From NCBI GenBank assembly GCA_024762795.1, contig JANTGS010000005.1, forward strand, positions 1 to 62,471: 62,471 bases of DNA, written 5' to 3'. The translations under genes and the position numbers were made by a program. A model generated the notes under the pieces. The model was not told the DNA's origin and did no database searches. It saw only the letters and a program-made list of their open reading frames with translations. Of this stretch, positions 1 through 62,471 are shown one piece after another. The stretch is from Flavobacteriaceae bacterium (GTDB lineage Bacteria; Bacteroidota; Bacteroidia; Flavobacteriales; Flavobacteriaceae). How positions within the stretch are numbered: position 1 is the first letter of the stretch; each line of letters starts with the position of its first letter.

Positions 1-84
1 ATAACTTTAAATATAAATTTTGATTAGATAAAAATTATTGTAAATTTAAACGATAAAGATAATATAAATACCAATTAAACGCTT

Positions 85-1593
85 ATGCCGATTCCATTAT
101 TTAACACGGTAGTTTCGTGGATGCTAAAAAAAAGAAAGTATCAGATCGATATGTTTATTGACAACCCTGTAGACGTGCAAAATGAAGTTTTGTACAGTCT
201 GCTCAATAAAGCCAGATATACAGAGATAGGGAAAAAGTATAAATTTAAATCGATTAAGGATTATAATTCATTTAGAAATAATGTTCCGATAAAAAAGTAT
301 GAGAGTATAGAGCCTATGATAGAAAGAGCCCGTAAAGGAGAAGAAAATATCTTCTGGCCCACCAAAATCAAATGGTTTGCGAAATCAAGCGGAACTACCA
401 ATTCTAAGAGTAAGTTTATTCCTGTGAGTGACGAGGCTTTGGAAGACTGCCATATGAAAGGAGGTAAAGATATGCTTTGTTTGTATATCAATAACAATGA
501 AAATACCGAGATGTTTAAAGGAAAAGCATTGGGCCTGGGCGGTAGCCATTCAGTACATGAAGATAGTAAAACTTATTACGGTGATCTTTCGGCCATTCTT
601 ATTGATAATATGCCTTTTTGGGCAGATCTTACCTCTGCCATGAGTCAGAAAACCGCTCTGATGAGCGAATGGGAGGCCAAGATGGATGCCATCATCAGTG
701 AAACACTGGATGAAGATATTACGAGTCTGGCCGGTGTACCTTCCTGGATGCTCGTTTTGTTAAACAGAATACTGGAAAAGACCGGTAAGAAGAATATTCT
801 TGAAGTATGGCCAAACCTGGAAGTGTTCTTCCACGGAGGTGTAAATTTTAATCCCTACAGAGAGCAGTATAAAAAGCTGATACCCAGTGACAAATTCAAG
901 TATTATGAAACTTATAATGCTTCTGAAGGATTTTTTGCTATTCAGGACAGGAACAATTCTAATGAACTGCTCCTGATGCTGGATTATGGTATTTTTTATG
1001 AATTTATTCCTATGGACCGGTATCAGGAGGAAGATTCAGAAGCCATCTCCTTAAAAGATGTGGAACTCGATAAAAACTATGCTATTGTGATTACGACTAA
1101 CTCAGGTTTATGGAGGTACTTGATTGGAGATACGGTAAAGTTTACAAGTCTGGATCCATACAGGATCAGAATTACAGGAAGAACCAAGCATTTTATCAAT
1201 GTTTTTGGAGAAGAATTGATTGTGGACAATGCAGAAGAAGCATTAAAAAAAGCCTGTGAAAAAACCGGAAGTGAAATTCTGGAATATACGGTTGCTCCTG
1301 TGTTTATGAAAGGAAAAAAGAATGGAGCACATGAGTGGGTTATAGAATTTAGCAATCCGCCGGAGAATCAGGAAGATTTTACAAAAATCCTCGATGAAGC
1401 ATTAAAAAATATAAATTCGGACTATGAGGCCAAACGATATAATGATATGACCCTTTCCATACCAAAAGTTCACAAAGCAAGAACGGGTCTTTTTTACGAT
1501 TGGCTTAAAAAGAAAAATAAACTCGGCGGACAACATAAAGTGCCAAGAATGAGTAATTCACGTGATTTTCTTGAAGAATTGCTGGAGATGTGA
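85..1593 (+). CDS. GH3 auxin-responsive promoter family protein (acyl-adenylate-forming fold)
   Basis: 502 residues, the usual length for bacterial members of the GH3 family. Plant GH3 enzymes adenylate a carboxylic acid and join it to an amino acid; the substrate of the bacterial proteins is not known. Visible features are the nucleotide-loop signature SSGTT at residues 101-105, an acceptor-side YNASEG motif near residue 280, and a C-terminal hinge segment with RITGRTKHFINVFGEE that resembles the A8 region of adenylating enzymes. No signal peptide is present, so a cytoplasmic location is expected. It is a single gene, convergent with the polyprenyl synthetase gene 110 bases downstream. Assignment to the family is firm, the reaction is not. 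Confidence 0.85.
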   Translation: MPIPLFNTVVSWMLKKRKYQIDMFIDNPVDVQNEVLYSLLNKARYTEIGKKYKFKSIKDYNSFRNNVPIKKYESIEPMIERARKGEENIFWPTKIKWFAKSSGTTNSKSKFIPVSDEALEDCHMKGGKDMLCLYINNNENTEMFKGKALGLGGSHSVHEDSKTYYGDLSAILIDNMPFWADLTSAMSQKTALMSEWEAKMDAIISETLDEDITSLAGVPSWMLVLLNRILEKTGKKNILEVWPNLEVFFHGGVNFNPYREQYKKLIPSDKFKYYETYNASEGFFAIQDRNNSNELLLMLDYGIFYEFIPMDRYQEEDSEAISLKDVELDKNYAIVITTNSGLWRYLIGDTVKFTSLDPYRIRITGRTKHFINVFGEELIVDNAEEALKKACEKTGSEILEYTVAPVFMKGKKNGAHEWVIEFSNPPENQEDFTKILDEALKNINSDYEAKRYNDMTLSIPKVHKARTGLFYDWLKKKNKLGGQHKVPRMSNSRDFLEELLEM

Positions 1594-1703
1594 GAATGAT
1601 TTAAAATTCAAAATTTAATATTTGAAATCTGAACAGAATAACAACAAACTCAAAACAAAAAACAGTTATTTCAGCAATACATCATTTTTACCGCAGCAAA
1701 ATA

Positions 1704-2681
1704 CTACTTTTCTCTTTCTATCACATAATTTACCATAGTGATCAAAGATCTTTTATAGGGGGAATCCTGATAATCTTTAAGGATCTTTAGGGCTTTATGC
1801 TGATATTCTTTCATTTTTTCTATGGTATATTCAATGCCTCCGTGTTGTTTTACAAAAGCGATCACTTCTTTAACCCTTTTTTTATCCTTGTTATGATTTT
1901 TCACCGAATTGATCAGCCATTTTCGGTCCTTTTTTGACACATGATTCAGGGTGTAGATCAGGGGCAGGGTCATTTTTTGTTCCTTGATATCTATTCCGGT
2001 GGGTTTCCCGATCTTATCATCGGTATAATCAAACAGGTCATCTTTGATCTGGAAAGCAATTCCGATCAATTCACCAAAAAGTCGCATTTTTTCAACTTCT
2101 CTGGCTTCGGAATTTACCGAAGCAGCTCCAATGGCAGTACAGGCAGCGATAAGTGTGGCTGTTTTTTTCTTGATGATATCAAAATATACTTCTTCAGTAA
2201 TATTGAGCTGGCGGGCTTTTTCTATCTGCAGAAGCTCCCCTTCACTCATTTCTCTTACGGCTACGGAAATATGTTTCAGGATATCAAAATCGTCATTGTC
2301 AATAGATAAAAGCAGTCCTTTGGAAAGTAGGTAATCCCCAACCAAGACTGCAATCTTATTCTTCCACAGAGCATTCAGTGAAAAGAAACCCCTGCGGCGG
2401 TTACTATCATCCACCACATCATCGTGAACCAGGGTAGCGGTATGGATTAGTTCAATAATGGCGGCCCCACGGTAAGTTCGCTCTTTGAAATCGCCGTTGG
2501 AAACCATTTTGGCCACGAGAAAAACAAACATCGGACGCATTTGTTTCCCTTTTCGTCTTACGATATAATGTGTAATCCGGTTTAATAAAGGAACACTGGA
2601 AACCATGGAAGCTTTAAACTTTTGTTCAAAGAATTCCATCTCATTCAGGATAGGTTCTTTTATTTGTTCTACTGTTTTCAA
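1704..2681 (-). CDS. Trans-polyprenyl diphosphate synthase (octaprenyl type, quinone side chain)
   Basis: 325 residues. Elongates allylic diphosphates with isopentenyl diphosphate to make the polyprenyl tail of the respiratory quinone. The two Asp-rich motifs are visible: DDVVD at residues 87-91, which binds the allylic diphosphate, and DDLFD at 214-218, which binds IPP. The KGKQMRP segment (residues 44-50) is the usual N-terminal substrate-binding site. Length and motifs fit the IspB/HepT-like class; the chain length cannot be read with certainty. It is monocistronic by spacing, with convergent GH3 on one side and a 308-base spacer before glnS on the other. Confidence 0.9.
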   Translation of the reverse strand: MKTVEQIKEPILNEMEFFEQKFKASMVSSVPLLNRITHYIVRRKGKQMRPMFVFLVAKMVSNGDFKERTYRGAAIIELIHTATLVHDDVVDDSNRRRGFFSLNALWKNKIAVLVGDYLLSKGLLLSIDNDDFDILKHISVAVREMSEGELLQIEKARQLNITEEVYFDIIKKKTATLIAACTAIGAASVNSEAREVEKMRLFGELIGIAFQIKDDLFDYTDDKIGKPTGIDIKEQKMTLPLIYTLNHVSKKDRKWLINSVKNHNKDKKRVKEVIAFVKQHGGIEYTIEKMKEYQHKALKILKDYQDSPYKRSLITMVNYVIEREK

Positions 2682-2989
2682 GGGGTATCTGCAAATTTGA
2701 TGCTAATGTAATAAAATAGGTGGAATTTTGAAGTAGGTAATTTAGATTTCTAAATTTATGCGCTTAGGCTTTACACTATATAATGATTTAATGCTTTAAA
2801 GCTGAAATACTTTAATTTTATATCAAAAATTCCTCTTTTATCAGACCCTCAATCTCAGATTTATTTTAACCACTATGAGCAAGAAGGTTTTGTACGAAAT
2901 AGATATAAAAACAAGCTGAAATATTAAATATTAAATATTGAATTTTAAATTATCTTCTACCTTCCGCCTTCTGCCTTCCGCCTTTTATC
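2682..2989. other. 308-base intergenic region with low-complexity repeats
   Basis: No gene is recognised here. The part next to glnS contains two imperfect 14-base pyrimidine-rich repeats, TACCTTCCGCCTTC (2958-2971) and TGCCTTCCGCCTTT (2972-2985), preceded by an AT-rich stretch with repeated ATTAAAT units (about 2920-2950). The rest is AT-rich. It presumably contains the promoter of the polyprenyl synthetase gene and the 3' end of glnS. Confidence 0.5.
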
Positions 2990-4678
2990 TCACCCCTTCT
3001 TTTGCATCTTTGCCCAGGAATCTCTTAATGGAACGGTTCGGTTGAAAACCAGATTTTCTACAGTGGAGTCATCATCAATATTGAAATAACCCAGGCGCTG
3101 GAACTGGAATCGATCACCGGTTTTTGCGGTCTTTAAGCTCGGTTCCACAAAGGTATTTTTGTTGATCTTTAATGAATCCGGATTGATAAAGTCTTTAAAA
3201 TCCACATCCTTATAGCTGTCAGGAGCTTCATCGGTAAACAATCTGTCGTAAAGTCTTACCTCAGCTTTTACCGCATGTTTAATCGATACCCAGTGGATGG
3301 TTCCCTTTACTTTACGCATACTGGCTTCAGTACCACTTCCACTTTTTGAATCTTTATCATAGGTACAGTGGATCTCAAGAATCTTACCCTCTTCATCTTT
3401 TACAACCGAGTTGGCTTTGATGATATAAGCATTCTTTAAACGCACTTCTTTATCGAGTTTTAGTCGAAAGAATTTTTTATTGGCCTGCTCTCTAAAATCT
3501 TCTCTTTCGATATAAAGTTCTCTTGAAAAGGGGACTTCACGACTTCCGGCATTTTCATCTTCGGGATTATTCTCTGCGATCAGGATCTCTTCCTGATCTT
3601 CAGGGTAATTAGTTATGACTACTTTTACAGGATCGAGAACAGCCATCACTCTTGGTGCTATTTTGTTAAGTTCCTGGCGTACATGAAATTCGAGTAAAGC
3701 GATATCCGTAACATTATCTCTTTTTGCAATTCCGGCGGTTTCACTAAAATCAACTATCGAGCCGGGAGTATAACCTCTTCTTCTGAGTCCGGAAATGGTT
3801 GGCATTCGCGGATCATCCCATCCGTTAACATAACCTTCTTCTACCAGTTGTAACAACTTACGTTTGCTCATTACAGTATAACTGATATTTCTTCGGGCAA
3901 ATTCTCTTTGTTTTGGGCGTAATTTTTCCGGATCGTAAACCTGGTCTAAAAACCAGTTGTAAAGTTCGCGGTGGTGTTTAAACTCGAGAGTACAAAGTGA
4001 ATGAGAGATTTGCTCAATATAGTCGGATTCTCCATGGGTCCAGTCGTACATCGGATAAATATTCCATTCACTTCCGGTACGGTGGTGTGATTTCTTTAAG
4101 ATACGATACATGATCGGATCACGCATCAGCATATTGGTATGTGCCATATCGATCTTTGCTCTGAGGATGTGTTCTCCTTCTTCAAACTCACCGTTCTTCA
4201 TTTTAGTAAAAAGATCAAGGTTCTCTTCAACAGTACGATCACGGAACGGACTGTCGGTACCGGGTTGGGTAGGCGTACCTTTTTGCCGGGCTACTTCTTC
4301 TGAGGTTTGTGAATCAACATAGGCTTTTCCATCTTTGATCATTTTGATGGCCCAGTTGTACAGTTGCATAAAATAATCGGAGGAATACAGCTCTTTATCC
4401 CACTTAAAACCAAGCCACTGGATATCTTTTTTGATGGCATCTACATATTCCTGTTCTTCTTTGGTCGGATTGGTATCGTCAAAACGGAGATTTACCGGAG
4501 CATTGTACTTTAAACCGAGTCCGAAATTTAAACATATCGAAGCAGCGTGTCCTATATGCAGATATCCGTTGGGTTCGGGAGGAAATCTGAACCGTAATTT
4601 TGAGGTTTCGAGTCCGTTGGCCAGATCTTCTTCAATGATCTGTTCTATAAAATTCAGTGATCTTTTTTCTTCTGTCAT
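2990..4678 (-). CDS. glnS: Glutaminyl-tRNA synthetase
   Basis: 562 residues, close to the E. coli enzyme. Class I synthetase charging tRNA-Gln with glutamine. The ATP-binding HIGH motif is in the segment PPEPNGYLHIGHA (residues 32-44), the KMSKS-type loop appears as VMSKRKL, and the C-terminal anticodon-binding beta-barrels are present (about residues 340-550). The family signature RFPPEPNG separates it from GltX. ATG at 4678 is the only sensible start, with MTEEKRSLNFIE leading directly into the conserved region. It is transcribed alone: 87 bases separate it from mgtE, which lies upstream of it on this strand. Confidence 0.96.
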   Translation of the reverse strand: MTEEKRSLNFIEQIIEEDLANGLETSKLRFRFPPEPNGYLHIGHAASICLNFGLGLKYNAPVNLRFDDTNPTKEEQEYVDAIKKDIQWLGFKWDKELYSSDYFMQLYNWAIKMIKDGKAYVDSQTSEEVARQKGTPTQPGTDSPFRDRTVEENLDLFTKMKNGEFEEGEHILRAKIDMAHTNMLMRDPIMYRILKKSHHRTGSEWNIYPMYDWTHGESDYIEQISHSLCTLEFKHHRELYNWFLDQVYDPEKLRPKQREFARRNISYTVMSKRKLLQLVEEGYVNGWDDPRMPTISGLRRRGYTPGSIVDFSETAGIAKRDNVTDIALLEFHVRQELNKIAPRVMAVLDPVKVVITNYPEDQEEILIAENNPEDENAGSREVPFSRELYIEREDFREQANKKFFRLKLDKEVRLKNAYIIKANSVVKDEEGKILEIHCTYDKDSKSGSGTEASMRKVKGTIHWVSIKHAVKAEVRLYDRLFTDEAPDSYKDVDFKDFINPDSLKINKNTFVEPSLKTAKTGDRFQFQRLGYFNIDDDSTVENLVFNRTVPLRDSWAKMQKKG

Positions 4679-4765
4679 CTTTGTATAAATAAAACGGTAA
4701 AATTAAGGAAAAAATGATGGATTGAAATATAAATAAAGATATTTGTAAGTTGTTCATCAGGAGAT

Positions 4766-6133
4766 CTAAAACCCTAAAATAATCTTTGCAATATAAAAAA
4801 AGATAAAAAGCCCGAAGATATCATTACTGGTGGTAATAAAGGGTCCGGTAGCTACCGCAGGGTCTATCCCTTTTTTATCCAGCATCAGGGGGACAAAAGT
4901 TCCGATCAGTGAGGCAAGTATGATCACAGTAATAAGAGATATCGCTACAGTAACAGCCATTTTAAAACTAAAACCCACAATAATTTTATCGAGGACAAAA
5001 TAACTGATGATCAATAGGATGATGGCCAAAACAATTCCGTTGATCAGGCTCATACTGATCTCTTTTAAAAGTCGTTTCCACATAGATCCCTTAAGAGTGC
5101 CGTTGGCAAGGGCCTGAACCACAATAGCCGAAGATTGTACACCAACATTTCCTGCTGTAGCAGCGATAAGCGGTGTGAAAAAGAACAGGGTAGCGTATTT
5201 ATTCAGAGCTCCATTAAAATTACTTAAAATGCTAACACTGATAAATCCTCCAAAAAGTGCAATGATCAGCCAGGGTAGGCGGGCCTTGATCAGTTCTACG
5301 ATCGAGTCATCTGCTTCAACATCCTCGGTGATCCCTGCAGCCATCTGATAATCTTTTTCTGCTTCCTCCTTGATAAAATCTACAATATCATCAATGGTAA
5401 TCCGGCCTTGCAAGCGCTTTTCATCGTCAACAACGGGAATCGCTTCCAGGTCGTATTTTTGCATGATCTGTGCTACTTCTTCAGCTTTGTCGTTTACATT
5501 CACATAGTCAACCTTCGGAATATAAACATCAGAAATATGTGCTTTTGAGGAAGCTATAAGCAGATCTTTTAACGATAGTCGTCCTTTAAGTATACTATCA
5601 TCATCCACCACATAGATAGAATGAACACGGGTCACTTCATTGGCCTGAGCACGCATTTCCTTGATGCATTTTGGGATGGTCCAGTTTTCATTTACCCTGA
5701 TCAATTCTTTTGCCATTAAACTGCCTGCCGTACCTTCTTTGTATTGTAAGAGATCAACAATATCCTTTTTATGCTCATCATCTTCGATCTCCGACATTAC
5801 TTCCGATAACCTTTCGGTAGGAAGTTCTGCAATAATATCAGCAGCATCATCGGTATCCATTTCATCGATCTCATCTGCAATCTCTTCAGCGGAAAGATTT
5901 TGCAATATCTTCTCCCGGTCATCTTCATCGATCTCCAGCAAAGCCTCGGCAGTTTTTTCACTATCGAGTAATTTTACCAGATAGGTGCCGTCTTCCACAT
6001 TGAGTTCATCAATGACATCAGCAATGTCTGCCGGGTGTTCTTCTGACAGCAGGTGTAAAATATCTCTGTCCCTCTCCGAACGGATAAGGGTTTCAATATT
6101 TTCCAGAAATTCTTTGCTAATCTCTACTGCCAT
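4766..6133 (-). CDS. mgtE: Magnesium transporter MgtE
   Basis: 455 residues. A homodimeric Mg2+ channel of the inner membrane whose cytosolic part senses magnesium. Domain order is an N-terminal superhelical MgtE_N domain rich in Asp and Glu (about 1-130), two CBS domains (about 135-255), then five transmembrane helices from about 285 to the end. The helix containing AGNVGVQSS and the acidic residues near the last helices match the ion pore of the family. The start overlaps the 3' end of rsmA by 17 bases, so the two are co-transcribed and probably translationally coupled. Confidence 0.94.
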
Positions 6134-6899
6134 CGTTTTCGATGCTTTGGGTTAATGTAATGAATTGCGAAACAGATAATTGTTCCGGACGTTTGACAAA
6201 GATACTATCTTCTCTTAACTTATCGCTAAGTTGCAAGGATTTTAAACTGTTACGTAGCGTTTTTCTTCTCTGATTAAAAGCTGTTTTTACAACTTTAAAA
6301 AAAAGATCTTCATCAACAGGTAAATTATAATCTTCTTTCCGGGTAAGTCGGATGACTCCTGAATCAACTTTGGGTGGCGGATTAAAAACCGAGGGAGGTA
6401 CAGTAAACAGGTATTCCGCATCGTAAAAAGCCTGGGTCAGTACCGATAAGATACCATAGGTTTTGCTACCCTCCTTAGTGGTAATTCTTTGTGCTACTTC
6501 TTTTTGGAACATACCACTGAGTTCAGGAATCTGTTCTTTGTGTTTCAGTATTTTAAAGATGATCTGAGTGGAAATATTGTATGGAAAATTGCCAATAATG
6601 GCAAAAGCTTTGCCCTTAAAAAGCTGATTCAGATCGGCCTTTAAAAAATCTTTATCGATGATGCGTTTATCCAGCTCTAAAAAGTGCACTTTAAGATAAT
6701 CGATCGATTCTTTATCGATCTCTATAACTGAAGTGGTGTAATCTTTTTTTAGCAGATATTTGGTCAGCACTCCCATGCCGGGACCTATTTCAAGTACATA
6801 TTCATAATTATTTCCCTGCAGACTGTCAGCGATCTTTGATGCTATATTTTCATCTTTCAGAAAATGTTGTCCGAGATGTTTTTTGGCCCTTACTGTCAT
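6117..6899 (-). CDS. rsmA: 16S rRNA dimethyladenosine transferase RsmA (KsgA)
   Basis: Dimethylates A1518 and A1519 in helix 45 of 16S rRNA during 30S maturation. From the chosen start the protein is 260 residues and begins [14 protein letters not shown], the classic KsgA N-terminus. The SAM-binding loop is [11 protein letters not shown] and the catalytic N(L/F)PY motif is NFPYNIS. A longer reading up to 6983 exists, but it would run into the DUF4286 gene and adds residues atypical of the family; a second plausible start is the ATG at 6908, which overlaps the upstream stop codon. It lies in a tight run DUF4286-rsmA-mgtE. Confidence 0.94.
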
Positions 6900-6900
6900 T

Positions 6901-7224
6901 TTATTCATCTTTAAGGAATTCTTCAACAATTTCGAGCTCGGTTCTGAAAACCACGAATTTTCCGGCAAATAATTTTTGAGCATCTGCTCTTAATCTGTCC
7001 GCATCTTCAAGATAATATCTGTCAAGCAATTCTTTTGATTCTGCTGTATATTGAACTGCATAGGTTATTCCGCCCATTTCTTCATTGATCATCACTCTGC
7101 TGATCATGGCCTTTTTAAACTTTCCTGTGGCCAGCATTTCAGGTATATGTACCTTCTTCATCCAGCTAAGCCATTCTTTGTGAGCGCTTTCCTCAATATT
7201 TACGGTGACATTATAAAGGTACAT
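6901..7224 (-). CDS. DUF4286 family small protein
   Basis: 107 residues from the ATG at 7224 ([12 protein letters not shown]). The reading frame extends further upstream to 7308, but the additional residues look like non-coding AT-rich sequence. Bacteroidota proteins of this length and sequence belong to DUF4286, with a ferredoxin-like fold related to Dabb/EthD stress-response dimers; the function is unknown. There is no signal peptide. Its stop lies 2 bases from the rsmA start, so it is the first gene of a rsmA-mgtE operon. Family assignment is from recall of the conserved N-terminus and the context beside rsmA. Confidence 0.8.
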
Positions 7225-7312
7225 AAGGCTTATGTTTATTAAAAAATTAGTTATAAAAAATAAAGTTTTGATTATAAATAACCAAAACTTTAAATTGTTT
7301 TTAAACATGAAA

Positions 7313-8383
7313 TTATTTTACTTCAAAACGCCATCCAAATTTATCATCGGCACGGTTGTACTGAATATCGGTAATACGTTTTTTGAGTCTTGAAGCATAA
7401 TCATTTTTAATTTCGGGTAATTCATAATCGGTATCCTCAAAACCAAATCCTGAAATAGGAGAAATGATCGCAGCGGTTCCGGCACCAAACATCTCATTTA
7501 ATTCCCCTTTCTTCTGAGCTTCGATTAGTTCCTTTACAGTAAATTTTCTAACCTCTACAGGAATTCCTTCGTCTTTGGCTATATCGATCAGACTTTTCCT
7601 GGTAATTCCATCGAGTATTCTTTCACTCTTAGGGGCAGTCATTAAAGTATCACCTATCCTGACAAAAATATTCATAGCTCCGGCTTCTTCAATATACTGA
7701 TGGGTTGCATCATCGGTCCAGATCACCTGCTGATAGCCTTGCTGGATAGCCTTTTGAGTAGGGAAAAATGACCCGCCGTAATTTCCTCCTGCTTTGGCGT
7801 AACCAACTCCGCCATTGGCAGCACGTGAATAATACTGCTCTATTTTCACTTTGATCCTTTTGCTGAAATAGAGTCCAGAAGGAGCGCAGATAATGATAAA
7901 TTTATATGCATCTGATGCCGATGCGTGAACACCATGTCCGGTAGCAATAACAAACGGGCGAATATACAACGAACTGCCATCTGTTGTGGGAATCCAGTCT
8001 TTTTCAAGTTTTAAAAGTTCACTAAGGCCTTTCATAAAATAGTCTTCCGGAAACTCAGGAATGGCAAGTCTTTGGGAAGAAATGTTCATTCGTTTCTGGT
8101 TTTCAAGTGGACGAAATAAAAATATTTTCCCTTCATCATCTTTATAAGCTTTCATTCCCTCAAAAACCGACTGTCCGTAGTGGAAGATCTTCGAAGAAGG
8201 ATCCAGACAGATATTCTGATAAGGCATGATCTCGGGTTGCTGCCATTTACCATCTTTATAGTCGCATACAAACATATGATCGGTAAAAACCTGACCGAAT
8301 GGTAAATTGCCAAAATCGACATTTCCTATATTACTTTGCTTTGTCTTTGTGATTTTAATTTCTGGTGATTTGTCTGTATTCAT
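7313..8383 (-). CDS. ilvE: Branched-chain amino acid aminotransferase
   Basis: About 356 residues from the ATG at 8383 (MNTDKSPEIKI); a frame-extending ATG exists at 8404. A PLP enzyme of fold type IV that interconverts valine, leucine and isoleucine with their 2-oxo acids. The length and the segments LDPSSKIFHYGQSVFEGMKAY, GYAKAGGNYGGSFFPTQ (containing the PLP lysine) and GTAAIISP match the eukaryote-like BCAT class typical of Bacteroidota. Transcribed in reverse, 88 bases upstream of the DUF4286 gene. A TAATTTTG box at 8402-8409 on the reverse strand is a possible -7 element. Confidence 0.93.
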   Translation of the reverse strand: MNTDKSPEIKITKTKQSNIGNVDFGNLPFGQVFTDHMFVCDYKDGKWQQPEIMPYQNICLDPSSKIFHYGQSVFEGMKAYKDDEGKIFLFRPLENQKRMNISSQRLAIPEFPEDYFMKGLSELLKLEKDWIPTTDGSSLYIRPFVIATGHGVHASASDAYKFIIICAPSGLYFSKRIKVKIEQYYSRAANGGVGYAKAGGNYGGSFFPTQKAIQQGYQQVIWTDDATHQYIEEAGAMNIFVRIGDTLMTAPKSERILDGITRKSLIDIAKDEGIPVEVRKFTVKELIEAQKKGELNEMFGAGTAAIISPISGFGFEDTDYELPEIKNDYASRLKKRITDIQYNRADDKFGWRFEVK

Positions 8384-8542
8384 AGGGCATGATATTTTGA
8401 ACAAAATTACTGAAAAATACTTAAATTAAACAGGATATTTTTTAATATTTCCCAATGCATTAACGCTTAATCTCTTTAATATTATTAAATTTATAATTTA
8501 AAACCAATACTATATTTTGAGCATTTATTTTTTAACAGTATT

Positions 8543-9214
8543 ATGAAGAGAGAGATCATTATTACTTCCGATGGTTCATCGAGTATTTATTTGCCGGAAT
8601 GGGATGAGCCTTACCATTCTAAACACGGCGCTATTCAGGAAGCTTATCATGTTTTTATAATGAATGGCTTGGAATATTTTAAAGGAAAAGAAAAGTTGTC
8701 AATTCTTGAGATTGGCTTCGGAACAGGGCTCAACGCTTTTATTACTTTTATCGAATCACAAAAAAGAAATGTTCAAATTAAATACACCGGAGTGGAAGCC
8801 TATCCGGTTTTGCCGGAAGAGGTAAAACAACTGAATTACGTTGAGCAACTTCAGGCAAAAGGAATGGGACAGGTTTTTAAAAAAATGCATACTGCTCCCT
8901 GGGAAAAGGCCAATGAAATTTCTAAAGATTTTAAACTTATAAAACAAGAAAAATCTTTTTTGCAGGTCGATGATAATAACTTATATGACCTGATCTATTT
9001 TGATGCTTTCGGTCCGGATAAACAACCTGAATTGTGGTCGCCAAAAATATTTGAAAAGATGTTTTTATCTTTAAAAGATCAAGGAATTTTAGTAACTTAC
9101 TCAGCTAAAGGAAGTGTACGCCGGGCCCTGCAAAGTGCAGGTTTTGTTGTAGAAAGATTGCCCGGGCCACCGGGGAAAAGAGAAATGATGAGAGCGATTA
9201 AAAAAAGTATTTAA
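8543..9214 (+). CDS. mnmD: tRNA (mnm5s2U34)-methyltransferase MnmD
   Basis: 223 residues. Stand-alone equivalent of the methyltransferase half of MnmC: it methylates nm5s2U to mnm5s2U at the wobble position of some tRNAs using SAM. The SAM loop EIGFGTGLNAF (about 58-68) and the DAFGPDKQPELW motif (near residue 155, DxFxPxxxPELW) define the DUF752/MnmC N-terminal family. No oxidoreductase domain is fused, as is normal for this group. It is the first gene of a forward run that continues with a small membrane protein and an aminotransferase. Confidence 0.92.
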   Translation: MKREIIITSDGSSSIYLPEWDEPYHSKHGAIQEAYHVFIMNGLEYFKGKEKLSILEIGFGTGLNAFITFIESQKRNVQIKYTGVEAYPVLPEEVKQLNYVEQLQAKGMGQVFKKMHTAPWEKANEISKDFKLIKQEKSFLQVDDNNLYDLIYFDAFGPDKQPELWSPKIFEKMFLSLKDQGILVTYSAKGSVRRALQSAGFVVERLPGPPGKREMMRAIKKSI

Positions 9215-9231
9215 CTGATTAAATTATAATT

Positions 9232-9360
9232 GTGGCAGAACCAAGATTTGTAAAACGGAAAAAACCCAACAACAAACGCCTGATCATTTTGCTGGTTGTT
9301 TTGGTGATATTTGTACTGACTTATTTTTATCTGGATGAGATCCTGGAAGCTTTTGCTTAA
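9232..9360 (+). CDS. Small single-pass membrane protein (42 residues)
   Basis: A 42-residue frame beginning GTG at 9232 and ending TAA at 9358-9360. It encodes MAEPRFVKRKKPNN, a basic cytoplasmic stretch, followed by one strongly hydrophobic helix of about 17 residues (from LIILLVV to YFYL) and a short acidic tail (DEILEAFA). The positive-inside layout predicts an N-in inner-membrane anchor. It sits 17 bases after mnmD and 17 bases before the aminotransferase gene, so it fills the space in an operon-like way. Function unknown; the composition and placement argue that it is real. Confidence 0.65.
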   Translation: MAEPRFVKRKKPNNKRLIILLVVLVIFVLTYFYLDEILEAFA

Positions 9361-9377
9361 ACCTTTAATAAGCATTT

Positions 9378-10679
9378 ATGTTTTTTAGCAAGAAAAAATT
9401 ATCAAAAGAAAAAAAAATATCCATAGAGAATTTTAAAGAGCATGTTTCTTCCGGTAAGGTTGATTTCTATCAGAAATACAATATGGATTTCGTAATGGGA
9501 TTTCGTGAAGGTCCATGGCTTTTTGATATAGACGGGAAAAAGAAACTCTTTAATCTGCATTCCAACGGGGGTGTTTTTAATCTGGGGCACAGAAATAAGG
9601 AAGTGATCAAAGTTTTTAAAGAAGGTTTAAATTTTTATGATATTGGTAACCATCATTTGCTGAGTAAACCCAGAGCTGATCTGGCCAATATGATCTCCGA
9701 TCTGATGCCCGGAGATCTTGATTATACTATTTTTGGAGTAAGTGGAGGGGAAGCGATTGATACGGCTCTGAAAATTGCCCGCGGATATACACAAAGAAAA
9801 AAGATCATTTCTGTAGAAGGAGGATATCACGGACATACAGGTTTATCTGTTCAAACCGGTAATGCAAAATATAAAGCGCCTTTTTTACTGGATTCTCCCG
9901 ATTTTATTCAGATTCCTTATAATGATATCGAGGCTTTAAAAGAAATATTAGATAATGAGGTTGCTGCTGTGATTGTTGAAACTATCCCTGCCACTCTCGG
10001 AATGCCTCTGCCCCAGGAAAATTATCTGAAAGAAATAAAAGAACTTTGTGAAAAGAAGGGTGCCTTACTGATCCTTGATGAGGTGCAAACCGGACTCGGG
10101 AGAACGGGTAAACTCTGGGCTTTTGAACATTTTGATGTAGTGCCGGATATGGTGGTGCTGGCCAAAGGACTTTCGGGCGGGATCTATCCGATAAGTGCTA
10201 CGGTAATTCATAAAAAGCTGGAAAGCGTTTTTCATAAGGATCCGTTTATACATATTTCTACTTCGGGAGGAGCAGAGCTGGGCAGTCTGGTAGCATTAAA
10301 AGTTCTGGAGATCTCTTCCGATAAGGAATTTCTGCAGAATGTGAATCATTTATCGGAAGAATTCAGAGAAGGACTCGAGAAATTACAGCAAAAACACAAC
10401 GGATATTTTAAAGGGATCAGAAGACTCGGATTGATGATTGGCCTTGAACTCAAAGACGAACTGGCCGGTCCTATCATGACCAAAGCGGCTTTTGATAATG
10501 ATCTGCTCATCGTTTATGCCAATAATGATACTTCGGTAGTACAGTTTTTACCGCCATTGATTATCGGGGAAAAGGATGTGAAATACGTGCTTAAGCAACT
10601 GGATAAAAGTTTTAAAAGAGCTGCTTTTCTTTATAAAACCCTTCAGATCAGAGAAGCGATAAAATCTTTTTTAAATTAG
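9378..10679 (+). CDS. Class III (GabT/ArgD-like) PLP-dependent aminotransferase
   Basis: 433 residues. PLP fold type I omega-amino or acetylornithine-type aminotransferase; the substrate is unknown. Visible motifs are the cofactor phosphate loop VSGGEAIDTALK, the aromatic ring-stacking YHGHTG, the DEVQTGLGRTG segment (Asp that binds the pyridine nitrogen) and the Schiff-base lysine in VLAKGLSGG. The first 30 residues are very basic and polar but no secretion signal is visible. It is followed 3 bases later by a kinase-like gene and then a secernin-like hydrolase gene, and the three look like one transcription unit. The neighbours argue against routine GABA or arginine metabolism. Confidence 0.87.
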   Translation: MFFSKKKLSKEKKISIENFKEHVSSGKVDFYQKYNMDFVMGFREGPWLFDIDGKKKLFNLHSNGGVFNLGHRNKEVIKVFKEGLNFYDIGNHHLLSKPRADLANMISDLMPGDLDYTIFGVSGGEAIDTALKIARGYTQRKKIISVEGGYHGHTGLSVQTGNAKYKAPFLLDSPDFIQIPYNDIEALKEILDNEVAAVIVETIPATLGMPLPQENYLKEIKELCEKKGALLILDEVQTGLGRTGKLWAFEHFDVVPDMVVLAKGLSGGIYPISATVIHKKLESVFHKDPFIHISTSGGAELGSLVALKVLEISSDKEFLQNVNHLSEEFREGLEKLQQKHNGYFKGIRRLGLMIGLELKDELAGPIMTKAAFDNDLLIVYANNDTSVVQFLPPLIIGEKDVKYVLKQLDKSFKRAAFLYKTLQIREAIKSFLN

Positions 10680-10682
10680 TAA

Positions 10683-11588
10683 ATGAAATTCTCAGAAGAT
10701 ATTCTCCGTCAGTTTGAATCCGGACTCGATCCGCAATATCCCGAAAGATCTGTAATTCCCGCTACCGTTGTTGGCTTTGGTGAGATCTCCTCTATTTTTA
10801 AGGTCAATCCTTACAATGAGTGGGTTTTTAAAAGAATGCCACTCTTTGATAAAGAAGAAGAAGCTTTGCATTATTCTGAAAGTTACAAATTTTATACTTC
10901 TGAATTAAAAAAAGCCGGATTGCTGCTGCCAAAAGATTTTATCAGAATAGTAAACTCAAAAAAAGTGGTACTTTATATTGCTCAGGAGGCTTTTGAAAAG
11001 GCAGATCTTTGTCAGAATAAACTGCATAGTTTTTCAAATGATAAAGTGTTAAAAATGCTGGAAAAGATCTTTCTGGAGATCAGGAAAGTATTCCTTTTTA
11101 ATGATAAGAATTATCCGGAAACCATGCTATCCATAGACGGACAGATCTCAAACTGGGCATTGAAAGAGGATCAGCTTTATTATTTTGATACAAGTACACC
11201 TTTGTTTAAAATAAAGGACGAGGAACAACTGGATCCTGAACTTTTGCTCAACAGTACGCCGAAAGCTCTGCGCTGGATCATCAGAAAATTCTTTTTGCAG
11301 GAGGTAATGGATCGTTACTACGATATACGGCTGGTTTTTATCGATGTGATTGCAAATCTGCATAAAGAACAAAAACCCGATCTGATAGCAGAGACAATTA
11401 AGCTGGCAAATAAGATCTTACCGGATAATTTCGAAGCGATTACACGAAAAGAGATCGATAAATATTATGTAGAAGATAAATTTATCTGGCAGTTGTTTTT
11501 AAGCTTACGCAGAATGGATCGGTGGATAACGACAAAATTGATGAATCAAACCTATGAATTTATCCTTCCGGGGAAGATCAAAAGGTAA
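10683..11588 (+). CDS. Protein-kinase-like fold protein (DUF6206-like), function unknown
   Basis: 301 residues with no confident named match. The layout is that of a divergent small-molecule or aminoglycoside-type kinase: a Gly-rich loop GFGEISSIF at residues 31-39, a beta-3 lysine K50 in WVFKRMP, a catalytic-loop pattern D152-x4-N157 in IDGQISNW, and a DFG-position aspartate D169 in YYFDTS. I recall the family name DUF6206 for proteins with this GFGEIS motif, but that is from memory. It starts 3 bases after the aminotransferase stop, so it is translationally linked, and is followed 27 bases later by a secernin-like hydrolase. It could be a kinase of a small metabolite handled by the two neighbouring enzymes. 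Confidence 0.6.
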   Translation: MKFSEDILRQFESGLDPQYPERSVIPATVVGFGEISSIFKVNPYNEWVFKRMPLFDKEEEALHYSESYKFYTSELKKAGLLLPKDFIRIVNSKKVVLYIAQEAFEKADLCQNKLHSFSNDKVLKMLEKIFLEIRKVFLFNDKNYPETMLSIDGQISNWALKEDQLYYFDTSTPLFKIKDEEQLDPELLLNSTPKALRWIIRKFFLQEVMDRYYDIRLVFIDVIANLHKEQKPDLIAETIKLANKILPDNFEAITRKEIDKYYVEDKFIWQLFLSLRRMDRWITTKLMNQTYEFILPGKIKR

Positions 11589-11615
11589 TAATTTAAAATC
11601 AAATATATCAGGATC

Positions 11616-12920
11616 ATGTGTGATACCTTTATAGCCTTGCCTAAAATAACAGAAGATTATTCAATGCTCTTTGCCAAAAACAGCGACAGGGAAGCAAATG
11701 AAGCTCAGAGTGTGGAATTTTGGCCTCAAAAGGAATATCCTGACGGTGCTAAACTACAATGTACCTATATTGAAATTCCACAGGTAAAAAGAACTTACGG
11801 GGTTTTGATCAGCCGCCCTTTCTGGATGTGGGGAGCGGAGATGGGGGTAAATGAGCGTGGTGTGGTGATAGGTAATGAGGCTGTTTTTACCAAATTAAAA
11901 GTTAAAAAAGAGAAAGTTCTTACCGGTATGGACCTGCTTCGGCTGGCTTTGGAAAGAACAGAGTCGGCTGTAAAATCCAAAGACCTGATCATAGCATATT
12001 TAGAAAAATACGGACAGGGAGGAAGAGCGGGTTATGAGGATAAAAAATTTAGTTACCACAACAGTTTTTTGATTGCTGATAAAAAGGAATCCTGGGTTTT
12101 GGAAACAGCAGGTAAATTTTGGGCAGCTAAAAAAATAAAGAAATTTTATGCGATAAGCAACGGGTTGACCATCGGGAATGATTATGATGAAATTCATCCG
12201 GAAGCAATAGAATTTGCACAAAAAAAAGGATGGATCAAAGGAGAATTTCACTTTGCTATGGCTTTCAGCGATTTTTTGATTACTACTTTTTCAGCCTGTA
12301 AGACCAGAAGATCAAGAGCGGAAGAGATGCTCAAGCAAGATCGCCGGAGAATAGATTTAAGATCGGCCATAGAGCATCTGCGCGATCATCATGACCATCA
12401 TTTTACACCCTCAAAACCTTTGTTGGGGAATACCATTTGTGCTCATGCAGGCAATTCGCTTACGCGGAATGCCTCTCAGACGGTGGGTTCGATGATCGTG
12501 CAAATGAAAAATAATAAGATCATTGCTTGGGTAACGGCAACTTCAGCTCCCTGTTTATCGGTTTTCAAACCAATTGAACTAAGCTCAGGTGTTTTTTCAG
12601 ATGCCGGTAGGCCCGGAGCTCTCTATAAAGAGGATATTTTATGGTGGAGACATGAAGTGTTGCATCGTGAGATTTTAAAAGATTACAAAAACAGAAGATC
12701 TGTTATTCAAAAAGATCTGGAGTTTTTTCAGGCAGAGGTCATTGACCGATTTCAAAAAAACAAAGAAAGAGATCTTACCGGTAAGCTCTTTCAAAGGAAT
12801 TTTGAACTCCTGGAGGAATGGATTGAAAAAGTGAAAAGTGTACCTGTTAAAGATAAACCAAATTTTATTTACCGGAACTACTGGAAAAAACTGAATAAAA
12901 AGGCAAATATTCCGGTTTAA
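11616..12920 (+). CDS. Secernin-like N-terminal-nucleophile hydrolase (peptidase C69 superfamily)
   Basis: 434 residues beginning MCDTFIALP. Removal of Met exposes Cys2, which is the predicted nucleophile of this Ntn-hydrolase family (dipeptidase A, secernins, acyl transferases). The N-terminus continues with FAKNSDREANEAQ, a hallmark of secernins, and WGAEMGVNERGVVIGNEAVFT. There is no signal peptide, so it is cytoplasmic. It probably cleaves an amide bond, but the substrate is unknown; the upstream aminotransferase and kinase-like protein suggest an unusual amino-acid or amine conjugate. The 3' end overlaps the convergent gene by 4 bases. Confidence 0.82.
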   Translation: MCDTFIALPKITEDYSMLFAKNSDREANEAQSVEFWPQKEYPDGAKLQCTYIEIPQVKRTYGVLISRPFWMWGAEMGVNERGVVIGNEAVFTKLKVKKEKVLTGMDLLRLALERTESAVKSKDLIIAYLEKYGQGGRAGYEDKKFSYHNSFLIADKKESWVLETAGKFWAAKKIKKFYAISNGLTIGNDYDEIHPEAIEFAQKKGWIKGEFHFAMAFSDFLITTFSACKTRRSRAEEMLKQDRRRIDLRSAIEHLRDHHDHHFTPSKPLLGNTICAHAGNSLTRNASQTVGSMIVQMKNNKIIAWVTATSAPCLSVFKPIELSSGVFSDAGRPGALYKEDILWWRHEVLHREILKDYKNRRSVIQKDLEFFQAEVIDRFQKNKERDLTGKLFQRNFELLEEWIEKVKSVPVKDKPNFIYRNYWKKLNKKANIPV

Positions 12921-13348
12921 GGATTATCTGTCTTAATATTGAACAAAATTTTTTTTATCTGATGGCGGACTAAAAGAATCCTTCCAAGCATGATTCCTGA
13001 ATTCAGCGCAAAGATGACTGCTGATATTTTTGGTAAATCGACAATACTTTCAACAATTTGTTTTTTAAAGATGAGAAATAGAATCATAAAAAAGAGTAAA
13101 ATACCACTGATCAAATCAAACTCTTTTACAATTTGATGCTTATCTCTATCCCAGTTTACATTTTGAATTCTGCTGAGAATGGCACCGATGATCAATCCTG
13201 ATAAAAAGGCAATAAGAACATACTGAAAAGGGACGTAATCTCTGATGATAAACACAATACTTAGAATCAGAGAAATAACAAACATTATCGTAAAGAAGAT
13301 CATTTTTCTACGAATCTTTTTATCGATAATATCTTCTGGTCCTTTCAT
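12917..13348 (-). CDS. Small integral membrane protein, four predicted helices
   Basis: 143 residues. After a short charged N-terminus (MKGPEDIIDKKIRRK) there are four hydrophobic segments, at about 15-35, 40-60, 80-105 and 110-130, separated by short basic loops. No family is recognised. Its start is 1 base from the stop of the upstream methyltransferase gene on the same strand, so the two are probably one transcript. Its 3' end overlaps the convergent secernin-like gene by 4 bases. Confidence 0.7.
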   Translation of the reverse strand: MKGPEDIIDKKIRRKMIFFTIMFVISLILSIVFIIRDYVPFQYVLIAFLSGLIIGAILSRIQNVNWDRDKHQIVKEFDLISGILLFFMILFLIFKKQIVESIVDLPKISAVIFALNSGIMLGRILLVRHQIKKILFNIKTDNP

Positions 13349-13349
13349 G

Positions 13350-14153
13350 TTATTTCTTTACAGCCAGTATAGAATACACCATAGGGATCTTATTTCCAAG
13401 ATGTTTTATTCTGAATTTTTGAGGAGTCTCCTCTATGGTTTGGTTAAAACAATCATAGGGAGAATAATCGTATTCATTTAATGATTTAATCTCAAGTCCG
13501 TTTTGAATTAAGCTGTTTACCACTTCTCCTATTCCGTGGTTCCAGGTAACTGATTCTTCTGTAATTGCAGCCTTTTTATTGGCGTATGTACCCATTTCAG
13601 TTTCAATAATTGCTTCTGACTGGAAATATCTGTATTTTATTTTATCCATATCATCATCGAACATCCAGATTACCGGATGAAATTCTGCAAAGACAAAACG
13701 TCCGCCCGGTTTTAAATATTGAGAAACAATAGAGCCCCATTTATTAAGATCGGGCAACCAGCCTATCGTGCCATAACTTGTAAAAACAAGATCGTATTTT
13801 CCGTTTAAATGCTTGGGCAGGTCAAAGATATCGCAACAGATAAACTTGGCTTGTACGTTAGTTTTCTTAGCCAATTTTTCAGCTTCCTGAATGGCTTTAT
13901 CTGAAAGATCTACTCCCGTAACTTTAGCTCCCATCCTTGCCAGAGAAATAGTGTCCTGACCGAAATGACATTGAAGATGAAGAATTTTCTTTCCGGTAAT
14001 ATTTCCCAGTAATTTGAGCTCAATCTGATTCAGGGAGGATTTACCCTTTAAGAAACTCTTTAAATCATAGAAATCAGATTCCAGGTGAAAATCCACTTTT
14101 GTATTCCACAGATTTCTGTTGATCTTTATATAATCCTCTTCTTTTTTGTCCAT
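13350..14153 (-). CDS. Class I SAM-dependent methyltransferase
   Basis: 267 residues. Motif I is ILHLQCHFGQDTISLA (residues about 57-72), a variant with Gln-Cys-His typical of UbiE-like methyltransferases of unknown substrate. Motif II contains VTGVDLSDKAI and a post-I acidic ICCDIFDLP. LKPGGRFVFAEFHP is motif III. Soluble, no signal peptide. It sits between a small secreted protein gene and a small membrane protein gene in the same direction. The substrate cannot be told from sequence. Confidence 0.82.
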   Translation of the reverse strand: MDKKEEDYIKINRNLWNTKVDFHLESDFYDLKSFLKGKSSLNQIELKLLGNITGKKILHLQCHFGQDTISLARMGAKVTGVDLSDKAIQEAEKLAKKTNVQAKFICCDIFDLPKHLNGKYDLVFTSYGTIGWLPDLNKWGSIVSQYLKPGGRFVFAEFHPVIWMFDDDMDKIKYRYFQSEAIIETEMGTYANKKAAITEESVTWNHGIGEVVNSLIQNGLEIKSLNEYDYSPYDCFNQTIEETPQKFRIKHLGNKIPMVYSILAVKK

Positions 14154-14168
14154 TGAATTTATAATAAG

Positions 14169-14723
14169 TCAGTTTTTGACAAATCCTTTTTTATTTATTT
14201 TAAGCACAAAGCTTTTATCTTGATCAGGAATATCAACCATAGGTTGATCTGTGGAATGAGTTTTAATATTGATTTTGATCTTGTTTCCGTTGATTATAAT
14301 ACTTTCTATCAGGATTGTATCCCCAAGAAAAAAGGAATCCAGATGTGAAATTTTCATTTCCTTTGTATCATTGATAAAAAAACCGAGATAATAAAAAATA
14401 CCGGAACCTTGGTTGGTCTCAATAAATGGGGCAACAAAATAATGTTCAGCCTTTTTTCCGGACAGATTTACCGTTTGGATCTGTAAATAATCAAGAAATA
14501 TATCTCCAATATCACCATCATTAGTGTAAGAGCCTTTGGCATATTCTATAGTATCTATCTTCTCAAATTCATTTAACTTACAGATACTATCGGTTTCCGG
14601 AATTTTAATAAAAAAGTCGTTGGTGGTCTTCATGTTAAAAAGTTTTAACATCACTTTAGAATTTTCCTGACCGAAAGAGATCATCGAAATAAAAAAAAAG
14701 GATAGTAATACTTTTTTCGTCAT
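14169..14723 (-). CDS. Hypothetical exported protein
   Basis: 184 residues with a clear N-terminal signal peptide (MTKKVLLSFFFISMISFGQ, predicted cleavage after Gly-Gln). The mature part is a beta-rich domain with no recognised family. It is followed 15 bases later by a methyltransferase gene on the same strand and preceded by obgE 16 bases upstream. Periplasmic or outer-membrane location is inferred only from the signal. Confidence 0.65.
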   Translation of the reverse strand: MTKKVLLSFFFISMISFGQENSKVMLKLFNMKTTNDFFIKIPETDSICKLNEFEKIDTIEYAKGSYTNDGDIGDIFLDYLQIQTVNLSGKKAEHYFVAPFIETNQGSGIFYYLGFFINDTKEMKISHLDSFFLGDTILIESIIINGNKIKINIKTHSTDQPMVDIPDQDKSFVLKINKKGFVKN

Positions 14724-14739
14724 TTTTCTTAAAATTCAT

Positions 14740-15732
14740 TTAGCTATTCAGCATCGACCAAAGTTTATCTTTTAATTCGGTTAATCCGGTTTGTGCAATG
14801 GAAGAAATAAAAAGATGGGGTATATTTTCGGGTAGATCCTTTTCTATTTCCGATTTGAGTTCCTCATCAAGCATATCCGATTTGGAAACAGCCAGTAAAC
14901 GCTCTTTGTCCATCAGTTCCGGATTGTGTTTTCTAAGTTCGTTTAACAGTATTTCATATTCATTTCTAATGTCAAGGCTATCGGCCGGAACGAGAAAGAG
15001 GAGAATAGAATTTCTTTCAATATGGCGTAAAAAACGGTGTCCCAATCCTTTTCCCTCTGCAGCTCCTTCAATAATTCCCGGTATATCGGCAATCACAAAA
15101 GATTGAAAATCACGGTGTTTTACAATTCCCAGGTTGGGTTTTAGAGTAGTAAATGCGTAATCGGCAATTTTAGGTTTAGCCGAGGTTATTACAGAGAGCA
15201 GGGTAGATTTACCTGCATTGGGAAAACCAACCAGACCAACATCAGCCAGTAATTTCAATTCCAGCTGGAACCATCCTTCCTGACCGTCAATTCCCGGTTG
15301 TGAATAGCGTGGAGTTTGATTTGTAGCTGTTTTAAAATGCCAGTTGCCTCTACCGCCCATTCCGCCTTCAACCAGAATTCTTTCTTCCTGATCTTGTGTT
15401 ATCTCAAAAAGAAATTCCTGGGTTTCTCCATTTCTTACAATAGTTCCCAGCGGTACATCAATATAAACATCCTCCCCGTCTTTTCCTGTACTTCTGTTCT
15501 TACTTCCTGCACCACCATGTTCCGCTTTAAAATGTTTCTTGAATTTGAGGTGGAAGAGTGTCCACATATTCTTATCTCCCCTGAGGATCACATGACCACC
15601 ACGTCCCCCGTCACCCCCATCGGGTCCTCCCTTTGGAACGTATTTTTCTCTGTGAAGATGTGCTGAACCGCTGCCTCCTTTTCCGGAGGCTGCCCAGATC
15701 TTTATATAATCAACAAAATTGCCCTCGGTCAT
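14740..15732 (-). CDS. obgE: GTPase ObgE/CgtA
   Basis: 330 residues. Ribosome-associated GTPase for 50S assembly and stress response. The N-terminal Gly-rich Obg domain (about 1-158) includes [10 protein letters not shown], followed by the G domain with G1 [10 protein letters not shown]3 DIPG and the RHIERNSI region. The C-terminal OCT domain is absent, which is usual in Bacteroidota. Start ATG at 15732 ([13 protein letters not shown]) matches the family start. It is transcribed after adk, 48 bases away. Confidence 0.95.
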
Positions 15733-15780
15733 GATAAGGATTTAGGGGGTTAAAATATATAAGAAAGAATAACTTATTCT

Positions 15781-16353
15781 TTACAAAATATCAATCATAC
15801 TTTGTAATCTTTGAGTTATATCAGAAACAGATCCAACACCATTAACACCAAAGAATTTATTTTGTTTGCGAAAAAAATGTTTAACAACTTCAGTTTTGTT
15901 ATGGTATTCTCTTAATCTTCTTCTAATTTTACCTTCATCCTGATCATCAACCCTTCCACTTGTTAACCCACGATTCAATACTCGGCTGACCAGCATATCT
16001 TCGGGAACTTCAATGGCAACTAACCCATCAATGGAGTCGTTTCTACTTTCCATAAATTTATCCAAAGCTTGAGCTTGAGTTACAGTTCTGGGAAAACCAT
16101 CAAAAAGAAATCCATTGGCATCAGGATATTTTTCAACTTCATCTTCAAGCATTTTGATGGTCACATCATCAGGTACAAGATGTCCTTTATCCATATAAGA
16201 CTGTGCCAATTTTCCAAGTTCTGTTTTATTTTTAATATGTTTTCTAAAAACATCACCGGTTGAAATATGGATCAAGTTGTAAATATCCTGTAAAATTGAA
16301 GCTTGAGTTCCTTTTCCTGCTCCGGGAGGGCCAAAAATAATTATGTTTTTCAT
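15781..16353 (-). CDS. adk: Adenylate kinase
   Basis: 190 residues. Interconverts ATP plus AMP with 2 ADP. The P-loop is GPPGAGKGTQ (residues 8-17), AMP site FDGFPRT is present, and the LID is the short form without zinc cysteines (SGRVDDQDEGKIRRR). Gene order hpt-adk-obgE on the reverse strand, with 18 bases between adk and hpt, suggests one nucleotide-metabolism operon. Confidence 0.95.
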   Translation of the reverse strand: MKNIIIFGPPGAGKGTQASILQDIYNLIHISTGDVFRKHIKNKTELGKLAQSYMDKGHLVPDDVTIKMLEDEVEKYPDANGFLFDGFPRTVTQAQALDKFMESRNDSIDGLVAIEVPEDMLVSRVLNRGLTSGRVDDQDEGKIRRRLREYHNKTEVVKHFFRKQNKFFGVNGVGSVSDITQRLQSMIDIL

Positions 16354-16371
16354 CTTATTATTTGTTTGAGT

Positions 16372-16914
16372 TTAGTTATTCATTAGCTGATAAACATCCG
16401 GCAGATTTCTGCCCAGTCCGTCATAATCCAGTCCGTAACCTACAATAAATCTGTCTTCAATGGGGATGCCAATATAATCAATTGGAAGATCCTTTTTAAA
16501 TACATCGGGTTTAAAGAACAGGGTAGCGATTTTAAGTTGTTTTACCTCTTGTTCTCTAAAGATCTCATAGATCTCAGCAAGTGTGTTCCCAGTATCTATA
16601 ATATCTTCCAGAATTACTACGGTTTTTCCTTTTAGGTCTTCGTTGACCCCTACCAGTTGTTTGATCTTCCCGGTACTGTTGGTTCCCTGATAAGAGGCCA
16701 GTTTTACAAAAGATAAATGACAGTCCTTTTTGTATTCTCTTACAAAATCGGCGACAAACATAAAAGAACCGTTCAGGATCCCTATAAAAACAGGAGTTTC
16801 CTGGTCGTCCATATCTTCCATTACCTGCAAAGCAAGATGGGCTATTGCTTTCTTAATTTTATCTTTTGATATAAATATCTGAAATTGTTTATCGTGAAGT
16901 TGAACTGTATCCAT
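16372..16914 (-). CDS. hpt: Hypoxanthine phosphoribosyltransferase
   Basis: 180 residues. Salvages hypoxanthine (and guanine) with PRPP. The PRPP motif is VVILEDIIDTGNTL (residues about 95-108) and the flexible-loop Ser-Tyr pair is in LASYQGTNSTGK. A TAAATTTG box at 16939-16946 on the reverse strand, about 25 bases before the start, is a likely -7 element. First gene of the hpt-adk-obgE run. Confidence 0.94.
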   Translation of the reverse strand: MDTVQLHDKQFQIFISKDKIKKAIAHLALQVMEDMDDQETPVFIGILNGSFMFVADFVREYKKDCHLSFVKLASYQGTNSTGKIKQLVGVNEDLKGKTVVILEDIIDTGNTLAEIYEIFREQEVKQLKIATLFFKPDVFKKDLPIDYIGIPIEDRFIVGYGLDYDGLGRNLPDVYQLMNN

Positions 16915-16960
16915 TTTGAGTAAAAGTGTTGAATGTTACAAATTTAGCATTTTTAAAGAA

Positions 16961-16999
16961 ACAAAACCTTTTCAGTATTAAAAACTAAAAAGGTTTTGT
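16961..16999 (-). terminator. Intrinsic terminator after secDF
   Basis: A 12-base perfect inverted repeat, ACAAAACCTTTT (16961-16972) and AAAAGGTTTTGT (16988-16999), with a 15-base loop. On the reverse strand it is followed by a T-rich tract. It lies 27 bases after the secDF stop codon and just upstream of the hpt promoter region, so it separates the two units. Confidence 0.75.
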
Positions 17000-17026
17000 A
17001 AAAAAAGTTATAAACAGGGTAGTCTG

Positions 17027-20005
17027 TTATTTTAACGACTTTGTTTTAGACTTTATTAAGGTATCGTACATTACAGGAGTTGCAATGAATAATGATGAAT
17101 AAGTACCTACAACAACCCCTACCATCAGTGCAAACATAAATCCTTTAATAGAATCTCCTCCAAACAGGAAGATTGCAAGCAGTACAATAAAGGTAGTTAC
17201 CGAGGTATTGATGGTTCTTCCCAAAGTACTGTCTAAGGCCTTGTTTACAATATCATGAACAGGCCATGAAGATGTATGCTTATGAGCAAATTCCCTGATC
17301 CGGTCAAAAATAACCACGGTATCGTTCAATGAGTATCCTACCACAGTAAGTATCGCCGCAATAAATGATTGGTCGATCTCCATATCAAATGGAAGGAACT
17401 TATACAGTAACGAGAACACAGATAGAACAACAAGTACATCGTGGAATACAGCAATTACTGCACCCAAACTGTATTGCCATTTTTTAAATCGCATCAAAAT
17501 GTACAGGAATACAACGATCAATGAACCTATAATGGCCCATATAGCAGCCTGTTTGATATCATCGGCAATGGTTGGTCCAACCTTGATATATTGCATGATC
17601 CCCATATTCATTTGATTATCGGCTCCTTTAAACTGATCATAAGAAATATTCTCAGGAAGGAAGGCATGTAATCCTTTATAGAGCAAATGCTGGATGTCAT
17701 CATCAACGTTCAGTCCGTTGTCATCGATTTTATATTTTGTTGTAATCTTTAACTGATTGGCATTACCAAATGTCTTTACTTCAGGCAAACTACCAAAAAC
17801 ATCTTTCAGGTCTGAAGCCACTTTGGGTGCACTTACAGCTTTGTCAAACCTTACAGTATAGGTTCTACCACCTGTAAAGTCTACGCCGTAGTTTAATCCA
17901 TTGGTCAATAACGAAATCAATCCTATCACAATAATAGTTCCGGAGATCATATAACCAATTTTTCTCTTTTTCAGGAAGTCGATGGTGATATCTTTAAACC
18001 AGTTTTTAGTGATCGCAGTATTAAAAGTTAATTTATTTCCCTTTTTAATATACCAGTCGATTAGTAAACGGGTAATAAAGATAGCAGAGAATAATGAGGT
18101 AATAATACCGATCATCAGGGTAGTTGCGAATCCTTTTACCGGTCCAGTACCAAAAATATATAAGATGATACCGGTAAGTAAAGTGGTAATATTCGCATCG
18201 AGAATTGAGGATAAGGCACCGCCAAAACCATCATCAATGGCTTCTTTCAATCCTTTTCCTTTATCGAGTTCTTCCTTGATCCGTTCATAGATCAGTACAT
18301 TTGCATCAACCGACATACCGATGGTTAAAACGATACCGGCAATACCAGGCAGTGTTAATACGGCACCAAAGGCAGCCAGAGTACCAAAAATGAATACAAT
18401 GTTAGCAGCCAGAGCAATATCAGAGAAAACCCCTGCTTTTCCGTAGTAGAATATCATCCATGCCAATACTACCAGCAAGGCAATACCAAACGAAATTGTA
18501 CCACTGTTAATTGCTTCCTGACCTAAAGAGGGACCCACTACATCCGACTGGATAATTCTTGCTGCGGCAGGTAATTTACCAGATTTTAAAGCATTGGCTA
18601 AATCCTGAGCTTCTTCAATAGTGAATTGACCGGAAATAGAGGTTCTTCCACGGGTAATAGCATCATTTACCCTTGGAGCAGAATAGACATAATCATCTAA
18701 AACAACAGCCACAAATTTTCCTACATTAGCCGTAGTCATTTTTGCCCATTGTTTTGTTCCTTTTGAGTTCATGCTCATGCTCACTTCCGGATTTGCACCC
18801 AGCTGATCAAACACTTGTGAAGCATCAGAGATCACATCTCCTTCAATAGGAGCAGCATCTTCGCGGTTGGATTTTATAGCATAAAGATTTATAACATCTG
18901 TATCTTTAACAGGTTTGGCATCCCAGAGGAATTTAGCATATTTCATATCGGCAGGCAATAAGTTGCGCACCTCTTTCATTGCCAGATACTGGTCAACCGT
19001 AGCTGTATCTCTAACTCTGGCTGATCCGACAACCGAGCTGATCTGTTGTTGGGATTGTGGAATGTTTGGTGAAAATACAGCGAATAAAGGATTGGTTTTT
19101 TTAACATCTACAGAATCTTTTACCTCTCCAAGCAGATCGTCAATTTCTTTATCTTTACTTATGCTGTCCTTAGTTGTTTCTGTTTCATCAGTTTTCAGGA
19201 TCTTGGCTAATGTGCCATTAGCATTGATAAAGAACTGCGCCATTTCCTGATTGTCATAAACTTCCCAGAATTGTAATTCGGCAGTACTTTGTAATAATTT
19301 ACGAACACGGTCGATATCTTTCGCACCGGGTAATTCAATAAGGATTCTTCCTGATTCTCCAATTCTCTGAATATTAGGTTGTGTTACCCCAAAGCGGTCT
19401 ATACGATTACGTAAAACTTCAAAAGCTGTGTTGATAGAACCTTTAACCTCTTCCGAAAGAATTGGCATTACTTCATCATCAGTCATCTTAAAGTTGATCT
19501 TATCCTTTAAGGATTTGTTACCGAAAATGGTAGGATCACTTAATTGTACAGTGCCCTTGCTAACTTCATTAAAAGAATCGAAAAATAACTGCAGATATTC
19601 TTTATCACTTTCTTTTTCTTTTTTAGTTGCCAGGTCTAAAGCCTGATTAAATACAGGATTTTTTGAGTGGTTTGATAATCCTATCAAAATATCTCTTACA
19701 GACACTTCTAAAATAGCATTGATACCCCCTTTAAGGTCCAGACCCAGATTGATCTCTTTATCCTTTAAATCATTGTAAGTAAATTCGGTAAAACCTAAAT
19801 TTAAAACCGGTACATTAGCAACCGAATCTAAGAATTGTTTTTCAAAAGCAGCCAACTTATCAATATCATTTGATGTAGCTTTAGACTCAGCATAATTCAC
19901 GGCATCTTTCTCAACATTTTTTGCAAAATATGTAAATGACAGCTGGTATAAACTCACTACCAAAAACAAAATTGCAAACGTTCTAATAAGTCCCTTGTTT
20001 TGCAT
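17027..20005 (-). CDS. secDF: Fused protein translocase subunit SecDF
   Basis: 992 residues. The SecD and SecF halves of the proton-driven accessory translocase are in one chain, as is usual in Bacteroidota. The SecD half (about 1-640) has a TM1, large periplasmic P1 domain and five helices with DVGFD-like segments such as GMSVDANVLIYERIKEE. The SecF half (about 670-990) has GVDFTGGRTY and VVGYSLNDTVVIFDRIRE. Inner membrane protein that helps pull exported proteins from SecY. The start codon ATG at 20005 gives the family start with MQNKGLIRT. Monocistronic by its terminator and a divergent fhs gene. Confidence 0.96.
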   Translation of the reverse strand: MQNKGLIRTFAILFLVVSLYQLSFTYFAKNVEKDAVNYAESKATSNDIDKLAAFEKQFLDSVANVPVLNLGFTEFTYNDLKDKEINLGLDLKGGINAILEVSVRDILIGLSNHSKNPVFNQALDLATKKEKESDKEYLQLFFDSFNEVSKGTVQLSDPTIFGNKSLKDKINFKMTDDEVMPILSEEVKGSINTAFEVLRNRIDRFGVTQPNIQRIGESGRILIELPGAKDIDRVRKLLQSTAELQFWEVYDNQEMAQFFINANGTLAKILKTDETETTKDSISKDKEIDDLLGEVKDSVDVKKTNPLFAVFSPNIPQSQQQISSVVGSARVRDTATVDQYLAMKEVRNLLPADMKYAKFLWDAKPVKDTDVINLYAIKSNREDAAPIEGDVISDASQVFDQLGANPEVSMSMNSKGTKQWAKMTTANVGKFVAVVLDDYVYSAPRVNDAITRGRTSISGQFTIEEAQDLANALKSGKLPAAARIIQSDVVGPSLGQEAINSGTISFGIALLVVLAWMIFYYGKAGVFSDIALAANIVFIFGTLAAFGAVLTLPGIAGIVLTIGMSVDANVLIYERIKEELDKGKGLKEAIDDGFGGALSSILDANITTLLTGIILYIFGTGPVKGFATTLMIGIITSLFSAIFITRLLIDWYIKKGNKLTFNTAITKNWFKDITIDFLKKRKIGYMISGTIIVIGLISLLTNGLNYGVDFTGGRTYTVRFDKAVSAPKVASDLKDVFGSLPEVKTFGNANQLKITTKYKIDDNGLNVDDDIQHLLYKGLHAFLPENISYDQFKGADNQMNMGIMQYIKVGPTIADDIKQAAIWAIIGSLIVVFLYILMRFKKWQYSLGAVIAVFHDVLVVLSVFSLLYKFLPFDMEIDQSFIAAILTVVGYSLNDTVVIFDRIREFAHKHTSSWPVHDIVNKALDSTLGRTINTSVTTFIVLLAIFLFGGDSIKGFMFALMVGVVVGTYSSLFIATPVMYDTLIKSKTKSLK

Positions 20006-20168
20006 TATTTATCAATTTTTAAATAAAATATAATTTTGTAATAAACGCGCAAATATACTCAATTAATTTAGCTTTGAAAGAAAATCTTGACGATTATTTG
20101 AATCTCCCTGTTTTAACAATAATTTCCTTATTTTTAAGTACTTTTGTAAAACTAAAAATTCTAATAAT

Positions 20169-21845
20169 ATGAAACATTTAACGGATATTGAAATAGCTCA
20201 GAGTACAAAAATGTCATCTATCAAAAAAATAGCCAGAAAGCTTAAAATTGATGAAGATGATCTTGAGCTTTACGGAAAGTATAAAGCCAAACTTCCCTTG
20301 TATTTAATAGATGAAGAAAAAGTAGCCAAGAATAATCTTATTTTGGTTACAGCGTTAACGCCAACTCCTGCCGGAGAAGGAAAAACTACGGTATCTATTG
20401 GTTTGACCGAGGGGCTGAATAAGATTGGCAAAAAAGCTACAGTTGTACTTAGAGAGCCTTCATTAGGCCCTGTTTTCGGGATTAAAGGAGGGGCTGCCGG
20501 TGGCGGATATTCACAGGTTGTGCCTATGGAAGATATTAACCTTCATTTTACTGGAGATTTTAATGCGGTGGAAAAAGCCAACAATCTTTTGTCGGCATTG
20601 ATCGATAATAATCTGCAGTGCAGCACCTGTAGTTTGAATATTGATCCCAGAACGATCTTATGGAAAAGGGTGATAGATATGAATGACAGAGCTTTAAGGA
20701 ATATCGTTATTGGTTTAGGTGGAACAGCTCATGGTATACCGAGGGAAGACGGATTTAATATTACCCCTGCATCAGAAGTAATGGCAATTCTTTGTATGGC
20801 TACTGATTTTGATGATCTTAAAGAAAGGCTGGGAAATATATTTATCGGTTTTACTTTTGATAAAAAACCTGTTTTTGCAAGAGATCTGAAAGCTGAGAAT
20901 GCAATGGCTATTTTGTTAAAAGATGCTATTAAACCTAACCTGGTTCAAACGCTGGAAAGGAATCCGGCTATTATTCATGGAGGACCTTTTGCCAATATTG
21001 CTCAAGGAACTAATTCAATACTGGCTACAAAAATGGGGCTCACATTATCAGATTACGTAGTTACTGAGGCTGGTTTTGGTGCCGATCTGGGTGCTGAGAA
21101 ATTCTTTAATATAAAATGTGTTGCCGGTGGACTGAATCCTAAAGCTGTGGTTTTGGTTGCGACCATCCGGGCTCTGAGATATCACGGTGGTGCAGATAAA
21201 GATGAATTAAATACACCTAATGTTGATTATGTTAAAAAAGGATTTGAAAATCTTGAAAAACATATTGAGAATATCAGAAAATTTAATATTGAACCCGTAG
21301 TGGCTATCAATGCTTTTACCAATGATACAGAAGAAGAAATTCAGGTAGTAAAAGATAAATGTGCAGCGATGGGAGTAAATGCAGTATTGTCTGAAGGATG
21401 GGCCAAAGGAGGTGAGGGTACCATCGACCTGGCAAAGGCTGTTGTTGATATTGTTGAAAACAAAGCAACTGTATTAAAACCTCTATACGACTGGAAAATG
21501 CCTGTAGTAGAAAAAATTGAAAGGATCGCCAAGGAAATATATGGAGCTGATGGTGTTGAATTTGATAAAAAAGCACAATTAAACTTAAAACGTATCGACA
21601 GGCTAGGCTTTAATGATTTTGCTATCTGTATGGCCAAGACTCAAAAATCTTTCTCAGATATACAAAATTTGAGAGGTCGTCCGAAAGGTTTTGTGGTGCA
21701 GGTAAGGGAAATTGCCATTGCTGCAGGAGCAAAATTCATTATTCCTATCTTAGGTAAAATGATGCGTATGCCAGGATTACCCTCCAAACCTGCAAGTCAG
21801 GATATGTTTATCGATAAAGACGGCAAGATCTCGGGTCTTTCTTAA
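20169..21845 (+). CDS. fhs: Formate-tetrahydrofolate ligase
   Basis: 558 residues. Makes 10-formyl-tetrahydrofolate from formate, ATP and THF. The ATP-binding loop TPAGEGKTT (residues 63-71 area) and the GGAAGGGYSQV segment are diagnostic. Length agrees with monofunctional bacterial enzymes. It is divergent from secDF. A TACTTTTG box (20139-20146) is a candidate -7 element, but no good -33 hexamer is seen at the right distance. An intrinsic terminator follows 15 bases after the stop. Confidence 0.96.
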   Translation: MKHLTDIEIAQSTKMSSIKKIARKLKIDEDDLELYGKYKAKLPLYLIDEEKVAKNNLILVTALTPTPAGEGKTTVSIGLTEGLNKIGKKATVVLREPSLGPVFGIKGGAAGGGYSQVVPMEDINLHFTGDFNAVEKANNLLSALIDNNLQCSTCSLNIDPRTILWKRVIDMNDRALRNIVIGLGGTAHGIPREDGFNITPASEVMAILCMATDFDDLKERLGNIFIGFTFDKKPVFARDLKAENAMAILLKDAIKPNLVQTLERNPAIIHGGPFANIAQGTNSILATKMGLTLSDYVVTEAGFGADLGAEKFFNIKCVAGGLNPKAVVLVATIRALRYHGGADKDELNTPNVDYVKKGFENLEKHIENIRKFNIEPVVAINAFTNDTEEEIQVVKDKCAAMGVNAVLSEGWAKGGEGTIDLAKAVVDIVENKATVLKPLYDWKMPVVEKIERIAKEIYGADGVEFDKKAQLNLKRIDRLGFNDFAICMAKTQKSFSDIQNLRGRPKGFVVQVREIAIAAGAKFIIPILGKMMRMPGLPSKPASQDMFIDKDGKISGLS

Positions 21846-21860
21846 GATCGGTTAAAAAAT

Positions 21861-21895
21861 AAAAGTCAGGACCTGGTTTTCAGATCCTGACTTTT
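21861..21895 (+). terminator. Intrinsic terminator of fhs
   Basis: 11-base perfect stem AAAAGTCAGGA (21861-21871) and TCCTGACTTTT (21885-21895) with a 13-base loop, followed by a T tract on the forward strand. Begins 15 bases after the fhs stop codon. Confidence 0.85.
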
Positions 21896-21924
21896 TTCTT
21901 TAAAAAAAGGAGAAAGACGCAAGA

Positions 21925-22097
21925 TGAATTGAGACCGTTGCAAAAGGCGATTATTTGTTCAAATTCGACGCTCAAGAAAATTTTAACTCGCAGTAAACTA
22001 TTGTTTATGAGGACTTAAAATTTTAGAGAAGGAAGAAGTTGGACAAAGAATTGCCTTTATCTCATAATTCTATATAGTTTTGCAACGGTCTTGAATT
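21925..22097. mobile_element. MITE-like palindromic element with target-site duplication
   Basis: The 161-base core, 21931-22091, starts GAGACCGTTGCAAAA and ends TTTTGCAACGGTCT, giving 14-base perfect terminal inverted repeats. It is flanked on both sides by the direct repeat TGAATT (21925-21930 and 22092-22097), which looks like a target-site duplication. The inner parts also pair: left GGCGATTATTTGTTCAA against right TTGGACAAAGAATTGCC, and both arms share the AAAATTTTAA core. The element can therefore fold into one long hairpin, with about 18 extra bases on the right arm. There is no coding capacity. The parent transposase is not in the window. Confidence 0.75.
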
Positions 22098-22152
22098 TTC
22101 ACTTCTTGACTTTAAGCCCGTACACTGTAGAGTTTTATAACAATCTTAGTCT

Positions 22153-23730
22153 TTAGTGATAAGTATTATTTACGGTTTCCAGGATTGAATCTATAGTAGG
22201 GATCTTTGCCGTAATAACCTTTTTAAAATATTTTTCTGCTTCAGCAGCAGTTGATTCACCAATACAGAAAGCGGTAAAATCATCAGCAGAGTTTTCCATT
22301 AGAAAACTCTCAATGGTTTTTGTTCCGAAGAAAAGTACACCTTTATATATAGGATCAATTTTTTTAGGGCTGAGAACCGTCCTGTAACATTCAACTTCCT
22401 CAATCTTTGTTCCGTCAGATTCCAGTTTTTTAATAATTTCATTACCCTCATTATTCCCGGTAAAATAGGTAATAACTCCCGGTTTTATTTTAGAGGAAAG
22501 GTATTCTGATAATTTTTCAGGAGTACTTTCAAAATGAGTTAATTTACCAATGTGCTTATTTATAAGTCGTTTGGTCTTTCTTCCGGCACAGTAAATATGT
22601 TTGAAATCAAATTCAGCAGGAGAAAAATTGCTTAAAATTGCAGTTACAGCATCCGGGCTGGTAAACAGTACATTTTCTATGGTTTTGTTAAAAATACCAG
22701 ATTTTACTCTTGTATTCCTAATCCTTACAAAATCATCCATATCAATTTGAATATGAGGAGATAATGTCTTGGTTTGGGCAAGAGATAAAGCTTTGGTTGA
22801 GAAAACCTTAATGTCTTTATCGGCTTTCATTCTTTCTCTCATGATCTTTTCTCCGTTTCGGTCGAGAATATAACGGGCAGCAAAATTTCCAAGATCATCC
22901 AGTTCTTTAACAGCGATCATTTTGGTAAATTCTATTTTTGATCTGCCATCCGGACTAAAAACAGCTCCTTTAAACTTTAATTTTTCATTTTTAATAGTGG
23001 CCAAAGCTCCTACCGGAGAATTGTGATCGGCCCCCAGCGAATATAGAAATGCCCTTTCTATGCCTGTACAGATTTCAGTTTCTTCGTGATTAAGTTCTTT
23101 ACAGATCTCGATTAAAGTATTATTTTCTTTCAAAGTGCTGATCATTACTGTTCCTTGCCCTGCAGCCGGCAGCATCCAGTCTAATCTGAGATGATCTTCA
23201 GGTAAAAGATCTAATTTCTTTAGTTCTGTCTGAGTAAAAACTGCAGCATCCCAGTTCATGTTTTCTAAGGCTTTAAGTCTTGTTTTTACATCTCCTTCAA
23301 AATCGATCATCTGATGATTTGGAAAACGGTGGAGCCATTGCGATTTACATCTCAAGCTGTTTACTGCAATATTGGCTGTTTTCCGGGTAAAGAATTCTTC
23401 ATCTTCCTTTAAGATCAACACATCGTTAAAATTTCCTCTTTTTAGTACAGCAGCCTGAACAATTTCTTCCGGCAGGGAAGGAGGGACATCCTTTAAGGCG
23501 TGAATGGCAATATCAATTTGATTATTGAGTAAGGCAGTATCTAAATATCGGGTGTAAACATAAACGTCACCGTTTCTATAATCAGGTTTTTTGGTGCTTT
23601 TTTTATCTAAAGTGTCGATAATAATCACCTCAGTTTTATGCTCCAGATATTCTAATTGTTTTGCAACAGTTTCTGCCTGCCAGAGCGCCATTTCATCCGG
23701 TGCTGTTCCAATTCTTATGACTTCACTCAT
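22153..23730 (-). CDS. HemC-HemD fusion: hydroxymethylbilane synthase (degenerate) plus uroporphyrinogen-III synthase
   Basis: 525 residues. Residues 1-300 are hydroxymethylbilane synthase-like and about 305-525 are uroporphyrinogen-III synthase (HemD). HemC/HemD fusions occur in Flavobacteriaceae, and together they would make uroporphyrinogen III for haem. The HemC half keeps IHALKDVP with catalytic Asp81, R127 and R151. It has lost several otherwise conserved residues: the N-terminal GTR is GTA (A10), RR is R127-C128, RGN is E145-G146-D147, and the dipyrromethane cofactor Cys in the GGCxxP motif aligns to His236 (ADHNSPVG). So the first activity may be lost or altered. The HemD half looks ordinary. 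Reverse strand, alone. Confidence 0.85.
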   Translation of the reverse strand: MSEVIRIGTAPDEMALWQAETVAKQLEYLEHKTEVIIIDTLDKKSTKKPDYRNGDVYVYTRYLDTALLNNQIDIAIHALKDVPPSLPEEIVQAAVLKRGNFNDVLILKEDEEFFTRKTANIAVNSLRCKSQWLHRFPNHQMIDFEGDVKTRLKALENMNWDAAVFTQTELKKLDLLPEDHLRLDWMLPAAGQGTVMISTLKENNTLIEICKELNHEETEICTGIERAFLYSLGADHNSPVGALATIKNEKLKFKGAVFSPDGRSKIEFTKMIAVKELDDLGNFAARYILDRNGEKIMRERMKADKDIKVFSTKALSLAQTKTLSPHIQIDMDDFVRIRNTRVKSGIFNKTIENVLFTSPDAVTAILSNFSPAEFDFKHIYCAGRKTKRLINKHIGKLTHFESTPEKLSEYLSSKIKPGVITYFTGNNEGNEIIKKLESDGTKIEEVECYRTVLSPKKIDPIYKGVLFFGTKTIESFLMENSADDFTAFCIGESTAAEAEKYFKKVITAKIPTIDSILETVNNTYH

Positions 23731-23869
23731 GATAATGTGTTTTTTATTTTAAATTTGATAAAAAAATCAGCCATAGCAAGATAATAAAAAAGATAGACAC
23801 CTGAATATTATCCTGAAAGAGTCTGCCGAAAGGCAAAATATCTTTGATCGTTAATACCTCAAAAAGGAT

Positions 23870-24529
23870 CTACTTTGCCATTTCGGTATAACCTTCCGGT
23901 ATGGTCATGTCAAATTTACTGCTGTCAATATTTTCTCCTTTTATCTCAGAGGCTTCCATTGTAGTGGTTATTGTAAAAGCACCTTGTTTTGCATCTATTT
24001 TAAGATATATGGGATAGCCTTTAATATTCTTAGCTAAGGCCCAGTTTTGCTGGTTAGGCGCTGTAATTTTATCAGTAACATACATGGTCATTTTAGATTC
24101 TTTTCCATCATTATTAATGATCACATCATAGCCTTTGCATTTATAGCCCAATATGGTCTTGGTATCTCCGGTTTCTTTAACAGTAATATTTTTCATATCC
24201 TGTTCTGAAGACTCCATAGTACTTTTTTTGTACTTTTTCCCCAACATTGGATTATCCATTAAAAGCAGCATTTCTTTTTTATCATTGTCGATAATTGTAC
24301 TGGTGGAACCCGACATCGGATTGCTTAAAAGAGTTAATGATTTTTTTCCTTTGAAATAGGTGGTTGTTTTCATATCGCCTAACATGGCCAGAGAAGAATT
24401 GACCTGGTCATTATCACTTGACATGGTTATTTTCATTGAGATCACACCTTCTTTGATCTCTTTTTGTGCAAAAGAGTTTAAACTGATTAACAGAAATAAT
24501 ACGATTGTAATTTTTTGGGTAAGTTTCAT
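23870..24529 (-). CDS. Exported DUF4412-like protein
   Basis: 219 residues with a signal peptide (about 1-21, ending SFAQ) and a beta-rich domain with repeated pattern FKGKKSLTLL, KEMLLLMDNP, ILGYKCKGYDV and KITAPNQQNW. The ILGYKC step followed by ligand-like strands is characteristic of DUF4412 and GLPGLI-type periplasmic proteins of Bacteroidota. Function unknown. A 90-base gap separates it from mdh, which lies upstream on the same strand and ends in its own terminator. Confidence 0.7.
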   Translation of the reverse strand: MKLTQKITIVLFLLISLNSFAQKEIKEGVISMKITMSSDNDQVNSSLAMLGDMKTTTYFKGKKSLTLLSNPMSGSTSTIIDNDKKEMLLLMDNPMLGKKYKKSTMESSEQDMKNITVKETGDTKTILGYKCKGYDVIINNDGKESKMTMYVTDKITAPNQQNWALAKNIKGYPIYLKIDAKQGAFTITTTMEASEIKGENIDSSKFDMTIPEGYTEMAK

Positions 24530-24553
24530 TTGATTGATTTTAAATATGAAAAA

Positions 24554-24592
24554 AAAAGACTACTACTATGAATTGAATAGCAGCAGTCTTTT
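24554..24592 (-). terminator. Intrinsic terminator after mdh
   Basis: Inverted repeat AAAAGACTACTACT (24554-24567) and AGCAGCAGTCTTTT (24579-24592). In the reverse-strand RNA the two DNA mismatches are G-U pairs, so the stem is continuous over 14 pairs. A run of U follows on the reverse strand. It lies 28 bases after the mdh stop. Confidence 0.8.
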
Positions 24593-24619
24593 GAATTTGT
24601 TTTAAACTACAGCGGCTTT

Positions 24620-25540
24620 TTATAATAAACCGTTGGTTTTCCTGATTGCAGCAGCGCTGGTCTGCATTTTTTCTTTTTCAGCATCAGTAAGTTCGAGTTC
24701 AACGATCTTTTCGATACCGTTTTTACCTAAGATCACAGGAACACCAATACAAAGATCGCTCAATCCGTATTCACCATCGAGTAAGGTTGAACATGGGAAC
24801 ATTTTCTTTTGGTCATTGGCAATAGATTGTACCATTGAAGATACCGCAGCTCCCGGTGCGTACCAGGCACTGGTTCCTAATAATTTAGTTAAAGTTGCTC
24901 CACCCACTTTGGTAGCTTCGGCAACTTCGTTCAAACGGTCATCAGAAACGAATTTACTAACCGGAATACTATTTCTAACAGCCAAACGTGTTAATGGGAT
25001 CATCCCTGTATCACTGTGTTGTCCGATTACCATTCCGTCGATATCAGAAGAAGGACATCCGATAGCTTCGGCTAAACGATATTTAAAACGGGCACTGTCT
25101 AAAGCTCCGCCCATACCGATGATTCTGTTTTTAGGAATTCCCAGCGTTTTATGAGTCAAGTAAGCCATAGTATCCATTGGATTACTAACTACGATAAAAA
25201 TAACATCAGGAGAGTGTTCAAGAATACTTTGGGTAACGGTTTTTACGATACCGGCATTTATACCAATCAGTTCTTCACGGGTCATTCCCGGTTTACGGGG
25301 AATTCCACTTGTAATTACTGCGATATCGCTACCGGCAGTTTTTGAATAATCATTAGTGGTTCCTGTTACTTTAGTGTCAAATCCGTTTAATGAAGCGGTT
25401 TGCATCAGATCCATTGCTTTACCTTCAGCAAATCCTTCTTTAATGTCGATCAAAACAACTTCCGAAGCGAAATTCTTAATGGCAATGTACTCGGCGCAGC
25501 TTGCTCCTACGGCTCCTGCACCAACTATGGTTACTTTCAT
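24620..25540 (-). CDS. mdh: Malate dehydrogenase
   Basis: 306 residues. NAD-dependent oxidation of malate to oxaloacetate in the TCA cycle. The Rossmann loop GAGAVGASCAEYIA (7-20), the substrate loop with ITSGIPRKPGMTREE, and the catalytic His in VIGQHSDT are all visible. The sequence belongs to the LDH-like MDH class used by Bacteroidota. A TAACTTTG box at 25567-25574 on the reverse strand may be its -7 element. Confidence 0.95.
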   Translation of the reverse strand: MKVTIVGAGAVGASCAEYIAIKNFASEVVLIDIKEGFAEGKAMDLMQTASLNGFDTKVTGTTNDYSKTAGSDIAVITSGIPRKPGMTREELIGINAGIVKTVTQSILEHSPDVIFIVVSNPMDTMAYLTHKTLGIPKNRIIGMGGALDSARFKYRLAEAIGCPSSDIDGMVIGQHSDTGMIPLTRLAVRNSIPVSKFVSDDRLNEVAEATKVGGATLTKLLGTSAWYAPGAAVSSMVQSIANDQKKMFPCSTLLDGEYGLSDLCIGVPVILGKNGIEKIVELELTDAEKEKMQTSAAAIRKTNGLL

Positions 25541-25638
25541 GTGTTTAAAGATTTAAAATTATATAACAAAGTTAATTTAAAAAAAGCATTTCTTACGTAA
25601 CTATGAGCACCAGATTCTAATAAATTTTTGTTAAGAAA

Positions 25639-27660
<2,022 letters not shown>

Positions 27661-27740
27661 TTAAAAGCACCGACTTATTAACATTTTTGTTATTAAATAG
27701 TGTTTTTTACGGTTCTTGCTAATATTAGAATTGAACCCAT

Positions 27741-27766
27741 AAAAAAAGCCCGATGAACGGGCTTTT
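27741..27766 (-). terminator. Intrinsic terminator of small RNA unit C
   Basis: Stem AAAAGCCCG (27744-27752) with CGGGCTTTT (27758-27766), 5-base loop, followed by a run of U in the reverse-strand direction. It also protects gyrB from read-through. Confidence 0.85.
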
Positions 27767-27903
27767 ATCTAACTCGTAAACTCAAAATTTAGAGTATTTG
27801 TAAAAAATAGAAAATCTGCAATAATATTTGTCCCCTCATTAAAAACAGATTCTGTAAGTAAAATAACTTCCTGTATCTGAAGAAAACAGGAAATCACTTT
27901 ACA
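27741..27903 (-). ncRNA. Candidate small RNA, unit C (most diverged copy)
   Basis: A non-coding unit of about 160 bases on the reverse strand. It starts just after a degenerate TATATTGC box and ends in the terminator at 27744-27766. A 16-pair stem joins GTAAAGTGATTTCCTG with CAGGAAGTTATTTTAC near the 5' end. A 6-pair helix AATCTG/CAGATT (reverse strand; plus-strand 27846-27851 and 27813-27818) encloses TGAGGGGACAAATATTA. This loop and helix layout is shared with units A and B although the helix sequence is different. No conserved reading frame is present. Confidence 0.6.
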
Positions 27904-27908
27904 TGAAC

Positions 27909-27943
27909 GCAATATAAGAATCAAATCTAAAGGAAATCTGAAG
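27909..27943 (-). promoter_or_regulatory. Promoter with 11-base direct repeats, unit C
   Basis: On the reverse strand, CTTCAGATT (plus 27935-27943), 2 bases, CTTTAGATT (plus 27924-27932), 7 bases, then TATATTGC (plus 27909-27916), which is one base off TAnnTTTG. The same spacing occurs before units A and B. The paired repeats look like an OmpR-family regulator site. Confidence 0.55.
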
Positions 27944-27947
27944 TTAT

Positions 27948-27982
27948 AAAAAAATCCCGGTTCAAAAAAAATGAACCGGGAT
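27948..27982 (-). terminator. Intrinsic terminator of small RNA unit B
   Basis: 11-base perfect stem ATCCCGGTTCA (27954-27964) and TGAACCGGGAT (27972-27982), 7-base loop, followed by seven U on the reverse strand. Confidence 0.9.
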
Positions 27983-28154
27983 TGTTGTGCAAATTAAAAT
28001 AGCTTAATATTTCAATGTATTTTTTGTTAGACTTACTGATATTAATCCCCTCAGTTAACATGAATAAGTTTAACTTTTATATTTCGGCCTTCATAAAAAA
28101 ATATGAATTTGAACTTTTCCGAAACCCGTAATAAATCAATTATTCGATTAATTA
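27948..28154 (-). ncRNA. Candidate small RNA, unit B
   Basis: A non-coding unit of about 205 bases on the reverse strand, bounded by TATATTTG at 28160-28167 and the terminator at 27954-27982. Helices in order are P1, 28 bases from GTAATTAATC to GATTTATTAC; P2, TTTCGG/CCGAAA (plus 28119-28124 and 28082-28087) with an inner TTCATA/TATGAA hairpin; and P3, GTTAAAC/GTCTAAC, enclosing TGAGGGGATTAATAT. The last 60 bases before the terminator are nearly identical to unit A. A possible frame from an ATG in this unit is not kept in unit A. Confidence 0.75.
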
Positions 28155-28159
28155 CACTG

Positions 28160-28194
28160 CAAATATATGGGTAGATTCTAAAGATAATCTGAAG
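28160..28194 (-). promoter_or_regulatory. Promoter with 11-base direct repeats, unit B
   Basis: On the reverse strand, CTTCAGATT (plus 28186-28194), 2 bases, CTTTAGAAT (plus 28175-28183), 7 bases, then TATATTTG (plus 28160-28167), an exact TAnnTTTG match. The box begins directly after the terminator of unit A. Confidence 0.7.
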
Positions 28195-28199
28195 TTATA

Positions 28200-28430
28200 A
28201 AAAAATCCCGGTTCAAAGAATGAACCGGGAAGTGTTGTGCAAATTAAAATAGCTTAATATTTCATTGTATTTGCGTATGTGTTAGATTGTACTAATATTA
28301 ATCCCCTCAAATAACATTAATGCAGATCTAACGTTTATCGTCACATTTGCGACTGGTTTATTTCAGTATCATTATTGAAATGATTTTGAACTTTCTGAAA
28401 CAAGTAAAAAATGATTTAATCAACTTTTTA
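28200..28430 (-). ncRNA. Candidate small RNA, unit A
   Basis: A non-coding unit of about 230 bases on the reverse strand, directly downstream of the histidine kinase gene. P1 is a 28-base hairpin from GTAAAAAG to TTTTTTAC. P2 is TTTCAG/CTGAAA (plus 28395-28400 and 28361-28366) with an inner ATCATT/AATGAT hairpin and a conserved internal loop AAAGTTCAAA. P3 is GTTAGAT/ATCTAAC enclosing TGAGGGGATTAATAT. Compared with unit B, several pairs change on both sides at once (A-T to G-C in P2, A-T to T-A in the inner stem), which supports the fold. It ends in the terminator at 28206-28230. Confidence 0.78.
28201..28230 (-). terminator. Intrinsic terminator of small RNA unit A
   Basis: 10-base perfect stem TCCCGGTTCA (28206-28215) and TGAACCGGGA (28221-28230), 5-base loop, followed by a U run on the reverse strand. 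Confidence 0.9.
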
Positions 28431-28435
28431 CGGGG

Positions 28436-28470
28436 CAAATATATTTCCTGAATCTGAAGAGATTTTGAAG
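28436..28470 (-). promoter_or_regulatory. Promoter with 11-base direct repeats, unit A
   Basis: On the reverse strand, CTTCAAAAT (plus 28462-28470), 2 bases, CTTCAGATT (plus 28451-28459), 7 bases, then TATATTTG (plus 28436-28443). The box starts 13 bases after the kinase stop codon. Direct repeats with an 11-base period are typical of OmpR/PhoB-type binding sites. Confidence 0.7.
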
Positions 28471-28482
28471 TTTACACAAGAT

Positions 28483-29730
28483 TTAAAAATAAATTGTAAA
28501 ATGATGCATTTGATCGGTAAAAGTGTGTTTAATCTTCCAATCGTGTACATCACAAATTTTCTTGACAATGGCCAGCCCCAGGCCGAAAGAGTCAGATGCG
28601 GTACTCTCTTTTTTAAATCTTTCAAAGATCTTATCTGAATCAGTTTTAAGTTCTATTCCGGTATTAGAGATCATAATAAAGAGATCATCTGTAACAACCT
28701 CAATGGTTCCGCCTTTAACATTATGTTTTATCGAATTCCCTATCAGATTTGAAATAATGGTATCAAATAACATGGGATTTGCTTCAATTTTTACATCAGG
28801 TTTAAGCTTTTTTATAACTTTAAGTTTCTTATTGCTGATAAAATCCTCAAAGATTTCAAGTTGTTCAACGATTATTTCATTGATATCGATCTCTTCTTTG
28901 TTGCTGTATTGCTGGTTATCGATCTTGGATAGCATCAACAGGGTTTTGTTGAGTTTAGAAAGTCTTTTTGAAGCCGAATAGATATCGCTGATTAATTTCT
29001 TTTCCTCATGCTTCAGATTTTTCGATTGCATAAGATACTCCAGCTTTGTTTGCATAATTGCCAGAGGTGTTTGCATTTCATGCGAAGCATTATCGGTAAA
29101 TTCTTTTAAATTGGTAAAATCGTTACGTAATTTCTCTGTTAGTTTTGAAACAGAATCATTAAAGATTTTAAACTCATCAATATCGGTTTGCTCAAGTTCT
29201 ATACTTTTATTCTTTTCAACGGAGAAATTCTTTAGTGAGTTCAGATTCTTATTAAAGGGTTTTAACAATTGGTTAAACACCATGGTGTTGATAAAAAAGA
29301 AAGTAATAATCAGTAAAAGAATCACGATACCTACAGATAAACTAATGGCCAGAATAAATTCATGATTCTTTACCAGAGAACTTCGGGTGATAATTTTATA
29401 AGTTCTTCCTTGCAGAGTTTCAACAGAAGTAAGTTGCCTGTACAATTCATAATTCTCTACTCCTTTAACAATTTGATACATGAGTGTATCTTTATAGTAA
29501 AGGGTGTCTTTTACAGGATTTTTTGCCTTAAAATCCTCAACATCGAAAATAGGCAGAGGATAGTCGTATTTGATACGTTGTTCAATAATATCCTTATCGC
29601 GGAGTAGTTTTTCATCTTGTCGTTTGGTTACGATATTTTTAAAGATAAAGTATATTACTGCACTCGACATTATAAAGATAATGATAGAGTATAAAATATA
29701 AGACCTCCTGGTTTTATTGATCAATTTCAT
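28483..29730 (-). CDS. Sensor histidine kinase
   Basis: 415 residues. Inner-membrane sensor with TM1 at about 11-32, a periplasmic loop of about 90 residues with no recognised ligand domain, and TM2 at about 125-148. The dimerisation helix has the phosphoacceptor His217 in ASHEMQTPLA, and the ATPase domain has the N box NLIGNSIKHN and the G box FGLGLAIVKK. The start codon overlaps the stop of the response regulator by one base, so the pair is translationally coupled. Directly after its stop begins an array of three candidate small RNA genes with repeat-containing promoters. The signal is unknown. Confidence 0.9.
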   Translation of the reverse strand: MKLINKTRRSYILYSIIIFIMSSAVIYFIFKNIVTKRQDEKLLRDKDIIEQRIKYDYPLPIFDVEDFKAKNPVKDTLYYKDTLMYQIVKGVENYELYRQLTSVETLQGRTYKIITRSSLVKNHEFILAISLSVGIVILLLIITFFFINTMVFNQLLKPFNKNLNSLKNFSVEKNKSIELEQTDIDEFKIFNDSVSKLTEKLRNDFTNLKEFTDNASHEMQTPLAIMQTKLEYLMQSKNLKHEEKKLISDIYSASKRLSKLNKTLLMLSKIDNQQYSNKEEIDINEIIVEQLEIFEDFISNKKLKVIKKLKPDVKIEANPMLFDTIISNLIGNSIKHNVKGGTIEVVTDDLFIMISNTGIELKTDSDKIFERFKKESTASDSFGLGLAIVKKICDVHDWKIKHTFTDQMHHFTIYF

Positions 29731-30404
29731 TAATCACCAAATTTATAGCCTAAACCATAGATGGTTTGAAGATAATCTGTTGCCCCTTTCTTTTTAAGTT
29801 TTCTTCTGAGATTTCGCATATGGGTATAAATAAAATCAAAATTATCGGCCATATCAATACTATCTCCCCACAGGTGTTCAGCGATCGATTCTTTGGTAAG
29901 TACGCGGTCTTTATTGGTAATAAAATAGAGTAGCAGATTGTATTCTTTTCGGGTAAGTTCAATAGCTTCCTGATTTACTTTTACAGTTTTTGCTGTAGGG
30001 TCGATCTCGATCTCATGAAATGTAATGCTGTCTTGCCCCTTGAATTTTTGTCTTCTGATCAATGATTTTACCCTTGAATTCAGTTCCGCCAGATGAAAGG
30101 GTTTTGTAATATAATCATCTGCCCCCAGGTCAAGTCCTTTAAGTTTGTCATCCAGTGAATTTCTGGCACTGACAATAAGTACTCCTGTTGAAGGAGATTG
30201 TTTTTTTATTATCTTTAGCAGATCCATCCCGCTTCCGTCAGGTAAATTAATGTCGAGAATTACAATATCATAATTGTAGGTGATCAGTTTGTCCTCGGCA
30301 TCGAAAAAATTATAGGCAAATTCGCAAACAAAATCCTCTTTTTTCAGATATTTACAGGTAACATCCACAAGGTCTTTTTCATCTTCAACGATCAGTATCT
30401 TCAT
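29730..30404 (-). CDS. OmpR-family response regulator
   Basis: 224 residues. Receiver domain 1-115 with acidic pocket E7-D8, phosphoacceptor Asp51 in ILDINLPDG and Lys101 in ITKPF. The winged-helix DNA-binding domain spans about 125-222, ending with YLQTIYGLGYKF. First gene of a regulator-kinase operon. A TACCTTTG box at 30442-30449 (reverse strand), 38 bases before the start, is a good -7 element. Proteins of this class bind paired direct repeats with an 11-base period, and such repeats occur before each of the three downstream small RNA units, which makes this regulator their likely activator. Confidence 0.92.
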   Translation of the reverse strand: MKILIVEDEKDLVDVTCKYLKKEDFVCEFAYNFFDAEDKLITYNYDIVILDINLPDGSGMDLLKIIKKQSPSTGVLIVSARNSLDDKLKGLDLGADDYITKPFHLAELNSRVKSLIRRQKFKGQDSITFHEIEIDPTAKTVKVNQEAIELTRKEYNLLLYFITNKDRVLTKESIAEHLWGDSIDMADNFDFIYTHMRNLRRKLKKKGATDYLQTIYGLGYKFGD

Positions 30405-30485
30405 TTTTTAAAATTTTACTCTTTTTAAAAAGAATTTTATACAAAGGTAGAGAATTCTTAAATAAGATTTATTTCCCGGCATTTT

Positions 30486-31628
30486 TTAAAAAAGAAGTTT
30501 GTAGGAATTCTTGTCTTTTTTAAAGGAATATCCAATGGTCCATTCAACATAATCGGCATGAAATTCAGTTACTTTTAAACCAACACCGGTGATAAAATTT
30601 TTCTTTTTACCGGCCAGATATCTAAATCCGATGCGTTGATAAAGGCGTTGTTCAAAATTCTCGGTATTATAATTTAGGTGGACTCCAAAATTGAGAGGGA
30701 TATAAATACGTTCTGTAAGTACCCATTCCCAGATGCCCACAAAACCATAACTAAACCGCTTTTTAAAATTACTTTTATCACTTTCTACACGATCTAAGGA
30801 ACCGGCTGTATAAAATAACTCCATTCCACCGCCAAAGCGATATTTATAATTGCGTTGCCATAAATAACTCAGTCCCAGTGACGATTTAAAATAAACAGAT
30901 CTTCCGTATTCAAAATTCTTGTTGCCCACAGCGTAAAAAACATCTACCATGGTTAAAGGTATGTATTCTTTTACTTCAACCTCTTTCAGATCTGTTTCTG
31001 TATCGTCAAAATTATATTGTACCAATAAGGTTAGGGGCAGCAAATTAACCCCTCTGTTGGGTAAATGTATTCTTCCGTTTGAAAAATGTTTGAATCCGGC
31101 ACCAATACCGGCTACCCAGTGGTCGCTAATGTTGTATCTACCCTCAAGAGAAAAACCAATATATACATTCCTTGCCGATCCTAATAATATATTACCGGGG
31201 TTTTCTTCCGGATCATAATAATTAAAGTTAAAAGCCATTCCCAGGCCGAGGGTGTAAAACCAGTTCCATCTACTTTGGGTATTGTGCATGGCTCTTATGG
31301 GAAAATCCATAAATCCATAAACTCCAAAAGGTTTTCCAAAAGCGTTGCTGTTAAAATTACCGCTGTAAATTCCCAATCCGTATTTCGGAGCTTTATACAA
31401 TCTGGAGTAAACATCATTTTCTTTTCTCTGCCAGGCGAGTCGCAAATCAATACCATAATAATCTTCTATTCCTTTTTCTCTTACACTTTTAATGATCCCT
31501 CCATAATCGAATTTAAGCTGGGAATACAGATTGTATTTCTTTTTATTTTTATATGCTCCGGCAGATCTGATGCTGTCATGAGAGGTAATTTTAAGTGTAT
31601 TTTGTGCATAGTTTGTTTTTACCCACAA
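30486..31628 (-). CDS. Acyloxyacyl hydrolase / PagL-type lipid A deacylase-like outer membrane protein
   Basis: At least 380 residues. An outer-membrane beta-barrel with the HFSNGR motif (His-x-Ser-Asn) in GIGAGFKHFSNG, the catalytic His/Ser pair of lipid A 3-O-deacylases. Many alternating aromatic strands follow. TTG at 31628 is the first conventional start codon in frame, but a good signal peptide (LHFTTFLLLFF, cleavage near NYAQ) is encoded upstream and requires initiation at about 31661-31688, where only CTG or ATA is available before a stop at 31695. The true start is therefore unclear. It may remodel lipid A, which is an inference from the family. Confidence 0.75.
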   Translation of the reverse strand: MWVKTNYAQNTLKITSHDSIRSAGAYKNKKKYNLYSQLKFDYGGIIKSVREKGIEDYYGIDLRLAWQRKENDVYSRLYKAPKYGLGIYSGNFNSNAFGKPFGVYGFMDFPIRAMHNTQSRWNWFYTLGLGMAFNFNYYDPEENPGNILLGSARNVYIGFSLEGRYNISDHWVAGIGAGFKHFSNGRIHLPNRGVNLLPLTLLVQYNFDDTETDLKEVEVKEYIPLTMVDVFYAVGNKNFEYGRSVYFKSSLGLSYLWQRNYKYRFGGGMELFYTAGSLDRVESDKSNFKKRFSYGFVGIWEWVLTERIYIPLNFGVHLNYNTENFEQRLYQRIGFRYLAGKKKNFITGVGLKVTEFHADYVEWTIGYSFKKDKNSYKLLF

Positions 31629-31834
31629 AAAAAAGAGTAATAGGAAGGTGGTAAAGTGCAGTATTTTATATGTTTTTCTCTGAAACAGTTGTTTTTATTT
31701 AGGTGGGCAAATGTAATGAAAAACATAATATGATAAATAATAAAGATCTTTATAAATCTGCCTATTTTATAATAAAAGGGATTTTACTGCGTTATAGTAT
31801 CTCAAATATACAGTTACATATATTCTAAATTGCT

Positions 31835-32398
31835 ATGAAAAGAATCTATATTATTGCTGTTTTTGTATGTTTTTTTATGTTACAAAACCAGATCCACGGT
31901 CAGGGATTTGCTCAGTTAGACAAAAATCCCGTTGACATTGCGTATTTAAAACTTAAGAATTTCTCAAAACCATTGATCAAGGTGGTTTACAGCAGGCCCG
32001 AAAAAAAATCTGAAAAGGTTTTTGGCGAGCAGGTACCTTTTGATAAGATCTGGCGCACAGGAGCTAATGAAGCAACTGAAGTTAAATTTTATAATGATGT
32101 CAGGGTTGGAAACAAGATCGTAAAGAAAGGAATTTATTCTTTACAAACTATACCGGGAGAGAAAGAATGGACCATCATACTTAACAGTAAGACCGACACC
32201 TGGGGTGCCGTTTTCTATGATCCGGAAAAAGATGTGGTAAGAATTAAGGTTCCTGTAAAAAAAGGAAAACCTGTTGATATCTTTTCAATCGCATTCAAGC
32301 AAAATTATAACGATACTTTTATGGTACTTGCCTGGGATACAGCACGTGTTGGAATTCCAATAGAAACCAATGTACAGGTTTTGGCCGATTTGTATTAA
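31835..32398 (+). CDS. DUF2911 family exported protein, copy 1
   Basis: 187 residues with a signal peptide (about 1-22, ending HGQG). Most of the protein is the DUF2911 domain, with conserved segments VYSRPEKK, FGEQVPFDKIWRTGANEAT, KGIYSLQTIPGEKEWTI and a C-terminal strand WDTARVGIPIE. Periplasmic or surface exposed, function unknown. It is followed 18 bases later by a homologous gene, indicating tandem duplication. Confidence 0.88.
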   Translation: MKRIYIIAVFVCFFMLQNQIHGQGFAQLDKNPVDIAYLKLKNFSKPLIKVVYSRPEKKSEKVFGEQVPFDKIWRTGANEATEVKFYNDVRVGNKIVKKGIYSLQTIPGEKEWTIILNSKTDTWGAVFYDPEKDVVRIKVPVKKGKPVDIFSIAFKQNYNDTFMVLAWDTARVGIPIETNVQVLADLY

Positions 32399-32416
32399 GT
32401 AGAAAAACAGACTATT

Positions 32417-32953
32417 ATGAAAAATATTTACTTAAAATTATTACCCATATTTTTATTTACTGTGCTTAATTCAGGGGCTCAGGAATTCAAAGGAATTGAT
32501 AAGAGTCCTCATGATATTGTATATTACAGGGCAAATAAAATTACGCCTCCCGAGATCAAAGTGCTTTACGGGCGACCTCAAAAAAAAGGCAGGAAGATCT
32601 TTGGCGATCTGGTGCCATACGGAAAAATATGGCGCACCGGAGCTGATGAAGCTACAGAGATTACTTTTTATAAAGATGTGAATTTTGGAGGGAAAGATGT
32701 TAAAAAAGGTAGTTACGTACTTTACACCATTCCGGGAGAGAAAGAATGGACAGTTATTCTTAATAAAAATCTTGATGCCTGGGGAATAAATGGATATGAT
32801 AAAAGAAAGGATGTGGTGAGAGTGCCTGCAAAAGTGTCAAGAGCAGAACCTGTTGAGGCTTTTTCAATTGGATTTAAAGGGAAGAACGATAAGCTAAAGA
32901 TGACTCTTGGCTGGGATATTACAAGGGTTACGGTTCCTATAGAAATCAATTAA
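32417..32953 (+). CDS. DUF2911 family exported protein, copy 2
   Basis: 178 residues with a signal peptide (about 1-21, SGAQ). The same DUF2911 layout is seen as in the upstream gene: VLYGRPQKK, FGDLVPYGKIWRTGADEAT, GSYVLYTIPGEKEWTV and WDITRVTVPIE. The two proteins are paralogues by tandem duplication and are probably co-transcribed. Its stop lies 11 bases from the end of the convergent ROK gene. Function unknown. Confidence 0.88.
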   Translation: MKNIYLKLLPIFLFTVLNSGAQEFKGIDKSPHDIVYYRANKITPPEIKVLYGRPQKKGRKIFGDLVPYGKIWRTGADEATEITFYKDVNFGGKDVKKGSYVLYTIPGEKEWTVILNKNLDAWGINGYDKRKDVVRVPAKVSRAEPVEAFSIGFKGKNDKLKMTLGWDITRVTVPIEIN

Positions 32954-32963
32954 TTTTACCGAA

Positions 32964-33839
32964 CTATTTGGTTAAGGTCAGGTTTCTGGCATCATAATAC
33001 AAGGCTGCAGCTCCCATAACAGATATTTCAGATTGTTCTGATGCTGTGATCACCAGATTTTTTAATGAGTTTTTATAAGGAAAACTCCTGACAATCTCAT
33101 TCATCGATTTTTTAAAAAATGGGAAGGCTTTGGAGATAATTCCTCCAAGCACAATAATCTCGGGGTCCAATGTAAATAAAATAGTTTTTAACAGATTGCC
33201 CAGGTGATGTCCGTACTGTTCGAAAATAGCAAGTGCAATCTTATCTTTTTTTAAGGCCCTTCTATGAACAAGGTCGAATTTCATTCCGTATTTTTCTTCA
33301 AAATACCCAAGAGAGCAATAATATTCATAATCGTATTCTTTATAAGGTAAAGAGCCTATTTCACCTGCCCCGCAGTTTGTTCCTGAATACAGATGGCCTT
33401 TAAAAACAATTCCTGCTCCTACGCCCTGACTCAGGATCAAACCAACAACATTTTCATAGGATTTTGCACTTCCGAAATACTTTTCGCCTACAACAAAGCT
33501 GTTGGCATCATTATTAACATACACCTCTACCTTAAAGTGACTTTCCAGGAGGTCTTTTAAATATACTTCCCGCCAGGATTGAATATTTTGAACCTTATAA
33601 ACTATACCTTTTGCTGTGTCGACAAGGCTGGGAACCCCAACGCCAATTCCAACAACATCCTCCTCAAAGACCTCTGTAATCGTACTGATCAGTTCAGTCA
33701 GTATCTTTTCTTCACTTCCAGAATTATTGATACGCCTGCTTACGGTTTTTACCAGCAGGTTATTTCTGACTATACCGGCAATCAGATTCTTTCCGTCGAG
33801 GAAAACGCCTACAATAGTACTGTCAATAAATTTATCCAT
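32964..33839 (-). CDS. ROK family protein with degenerate phosphate-binding motif
   Basis: 291 residues from the ATG at 33839 (MDKFIDSTIVGV); a longer reading would overlap the neighbouring ROK gene and adds non-homologous sequence. It is a paralogue of the adjacent ROK kinase. The N-terminal phosphate motif, normally DLGGTK, reads FLDGKN, so the Asp and Thr that bind ATP phosphate are missing. The catalytic-base segment NNDANS is intact, and the zinc-binding CxCGxxGC motif is absent as in its paralogue. It may be inactive as a kinase, have a regulatory role, or use a different substrate. Last gene of the glucosamine cluster. Confidence 0.8.
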   Translation of the reverse strand: MDKFIDSTIVGVFLDGKNLIAGIVRNNLLVKTVSRRINNSGSEEKILTELISTITEVFEEDVVGIGVGVPSLVDTAKGIVYKVQNIQSWREVYLKDLLESHFKVEVYVNNDANSFVVGEKYFGSAKSYENVVGLILSQGVGAGIVFKGHLYSGTNCGAGEIGSLPYKEYDYEYYCSLGYFEEKYGMKFDLVHRRALKKDKIALAIFEQYGHHLGNLLKTILFTLDPEIIVLGGIISKAFPFFKKSMNEIVRSFPYKNSLKNLVITASEQSEISVMGAAALYYDARNLTLTK

Positions 33840-33852
33840 AGATTCTGTTTTG

Positions 33853-34722
33853 TTATTGATCAATTCTGTCGTAATACAGAGATGCCGCCCCGAAAACAGC
33901 TGAATTTTTGTGTTTTGTAAAACTGATCTCAAGATTCTTTACCGATTCATGGTAGGGAAAGGTGTTGATGGTTTTTATCATACTGTTTAAAAAGTAATCT
34001 TTTGAACCCGAAACAGATCCGCCAATACTAATCTTTTTAGGATCTACTGCAAAGAGAATAGTTTTTATAAAATTTCCCAGATGTTTTCCAAATTCTTCAA
34101 AGGCTTTTAATGCCTGAGGATTATTGTTCTTTGCTTTGATCAGCATATTTTCTCCTCTTTCTTTATAGTGATCCTGAAAGAATTTACCACTGCAGTAGTC
34201 TTCATAGATACCTTCCAGATAAGGAATCGAACCAAATTCACCCGAACCGCAGTTGGCATCCTGCAATAAATGTCCGTTGCTGATGATGCCTGAGCCGATT
34301 CCTGTTCCCAGAGTAACTCCTACAAAAAGGTCTTTATTTTTTTGATCAACAAGACTGTATTCGCCTAAAGCATAGCAATTGGCATCATTATCAATAAATA
34401 CAGGAACCTGAAATCTTTTTTGTAAAATCTCTGCTAGAGGTACTTCTTTCCATGAAGGAATATTCTGCACTTCATAAACAATACCTTTTTCCCGGTTTAC
34501 TACACTTGGAACACCAATTCCAATCCCTTTAATGTCTTTATTAATTAAAGGTTCTATGGTTTTGATGATCTGTCCGACAATGACCATCGGATCATCTGAA
34601 AATCCATCGATCAGGTTATAATCTTTTTTAAGGATCTCAATCCCTTTTACAATACCGGCCTCTACCTTTGTTCCACCAAGGTCCACACCGATCAAACTGA
34701 TATTTTTGGCTTCGATTGTCAT
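33853..34722 (-). CDS. ROK family sugar kinase (probable glucosamine/glucose kinase)
   Basis: 289 residues. The phosphate loop GVDLGGTKVEAG (about 12-23) and the catalytic Asp in DNDANC are intact, and GTGIGSGII follows. The classical ROK zinc motif is replaced by GEFGSIPYLEGIYEDYCSG, which retains one Cys and is common in Bacteroidota kinases. Neighbours (MFS sugar importer, exo-glucosaminidase-type GH2, glucosamine-6-P deaminase) suggest it phosphorylates imported glucosamine to glucosamine-6-phosphate. Its start codon overlaps the MFS stop by one base. Confidence 0.85.
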   Translation of the reverse strand: MTIEAKNISLIGVDLGGTKVEAGIVKGIEILKKDYNLIDGFSDDPMVIVGQIIKTIEPLINKDIKGIGIGVPSVVNREKGIVYEVQNIPSWKEVPLAEILQKRFQVPVFIDNDANCYALGEYSLVDQKNKDLFVGVTLGTGIGSGIISNGHLLQDANCGSGEFGSIPYLEGIYEDYCSGKFFQDHYKERGENMLIKAKNNNPQALKAFEEFGKHLGNFIKTILFAVDPKKISIGGSVSGSKDYFLNSMIKTINTFPYHESVKNLEISFTKHKNSAVFGAASLYYDRIDQ

Positions 34723-35972
34723 TAATCTTCTTTCTTTCTCAGGTTGATGGTTTTATTTTTGATCAGTGGTTTTGCCCAGAATCCAATGCTCAAAATAAAG
34801 GCAAGAATTACAAAGTTAAACAGCATTCCTACTTTGAGAGAGGTTAGGTCGCTAATAAATCCGATCAGTAATTGTACTACAGCACCTCCCATGATTCCGC
34901 TTACGAGGATGCCGGCAAAAGCTCCGTGATGTTCTTTCATCGAATTTAATGCCAGTGAGAAGATGATAGGATACATTACAGACAGGAAAAATCCGCTGGC
35001 CTGGAAAGAATAAAGCGACATTTCTGCCGATCCGAATAAGGCAAATGCCAGAGATATTATGGCTAAAACTGTAAATATTTTTAATACTACTTTACTGTCG
35101 AGAAATTTCAACAGAACAAGTCCTAAGATACCACCAATGGTCATCAACCCCCAGAAGTTACCTACAGCAGCTGCTCCTACAGTTTCGTAGTCATAACCGT
35201 GATACACCTGCAAAAATTTCGACATCCAGTAAGAAATTCCCTGTTCAACACCTACATAAGAGAAAATCCCTAAAAAGAAAAGAATTACGGTCTTATTTTT
35301 AAACAAAGCGATGTAGCTGTCCTTTGTACCTACTTTTTCATCTTCGTTGAGTTCAACTTTTGGAAATCTGATCAATAAAATAAGTACAATCATCAGGATG
35401 CTCAGTCCGGCAAAGATCCAATAAATGGAAACCCATGAAAGATTCTCGGGAGTAATACCCGATAAAAACTGTATGATCGGGCTTGTATTTTCATCATTAC
35501 CAATGTTTGTTACCAGCCAGGAATATACCAGCGGGCTAACAAACGAAGCTGCTCCGAAGATCAGCTGTGCCAGTACAGAGGTGAGTGCATAATTTTCCTC
35601 ACCCCCCGAAACTCTTAGCAATGGGTTGATCACCACCTGAAGGACTGCCATACCGGTTCCGATAGTAAACAATGAAAAAAGGAAGGTGCTGAAAGTTGGT
35701 TTTTGTGCAAAAAGCAGAGAGGCTAAGGCAGCCAGTAAAAAACCTAAGATCATCATCTTCTTTTCACCATATTTTTCAACCATAAAGCCTGCCGGAATTG
35801 ACATAACCCCATAGGCAATAAAAAAGGAGAAAGGCAGAAAACCTGCCATGGTTTCACTTAAGGTAAAACTTGATGAGGCGCTCGGGTTCAATGCTCCGAG
35901 GATATTCGTTAAAAATGAAATAACGAAAAAGGATAATAATATTAAAGCTACAATGATATAATTACGTTTCAT
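34722..35972 (-). CDS. Major facilitator sugar importer (FucP/NagP-like)
   Basis: 416 residues with 12 predicted transmembrane helices. MFS signatures include the loop GFMVEKYGEKKMM between helices 2 and 3. The sequence fits the fucose/glucose/N-acetylglucosamine:H+ symporter group of Bacteroidota. It lies in the operon GH2-MFS-ROK-ROK, with 33 bases to the GH2 gene and a one-base overlap with the ROK kinase. It probably imports glucosamine released in the periplasm. There is no SusC/D pair in this locus, so outer-membrane entry would use porins or a system elsewhere. Confidence 0.85.
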   Translation of the reverse strand: MKRNYIIVALILLSFFVISFLTNILGALNPSASSSFTLSETMAGFLPFSFFIAYGVMSIPAGFMVEKYGEKKMMILGFLLAALASLLFAQKPTFSTFLFSLFTIGTGMAVLQVVINPLLRVSGGEENYALTSVLAQLIFGAASFVSPLVYSWLVTNIGNDENTSPIIQFLSGITPENLSWVSIYWIFAGLSILMIVLILLIRFPKVELNEDEKVGTKDSYIALFKNKTVILFFLGIFSYVGVEQGISYWMSKFLQVYHGYDYETVGAAAVGNFWGLMTIGGILGLVLLKFLDSKVVLKIFTVLAIISLAFALFGSAEMSLYSFQASGFFLSVMYPIIFSLALNSMKEHHGAFAGILVSGIMGGAVVQLLIGFISDLTSLKVGMLFNFVILAFILSIGFWAKPLIKNKTINLRKKED

Positions 35973-36005
35973 AATTTAATTTTGAAATGAGTAAATGTTT
36001 AATTT

Positions 36006-38594
36006 TTATTCTTTAACTTTCCATCCCCGGAATGTAAATTTTACTTTTTTATTGAGAACTAGATTCTTTTTAATTTTTGCTTTGTATTGATGAGTTTCTC
36101 CCGGAAGTAAACTTATGTAATTATCCGACCACAGAACAGGTAAAATTGAAGCATTTGTCATTGTGTCGATAAGTCTTAATTCCGTAAAGAATGCGATCTG
36201 ATGGGTTGTGTTTTTCAGTTCTACATTATAAACCTGATATTCTCCTTCATTACTTTCTATAACAGAAAAAGATAATTTTACAGGCTTTAATTCATTGAGT
36301 TGTGTGAAATCTGCATATTGTTTACTTGGAGTGTGATAATACCAGCTTGGAACTTTTGCTTTATAATCCAGGATATCCTTTTTTCTGCTCAGCCAGTAAA
36401 AATTATCGGTGATCTCCCGGTTAGAATTATTTATAATTTTCAAACTTAGAAAATAAGTATCTGTTAAACCTGATATTTCTGGTAGTTCTATAACTTTTTT
36501 TGAGGAGTTTGCAGGTAGGTCGGTTTTAATGTCTTTTGCAAACAGCACTTTTGAATGAATATCATAAACTTTAATTTGCAGTTTTAGTCCGGTAGAATTC
36601 TTAAGCTGATCGTTAACCAGATAAACGGAGTTGTCACCATAATTATACATAGCCTGTATTGGTTTTCCTGCTTTTTTGGTAGCGTAATAGGCACCGTTGG
36701 GCATTAGGTAGGTATCGTATAATTGCCAGTACATTTCCGGCCAGGCCGAATTGAGCATCCACTGAATTACGCCAGTAGCTTTATATCTGTTTATCGAAAA
36801 GGCCTCAAACATCGGACGCATCAATTCGTAGTTAAGCATCTGAGCTTTAAATGCGTATTCTTCAACATTCTTGGCTTCACCATATCTTTTGTTGAGCGCT
36901 TCGGTAAATCTGCTGAGCGTATTGAATTCATTTCTCCCACAATGGAAATCCCAAACATCATTGATCGGCCAGAGATCTTTTTCAGGAATCATTCTTTTAA
37001 TACTTTCCAGCGGTGGTACCTGAGCTCCGGGACCGGTTTCGGTATTAAAACCAAAAGCTCCTCCGTATAAAGTGTCTTTGTACCAGTAAACCGGGGGAAC
37101 ATAAGCATAAGGCCCGCGCATTTTTACTCCGCTGGGTCCTGCAAGGGAAGTCCATTCTTTTGCCGATTGCAGATAAGCTCTGGTTGAATCATATTTATGA
37201 AAAATATCAAAATATTTCTTTTCGAGTTCAGGTTTCGGAATACAATCACTCCCTGCCGACCAGGCAAAGATAGAAGGGTGATTTCGCAACCATACAATTT
37301 GATCTTTCCAGGCTTTGGACATCATTTCAATATCCTGAGGAGAAGTAATACCACCGTAAGTTTCATCGGTAGGTTTCCCGAGGTAATTCTCCCATTCCCA
37401 ATGACAACTCCATCCCACCATAACCAAGATTCCCATTTGGTCACATAGGTTATACATGGTTTGATCCTTACCCCAGAAACCTTCCAGGCGAATGGTGTTA
37501 AGATTCATATCTTTCACATATTCCAACTGTGCTTTAATGTAATCGGGGGTGTCGTTTAACGTCATATGATCTACCCAACCCCCGCCTCTGATCGATATTT
37601 TCTCTCCGTTAATTTTAAAACCTCTGTGGCCTTCTTTTGTAAAATATTGTGACACTTCTCTGATCCCGAAGTCAAATTCCTGTGAGTCGATCTCTTTTCC
37701 ATTTGCAAAAAATTGCACTTTTGCGTGATAGAGTTCAGGAGTTCCTAAAGTGTGTGGCCACCATAATATGGGGTTTTTCAGGTGTAATTGTTTAAAATCT
37801 TTTGAAGTAAGGGTAATTTTCTTTTGTTCTCCTTTTTTTAAAGTAACTTTTTTATTGATAGCGATATCTCCAATCTTAATTCTTAGATCTCCGCTGATTT
37901 CTTTATTAAAGTTTTGTAGGTAGGTGGTAAAGATCAGGTCAGTTTCTTTATAATTACCATTTTTAAAAGAAGATTCAATATATGGATCTTCAATACTTAC
38001 GCCATTATTAGAAATAAGTAAAACATCTCTAAAAATTCCCATATTGTTATCGGGTGGTGCCGGATTCCAGTCAACAAATCCAATGGTGTAATCGCCGGGT
38101 TTTGGAGGGTAGACTTTTACTGCAAGAATGTTTTTTCCTTTTCTAAGATATTTATTAACAGGGTATTTGTATTGTCGGAAAGGATTGATCACTTCTTCTT
38201 TAGAGGCGATCTTTTTGCCGTTCAGCCAGATCTCTGCACTGTAATTGATACCTTCAAATTTTAATAGAAAGATTTTGTTAAGGTCGTTCATGTTAAATTC
38301 AGTACGATACCACCATGCATTTTTAAAGGGCCTGGTATCAACTTTTTCAATATTTTTACCGATAAAAATATCTTTATACGCTCCGTTTTCCATCTGCGCA
38401 TTTAAAACAGTTGTAGGAACATTCGCCCGGATCCATCCTTTTTTATTAAGATTTTCCGAAGAGATCACTTCCCCTTTATTCCCGGATTTTTCACTGCTTT
38501 GAACCTGCCAGTCCTTTAAAAGGATTCTTTGGCTTTGTGAAAATGAGGTTAAATAAATTCCTGTCATAAATAAAAAGAGTAAGAAATTCTTCAT
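36006..38594 (-). CDS. GH2 exo-beta-glucosaminidase-like glycoside hydrolase
   Basis: 862 residues with a signal peptide (about 1-20, SFSQ). Order: sugar-binding jelly roll (about 45-195), immunoglobulin-like domain (about 200-310), TIM barrel (about 320-620), C-terminal beta domains. The position of the usual GH2 acid/base Glu in NE is taken by Asp450 in SAGSD, and the nucleophile is Glu519 in FNTETGPG. This Asp/Glu arrangement is that of exo-beta-D-glucosaminidases (CsxA type) that remove GlcN from chitosan ends. Neighbouring GlcN-6-P deaminase agrees. A beta-mannosidase-like specificity is the main alternative. Confidence 0.85.
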   Translation of the reverse strand: MKNFLLFLFMTGIYLTSFSQSQRILLKDWQVQSSEKSGNKGEVISSENLNKKGWIRANVPTTVLNAQMENGAYKDIFIGKNIEKVDTRPFKNAWWYRTEFNMNDLNKIFLLKFEGINYSAEIWLNGKKIASKEEVINPFRQYKYPVNKYLRKGKNILAVKVYPPKPGDYTIGFVDWNPAPPDNNMGIFRDVLLISNNGVSIEDPYIESSFKNGNYKETDLIFTTYLQNFNKEISGDLRIKIGDIAINKKVTLKKGEQKKITLTSKDFKQLHLKNPILWWPHTLGTPELYHAKVQFFANGKEIDSQEFDFGIREVSQYFTKEGHRGFKINGEKISIRGGGWVDHMTLNDTPDYIKAQLEYVKDMNLNTIRLEGFWGKDQTMYNLCDQMGILVMVGWSCHWEWENYLGKPTDETYGGITSPQDIEMMSKAWKDQIVWLRNHPSIFAWSAGSDCIPKPELEKKYFDIFHKYDSTRAYLQSAKEWTSLAGPSGVKMRGPYAYVPPVYWYKDTLYGGAFGFNTETGPGAQVPPLESIKRMIPEKDLWPINDVWDFHCGRNEFNTLSRFTEALNKRYGEAKNVEEYAFKAQMLNYELMRPMFEAFSINRYKATGVIQWMLNSAWPEMYWQLYDTYLMPNGAYYATKKAGKPIQAMYNYGDNSVYLVNDQLKNSTGLKLQIKVYDIHSKVLFAKDIKTDLPANSSKKVIELPEISGLTDTYFLSLKIINNSNREITDNFYWLSRKKDILDYKAKVPSWYYHTPSKQYADFTQLNELKPVKLSFSVIESNEGEYQVYNVELKNTTHQIAFFTELRLIDTMTNASILPVLWSDNYISLLPGETHQYKAKIKKNLVLNKKVKFTFRGWKVKE

Positions 38595-38619
38595 CGTACC
38601 GGAGTTTTAGATTTCTCAT

Positions 38620-38651
38620 CAAAAGTATAAATAATAATTAGAAGTGCAAAA
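38620..38651 (-). promoter_or_regulatory. Promoter of the GH2-MFS-ROK operon
   Basis: On the reverse strand, TTTTG (plus 38647-38651), 19 bases, then TACTTTTG (plus 38620-38627), matching the Bacteroidota -33/-7 consensus. Transcription would begin about 20 bases before the GH2 start codon. The -33 element overlaps a candidate LacI half-site. Confidence 0.6.
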
Positions 38652-38700
38652 TATTGTGCAATAATAATTTATAATAATATTATAATGCAAAAAATTGCAC
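38644..38700. promoter_or_regulatory. Candidate LacI-type operators
   Basis: Three TTGCAC/GTGCAA half-sites occur in 57 bases: GTGCAA at 38644-38649 and 38656-38661, and TTGCAC at 38695-38700. The last one forms TGCAA-n4-TTGCA (38686-38699). A perfect palindrome ATAATATTAT (38674-38683) lies between. The first half-site overlaps the -33 box of the GH2 promoter, and the LacI-family gene is adjacent, so this is a likely operator region. The exact operator is not proven. Confidence 0.5.
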
Positions 38701-38744
38701 TCATCTAAAGATTTACCTCTGAAAGATTAAATTTATAGTTTGGA

Positions 38745-39761
38745 TTACTTGATCTTTAAAGTAGAATTTTTAATGATAAATTTTGAAGGAATGATAAGGG
38801 TATTGTTTTCGATCTTTTTATTTTCTATCATTTTAAACAATTCTGCGATTGCCCTGTTCCCGATCTCTGAACCTGAAAAATGAATAGAAGTAAGCTGCGA
38901 CGGGTTAGCGGCTTCGTTTTTATGGTTGCTAAAACCGATTAAAAGCATATCCTTTGGTGTGCTGAGGCCTTTACTTTTTAACCACTCAATAATTTGATTG
39001 CTGAGGGTATTACCGGGAGAAATTATTCCATCGGGTAATTTTGATTTTGTATAAAGTTTGTTCAGATGATCAATCAGCCTAATATTATCAAAATCTTTTA
39101 TTATGATATGATCTTTAGAATACTCCTCATCAGCATCTGCATAAGCATTTTTATAACCTTCGATCATATCTGCGTAAAACGGATTGTTTGGATTTCCTGC
39201 AAATAGAAGTATATTTTTGGCTTTCATAGAGAACAGATGATTTACAGCTTTATAAGTGCCGTGGGAAACATCTGGTATAACGGTGGAACCGGATTGTTCC
39301 TGATCAGAGTTATTGATAAAAACAGTTGGAATATTGTATTTTACAAATTGATTCAGGTGGTCTATTGGAGTACTTTTATCAAAAATAACGGCGATCACAC
39401 CCTCTATATTCATATTGATCAATGATTGGGCATAGGTTTTTTCTATTTCCGGATCCTTGTTGGTATATGCAATGTATAAACTATACCCCCTTTCTTTGGC
39501 AGTATTTTGTATGCTCTCAACCATGTCAATATAAAACTGACTGTTCAGAACGGGTAATAAAAGACAGATCGTTCTGTTTTTATCAACTTTCATATATGCC
39601 GGCAGATTGGGTTGGTAACCCAGGTTTTTAGCAGCATTCCAAACCTTTTCTTTTGTAGACTGACTGATCTTTGGATGATTGTTTAAGGCTCTTGAAACGG
39701 TAGAAAGCGAAATATTTACAGCTTCTGCAATATCTTTTATGGTAACATTTTTTTTCTTCAA
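38745..39761 (-). CDS. LacI-family transcriptional regulator
   Basis: 338 residues. N-terminal helix-turn-helix VTIKDIAEAVNISLSTVSRALNN (about 5-27) and hinge helix NLGYQPN, followed by a periplasmic-binding-protein-like sensor domain (about 60-330). It lies between the glucosamine-6-P deaminase gene and the GH2 gene, all on the same strand, and probably controls this locus in response to a glucosamine-derived ligand. Candidate operators are immediately downstream of it, in front of the GH2 gene. Confidence 0.92.
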   Translation of the reverse strand: MKKKNVTIKDIAEAVNISLSTVSRALNNHPKISQSTKEKVWNAAKNLGYQPNLPAYMKVDKNRTICLLLPVLNSQFYIDMVESIQNTAKERGYSLYIAYTNKDPEIEKTYAQSLINMNIEGVIAVIFDKSTPIDHLNQFVKYNIPTVFINNSDQEQSGSTVIPDVSHGTYKAVNHLFSMKAKNILLFAGNPNNPFYADMIEGYKNAYADADEEYSKDHIIIKDFDNIRLIDHLNKLYTKSKLPDGIISPGNTLSNQIIEWLKSKGLSTPKDMLLIGFSNHKNEAANPSQLTSIHFSGSEIGNRAIAELFKMIENKKIENNTLIIPSKFIIKNSTLKIK

Positions 39762-39840
39762 AGGTTTGATATTTAGTTGTCTAAATGTAAAAGAAGTATT
39801 AAGATCATTACAAAACTATATAATAAAATGAAATAAAGAT

Positions 39841-39886
39841 AATTGATACAGCCTTCTTTTTAAAGGATCAGAAAACTGTATCAATT
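39841..39886 (-). terminator. Stem-loop between nagB and the LacI gene
   Basis: 11-base perfect inverted repeat AATTGATACAG (39841-39851) and CTGTATCAATT (39876-39886), with a further inner CCTT/AAGG pairing. It lies 28 bases after the nagB stop on the reverse strand. The U tract after it is weak (ATCTTTATTTC), so it may be a terminator or an RNA processing/stability hairpin. Confidence 0.5.
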
Positions 39887-39913
39887 GATCTTTTCGCAGG
39901 TTTCTTTTATTTC

Positions 39914-41827
39914 TTAAAAATAAAATCTTCTAAATGCTTCCAGGGCGGCATAATCAGCCAGGCCTAAGGCATTGTACTTCTCGGCTGTTTCTCTGTTCCT
40001 GTCTTCAGCCCTCATCCAGAATTCTCTTGAATCATCTCCTTGATAGAGAGCTCCGTCTTTTTGCGACTGGTGGTAGAAGATAGAGTTTCTTTTCTTCAAT
40101 ACCTGATCAGGACTCATAGGAACGGTCATTTCAATTTCATGAATATCCCATTCGTACCAGGCTCCTTTGTACAGCCAAACCCTACAATCTTTAATATATC
40201 TTTCTTTTTTCTGATCTTCCAGCGCTTTAAAAAGAGATTCGAGACAGATCTTATGCGTACTATGAGGTCCGGCCAGATCTTCGGAGGCAAAGATCTGATG
40301 AGGTTTTATCCTGGCTATCAATCCTGTCATCAACCGGATATCATCATTGCTTAATTTTTTCTTGTTTGCAGTTCCTGTTTCGTAAAAAGGAAGATCTAAA
40401 AAGTGTACATTTTCATCGGGTACTCCGAGATATCGCATAGCGGCGATAGATTCTTTTCTACGGATCAGGCTTTTTAAATTTCTTACCGCTAAAGTATCTA
40501 TTTCATATTCTTTTTTTGATTTAAGATCTTTAATAATTTTTTTGGCATTCGGATTGTCCTCATTTAGAGCCAGAGATACTTCGGCAAATTTCATCGCTTC
40601 GTCATCTGCCACGGCAATATTTCCAGAAGTTTGGTAGGCAATATGAACATCATGTCCCTGTTCTACCAGACGGTCAATGGTGCCTCCCATTGAGATCACA
40701 TCATCCCCGGGATGTGGGCTAAAAACAATAACTCTTTTTCTTGAAGGGTTTTTACGCTCAGGGCGATTAGTATCATCAGCATTGGGTTTCCCGCCGGGCC
40801 ATCCGGTTATGGTGTGTTGTAACCTGTTAAACAGAATAATATTCAGGTTATAGGCAGAACCATGATCAACCAGAAGGTTAGACATTCCGTTGTTGTTGTA
40901 GTCTGTATCTGTAAGTTTTAAAACTGATTTTTGTTTCAGATCACTCAGCCATACAGCCGCTTTTAAAGTAAGATTATCTGTCCAGTCACAGGATTTGACT
41001 AACCATGGAGTTTTAATTCTTGTTAATTCCTGTGATGCTCCATCATCCAAAACAAAAGTACAATTCTTATGATTTTGCAGATATGAGGAGGGAATATCTG
41101 AGGTTACATTTCCTTCAATGGCTTTTTTAACCACCGAGGCTTTGTTGATACCCCAGGCCAATAGAACAATTCTTTTAGATTTTAGTATAGTACTGATCCC
41201 CATGGTTATAGCTACTTTAGGAACGTTTTCTATTCCCAGAAAGGCAGGAGCAGCATCCACACGGGTAATGTGATCAAGCGTAATATTTCTTGTTCCGGAA
41301 TTGTAATGCGATCCCGGTTCGTTAAATCCAACGTGCCCGGTTCTACCAATACCCAGTAACTGAAAATCAAGTCCGCCGGAATCTTCTATTTTTTTATCAT
41401 AAGCGATACAGTAATTCTGAATCTCATCCGGAGCGATGGTTCCGCTGGGTATATTGATATTTTCGGGTAGAATATCGATATGATTAAACAGGTGTTCATG
41501 CATAAAATACCAGTAACTCTGCGGATTCTCCTTTTCCATCGGATAGTATTCGTCAAGATTGAAAGTAACCACATTTTTAAAGCTCAGCCCTTCTTCTTTG
41601 TGCATTCTTACCAGTTCTTCGTACACGTCAATTGGAGAGGAACCTGTTGCCAGACCAAGTACACACTTTTTCTTCTGTTTTGCTTTCTTTTTGATGAGTT
41701 CGGCAATTTCCAATGCCACTATTTTTGAAGCTTTAAGGGAATCGTTAAAAACCACATTGTGGATTTTCTCAAACCGGGTGTCTTCAAATTTCCCGGGTTC
41801 TTTGTATTTAATCAGATCGGTTTTCAT
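39914..41827 (-). CDS. nagB: Glucosamine-6-phosphate deaminase with C-terminal PIG-L domain
   Basis: 637 residues. The N-terminal half (about 1-280) is NagB, which converts GlcN-6-P to fructose-6-P and ammonia. Visible are ATGSSP, FNLDEYYP and the active-site GIGRTGHVGFNEPGS. The C-terminal part (from about 365) is a LmbE/PIG-L deacetylase-like domain with FSPHPGDDVISMGG, in which the usual HPDDD motif reads HPGDD. This long two-domain form is standard in Bacteroidota. Its start is 14 bases after the amidohydrolase stop, so they are co-transcribed. It provides the entry of glucosamine into glycolysis. Confidence 0.92.
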   Translation of the reverse strand: MKTDLIKYKEPGKFEDTRFEKIHNVVFNDSLKASKIVALEIAELIKKKAKQKKKCVLGLATGSSPIDVYEELVRMHKEEGLSFKNVVTFNLDEYYPMEKENPQSYWYFMHEHLFNHIDILPENINIPSGTIAPDEIQNYCIAYDKKIEDSGGLDFQLLGIGRTGHVGFNEPGSHYNSGTRNITLDHITRVDAAPAFLGIENVPKVAITMGISTILKSKRIVLLAWGINKASVVKKAIEGNVTSDIPSSYLQNHKNCTFVLDDGASQELTRIKTPWLVKSCDWTDNLTLKAAVWLSDLKQKSVLKLTDTDYNNNGMSNLLVDHGSAYNLNIILFNRLQHTITGWPGGKPNADDTNRPERKNPSRKRVIVFSPHPGDDVISMGGTIDRLVEQGHDVHIAYQTSGNIAVADDEAMKFAEVSLALNEDNPNAKKIIKDLKSKKEYEIDTLAVRNLKSLIRRKESIAAMRYLGVPDENVHFLDLPFYETGTANKKKLSNDDIRLMTGLIARIKPHQIFASEDLAGPHSTHKICLESLFKALEDQKKERYIKDCRVWLYKGAWYEWDIHEIEMTVPMSPDQVLKKRNSIFYHQSQKDGALYQGDDSREFWMRAEDRNRETAEKYNALGLADYAALEAFRRFYF

Positions 41828-41841
41828 AAGTACTATGTTTT

Positions 41842-43458
41842 TTAATTTACTTTTTCTCCGTTAATATAAGTTTCCATTACTTTGACGTAAGGAATTTTTT
41901 CTGCTGGTATTTCCATAACATTCTGATCGAGGATTACAAAATCGGCAAATTTTCCGGGTTCGATACTTCCTTTTTCCTCTTCCTCAAAATTAGCATAAGC
42001 TGCCCATATGGTCATACCCTTTAAGGTTTCTTCTTTGCTTAAAGCATCTTTCATTTGAAATCCGTTTTTCGGATATCCTTTTAAATCTTTTCTGGCCACG
42101 GCCGCATAAAAAGTAAGCATAGGATTCACTTTTTCAACGGGAAAATCAGTTCCCAGCGCAACCAATCCGTATTCATCTAATAATTTTTTATAGGCGTAGG
42201 CTCCTTTCATTCTTTCTTTACCGAGTCTGTCTTTTGCCCAGTACATATCGCTTGTGGCATGGGTAGGTTGGATAGAAGGAATAATATACTTAAAAAAGTC
42301 AAAATCTTTATCATCTATGATCTGTGCATGTTCAATGCGCCACCTTCTGCTTTTGTCTTTATGGATGGCCTCCGAGTAGGTTTTTAGCAGGAAATAATTG
42401 GCAGAATCGCCAATGGCATGCGTATTCATCTGAAAGTCGGAATCGGCAATGCGTTTTGCGGTCTCCTCAATGGTTTTCAGGTCGTTTACAAGAGCACCGT
42501 AATGTCCGGGTCTGTCACTATAGGGTTTTTTTAAAGCAGCTCCTCTTGAACCCAAAGCACCATCTGCATAGAATTTAAAGGATCTGACATTGAGTCGATC
42601 GGTTTTAAAGATCCCGTTTTTAAGATAATAGTCGAGATTCTTTTTACTGGCAGAAACCATAGCATAGATCCTGATCTTTAGTTCTCCGGCCTGTTGTAAA
42701 CTGTCGATAAGTTCGATGATATTTCTGTCTAAACCGGCATCATCCACTGTGGTGAGACCAAGATTAAGACAATATTTCTCTGCATCTTTTAGGGCTTTAG
42801 CGGCTTGTGTTTTTGTTTCCTGCGGGATAATATTTGAAACAGCATCCATGGCATTATCGATCAAGACTCCGGTTATTTTCCCATTCTTTTTTATGATCTC
42901 ACCTCCGGAAACCTTGGTTTTATTGTTAATTCCTGCAAGGTCAAGTGCCTTTTGATTGGCGAGCAAAGCATGCCCGTCAATTCTTTTTATCGCAACAGGG
43001 GTGTCGGGAAATAAAAGATCTAAAGTGTCCTTTACAGGGTACTCTTTAACTTCCCAGTCGTTTTGATCCCACCCGCGGCCAAAAATAAATTTTGCATGAT
43101 TTTTCTTTTGAAAAGAGGTGATCTTATCAACCACTTCTTTAAAACTTTTTGTGCCGGCGGCATCGACCAGTTGCATATAACTTCCGAGTCCGTAAAAATG
43201 ACAATGTGCATCGATCAGTCCGGGAAGGATCGTTTTCCCTTTTGCATCCAGTATCTGATCACTTTTATAATCTTTAAGAATATCTTTTGTATTTCCAACT
43301 GCAATTATTTTTCCGTTTTTAATTGCAAAAGACTCTGCTTTGTCAAAGTTATTGTTTACAGTGTAGATATTTCCATTGGTGATGATAAGTTCTGCAAGCT
43401 TTTTATTATCACAGGATTGAAGCGCAAAAATTATTAAAAGAAGTGTAAAATATTTCAT
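41842..43458 (-). CDS. YtcJ-like amidohydrolase lipoprotein
   Basis: 538 residues with a lipoprotein signal (LLLIIFALQSC, lipid-modified Cys at 16). Metal-dependent hydrolase of the amidohydrolase superfamily (Amidohydro_3). Metal ligands include GLIDAHCHFYG near residue 82, RRWRIEHAQI with a conserved His, and ALGTDFPVE with the Asp. These enzymes act on amides or esters, but the substrate is unknown. In this context a role in deacylating amino sugar derivatives is possible but not shown. It is upstream of nagB in the same direction, with the patatin gene 15 bases further upstream. Confidence 0.85.
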   Translation of the reverse strand: MKYFTLLLIIFALQSCDNKKLAELIITNGNIYTVNNNFDKAESFAIKNGKIIAVGNTKDILKDYKSDQILDAKGKTILPGLIDAHCHFYGLGSYMQLVDAAGTKSFKEVVDKITSFQKKNHAKFIFGRGWDQNDWEVKEYPVKDTLDLLFPDTPVAIKRIDGHALLANQKALDLAGINNKTKVSGGEIIKKNGKITGVLIDNAMDAVSNIIPQETKTQAAKALKDAEKYCLNLGLTTVDDAGLDRNIIELIDSLQQAGELKIRIYAMVSASKKNLDYYLKNGIFKTDRLNVRSFKFYADGALGSRGAALKKPYSDRPGHYGALVNDLKTIEETAKRIADSDFQMNTHAIGDSANYFLLKTYSEAIHKDKSRRWRIEHAQIIDDKDFDFFKYIIPSIQPTHATSDMYWAKDRLGKERMKGAYAYKKLLDEYGLVALGTDFPVEKVNPMLTFYAAVARKDLKGYPKNGFQMKDALSKEETLKGMTIWAAYANFEEEEKGSIEPGKFADFVILDQNVMEIPAEKIPYVKVMETYINGEKVN

Positions 43459-43472
43459 AATTCAGGTTTTTA

Positions 43473-44243
43473 TTATAGAATAGCTTTTTTGATTTGAGGC
43501 ATTTCTTTCCGTGCTAACTTATAACCAATTTGAAAAGCTTTGTTAACCATACTGCGGTCTAAAACATTTACTTTTGAGAGTTCAACAGGTGTCAGCACAT
43601 AATTACACCGTGAAAATTTTCTGATATCATTGGCGTCGAGGCCTATATGATAAACCCGGTAAATTAGTTTAATGGTTGAATTGATTTGCGATTTACTGGT
43701 AGGTTTCAGTGGGTTTACAAAGCTCCCGATGATCTTTTCAAAGTTATTTTCAAGCGGCTCAATAGGGAAATTATTTAAAATTCCACCATCTGAATAGAGA
43801 TTGCCGTTGATCTCTACAGGAGAAAATACAGGGGGAAGTGCAGAAGAAGCGATCAATGGATTGATGAGCTCTCCCTCTGAAAAGAAATCGAGTTTTCCGG
43901 AAAGCAGATTGGTTGCACTGATATAGGTGGGATATTTCAGGGTATCGAAATTATCTTCGGGAAAGAATTTTTTAAAATGAGTATAATATTTTTCGCTATC
44001 CATCAATCCGGGTTTGTTAAAAGTATACAGAGAAATACTTAACAATGGAGTCTTTCGAAAAAAGTTCAGCATATCATCAATAGAGTAACCGTAAGCATAC
44101 AATGCAGCTACCAAGGCGCCACCACTGGTTCCGGAAACACCATCGGGTACAATTCCTTCTTCAAGTAGCGCCTTTATAAAGCCAACATGTCCAAGTGCCC
44201 TTACACCGCCTCCCGACAATACCAACCCGATTTTTCCTTTCAT
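43473..44243 (-). CDS. Patatin-like phospholipase (RssA type)
   Basis: 256 residues. Oxyanion-hole segment LSGGGVRALGHVG (9-21), nucleophile Ser in GTSGGA (G-x-S-x-G) and catalytic Asp in SDGGILNNFP. No signal peptide, so cytoplasmic, as for RssA-like proteins. Acts as a serine hydrolase on acyl esters; the substrate is unknown. It is the first gene of a run patatin-amidohydrolase-nagB and is divergent from leuS. Confidence 0.9.
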   Translation of the reverse strand: MKGKIGLVLSGGGVRALGHVGFIKALLEEGIVPDGVSGTSGGALVAALYAYGYSIDDMLNFFRKTPLLSISLYTFNKPGLMDSEKYYTHFKKFFPEDNFDTLKYPTYISATNLLSGKLDFFSEGELINPLIASSALPPVFSPVEINGNLYSDGGILNNFPIEPLENNFEKIIGSFVNPLKPTSKSQINSTIKLIYRVYHIGLDANDIRKFSRCNYVLTPVELSKVNVLDRSMVNKAFQIGYKLARKEMPQIKKAIL

Positions 44244-44284
44244 AAAAATAAAGTATTAGGATCAAAACAGTTATTTAAAAAAGG

Positions 44285-44316
44285 TTTTGTGCTTTAAAGC
44301 TTTAGCAGTAAATTTG
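44285..44316 (+). promoter_or_regulatory. Promoter of leuS
   Basis: TTTTG at 44285-44289, 19 bases, then TAAATTTG at 44309-44316, an exact TAnnTTTG match with the standard spacing. The predicted untranslated leader is about 85 bases to the GTG start at 44409. Confidence 0.65.
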
Positions 44317-44408
44317 CACTTTTCCAAAAAGCAGGGATACCCTATTTAAGAAACTGGTTTGTAAAGTTAATTTATCCAAACTTAATATAAAAATTAAAAA
44401 CCAAAGGT

Positions 44409-47357
44409 GTGAAATACAATTTTAATGAGATAGAAAAAAAATGGCAAAAATATTGGTCGGAAAACCAGACCTTTAAAGCTGAAAATAAAAGTGATAAACC
44501 TAAATTCTATGTTTTGGATATGTTTCCTTACCCCAGTGGTGCCGGACTCCATGTCGGACATCCGTTAGGTTACATAGCGAGTGATATTTATGCCAGATAT
44601 ATGCGACATAAGGGATTTAATGTCTTACACCCAATGGGTTATGATTCTTTTGGATTACCGGCTGAGCAATATGCCATTCAGACCGGTCAGCATCCGGCAA
44701 AGACTACCGAAGAGAATATAAAAACCTACAGAAGGCAGCTCGATCAGATTGGCTTCTCATTCGACTGGAGCAGGGAAGTGCGTACATCCAATCCGAATTA
44801 TTATAAATTCACGCAATGGATCTTTAAGCAGTTGTTTGAGTCGTATTACTGTAAAGATGCCGATCAGGCCAGGCCGATCGCTGAGCTGGAAGAGGTCTTC
44901 GAAATTGAAGGAAATAAAAATATCAATGCGGTAACCGATGAAGGAATTGAAATTTTTTCGGCAGAAGACTGGAAGAATTATTCTGAAATTGAAAAACAAA
45001 AGGTTTTATCAGAATATCGTTTGACCTATTTATCAGAAACTGAAGTGAACTGGTGTCCTGCTTTGGGAACTGTTTTGGCCAATGATGAGATCGTAAATGG
45101 TGTTTCAGAGCGAGGTGGACACCCGGTGGTAAGGAAAAAGATGAAGCAATGGTCGATGCGGATTACAGCTTATGCACAGCGATTACTTGACGGACTTGAA
45201 AAGATCGACTGGCCTCAGCCTTTAAAGGATTCTCAGATCAACTGGATCGGAAGATCGGAAGGAGCTCATGTAGAATTTGCAGTTCAGAATTCAGAATATA
45301 AGATCGGGGTGTTTACAACACGTCCGGATACAATTTTTGGGGTTTCATTTATGACTTTGGCACCTGAACATGAACTGGTACCGGAGATTACAACCGATGA
45401 ATTCAAAGAAGCAGTTGATCAATACAGAACTGCAACAGCAAAGCGAAGTGAAAGAGACAGAATGGCTGATGTAAAGACCATTTCCGGTCAGTTTACAGGG
45501 GCTTATGCGATACATCCTTTTACCGGAAAACCCATCCCGATCTGGATTGGCGATTATGTGCTGGCAAGTTATGGTACCGGAGCTGTGATGGCTGTTCCCT
45601 GTGGAGATCAGCGTGATTATGATTTTGCAAAACACTTTGGAATTGAAATACCAAATATTTTTAAAGATGTGGATATCTCTGAAGCAGCCTGTGAAGATAA
45701 AAATGCCGTGATAGCAAATTCAGATTTCATTTCAGATCTTCCTGCAAAAAAGGCAATAAAGAAGATCATCGAAAAGTTGGAGGAAAAAGGAATTGGAAAA
45801 GGCAAGATCAATTACAGATTAAGAGATGCTATTTTCTCACGTCAACGATACTGGGGGGAACCCTTTCCTGTATATTACAAGAATGATATGCCCTATATGA
45901 TTGATTCTAAATATTATCCGATCACTTTACCCGATGTTGAAAAATATTTACCTACTGAAGATGGGAAACCACCATTGGGAAATGCACATACCTGGGCCTG
46001 GGATACCGAAAAGAATGAGATCGTTTCTAATGAATTGATCGATCATAAAATCATTTTCCCGATGGAGCTCAATACCATGCCGGGCTGGGCGGGAAGTGCC
46101 TGGTATTTTAACCGTTATATGGATGCGAAGAATTCTGATGAATTTGCCGGAAAAGAAGCTTTGGAGTACTGGCGTGATGTTGACCTTTATTTAGGAGGAA
46201 GCGAACATGCCACAGGCCACCTCTTATATTCTCGTTTCTGGCAGAAATTCCTTTTTGATAAAGGTTTTGTTCCTGTAGAGGAATATGCAAAAAAACTGAT
46301 CAATCAGGGAATGATCCTAGGTACGAGTGCTTTTGCATATCGTTGGGAGTATGAGAACAAAGAAAAGCCTGAGGAGCCAAAGAAGACTATTTTTGTAAGT
46401 AAGAATGTCATGGAAAGAATTCTGAAAGAAAGAGAAGGCCTGGGCAAGAAAAAGAAAGCTGTGGTTGGTGAACATGTTGATCTTTTGGGTGTTTCGAAAG
46501 TGAAGAAAGAAGATCAGTATTCTCATTTTACACCCATCCATGCAGATGTAAGATTTGTAAATGCTTCCAATGAGCTGGATGTTGAGGCTTTTAAAAACTG
46601 GAGGCCGGAGTTTAAAGATGCAGAATTTATTTTGGAGGATGGAAAATATATTGTTGGTCGTGAGGCTGAAAAAATGAGTAAATCCAAATATAATGTAGTA
46701 AATCCCGATGATATCTGTCACGATTACGGAGCAGATACTTTGCGTTTGTACGAAATGTTTTTGGGCCCGATAGAGCAGGCGAAACCCTGGAATACAGCAG
46801 GTATTACAGGAGTTTTTGGTTTCTTAAAAAGAATGTGGAAATTATATCATTCAGGAGAAGAAGGAGCATTTTTTGTTTCAGAGGAAGCTCCTTCCAAAGA
46901 AGAATTAAAAACACTGCATAAAACCATTAAAAAAGTTGATGAGGATATCGCTGATTTTTCTTTTAATACTTCAGTAAGTTCATTTATGATTGCTGTTAAT
47001 GAGCTGACCGCTCAAAAATGTAATAAAAGAGCTATTTTAGAACCGCTGGCTGTTATTGTATCACCTTATGCACCTCATATTGCCGAAGAACTCTGGGAAA
47101 AACTGGGGCATAAAGAGTCTGTTTCAACTGCTGAATTCCCTGTCTTTGAAGAAAAATATCTGGTAGAAAGCACTAAGAATTACCCTATTTCTTTTAACGG
47201 TAAATTCAGGTTTACCCTTGAATTACCTTTGGATATGAGTAAAGATGAGATCGAAAGGGTTGTAATGGAGAATGAAAAAACTCAAAAGCAGCTAGATGGA
47301 AGGATTCCTAAAAAGGTAATCGTTGTCCCCGGGAAGATCGTTAATATAGTAGGGTAG
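44409..47357 (+). CDS. leuS: Leucyl-tRNA synthetase
   Basis: 982 residues from a GTG start (44409), the only start that gives the family N-terminus MKYNFNEIEKKWQKYW. The HIGH motif is in PYPSGAGLHVGHPLGY and KMSKS is in REAEKMSKSKYN. The editing CP1 domain is present. It is longer than the E. coli enzyme because of insertions near residues 150-200 and 640-740, which is normal in Bacteroidota. The next gene starts one base inside its stop codon. Confidence 0.96.
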   Translation: MKYNFNEIEKKWQKYWSENQTFKAENKSDKPKFYVLDMFPYPSGAGLHVGHPLGYIASDIYARYMRHKGFNVLHPMGYDSFGLPAEQYAIQTGQHPAKTTEENIKTYRRQLDQIGFSFDWSREVRTSNPNYYKFTQWIFKQLFESYYCKDADQARPIAELEEVFEIEGNKNINAVTDEGIEIFSAEDWKNYSEIEKQKVLSEYRLTYLSETEVNWCPALGTVLANDEIVNGVSERGGHPVVRKKMKQWSMRITAYAQRLLDGLEKIDWPQPLKDSQINWIGRSEGAHVEFAVQNSEYKIGVFTTRPDTIFGVSFMTLAPEHELVPEITTDEFKEAVDQYRTATAKRSERDRMADVKTISGQFTGAYAIHPFTGKPIPIWIGDYVLASYGTGAVMAVPCGDQRDYDFAKHFGIEIPNIFKDVDISEAACEDKNAVIANSDFISDLPAKKAIKKIIEKLEEKGIGKGKINYRLRDAIFSRQRYWGEPFPVYYKNDMPYMIDSKYYPITLPDVEKYLPTEDGKPPLGNAHTWAWDTEKNEIVSNELIDHKIIFPMELNTMPGWAGSAWYFNRYMDAKNSDEFAGKEALEYWRDVDLYLGGSEHATGHLLYSRFWQKFLFDKGFVPVEEYAKKLINQGMILGTSAFAYRWEYENKEKPEEPKKTIFVSKNVMERILKEREGLGKKKKAVVGEHVDLLGVSKVKKEDQYSHFTPIHADVRFVNASNELDVEAFKNWRPEFKDAEFILEDGKYIVGREAEKMSKSKYNVVNPDDICHDYGADTLRLYEMFLGPIEQAKPWNTAGITGVFGFLKRMWKLYHSGEEGAFFVSEEAPSKEELKTLHKTIKKVDEDIADFSFNTSVSSFMIAVNELTAQKCNKRAILEPLAVIVSPYAPHIAEELWEKLGHKESVSTAEFPVFEEKYLVESTKNYPISFNGKFRFTLELPLDMSKDEIERVVMENEKTQKQLDGRIPKKVIVVPGKIVNIVG

Positions 47358-47626
47358 TGAGTAGTTTTTTAGTCGAATCCATAGGAATTATTGCTGCAAT
47401 ACTTACTACTGTCGGTTTCGTTCCTCAAGTGTATAAAACTCTGATCACAAAGGATGTAAAAAGTATTTCTTTAAGTATGTATATTGTATTGTTTGTTGGG
47501 ATCATCTTTTGGCTTGCCTATGGTATTCTGATAGACAGGTTTGCTATTAAAATGGCTAATATGGTATCAGCTTTACTTATCGGAACCATGATCGTTTTGA
47601 AGATCATCTACAAGGACAAAAGTTAA
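47357..47626 (+). CDS. SemiSWEET-type sugar transporter (PQ-loop)
   Basis: 89 residues from a GTG that overlaps the leuS stop codon by one base (TAGTG). Three transmembrane helices form a single triple-helix bundle, with the PQ motif in GFVPQVYKTL (about 20-29) and the KSISLSMY stretch typical of SemiSWEETs. Such proteins work as dimers and carry sugars across the membrane. No nearby sugar gene suggests its substrate. Confidence 0.9.
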   Translation: MSSFLVESIGIIAAILTTVGFVPQVYKTLITKDVKSISLSMYIVLFVGIIFWLAYGILIDRFAIKMANMVSALLIGTMIVLKIIYKDKS

Positions 47627-47698
47627 CACGGTTGATTGTTGACAAGTACTGAAGAAGAAAAGCATATAATTTAGTATATTTGTTAAAAACCAAATGAA

Positions 47699-48652
47699 AT
47701 GAAAAGAAATCTAACAAAACCCAAAGATTTTGTTGTCATATCTTTTCTTTTTGCTGTTTTTTTATCATTTAATATTGGGTATTCTCAAAATCTGTATATC
47801 GGATCGGGAGGAGAATTCTTTTTAAAGAATAATACCCCTTTTACAACGGGTAATACAGTTGTAACTCAGGATTCCTCGGGAAAATTCATGGTAGAGTCGG
47901 GTAATGACTGGGGTTCGGTAACCGAATATGTAAATGGTAAAGTAGAGGCAATAGGAAGAGGAGATACAAAATTACCAACAGGAGATAACGGAGTTTATGC
48001 CCCTGTTGTTGCGAGTCATACCGGAAATATGACAGCCACTTATTTTAATGCCACTCCTGCAAGCGGGTCCAACGGAGCCGATGTAGATGCAGTTTCCGAT
48101 GTTGAATACTGGGAAATGACCGGAAATGCAATCGTAACATTGCCATGGAATGATAACAGTGGAATCTCTGCACTGGTGAATAACAACGGAGGAAAACTTG
48201 AATCAGTTGCCATTGTTGGCCTGAAAGGAGGAACCTGGAATCTGATCAGTGATACAAAAACCGGTACGGTTACAGGCGATCTGCAAAATGGTACTGCTAC
48301 GAGTGATTCCAATGTTTCTGTAGATCTGAACGGATTTTCTCAATACACTTTTGGTATCGACCATCAGGTAGTTTTAAAGGTTGAAAATCTTCTTCTGAAT
48401 AACAATATCAATATAGTTTCTAATCCTGTTTCTTCCTCTGATGAATATATACGTTTTGTTACGAAAGATGAAATGAAAGGTTTAAAACTTTCCTTGTTCG
48501 ATTTAACAGGCAGGGAGATCAAAAATTTTGAAAACGTTACTACTTTTGGAAATATAGGTTCAGTAAAAAAACCTAATTTGAAAAGTGGAGTTTATCTGAT
48601 CAAATTTGAACACGAAGGAAAACAGGGAGTTAAAAAAATAATCATCAAATAA
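47699..48652 (+). CDS. Secreted protein with type IX secretion C-terminal sorting domain
   Basis: 317 residues. N-terminal signal peptide (about 1-30, ending GYSQ). The central part is beta-rich, Gly/Asn/Thr-rich sequence without a recognised domain. The last about 80 residues have the Por/T9SS type A signal: NPVSSSDEYIRF, LFDLTGREI and GVYLIKFEHEGKQGVKKIIIK. It should be carried across the outer membrane by the type IX system and attached to the surface. Followed 11 bases later by a second exported protein gene, probably in the same operon. Confidence 0.85.
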   Translation: MKRNLTKPKDFVVISFLFAVFLSFNIGYSQNLYIGSGGEFFLKNNTPFTTGNTVVTQDSSGKFMVESGNDWGSVTEYVNGKVEAIGRGDTKLPTGDNGVYAPVVASHTGNMTATYFNATPASGSNGADVDAVSDVEYWEMTGNAIVTLPWNDNSGISALVNNNGGKLESVAIVGLKGGTWNLISDTKTGTVTGDLQNGTATSDSNVSVDLNGFSQYTFGIDHQVVLKVENLLLNNNINIVSNPVSSSDEYIRFVTKDEMKGLKLSLFDLTGREIKNFENVTTFGNIGSVKKPNLKSGVYLIKFEHEGKQGVKKIIIK

Positions 48653-48663
48653 AAAAATAAGAT

Positions 48664-49746
48664 ATGTTTAAAAATATACTATCAATCGCAATTATTGTAC
48701 TTGTTGGATATACAGGTATGGCACAGGTCGGAATAGGAACCACTACACCGGATGCTTCTTCTGCACTGGATGTTACAGCTACAGATAAAGGTTTTTTGAT
48801 GCCTCGAATGACTTCAACACAAAAAGATGCCATTGTTTCTCCAGCAGTGGGGTTACAGGTCTATGATACCGATACTAAATCTGTATGGACTTATGATGGA
48901 GCAGCCTGGAAAGAAGGTTCGGGAGGCGCAGGAAAATTTGTGGATGGAGCAACTTCAGACATTGCTTATTATCCGGGTAAAGTTGCCATAGGAGACAGAA
49001 ATACTTTTGGAAACACACACACTTTATGGGTTGAAAAAGTTAAAGTTGACGATTCCAGTAATCACCCAATGAAACTGTATGCAGGTTATGGTGGAACCGG
49101 AACGAATGCTTCAACCGTGGGGATTATTGCAGAAACCCATAATACATCAACCGGAACCATCCAGAATGCTGCGGGTTTGTTTGGAATTGTTGATAATCAT
49201 TCAGGAGCAAAAATAGATAATGGTTTTGGTTCGTGGAATTATATTTTAAACCATAGTACTCTTACCTATGGTGCCGGAGCTTACGATGTGATTTATAATT
49301 ATTCCGGAGGTAATGCTGCTGCAGGTATTGGTACTTTAGGAGGTGTGGAGAATTATGCCGGAGGAAATGTAGATATTGGCGTTGCAGGAAATTTCTATAT
49401 CAGTAATGCCGGCACAATGAATGAAGCCTATGGTATTTCGCTGGCTTATTACGGTGCCGGGTCAGTAACCGATTCTTATGCTATTTTTATCGATAAGGAT
49501 TTTAATAAGGGAACCGGTAAAAATTATTCTATCTATTCAGCTTCTGATGCAGATTCATACTTTAACGGAAATGCAGGTTTCGGAACGGATACTCCTGCCA
49601 GAAAAGTGCATATCAGCGGTGTGATGAGGCTTGAACCTCAGGCTGCTGCTCCGGCAAACGGTGCTATGGGTGATCTGTATGTGGGCACCGATGGTAAATT
49701 GTATTTCCATAACGGAACAACCTGGAAAGAAGTACAATTAAACTGA
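48664..49746 (+). CDS. Exported GIGTTTP-type repeat protein, possible fibre
   Basis: 360 residues with a signal peptide (about 1-20, GMAQ) followed by VGIGTTTPDASSALDV, a stretch found at the N-terminus of many flavobacterial exported proteins, and TGFLMPRMT-like sequence. The middle is Gly/Asn-rich beta-strand repeat sequence, and a second GFGTDTPARKVHISG copy precedes a short C-terminal domain. This resembles tail-fibre-like trimeric proteins, but there is no phage context. Surface location is inferred from its partner upstream. Function unknown. Confidence 0.7.
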   Translation: MFKNILSIAIIVLVGYTGMAQVGIGTTTPDASSALDVTATDKGFLMPRMTSTQKDAIVSPAVGLQVYDTDTKSVWTYDGAAWKEGSGGAGKFVDGATSDIAYYPGKVAIGDRNTFGNTHTLWVEKVKVDDSSNHPMKLYAGYGGTGTNASTVGIIAETHNTSTGTIQNAAGLFGIVDNHSGAKIDNGFGSWNYILNHSTLTYGAGAYDVIYNYSGGNAAAGIGTLGGVENYAGGNVDIGVAGNFYISNAGTMNEAYGISLAYYGAGSVTDSYAIFIDKDFNKGTGKNYSIYSASDADSYFNGNAGFGTDTPARKVHISGVMRLEPQAAAPANGAMGDLYVGTDGKLYFHNGTTWKEVQLN

Positions 49747-49794
49747 TGAGTTCTTAAACTTTGATCTGAATATTTACATTTTATGTAGTTTTTC

Positions 49795-49824
49795 TTTGCA
49801 GATAAAAAAAAGTTTATAAATTTG
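49795..49824 (+). promoter_or_regulatory. Promoter of the trp operon
   Basis: TTTG at 49795-49798, 18 bases, then TAAATTTG at 49817-49824, a near-perfect Bacteroidota promoter. The expected transcription start lies only a few bases before the leader peptide ATG at 49836. Confidence 0.75.
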
Positions 49825-49835
49825 CTCACTTATTT

Positions 49836-49892
49836 ATGAGAAAACAGAATTTAAATACCTGGTGGTGGACTTATCGAAACAAAATTTCGTGA
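49836..49892 (+). CDS. trpL: trp operon leader peptide
   Basis: An 18-codon frame from ATG at 49836 to TGA at 49890-49892. It encodes MRKQNLNTWWWTYRNKIS, with three consecutive Trp codons. It lies directly downstream of the trp promoter and ends 31 bases before an intrinsic terminator, the classic architecture of ribosome-mediated attenuation. When tryptophan is scarce, stalling at the Trp codons should prevent terminator formation. A hairpin CGAAA/TTTCG spans the last codons (49875-49889). Confidence 0.85.
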   Translation: MRKQNLNTWWWTYRNKIS

Positions 49893-49923
49893 GGAATCAC
49901 TTTGGATAAAATATAAATCAAAG

Positions 49924-49951
49924 GCTTGTCTTCACGACAAGCTTTTTTTTT
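49924..49951 (+). terminator. trp attenuator terminator
   Basis: Perfect 7-base stem GCTTGTC (49924-49930) and GACAAGC (49936-49942) with a 5-base loop, followed by nine T (49943-49951). It lies between the leader peptide and trpE. Upstream a CTTTG/CAAAG pairing (49900-49904, 49919-49923) reaches up to the base just before the terminator stem, but I could not resolve a clear antiterminator by eye. Confidence 0.85.
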
Positions 49952-49989
49952 AGAACAATTTCAAAAATTTAAAATAGCAGAGAATAAAA

Positions 49990-51387
49990 ATGAAATACCA
50001 ATTAAAAACCCATTCGAAAAAGATCTTATCCGACACTATTACTCCGGTAAGTATTTATTTAAAGGTCAGAGATAAATATCCCAATAGTATCCTTTTGGAA
50101 AGTTCTGATTATCACGGTAATGAAAACAGTTTTTCTTATGTTTGCTGTAATCCTATTGCTGATATTACTGTGAAAAATGAGGAGATTATTAAAAGATTCC
50201 CGGATGGTAAAAGTGAAATTATTAAGATTAATGATAAGGTAGATGTACCTTCAGAGATCGATGATTTCAGCAAAAAGTTTCAGGCTTCTGATCAGAAATT
50301 CAAGTTTATTCATAACGGACTTTTCGGTTATATAAACTATGATGCGGTAAGATACTTTGAAGATATTTCCATCAGTAAAAAAGAAGGAGATCTAAAAATA
50401 CCCGATGTGTATTATGCGGTTTATCAGAATATCATTGCGATAAATCATTTTAAAAATGAAGCATATATCTTTGCCCACTGTTATGATCAGAAGGAAAATA
50501 CAGATGAGATCAAGCAGTTGATCGCCAACAGAAATTTTGCTACTTTTTCTTTTGAGAATCTTTCTGATGAAGATTCAAACTTAACAGATCAGGAGTATAA
50601 AGAACTAGTATCTCTGGCAAAGGATCACTGTTACCGCGGAGATGTTTTTCAGCTGGTCTTGTCGAGAAGATTTTCTCAGGGATTTAAAGGCGATGAATTC
50701 AATGTTTACCGGGCGCTGCGTTCTGTAAATCCATCACCTTATTTGTTCTATTTTGATTATGGTGATTTTAAGATCTTCGGTTCTTCACCCGAAGCTCAGC
50801 TGGTGGTAAAAGATCAAAAAGCTGAAATTCATCCTATTGCCGGAACTTTTAAGCGTACCGGAAATGACGAAAAGGATCTGGAATCTGCCAAAAGACTTTC
50901 AAAAGATGAAAAAGAAAATGCCGAGCATGTTATGCTGGTTGACCTTGCCAGAAATGACCTGAGCAGGAGTAGTGATCAGGTAAAAGTGGAAACCTATAAG
51001 GAAATTCAGTTTTTCTCTCATGTGATCCATCTGGTTTCTAAGGTTTCAGGTAGAAAATTTGATAATACTTCTACTTTTCAGGTGGTAGCCGATACTTTTC
51101 CGGCCGGAACACTTTCGGGGGCACCCAAACACAAAGCCATGCAACTGATCGATAAATATGAAAAGGTAAACCGGGATTTCTACGGTGGTGCCATTGGTTT
51201 TATGGATTTTAATGGAAATTTTAATCATGCTATTATCATTCGGTCCTTTTTAAGTAAAGATTATCGATTGTATTATCAGGCAGGTGCCGGAATTGTGGCG
51301 AAGTCCTCAGAAGAAGATGAATTACAAGAGGTTTATAATAAGTTGGGAGCTTTAAAAAGTGCCATGGAACTGGCAGAGAATATCTAA
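49990..51387 (+). CDS. trpE: Anthranilate synthase component I
   Basis: 465 residues. Converts chorismate and ammonia or glutamine to anthranilate. The chorismate-binding core contains FGSSPEAQLVV, IAGTFKRTG, DLARNDLSRSS, FPAGTLSGAPK and the C-terminal QAGAGIV. The length and the N-terminal domain agree with TrpE rather than PabB. First structural gene of the trp operon, controlled by the leader peptide attenuator just upstream. Confidence 0.95.
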   Translation: MKYQLKTHSKKILSDTITPVSIYLKVRDKYPNSILLESSDYHGNENSFSYVCCNPIADITVKNEEIIKRFPDGKSEIIKINDKVDVPSEIDDFSKKFQASDQKFKFIHNGLFGYINYDAVRYFEDISISKKEGDLKIPDVYYAVYQNIIAINHFKNEAYIFAHCYDQKENTDEIKQLIANRNFATFSFENLSDEDSNLTDQEYKELVSLAKDHCYRGDVFQLVLSRRFSQGFKGDEFNVYRALRSVNPSPYLFYFDYGDFKIFGSSPEAQLVVKDQKAEIHPIAGTFKRTGNDEKDLESAKRLSKDEKENAEHVMLVDLARNDLSRSSDQVKVETYKEIQFFSHVIHLVSKVSGRKFDNTSTFQVVADTFPAGTLSGAPKHKAMQLIDKYEKVNRDFYGGAIGFMDFNGNFNHAIIIRSFLSKDYRLYYQAGAGIVAKSSEEDELQEVYNKLGALKSAMELAENI

Positions 51388-51394
51388 AAGAATT

Positions 51395-51970
51395 ATGATG
51401 AAAAGAAAGAAGATACTGGTTATAGATAATTACGATTCCTTTACATACAACCTGGTGCATTATCTTGAAGATCTCGATTGTGAGGTTACCGTTAAACGGA
51501 ATGATAAATTTGCCATGGAAGAAGTAAAAGGATTTGACAAGATTCTTTTGTCTCCCGGACCCGGAATTCCGGATGAGGCAGGTTTGTTAAAACCGCTTAT
51601 CCAACAATATGCTCAAGATAAAAGCATTTTAGGTATATGTCTGGGGCAACAGGCTATTGCCGAAGTCTTTGGCGGTAAAATAGAGAATCTTAATGAAGTG
51701 CATCACGGTGTTTCTTCAAAGATCATTCATTACGAAAATGATGACATCCTTTACAAGGACATTCCACAAGAGCTCGAGGTAGGCCGTTATCACTCATGGG
51801 TGGTTTCTAAAAATCTTCCTGAAGAATTAATAGTAACTTCTGTCGATAAAAATGGTGAGATCATGTCGATAAAACATAAGGAATTTGATGTAAGGGCACT
51901 GCAATATCATCCTGAATCTATTCTGACTCCCGAAGGGAAAAAGATATTGAAAAACTGGGTTGAAAATTAA
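51395..51970 (+). CDS. trpG: Anthranilate synthase glutamine amidotransferase
   Basis: 191 residues from the ATG at 51395 (MMKRKKILVIDNYDSFTYN); the start at 51398 is equally possible, and a longer frame inside trpE is not sensible. Class I amidotransferase with the nucleophile Cys in GICLGQQ and the catalytic His/Glu in QYHPESI. Supplies ammonia to TrpE. Seven bases after trpE. Confidence 0.94.
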   Translation: MMKRKKILVIDNYDSFTYNLVHYLEDLDCEVTVKRNDKFAMEEVKGFDKILLSPGPGIPDEAGLLKPLIQQYAQDKSILGICLGQQAIAEVFGGKIENLNEVHHGVSSKIIHYENDDILYKDIPQELEVGRYHSWVVSKNLPEELIVTSVDKNGEIMSIKHKEFDVRALQYHPESILTPEGKKILKNWVEN

Positions 51971-51985
51971 AATTAAGAAAAAACG

Positions 51986-52978
51986 ATGAAAAATATTTTA
52001 AACAGACTGATCAATCAGGAAAAGATCTCTAAAAAAGAGGCTAAAAATGTGTTGGTCAATATTTCTGAGGGGAAATACAATAACAGTCAGATCGCTTCCT
52101 TCCTCACGGTGTATATGATGCGGACCATTTCTGTAGAAGAGCTCGATGGATTTCGAGAGGCTTTACTGGACTTGTGTTTACCGGTAGATCTGTCCGATTT
52201 TAATACGATAGATCTGTGTGGAACCGGTGGTGACGGGAAAGATACTTTTAATATTTCCACACTTTCCTCATTTGTTACGGCCGGAGCAGGGGTAAAGGTA
52301 TCGAAACACGGAAATTATGGAGTTTCCTCCTCCTGTGGTTCTTCAAATGTGCTCGAGTTTTTAGGGGTAAAATTCACCAATGATGAAGATTTATTGAAGA
52401 AAAGCATTGATCAGGCAGGGATTTGTATTCTTCATGCGCCTTTGTTTCATCCGGCCATGAAAAATGTTGCGCCTATCAGGCGTGAACTGGGGGTAAAAAC
52501 TTTTTTTAATATGCTGGGCCCGATGGTAAATCCGTCCTTTCCTAAAAATCAAATGGTGGGAGTTTTTAGTTTGGAGCTGGGAAGAATTTACAATTATATC
52601 TACGAAAATACAGATAAAAATTATGCCATTTTGTACGATCTGGCAGGGTATGATGAGATCTCTTTAACCGGAAACACGAAAATAGCCACCAATAAAGAAG
52701 ATAAGGTGTTTTATCCTGCTGATCTTGGATTGCAAAAATTAAAACCCGAATTGATCAAAGGAGGATTAACCGTCAAAGACAGTGCCGGGATCTTTATGAA
52801 CATCCTTAACGGAAAAGGTACAGAAGCTCAAAATAATGTGGTTTGTGCCAATGCGGGGCTGGCCATAGCAACAGTCAATGGTATTTCCCATCAGGAGGGC
52901 TTTGCCCTGGCACAACAATCTTTAAAAGATAAAAAAGCACTGAAGGCTTTAAAAAAATTACTTGAATTCAGTAAATAG
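51986..52978 (+). CDS. trpD: Anthranilate phosphoribosyltransferase
   Basis: 330 residues. Transfers phosphoribosyl to anthranilate. The PRPP loop is LCGTGGDGKDTFN (about 77-89), and KHGNYGVSS and APLFHPAMKNVAPIRRELG are conserved substrate contacts. A separate gene from trpG, in the order E-G-D-C-F-B-A. Confidence 0.95.
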   Translation: MKNILNRLINQEKISKKEAKNVLVNISEGKYNNSQIASFLTVYMMRTISVEELDGFREALLDLCLPVDLSDFNTIDLCGTGGDGKDTFNISTLSSFVTAGAGVKVSKHGNYGVSSSCGSSNVLEFLGVKFTNDEDLLKKSIDQAGICILHAPLFHPAMKNVAPIRRELGVKTFFNMLGPMVNPSFPKNQMVGVFSLELGRIYNYIYENTDKNYAILYDLAGYDEISLTGNTKIATNKEDKVFYPADLGLQKLKPELIKGGLTVKDSAGIFMNILNGKGTEAQNNVVCANAGLAIATVNGISHQEGFALAQQSLKDKKALKALKKLLEFSK

Positions 52979-52982
52979 ACTT

Positions 52983-53768
52983 ATGAATATTTTAGAGAAG
53001 ATCGTAACGGACAAACGAAGAGAAGTTTTGGCAAAGCAAAGTACTTTACCGGTGGATTTTTTAAAACGATCCCCATTGTTTCAAAGGCCTTTAAATTCCT
53101 TATCGGAAAAAATCCGTTCGGGTTCCGGAATTATAGCTGAATTTAAACGCAGGTCTCCTTCAAAATCGGTGATCAATCAAAATGCAGTGGTTGCTGATGT
53201 GGTAAAAGCTTATAAGGAAGCAGGAGTTTCAGGGATCTCTGTTCTTGGAGATACAAAATATTTTGGAGGGGCCCTCGATGATCTTATTCAGGCCAGAAAT
53301 AGTGTTACAATTCCTCTTTTGCGAAAGGAATTTATTATTGATGAATATCAGATCTATGAAGCCAAAGCTTTTGGTGCGGATGCTATTTTATTGATTGCTG
53401 CGGTTTTAAAGGAAAAAGAAATTACAGAATTTTCAAAACTTGCCAAAATTCTCAATCTTGAAGTTCTGCTGGAAATTCATAACAAAGAAGAGCTCAAAAA
53501 AGCTGATCTTACCGATATTAACTTGGTGGGCGTAAACAACCGGAATTTAAAAACTTTTGAGGTATCGCTTCAGACCAGTAAAGAGTTGTCAAAGCTCATC
53601 CCTGAAGGAAAAGTAAAGATCTCAGAAAGCGGGATCGGTTCGGTTCAGGCGATCGACGAGTTAAAAGCATATGGCTTTAAAGGATTCCTGATCGGAGAGA
53701 ACTTTATGAAAACTGATGATCCGGGAAAATCAGCTAAAGAATTTCTAAAACAACTGAAAAGTGAATAA
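52983..53768 (+). CDS. trpC: Indole-3-glycerol phosphate synthase
   Basis: 261 residues from the ATG at 52983 (MNILEKIVTDKRREV); the upstream frame inside trpD is not family-like. TIM barrel with EFKRRSPSK (catalytic Lys), LRKEFIIDEYQIYEA and GVNNRNLKTFEV, ending with ESGIGS phosphate-binding loop. Eight-base overlap with trpF suggests translational coupling. Confidence 0.94.
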   Translation: MNILEKIVTDKRREVLAKQSTLPVDFLKRSPLFQRPLNSLSEKIRSGSGIIAEFKRRSPSKSVINQNAVVADVVKAYKEAGVSGISVLGDTKYFGGALDDLIQARNSVTIPLLRKEFIIDEYQIYEAKAFGADAILLIAAVLKEKEITEFSKLAKILNLEVLLEIHNKEELKKADLTDINLVGVNNRNLKTFEVSLQTSKELSKLIPEGKVKISESGIGSVQAIDELKAYGFKGFLIGENFMKTDDPGKSAKEFLKQLKSE

Positions 53769-54399
53769 AATAAGACTCAAGATCTGCGGGATGAAATATC
53801 CGGAAAATATTCAGAAGGTGGCTGTTTTGCAACCGGATTATCTGGGGTTTATATTTTACAACAGATCGAAAAGAAATTTTACAGGAGTGATCCCAAAGAT
53901 CTCTGAAAAGATTAAAAAGACCGGAGTTTTTGTTAATTCTGAAATAGATCTTATTCTGAAAAAGATTAAAAAATATAATCTTAAGGCTATTCAGTTACAC
54001 GGTGAGGAAAGTACTGATTTTTGTAAAGAACTATCGGCTAAAGTAAGATCTGAAATAGAGATCATCAAAGTGTTTTCAGTTGATGATGCTTTTGATTTTA
54101 AACAAATTGAAGCCTATGAGGAGGTATGTGATTATTTTTTGTTCGATACCAAAGGGAAGGAAAAAGGCGGCAATGGAATTATTTTTAACTGGGAACTTTT
54201 AAATAAAAACAAAAGTTTAAAACCCTTTTTTCTCAGTGGAGGTATTGGGCTGGAATCGGTTGAGGCACTAAAGCATTTTTTTAAAAGTGATGTATCAGAA
54301 TTCTGTTATGCCATTGATTTAAACAGCCGGTTTGAAGATCAGCCTGGATTAAAAAACAGTAAGAAATTAGAATTATTGATAAAAGAGTTAAAATTATGA
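53761..54399 (+). CDS. trpF: Phosphoribosylanthranilate isomerase
   Basis: 212 residues from a GTG start at 53761 ([17 protein letters not shown]). Catalytic Cys in KICGMK, Asp in [12 protein letters not shown] and the ligand loop FLSGGIG are visible. The 5' end overlaps trpC by 8 bases and the 3' end overlaps trpB by 4 bases (ATGA). Confidence 0.94.
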
Positions 54400-55580
54400 A
54401 TACTTATTATGCCGATAAAAAAGGATATTACGGAGCCTATGGCGGTGCTTTTATTCCGGAAATGTTGTATCCTAATGTGGAAGAGCTGAAAAAAAATTAT
54501 ATCAGTATCATGCAGGAGGTTTCCTTTCAAAAAGAATTTCAGCAGTTGCTGAAAGATTATGTAGGTAGACCCTCTCCCTTATTTTACGCACAACGATTGT
54601 CGGAAAAATATCAGGCGAAGATCTATCTCAAGCGAGAAGATCTGAACCATACCGGGGCACATAAGATCAACAATACCATCGGTCAGATCTTGTTGGCTAA
54701 AAGGCTTGGAAAATCACGAATTATCGCCGAAACAGGGGCCGGACAGCACGGGGTGGCCACGGCAACAGTATGTGCCCTGATGGGTATGGAATGTGTAGTT
54801 TTTATGGGCGAAGTGGATATTGCACGGCAGGCGCCTAATGTGGCCCGGATGAAAATGCTGGGTGCAGAAGTAATTCCTGCAACTTCAGGAAGCAAGACTC
54901 TGAAAGATGCAACCAATGAGGCGATCAGAGACTGGATCAATAATCCGGAGGATACTTTTTATATCATTGGATCGGTGGTAGGTCCTCATCCTTACCCGGA
55001 TATGGTGGCCAGATTCCAGTCGGTAATATCACAAGAGATCAGGTTCCAGTTAAAAGAGCATGAAAACACGAGTAAGCCCGATTATATCATTGCCTGTGTT
55101 GGTGGAGGTAGCAATGCCGCCGGAGCATTTTTCCATTATCTCGATAATAAAGAGGTAAAACTCATTGCTGTTGAAGCTGCCGGAAAAGGAATTGATTCGG
55201 GAGAATCGGCAGCTACCAGCCAGCTGGGAAAAGATGGAATTATTCATGGAAGCAGGACTTTACTGATGCAAACCGACGATGGTCAGATTACTGAACCGTA
55301 TTCTATTTCTGCCGGACTTGATTATCCGGGAGTGGGGCCACAACACGCTCATCTATTTAAATCGGGGAGGGCAAGGTTTTTAAGTGCTACCGATGATGAG
55401 GCTATGCAGGCCGGCCTTGAACTGTGTCAACTGGAAGGAATTATTCCCGCTATTGAATCGGCGCATGCCCTGGCAGCTTTAGAAAAAATGACCTTTAAAA
55501 AAGAGGATATTGTCGTGGTAAATCTTTCGGGAAGAGGAGATAAGGATCTGAACACATATATTAATTATTTTAATTTTTAA
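54396..55580 (+). CDS. trpB: Tryptophan synthase beta chain
   Basis: 394 residues. PLP enzyme joining indole and serine. The PLP lysine is in HTGAHKINN, the carboxylate-binding loop is [10 protein letters not shown] and the phosphate loop GGGSNAAG. The start overlaps the trpF stop (ATGA). A glycosidase-like gene separates it from trpA, which is unusual since the two chains form one complex. Confidence 0.95.
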
Positions 55581-55593
55581 GAATTTATAAACT

Positions 55594-56685
55594 ATGAAAA
55601 AGATTGTAAATTTATTGATTATAACTATTCTTATGGTACAATTTTCTGCAAAAGCACAACACACGGAACATAAAAAGGTAAAGAATTTCAGTCTTAAAAG
55701 CTGGATTAGTCCCGGAGAAGATTATAATTCCCTGGATTGGAAAGAGAAACTAAAGAATTATCACAAATTGGGTATTAGCGAGATCCTGGTTGAGGTAAAA
55801 CATCTCAATATAGATCAGCTTCAAGAGATTGTTTTTATGGCAAAGAAGGAAAGGATCAGGGTGCATGCCTGGATGTGGACCATGAACAGGCCTGGAGATA
55901 CCATAGCAAACAAGCATCCTGAATGGTACTCTGTAAATAGGGAAGGAAAGAACTCTTTAGAAAACCGGCCTTATGTTGACCATTACCAGTGGTTGAGTCC
56001 GTTTCATCCCGGGGCAAGAGAGCATGTAAAAGATAATGTTAAGAGGTTGATGAAAGTAAAAGGATTAGCTTCGGTACATCTTGATTTTGTTCGTTTTAAC
56101 GATGTAATTCTCCCTGTGGGGATACAACCAAAATACAATTTAGTGCAGGATCATGAAATGCCGGAATATGATTTTGGATATCACCCTTTGGCAAGACAGA
56201 AATTTAAGAGCCTTTTCGGAATTGACCCTTTAGATATGGAACATCCTGAAATGAGTGATGAATGGAATCAGTTTCGTTATAATGCTATTGTGAGTCTGGT
56301 CAATGAGATCGTAGAAATGGCTCATCAAAAGAAAATGAAGATCACGGCAGCAGTTTTCCCGTTTCCGGAACTGGCCAGGCATTTGGTCAGACAGGATTGG
56401 GCCAACTTTAATGTGGATGCTGTTTACCCAATGCTTTATAACCAATTTTATAATCAGGGAATCGAGTGGATCGGTTTTGCTACCGCCGAAGGTGTAAAGT
56501 TGAATCGTTTTTCGGTGTATTCGGGGATATTTGTCCCAACTTTTAAAGAAAAACCGGAAGATCTGATCCGGGCTATAAGAACTGCCAGGGAGAACGGGGC
56601 TTCCGGCGTTACGCTGTTTACCGCCGATATGCTCACTCAAGCCCAAAAGGAAGCACTGATAAGCATTTCAAAAGAAATATTTTAA
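55594..56685 (+). CDS. Exported GHL10-like (DUF187) glycosidase-type TIM-barrel protein inside the trp operon
   Basis: 363 residues with a signal peptide (about 1-22, SAKAQ). The domain is a TIM barrel of the hypothetical glycosyl hydrolase GHL10 type: EILVEVKHLN, RVHAWMWTMNRP, HPEWYS, VHLDFVRFND and YPMLYNQFYNQG match the pattern, with candidate acidic residues in the LDFVRF strand. It should act outside the cytoplasm. It sits 13 bases after trpB and 20 bases before trpA with no promoter or terminator visible, so it is probably co-transcribed. No link to tryptophan is evident. Confidence 0.7.
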   Translation: MKKIVNLLIITILMVQFSAKAQHTEHKKVKNFSLKSWISPGEDYNSLDWKEKLKNYHKLGISEILVEVKHLNIDQLQEIVFMAKKERIRVHAWMWTMNRPGDTIANKHPEWYSVNREGKNSLENRPYVDHYQWLSPFHPGAREHVKDNVKRLMKVKGLASVHLDFVRFNDVILPVGIQPKYNLVQDHEMPEYDFGYHPLARQKFKSLFGIDPLDMEHPEMSDEWNQFRYNAIVSLVNEIVEMAHQKKMKITAAVFPFPELARHLVRQDWANFNVDAVYPMLYNQFYNQGIEWIGFATAEGVKLNRFSVYSGIFVPTFKEKPEDLIRAIRTARENGASGVTLFTADMLTQAQKEALISISKEIF

Positions 56686-56705
56686 ACACAATTTAAGTAG
56701 AAAAA

Positions 56706-57467
56706 ATGAACAGGATTGTCAATAAACTGAACGAAAATAAAAAATTGCTGTCGATCTATTTTACCGCCGGATACCCCGAACCGGACAGTACCGTGCCGAT
56801 TCTTGAAAATCTTGAAAGATCAGGGGTGGATATGGTAGAGATAGGATTGCCTTTTTCCGATCCGTTGGCCGATGGGCCCACCATTCAGCAAAGCAGCACA
56901 CAGGCTTTAAAAAACGGGATGACCACAAAAAAACTCTTTGCCCAGCTGGAAAATATTCGTGAGAAGGTAAGTATTCCGCTTTTATTGATGGGCTATTTTA
57001 ATCCGATCCTGCAATTTGGAGTAGAAGAATTTTGTAAAAAATGTGCTGAGACTGGTATCGATGGGTTGATCATTCCTGATTTGCCGGTGGAGGTCTATCA
57101 TAACAACTATCAAAAGATCTTTAAAAAATACAATCTGGTAAATGTATTCTTGATCACACCGCAAACCACAGAGGAAAGGATCCGGTATATCGACAGTATT
57201 TCGGATGGATTTATCTATATGGTAAGTACAGCCAGTACCACCGGAGCTCAGGGTTCTTTTGGGAACACCCAAAAAGAATATTTTAAAAGGATCTCCCGTA
57301 TGCAGTTAAAAACACCGCAAATTGTTGGTTTTGGTATTTCTAACAAAGAAACCTTTGAGCTGGCAACCCGGCATGCTGCCGGTGCAATTATCGGTTCGGC
57401 CTTTGTAAAGTTTGTTGGGAAGAATCCGCCGGGAAAAATCGGCTCGTTTATCAATAGTATTCATTAA
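56706..57467 (+). CDS. trpA: Tryptophan synthase alpha chain
   Basis: 253 residues. Cleaves indole-3-glycerol phosphate to indole. The catalytic Glu is in MVEIGLPFSDPLADG, the Asp in GLIIPDLP and the loop STTGAQGS contacts phosphate. Last biosynthetic gene of the trp operon. Confidence 0.95.
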   Translation: MNRIVNKLNENKKLLSIYFTAGYPEPDSTVPILENLERSGVDMVEIGLPFSDPLADGPTIQQSSTQALKNGMTTKKLFAQLENIREKVSIPLLLMGYFNPILQFGVEEFCKKCAETGIDGLIIPDLPVEVYHNNYQKIFKKYNLVNVFLITPQTTEERIRYIDSISDGFIYMVSTASTTGAQGSFGNTQKEYFKRISRMQLKTPQIVGFGISNKETFELATRHAAGAIIGSAFVKFVGKNPPGKIGSFINSIH

Positions 57468-57535
57468 CATTAATACGGGATGAATTTTGATATTTAGATA
57501 AAAAGTATTTACTTTGTAATAACATTTTAAGAACT

Positions 57536-57781
57536 ATGGAAATATCAATAATCAAAATCGGAAATTCAAAAGGGCTTAGATTGAGTAAAACCATTTTGGA
57601 AAAATATAAAATCAAAGATAAGGTTGAACTTATTCTTGAAAAAGGACAAATCGTTTTAAAACCAATTGTTTCGCCCAGAAAAAATTGGGAAAAGGAATTT
57701 AAAAAAATGAATGATAACGGTGATGACAAGTTGCTTATGAATGATGTTTTTGAGGACGAAAATCTTGAGGAATGGATTTAA
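57536..57781 (+). CDS. MazE/AbrB-type antitoxin
   Basis: 81 residues. N-terminal swapped-hairpin AbrB-like DNA-binding domain (IIKIGNSKGLRLSKTILEKY, about 5-24, with KVELILEKGQIVLKP following). The C-terminal acidic tail (about 60-81) is the usual toxin-neutralising segment. Its last bases overlap the toxin start by 10 bases, the standard coupling. It presumably autoregulates the pair. Confidence 0.85.
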   Translation: MEISIIKIGNSKGLRLSKTILEKYKIKDKVELILEKGQIVLKPIVSPRKNWEKEFKKMNDNGDDKLLMNDVFEDENLEEWI

Positions 57782-58095
57782 AACAATACGCAATCGTTCT
57801 TGTCAATCTGGATATAACAATCGGTAGTGAAATAAAAAAGACCAGACCTTGCGTCATCATCTCACCGAATGAGATGAATAAATATTTGAATACTATTGTC
57901 CTTGCCCCAATGACAACAAACCTAAAAAAATACCCAACAAGGGTTTCGGTTAATCACAACAGGAAAAAAGGTATGATAGCAATGGATCAAATTCGAACTG
58001 TTGACAAAACCAGAATAATCCGGGTTTTTGAAAATCTGACTAATTCAGAAATTACAGCATGTAAAAAAGTGTTAAAGGAAACCTTTATTGACTAA
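57772..58095 (+). CDS. MazF/PemK-type endoribonuclease toxin
   Basis: 107 residues. Has the family pattern GSEIKKTRPCVIISPNEMN, TIVLAPMTTNLKKYPTRV and the C-terminal AMDQIRTVDKTRI, where the Arg and Thr contribute to the RNase active site of MazF. Likely cleaves mRNA at a specific motif. Overlaps the antitoxin gene. No mobile element borders it. Confidence 0.87.
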   Translation: MDLKQYAIVLVNLDITIGSEIKKTRPCVIISPNEMNKYLNTIVLAPMTTNLKKYPTRVSVNHNRKKGMIAMDQIRTVDKTRIIRVFENLTNSEITACKKVLKETFID

Positions 58096-58220
58096 AAAAT
58101 GAGTACTAATGCTATCATCGGTTAAAATTTAATACTTGTTTCGGCAAAAAAGGAGGCTTTCTTTTATTTTTACAATAAAAGTTTTCCCCTGTGAAATTTA
58201 TCCCTATTGAGGCTGTTAAA

Positions 58221-60908
58221 TCAAATCTTATAAACAATCGTAAACAACCATATCCTCGGCAGGATATAGGTTCTGCTTTCGCTGGTGATAAAATCGGAGA
58301 TCCGGGTATCATTTTTATAATCAATCCCTAAAATATTGGTTCCCTTAATTTTAAAGCTCCACATACTATCTTCTTTATGGTATTCCAGTTCGGCATTGGC
58401 TATTTCATAAATATTTTTATGATCGGTATTGTCTTTAAAAGTAGTTCTCATATAATCGGCTTTTAAATAAAAATCGTTTAAAAAATTGTATTCCAGATTA
58501 ATATAAGGTTCGTCAAAAGTGTAATTAGATTCATTAGTGGGGGTAATCAATTTGTTAAATCGTTTGGAATAGCCGATATCAAAATTAGGTCCTTTTTTAA
58601 AGTTTGTTGAAAGTTCCAGTTTTAAACGATGTGAATTGCTTTTATTTTTATAGACTTCGGTATTTAAAATTTGTGTGTAGTGAGAAAGATTTGAACTACC
58701 GTTGAATTTAAGCGTAAATTTATTCAGACTTTTTCGTACTCCGGCCGAAATCATCCAACTGTCTTCAGGGTGATCTAAAAGTATAGGATGATATAAGCGA
58801 TTTATTCCGCTTAAAAGCGTTTCATTTTTTATACCTTTAAGTTTTTTATTATAGCTTATACTGGCATTTAGAATAATCCCCCGATACATGCTAAATTTAG
58901 TATACCATAACCTTACTGCGTGGTATAGCTCATTTTCTAATTGTTCATTTCCGATTTTGGCCGTACTATAGCTTTGAATTTGCATTCTGTTTGCATAATT
59001 GGATACCCCTGAAAATCTGCTTTTAAGATTGTATCTTAAGTTAATTTTTTCTGATGCAGATATTTTGATCTTAGCCAAAAAATCGGGCAATAAAACATTT
59101 TTTGATTTACTGAAATCTATTTTCTGATCTGCATTCCAATTGTAATGATGCATTGATGCACCGTATTTAATGGTTGCTATACCTATTTTAAACTTGTGTT
59201 GGAGGCCTAAATAAACATCGTTTAAAGAAAAATTTAAATCATTTCCAAAACCTGCCTTTTCAAAATCGTTGGTATCTCCGTTTTGAAGTTTCTGGAATTC
59301 ATAAGTACTGAACATATCATTTAAATAATTGTTGCCAATTGTTGTATAAATATGGTTTGTGTTGTTATACACCCAGTAGTATTTAAATAACAAATCGAGA
59401 TTATGAGTTTTACGGTTTTTGATCTGATTGATATTATAGGTTTCTTCATCAATTAAAGGCAATAATTCCGGTAAAAATGCTTTGTTGGTAAGCCAGTTTG
59501 TTTTTGGATCATTTTTATTGAAATAGTAATTTACTGTAGTAGAAAAGGTGTGTTTAACAGATAGTTTTTTATGCCACTCCATATTTTGTTTTACAGTAAG
59601 TGCGTCAACTTGATTAAAAGTTAAGAAATCATCGGTTAGCGATTGTGAAATGGTTTGAATGTCATTTTCTCTGTTATTTGTATTTGTTTTTAAATATCCA
59701 GAATAAGAGAGGTCTTCTTTAAAATTAGGTACGTAATCCAGGGATATTTTCGTAATCAAAAATTGATTGTTTAGGCTGCTGTTAACCGACTTTAATTCTT
59801 TGTTTTCAGAGGTGTCAGTAATATACGTAGTTATACTTTGTGTTTGGGTATCAGTATCGGTATTTGCAAAAATACTGTAAGCAGAAAAATCGAGTTTTTT
59901 AAAAAAGGTATGCGCCACTTGTCCGGCAGCGAACCGGTTGGTACTGGCTTTAAAATCCTGATTTTCCAAAAAAGCTGAGAGGTCATCATTTTGCAGGCTA
60001 AAATAAGAAGCCGGATCGGTAAACATTTTACCAATTCCCCCTTCAAAATTTAAATAATCGCCAATAGTAAATGATTTTACTCCGATATCATTTAAATCTG
60101 CGATAAAATTTATCGCAGTTTTGGGGCTGTAATAAAAAAGATTGGGATGTAGGATATAGTGTTTGTCGGTACCGCCACCGGCTTCAACATTGCCAAAGGC
60201 AAATTTCTTTTTTCCTTTTTTAAGTTTGATGTTCATGGCCATTTTATCGCTGTCGCTCAGGCCTTTTAAAAATCCGATTTCATTATAATTATCAATTACC
60301 TCAACTTCATCCACTGCCTCAGCCGGAATATTTTCTACACCCAGTTTGGTGCCGCCTCCAAAAAAATCCTTTCCGTCAACCAAAAGTTTGTTTACTTTTT
60401 TACCGTTAACGGTAACCCCTCCATTTTTATCAACTTCCACTCCGGGTAATTTTTTAAGCACCTGCCTGAGCTTGCGTTCTTCTCCGGTTTTAAATACATC
60501 GGTTTTGTAGGTAATGGTATCTTCGCGCACCCTTACCGGTTGCTCACTGATCACAATCACTTCATCCAGTTCATTATTTGATGGTTTTAACCGAATATCT
60601 TTTTTGCTGTTTTTTGTTAATTTTACTTTAAAAATATAGGGTTGAAAACCTAAGAAACTTACACTAACCAAATATTCCCGGTCCTTTTCCAATACCAATT
60701 TATAACGGCCTTGTTCATCAGCTATGGAAAAGGCCATCTCTACTTCAGGGTTAGTTGGTTTGGCAAGAATATTGGTAAAGGATAAGGGGTTTTGTAATGA
60801 ATCGGTTACCACACCATTCAATGAATAGCTTTGAGAAAAAGATACATAACCCATTAAAAAAATGAGAATCAGGATATAAAATTTGATCTTTTTTATAATA
60901 TATTTCAA
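58221..60908 (-). CDS. TonB-dependent-receptor-like outer membrane beta-barrel with CarboxypepD_reg domain
   Basis: 895 residues. Signal peptide (about 1-26, VSFSQ), then a carboxypeptidase-regulatory-like domain (about 28-112), a plug-like domain (about 115-235, with LPGVEVDKNGGVTVNGKKV and LVDGKDFFGG) and a long beta-barrel. A TonB-box is not evident. This is the receptor that commonly accompanies GLPGLI-family proteins in Bacteroidota; here two GLPGLI genes lie directly upstream on the same strand. The ligand is unknown, and it lacks a SusD partner. Confidence 0.87.
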   Translation of the reverse strand: MKYIIKKIKFYILILIFLMGYVSFSQSYSLNGVVTDSLQNPLSFTNILAKPTNPEVEMAFSIADEQGRYKLVLEKDREYLVSVSFLGFQPYIFKVKLTKNSKKDIRLKPSNNELDEVIVISEQPVRVREDTITYKTDVFKTGEERKLRQVLKKLPGVEVDKNGGVTVNGKKVNKLLVDGKDFFGGGTKLGVENIPAEAVDEVEVIDNYNEIGFLKGLSDSDKMAMNIKLKKGKKKFAFGNVEAGGGTDKHYILHPNLFYYSPKTAINFIADLNDIGVKSFTIGDYLNFEGGIGKMFTDPASYFSLQNDDLSAFLENQDFKASTNRFAAGQVAHTFFKKLDFSAYSIFANTDTDTQTQSITTYITDTSENKELKSVNSSLNNQFLITKISLDYVPNFKEDLSYSGYLKTNTNNRENDIQTISQSLTDDFLTFNQVDALTVKQNMEWHKKLSVKHTFSTTVNYYFNKNDPKTNWLTNKAFLPELLPLIDEETYNINQIKNRKTHNLDLLFKYYWVYNNTNHIYTTIGNNYLNDMFSTYEFQKLQNGDTNDFEKAGFGNDLNFSLNDVYLGLQHKFKIGIATIKYGASMHHYNWNADQKIDFSKSKNVLLPDFLAKIKISASEKINLRYNLKSRFSGVSNYANRMQIQSYSTAKIGNEQLENELYHAVRLWYTKFSMYRGIILNASISYNKKLKGIKNETLLSGINRLYHPILLDHPEDSWMISAGVRKSLNKFTLKFNGSSNLSHYTQILNTEVYKNKSNSHRLKLELSTNFKKGPNFDIGYSKRFNKLITPTNESNYTFDEPYINLEYNFLNDFYLKADYMRTTFKDNTDHKNIYEIANAELEYHKEDSMWSFKIKGTNILGIDYKNDTRISDFITSESRTYILPRIWLFTIVYKI

Positions 60909-60918
60909 GCTACTCTTT

Positions 60919-61644
60919 TTAATTTGATCTTCTACGATTCATCATCAATTTACCACGGGCTTCCCACTGTAATTTGTTAAGCTCGTCTGCGGTTATGAAT
61001 TCGCCTTCAGTGGGTTTTGAAATTTTTGGTGCATTGTTTAAAAACTTTATCTTATCTGCCGTTAGTGTATATATGTGTTTTGACACTTCTAAGATAAGGC
61101 CCGGTAAACCACCATAACCTGCAGGTCCAAAAGGTACCGGAATATCAGGAGTAAACCAAACCGTTATGATTTGATTCTTATTACACCCTGCACAGGATGA
61201 AGTAGCTTTATAACATTTGTATTTACCGATATATTTTTTTTCAGAAGTAATTTCCCAATGTACGTTTAATGGGCTTTTTACCAGAAATTTTTTTCCCAAA
61301 GATTCTTTTTTGTTTAGAACTTCATCGGCTTTGAGATTTTGGTAAATAATTCCCATTGAAAAATGAGCACTTGAAAATTTATATTCAAGTTTATTTACAT
61401 CATCGGGGGGCATGGACATTTCTACATGGTAAATACTTTCTAAAGGATTGAATTTTAAAATGTATTGATGATTCCTGCCATATTCTGCGCTCAAATATAC
61501 CGATCTTGTGACATCAGCTTCCATCGTATTTTTGGGTGGCTCTAAAGCTTTTTTATAGGAAAATTCATATTGTACTACAGCACTTTGTTGTGCAAATAGA
61601 TCGGTTGTAATTGCGAATAGGATAATTAATAAATATCTTTTCAT
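60919..61644 (-). CDS. GLPGLI family exported protein, copy 1
   Basis: 241 residues. Signal peptide (about 1-18, LFAQ), then a beta-rich domain ending in the family signature GYGGLPGLILEV. The paired Cys in YKCYKATSSCAGC may form a disulphide. Function unknown; the family is found next to TonB-type barrels. It is 10 bases from the barrel gene and probably in one transcript with it. Confidence 0.9.
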   Translation of the reverse strand: MKRYLLIILFAITTDLFAQQSAVVQYEFSYKKALEPPKNTMEADVTRSVYLSAEYGRNHQYILKFNPLESIYHVEMSMPPDDVNKLEYKFSSAHFSMGIIYQNLKADEVLNKKESLGKKFLVKSPLNVHWEITSEKKYIGKYKCYKATSSCAGCNKNQIITVWFTPDIPVPFGPAGYGGLPGLILEVSKHIYTLTADKIKFLNNAPKISKPTEGEFITADELNKLQWEARGKLMMNRRRSN

Positions 61645-61673
61645 TTTAAAATTGAGTCAAGTTTATTAATATT

Positions 61674-62426
61674 CTAAAACATCTTTTTATAATTCTTGAT
61701 TTTATCAAGACCTATTTTTTCGAACTCCTCTTTAGTGACTTTTATCCCTTTTTTTGGTTTTTTTATAATTATTCTATTCTCCCGGCTAAAATTTATTTTT
61801 GAGACTGTATAGACCTCATTATGATATATTAGTTTGATAATTAAACCGGGAAGTCCTGCAAATCCAATGGGGCCAAATGAAACAGGAATGTCTTTTGAAT
61901 ACCATGCAATAACAGGTCTTTCGATATCTCCATTTCTACCCTTTGTTGTTGTCTTGGCTTCTGCTTTAAAACAAGTATATCCATTGATTATCTTCGTTAC
62001 ATCAGTTAATCTCCAATTAATTTTTGGCATTTCGATAAGAAATGTTTCCCCGTAAGCATCAGCTTGTCTGTAATAAACATTCAGCATTAAATTATTGTAA
62101 TATATGCAGCTACCATATATTCCTAGAGCAAAATTTAAATCCAATTCATTTATGTCAGGTTCAACATAATTACTTACTGAAAACAGACTTTGATTTGCAT
62201 GAAACTTTAATATAAAATCAATGTTTTTAAGCAATTCTGCGCCAGTATTCCAGATCTCATTGTATTCAATAAATCTTTGTAAATTCTGTTTTTTTAACTT
62301 TTTGTTAAGTTCACTAAAGTTTTTATTAAATTTTTTCTTATAAATAATTTCTCCTGCATTCTTTTGTGAAAAAGATATGTTTATCGCAAAAAAAAATAAG
62401 ATTACCAATTTATTTAAATATTTCAT
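61674..62426 (-). CDS. GLPGLI family exported protein, copy 2
   Basis: 250 residues. Signal peptide (about 1-20, SFSQ) and the signature GFAGLPGLIIKL. Paralogue of the neighbouring copy but divergent: it lacks the paired Cys motif. Same strand, 29 bases upstream of copy 1, so the three genes GLPGLI-GLPGLI-receptor form an operon. Confidence 0.9.
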   Translation of the reverse strand: MKYLNKLVILFFFAINISFSQKNAGEIIYKKKFNKNFSELNKKLKKQNLQRFIEYNEIWNTGAELLKNIDFILKFHANQSLFSVSNYVEPDINELDLNFALGIYGSCIYYNNLMLNVYYRQADAYGETFLIEMPKINWRLTDVTKIINGYTCFKAEAKTTTKGRNGDIERPVIAWYSKDIPVSFGPIGFAGLPGLIIKLIYHNEVYTVSKINFSRENRIIIKKPKKGIKVTKEEFEKIGLDKIKNYKKMF

Positions 62427-62441
62427 TTTTATTTATTTATG

Positions 62442-62471
62442 AAAGAGTAATTACAAGTGTAATTACTCTTT
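62442..62471. repeat. Perfect 14-base inverted repeat at the window edge
   Basis: AAAGAGTAATTACA (62442-62455) and TGTAATTACTCTTT (62458-62471), separated by AG. It may be a terminator of a gene beyond the window. It lies 15 bases upstream of the GLPGLI copy 2 start. Confidence 0.55.

Follow-up and report, generated by a model that had tools for sequence, protein, structure and literature searches.

The enterobacterial sRNAs MicA, RybB, and OmrA/OmrB are driven by envelope signals and stop the synthesis of outer-membrane proteins when translation initiates; of these, OmrA/B are in tandem and are controlled by OmpR. The csRNAs of streptococci are paralogous, some of them in tandem, and depend on the OmpR-family regulator CiaR and its repeat TTTAAG-N5-TTTAAG (11-bp period); they have regions that are complementary to ribosome sites and AUG codons (PMC8186281). 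FopS/GibS of Bacteroides are multicopy sRNAs that bind near the starts of outer-membrane transporters (a SusC start) and repress their translation. FopS has a single-stranded 5' seed (R1) followed by a terminator hairpin, with 14 members and canonical promoters (PMC11697453). Rfp18 of Flavobacterium psychrophilum is structured, and its third stem-loop is predicted to pair with the mRNAs of exported proteases and an adhesin (PMC9723704).

We analyzed a stretch of 62,471 nucleotides from a Flavobacteriaceae bacterium (the window; contig JANTGS010000005.1 of GCA_024762795.1). At positions 27741-28470, on the - strand, three tandem non-coding units are flanked on one side by gyrB and on the other by a gene pair for an OmpR-type regulator and a PorY-family kinase:

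29730..30404, - strand: response regulator of the OmpR/PhoB type (Pfam Response_reg, the receiver, and Trans_reg_C); presumed activator of the array
28483..29730, - strand: membrane sensor histidine kinase (HisKA and HATPase_c), PorY family by NCBIfam
28199..28434, - strand: sRNA unit A, including terminator (minimum free energy -60.6 kcal/mol, z -6.5; match to covariance model R1 at 28238-28332, 103.5 bits)
28302..28309, - strand: seed loop TGAGGGGA of A, which hardly varies within the family
27948..28158, - strand: sRNA unit B, including terminator (-58.1 kcal/mol, z -6.4; R1 match at 27988-28074, 85.2 bits)
28046..28053, - strand: seed loop TGAGGGGA of B
27741..27906, - strand: sRNA unit C, including terminator, a short type without the P5 hairpin (-45.8 kcal/mol, z -5.1)
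27831..27838, - strand: seed loop TGAGGGGA of C
25639..27621 (mechanical ORF coordinates), - strand: gyrB, the fixed downstream neighbor (ORF, synteny)

We propose, with good though not full confidence, that this is an array of paralogous trans-acting sRNAs that is driven by the adjacent two-component system and represses the translation of envelope proteins at their start codons. A stimulus, perhaps envelope stress or the state of the envelope, would activate the PorY-type kinase, and the OmpR/PhoB-type regulator would bind an 11-bp direct repeat that each unit has in its -35 region. Transcription of each unit would run from TANNTTTG to an intrinsic terminator, and each RNA would have a covarying stem with UGAGGGGA exposed in its apical loop. 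This loop would base-pair across the start codon, with (U)CCCCUC(A)UG, in mRNAs that encode outer-membrane proteins, lipoproteins, and other exported proteins, which would block translation initiation and reduce the output of envelope proteins. Multiple copies would give dose as well as room for the flanks to diverge. The evidence is computational: the family and its fold, its synteny, the repeat with its fixed spacing, and the enrichment of the seed's complement at gene starts.

The array and the csRNAs have in common a direct repeat with an 11-bp period, paralogous sRNAs, and complementarity to start codons. The complement of the array's seed does include the AUG, which shows a like way of working and not membership. 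The array's site is CTTCAGAWTnnCTTYAGAWT instead of TTTAAG-N5-TTTAAG, and the regulator is not CiaR. Also unlike the csRNAs, the array belongs to another phylum, has another sequence, and adjoins the genes for its presumed kinase and regulator; its seed is the loop of a covarying stem, and its predicted targets are envelope proteins. FopS, unlike the family described here, has no tandem array and no linkage to a kinase, and its seed is single-stranded, at the 5' end, and followed by the terminator, whereas each RNA of the array has several hairpins and carries its seed centrally, in an apical loop. Rfp18 is reported to be conserved in Flavobacterium (PMC9723704), while we found the array in a Lutimonas-like clade only (these two were compared by description alone). 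Rfam scans showed no sequence or structural relation of the array to MicA, RybB, or OmrA/OmrB. To our knowledge, dependence on Hfq is not expected in Bacteroidota. In its working, the array resembles the csRNAs, FopS, and the enterobacterial sRNAs that repress outer-membrane proteins; by the features tested, it is not a member of the csRNAs or of FopS.

The sequence-only reading of this DNA had placed the units directly downstream of a two-component system, and Pfam identified the domains of both the regulator and the kinase. The kinase scores 424.3 bits against NCBIfam's PorY model (NF052314), above the curated cutoff of 350. In Porphyromonas, the partner of PorY is PorX. The adjacent regulator here is a DNA-binding protein of the OmpR type, not PorX, so no role in type IX secretion (T9SS) follows for this PorY-family kinase. 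Directly upstream of the response regulator is a gene for a PagL-like outer-membrane protein (lipid A 3-O-deacylase family; window 30486-31628, - strand). Elsewhere in the window, at 49816-49930 (+ strand), Rfam's Bacteroid-trp leader (RF01692) scores 53.7 bits (cutoff 49).

Each of the three units folds far more stably than its dinucleotide shuffles (0 of 200 shuffles were as good, for A, B, and C alike). The structural details that had been read from the letters are present: three units on the reverse strand, each with its own terminator; P1 hairpins of 28 nt in both A and B, with different sequences; a P2 of TTTCAG/CTGAAA in A and TTTCGG/CCGAAA in B; and an inner hairpin of ATCATT/AATGAT versus TTCATA/TATGAA. 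The helices said to enclose the loop can all be found, although the pair in B (GTTAAAC/GTCTAAC) has one mismatch. TGAGGGGA-n2-AATAT is in all three units, but across the wider family TGAGGGGA alone is constant and AATAT is not. In the whole 3.0-Mb genome, this motif (TGAGGGGANNAATAT) occurs three times, always in the array. The P2 internal loop (AAAGTTCAAA) of A and B contains a single-stranded stretch, AAGTTCAAAATTCAT, that is conserved in copies from the same genus and could be a second pairing region.

Could the units encode small proteins? As had been claimed, they share no reading frame: over 58 units, the longest ORF has a median of 25 codons, with no common start. Just two of the 58 have a suitably spaced start after GGGGA and at least 20 codons, and we rejected this explanation. 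Or, since the array is always just upstream of gyrB, it might be a cis-acting leader of that gene. However, every unit comes with a terminator and a promoter-like box of its own, and so does gyrB, which probably begins at the ATG near 27578, with a TANNTTTG-like box. We give almost no credence to either a gyrB leader or small-protein genes.

The family of trans-acting RNAs that we favor was found stepwise: by a DNA search of relatives, which turned up the array in congeners plus one further genus; with R1, a covariance model of the core; and by scanning GTDB contigs for the pattern of a conserved hairpin. The array is present in 24 Flavobacteriaceae genomes, namely the window's own, G001-G005, G030, Lutimonas halocynthiae (L061, apparently the same genome as G280), L. 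saemankumensis (L075), and marine MAGs. Complete arrays hold 2-4 units, and counterparts of the short unit C with the same seed are present in three other genomes (L065, L068, and L077). Wherever the contig is long enough, the order is regulator, kinase, array, gyrB, with an orthologue of the same response regulator adjoining the array. In the window, a malate dehydrogenase gene is downstream as well. In samples of 299 and 397 genomes from the family, strict filters left matches in two genera only, so the RNAs are either restricted to a subclade or diverged beyond the reach of our models. Homologues of the kinase at 31-36% identity elsewhere in Flavobacteriaceae have no array beside them. One genome (L090, also G147) has a 48% orthologue of the kinase with no sRNA array; what comes next there is a regulator-like repeat and TACATTTG, ahead of a small secreted protein. 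We discarded matches to the P5 hairpin pattern in Clostridium, Desulfovibrio, Spirochaetales, Motilimonas, and others as chance: these had no seed loop nearby.

The sequence-only reading had known of no described family that matches and had suggested searching relatives and Rfam with a covariance model. R1 did find copies in other Flavobacteriaceae. Rfam (release 15) has no match in the region at the gathering cutoff, and a permissive scan gave scores far below the family cutoffs, none of them credible. A literature search found no paper that mentions Lutimonas together with sRNA. This sRNA family is new and previously uncatalogued.

Among 48 distinct copies, 22 of 27 base pairs have changed on both sides, and 89.9% of pair cells are standard. 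The covariation score is 0.493 (shuffles, 0.183; slid structures, no more than 0.12); it is from an alignment that was fitted to the covariance model, which favors the model's structure. When 30 copies were aligned by MAFFT without such fitting, the seed stem was still recovered by RNAalifold, and 6 of its 13 pairs had compensatory changes. Although its own stem diverges, the loop TGAGGGGA hardly varies (two copies read TGAGGGAA). The earlier argument from helix-preserving changes to a selected RNA fold is extended to 48 copies, and the idea of a family of structured RNAs is confirmed by covariation, by conserved synteny, and by the lack of an Rfam match at the gathering threshold.

Units A and B, but not C, have in common a downstream hairpin that the earlier reading missed (AATATTAAGCTATTTTAATTTGC, or P5; approximately 28242-28275 and 27992-28025 of the window, - strand). 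Its stem and loop are nearly invariant across genera, in most copies of the family, and it is missing from short units such as C. Possible roles are a chaperone site, a second pairing region, or a dimer contact. P5 may also be a site for a protein. We also considered that the array is a sponge, with GGA in its loops serving to titrate an RNA-binding protein (CsrA/RsmA-like or another). CsrB and RsmY/Z are likewise multicopy, with GGA in hairpin loops, and under two-component control. However, a sponge predicts neither an exact eight-base word nor that the complement of this word should be enriched at start codons in array-bearing genomes alone. And CsrA is, as far as we know, not typical of Bacteroidota. 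We consider a sponge to be quite improbable.

Turning to how the proposed sRNAs would be regulated, an 11-bp direct repeat (CTTCAGAWTnnCTTYAGAWT), also missed previously, is ahead of the units. The TATATTTG-like box that had been reported before each unit is there, in a weaker form for unit C:

28451..28470, - strand: direct repeat of unit A, CTTCAAAATCT CTTCAGATT (score 17 of 18, 27 nt before the box)
28436..28443, - strand: promoter box TATATTTG of unit A (by sequence and spacing)
28175..28194, - strand: direct repeat of unit B, CTTCAGATTAT CTTTAGAAT (score 18 of 18)
28160..28167, - strand: promoter box TATATTTG of unit B (by sequence and spacing)
27924..27943, - strand: direct repeat of unit C, CTTCAGATTTC CTTTAGATT (score 18 of 18)
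27909..27916, - strand: promoter-like box of unit C, TATATTGC, a weaker match (by sequence)

As would be expected for trans-acting sRNAs under two-component control, a predicted site of this kind, scoring at least 16 of 18, precedes 54 of the 58 units (from 23 genomes); shuffled windows never exceed 15. In 51 of the 58, the repeat starts exactly 27 nt before the TANNTTTG-type box. The repeat has 32 exact matches across 18 array-bearing genomes, of which the array accounts for 27, and the reversed pattern has none. We take this layout to be typical of activator sites of the PhoB/OmpR family. From the adjacency and the type of site, we infer that the neighboring two-component system controls the array through the putative site CTTCAGATTnnCTTTAGAAT. 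Array-less genomes contained four sites with the regulator's pattern; three of these are within a secA-like gene, which we attribute to chance.

Three of the five exact matches outside the array precede orthologues of one secreted protein. This protein, with the motif NFRxENSxKxRIYFD, has the repeat about 170-230 nt before its ATG in four genomes (L390, L372, L393, and the window's own, where the copy is L046 or G000:C106). In its long leaders, about 100 nt before the ATG, there are also matches to the seed's complement (CCCTC or CCCCC). The repeat together with these matches suggests a putative feed-forward loop.

CCCCTC, the complement of the seed loop, abuts the ATG of envelope genes. We searched four array-bearing genomes for the seed complement TCCCCTCA and read the surroundings in three of the four. 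Four sites are TCCCCTCATG, whose ATG starts a signal-peptide-like protein, and other sites belong to one L,D-transpeptidase (+8), a second (-75), and a lytic transglycosylase (+20). The target word was derived from the seed before any genes were seen; its start-codon form was settled on once the first four examples were known. CCCCTCATG occurs 91 times in 23 bearing genomes, versus 76 for the reversed word, and 100 versus 262 times in 22 array-less genomes of the family (odds ratio 3.1, P = 4e-9, with counts uncorrected for phylogeny). It coincides exactly with the start of an ORF of at least 100 amino acids at 25 of the 91 sites in bearing genomes, versus 1 of the 29 sites examined (of 100) in array-less genomes, which are more distant relatives (P = 0.004). 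Nearly all of the genes that start at CCCCTCATG encode exported or envelope proteins, judging by their N-termini, and they recur as orthologues:

DUF5723 protein: six genomes
274-amino-acid barrel-like protein: four genomes
membrane-anchored protein resembling endonuclease/exonuclease/phosphatase enzymes: four genomes
CHU_C/Ig-like adhesin: three genomes
small porin-like protein: two genomes
lipoprotein: two genomes

The window's own genome has the exact CCCCTCATG at one gene start only. That TGAGGGGA is a target-binding seed had been guessed from the loop, and this guess is directly supported by the enrichment of its complement at envelope-gene starts in bearing and not in array-less genomes.

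A few gene families and phylogeny could account for this enrichment: the bearing genomes form one subclade, and our counts ignore their dependence. CCCCTC before the ATG might then be a lineage-specific translation or leader element that is unrelated to the RNAs and co-occurs with them in one clade. But CCCCTC exactly complements a loop that has hardly varied even as its stem changed, and the genes with this word are mainly for exported proteins instead of being a random set. We view a coincidental element as very unlikely.

For DUF5723, orthologues were retrieved by protein similarity, 15 of them in bearing and 6 in array-less genomes. A C-rich element is directly before the ATG in 15 of 15 versus 0 of 6 (for example CCCCTCATG, TCCTCTCATG, TCCCTCATG, TCCCTCCATG, or, in the window's own genome, CTCCCCTTATG). 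Nine of the 15 were not picked by the motif, and these have duplex energies of -9.7 to -15.2 kcal/mol. Energy alone separates the two groups weakly (P = 0.03) because one array-less orthologue pairs by chance inside its coding region. The position-specific C-rich element is better evidence than the duplex energies. The orthologue in the window's own genome (G000:C14:34280-35551; L366 and L367) aligns to residues 5-200 and 252-477 of the query in a single frame of 436 amino acids, without the stretch of the query in between.

Pairing at start codons or leaders might instead activate or stabilize the mRNAs, or the RNAs might act mainly on other targets. Some matches are in leaders or inside coding starts, and the presumably co-regulated secreted gene has its matches about 100 nt upstream of the ATG. 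However, the dominant class of sites covers the AUG itself, where pairing should block initiation, and for this reason we prefer repression. We consider these alternatives unlikely.

Flavobacteriaceae are major degraders of polysaccharides in the sea, and we know of almost no post-transcriptional control of their envelope. We lean towards a hitherto undescribed two-component/sRNA envelope regulon, in which the PorY-like kinase and its regulator would drive an array whose single, nearly invariant loop clamps the starts of a changing set of outer-membrane and exported proteins, with feed-forward via the secreted protein. Lutimonas can be cultured, and the locus offers it as a whole circuit to test, with a sensor, a DNA site, RNAs, an eight-base seed, and a named set of targets. 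It is also a natural experiment in the coevolution of seed and target, as the loop is fixed amid diverging stems and the start-codon sites of orthologues differ around it. Bacteroidota do not rely on Shine-Dalgarno pairing, and our results suggest that the bases just before the AUG, free of that constraint, can serve as a landing site for sRNAs. If our proposal is correct, then this would be another multicopy family of Bacteroidota sRNAs aimed at outer-membrane proteins, after FopS. The findings suggest that this bacterium responds to a signal by turning down its outer envelope through these RNAs.
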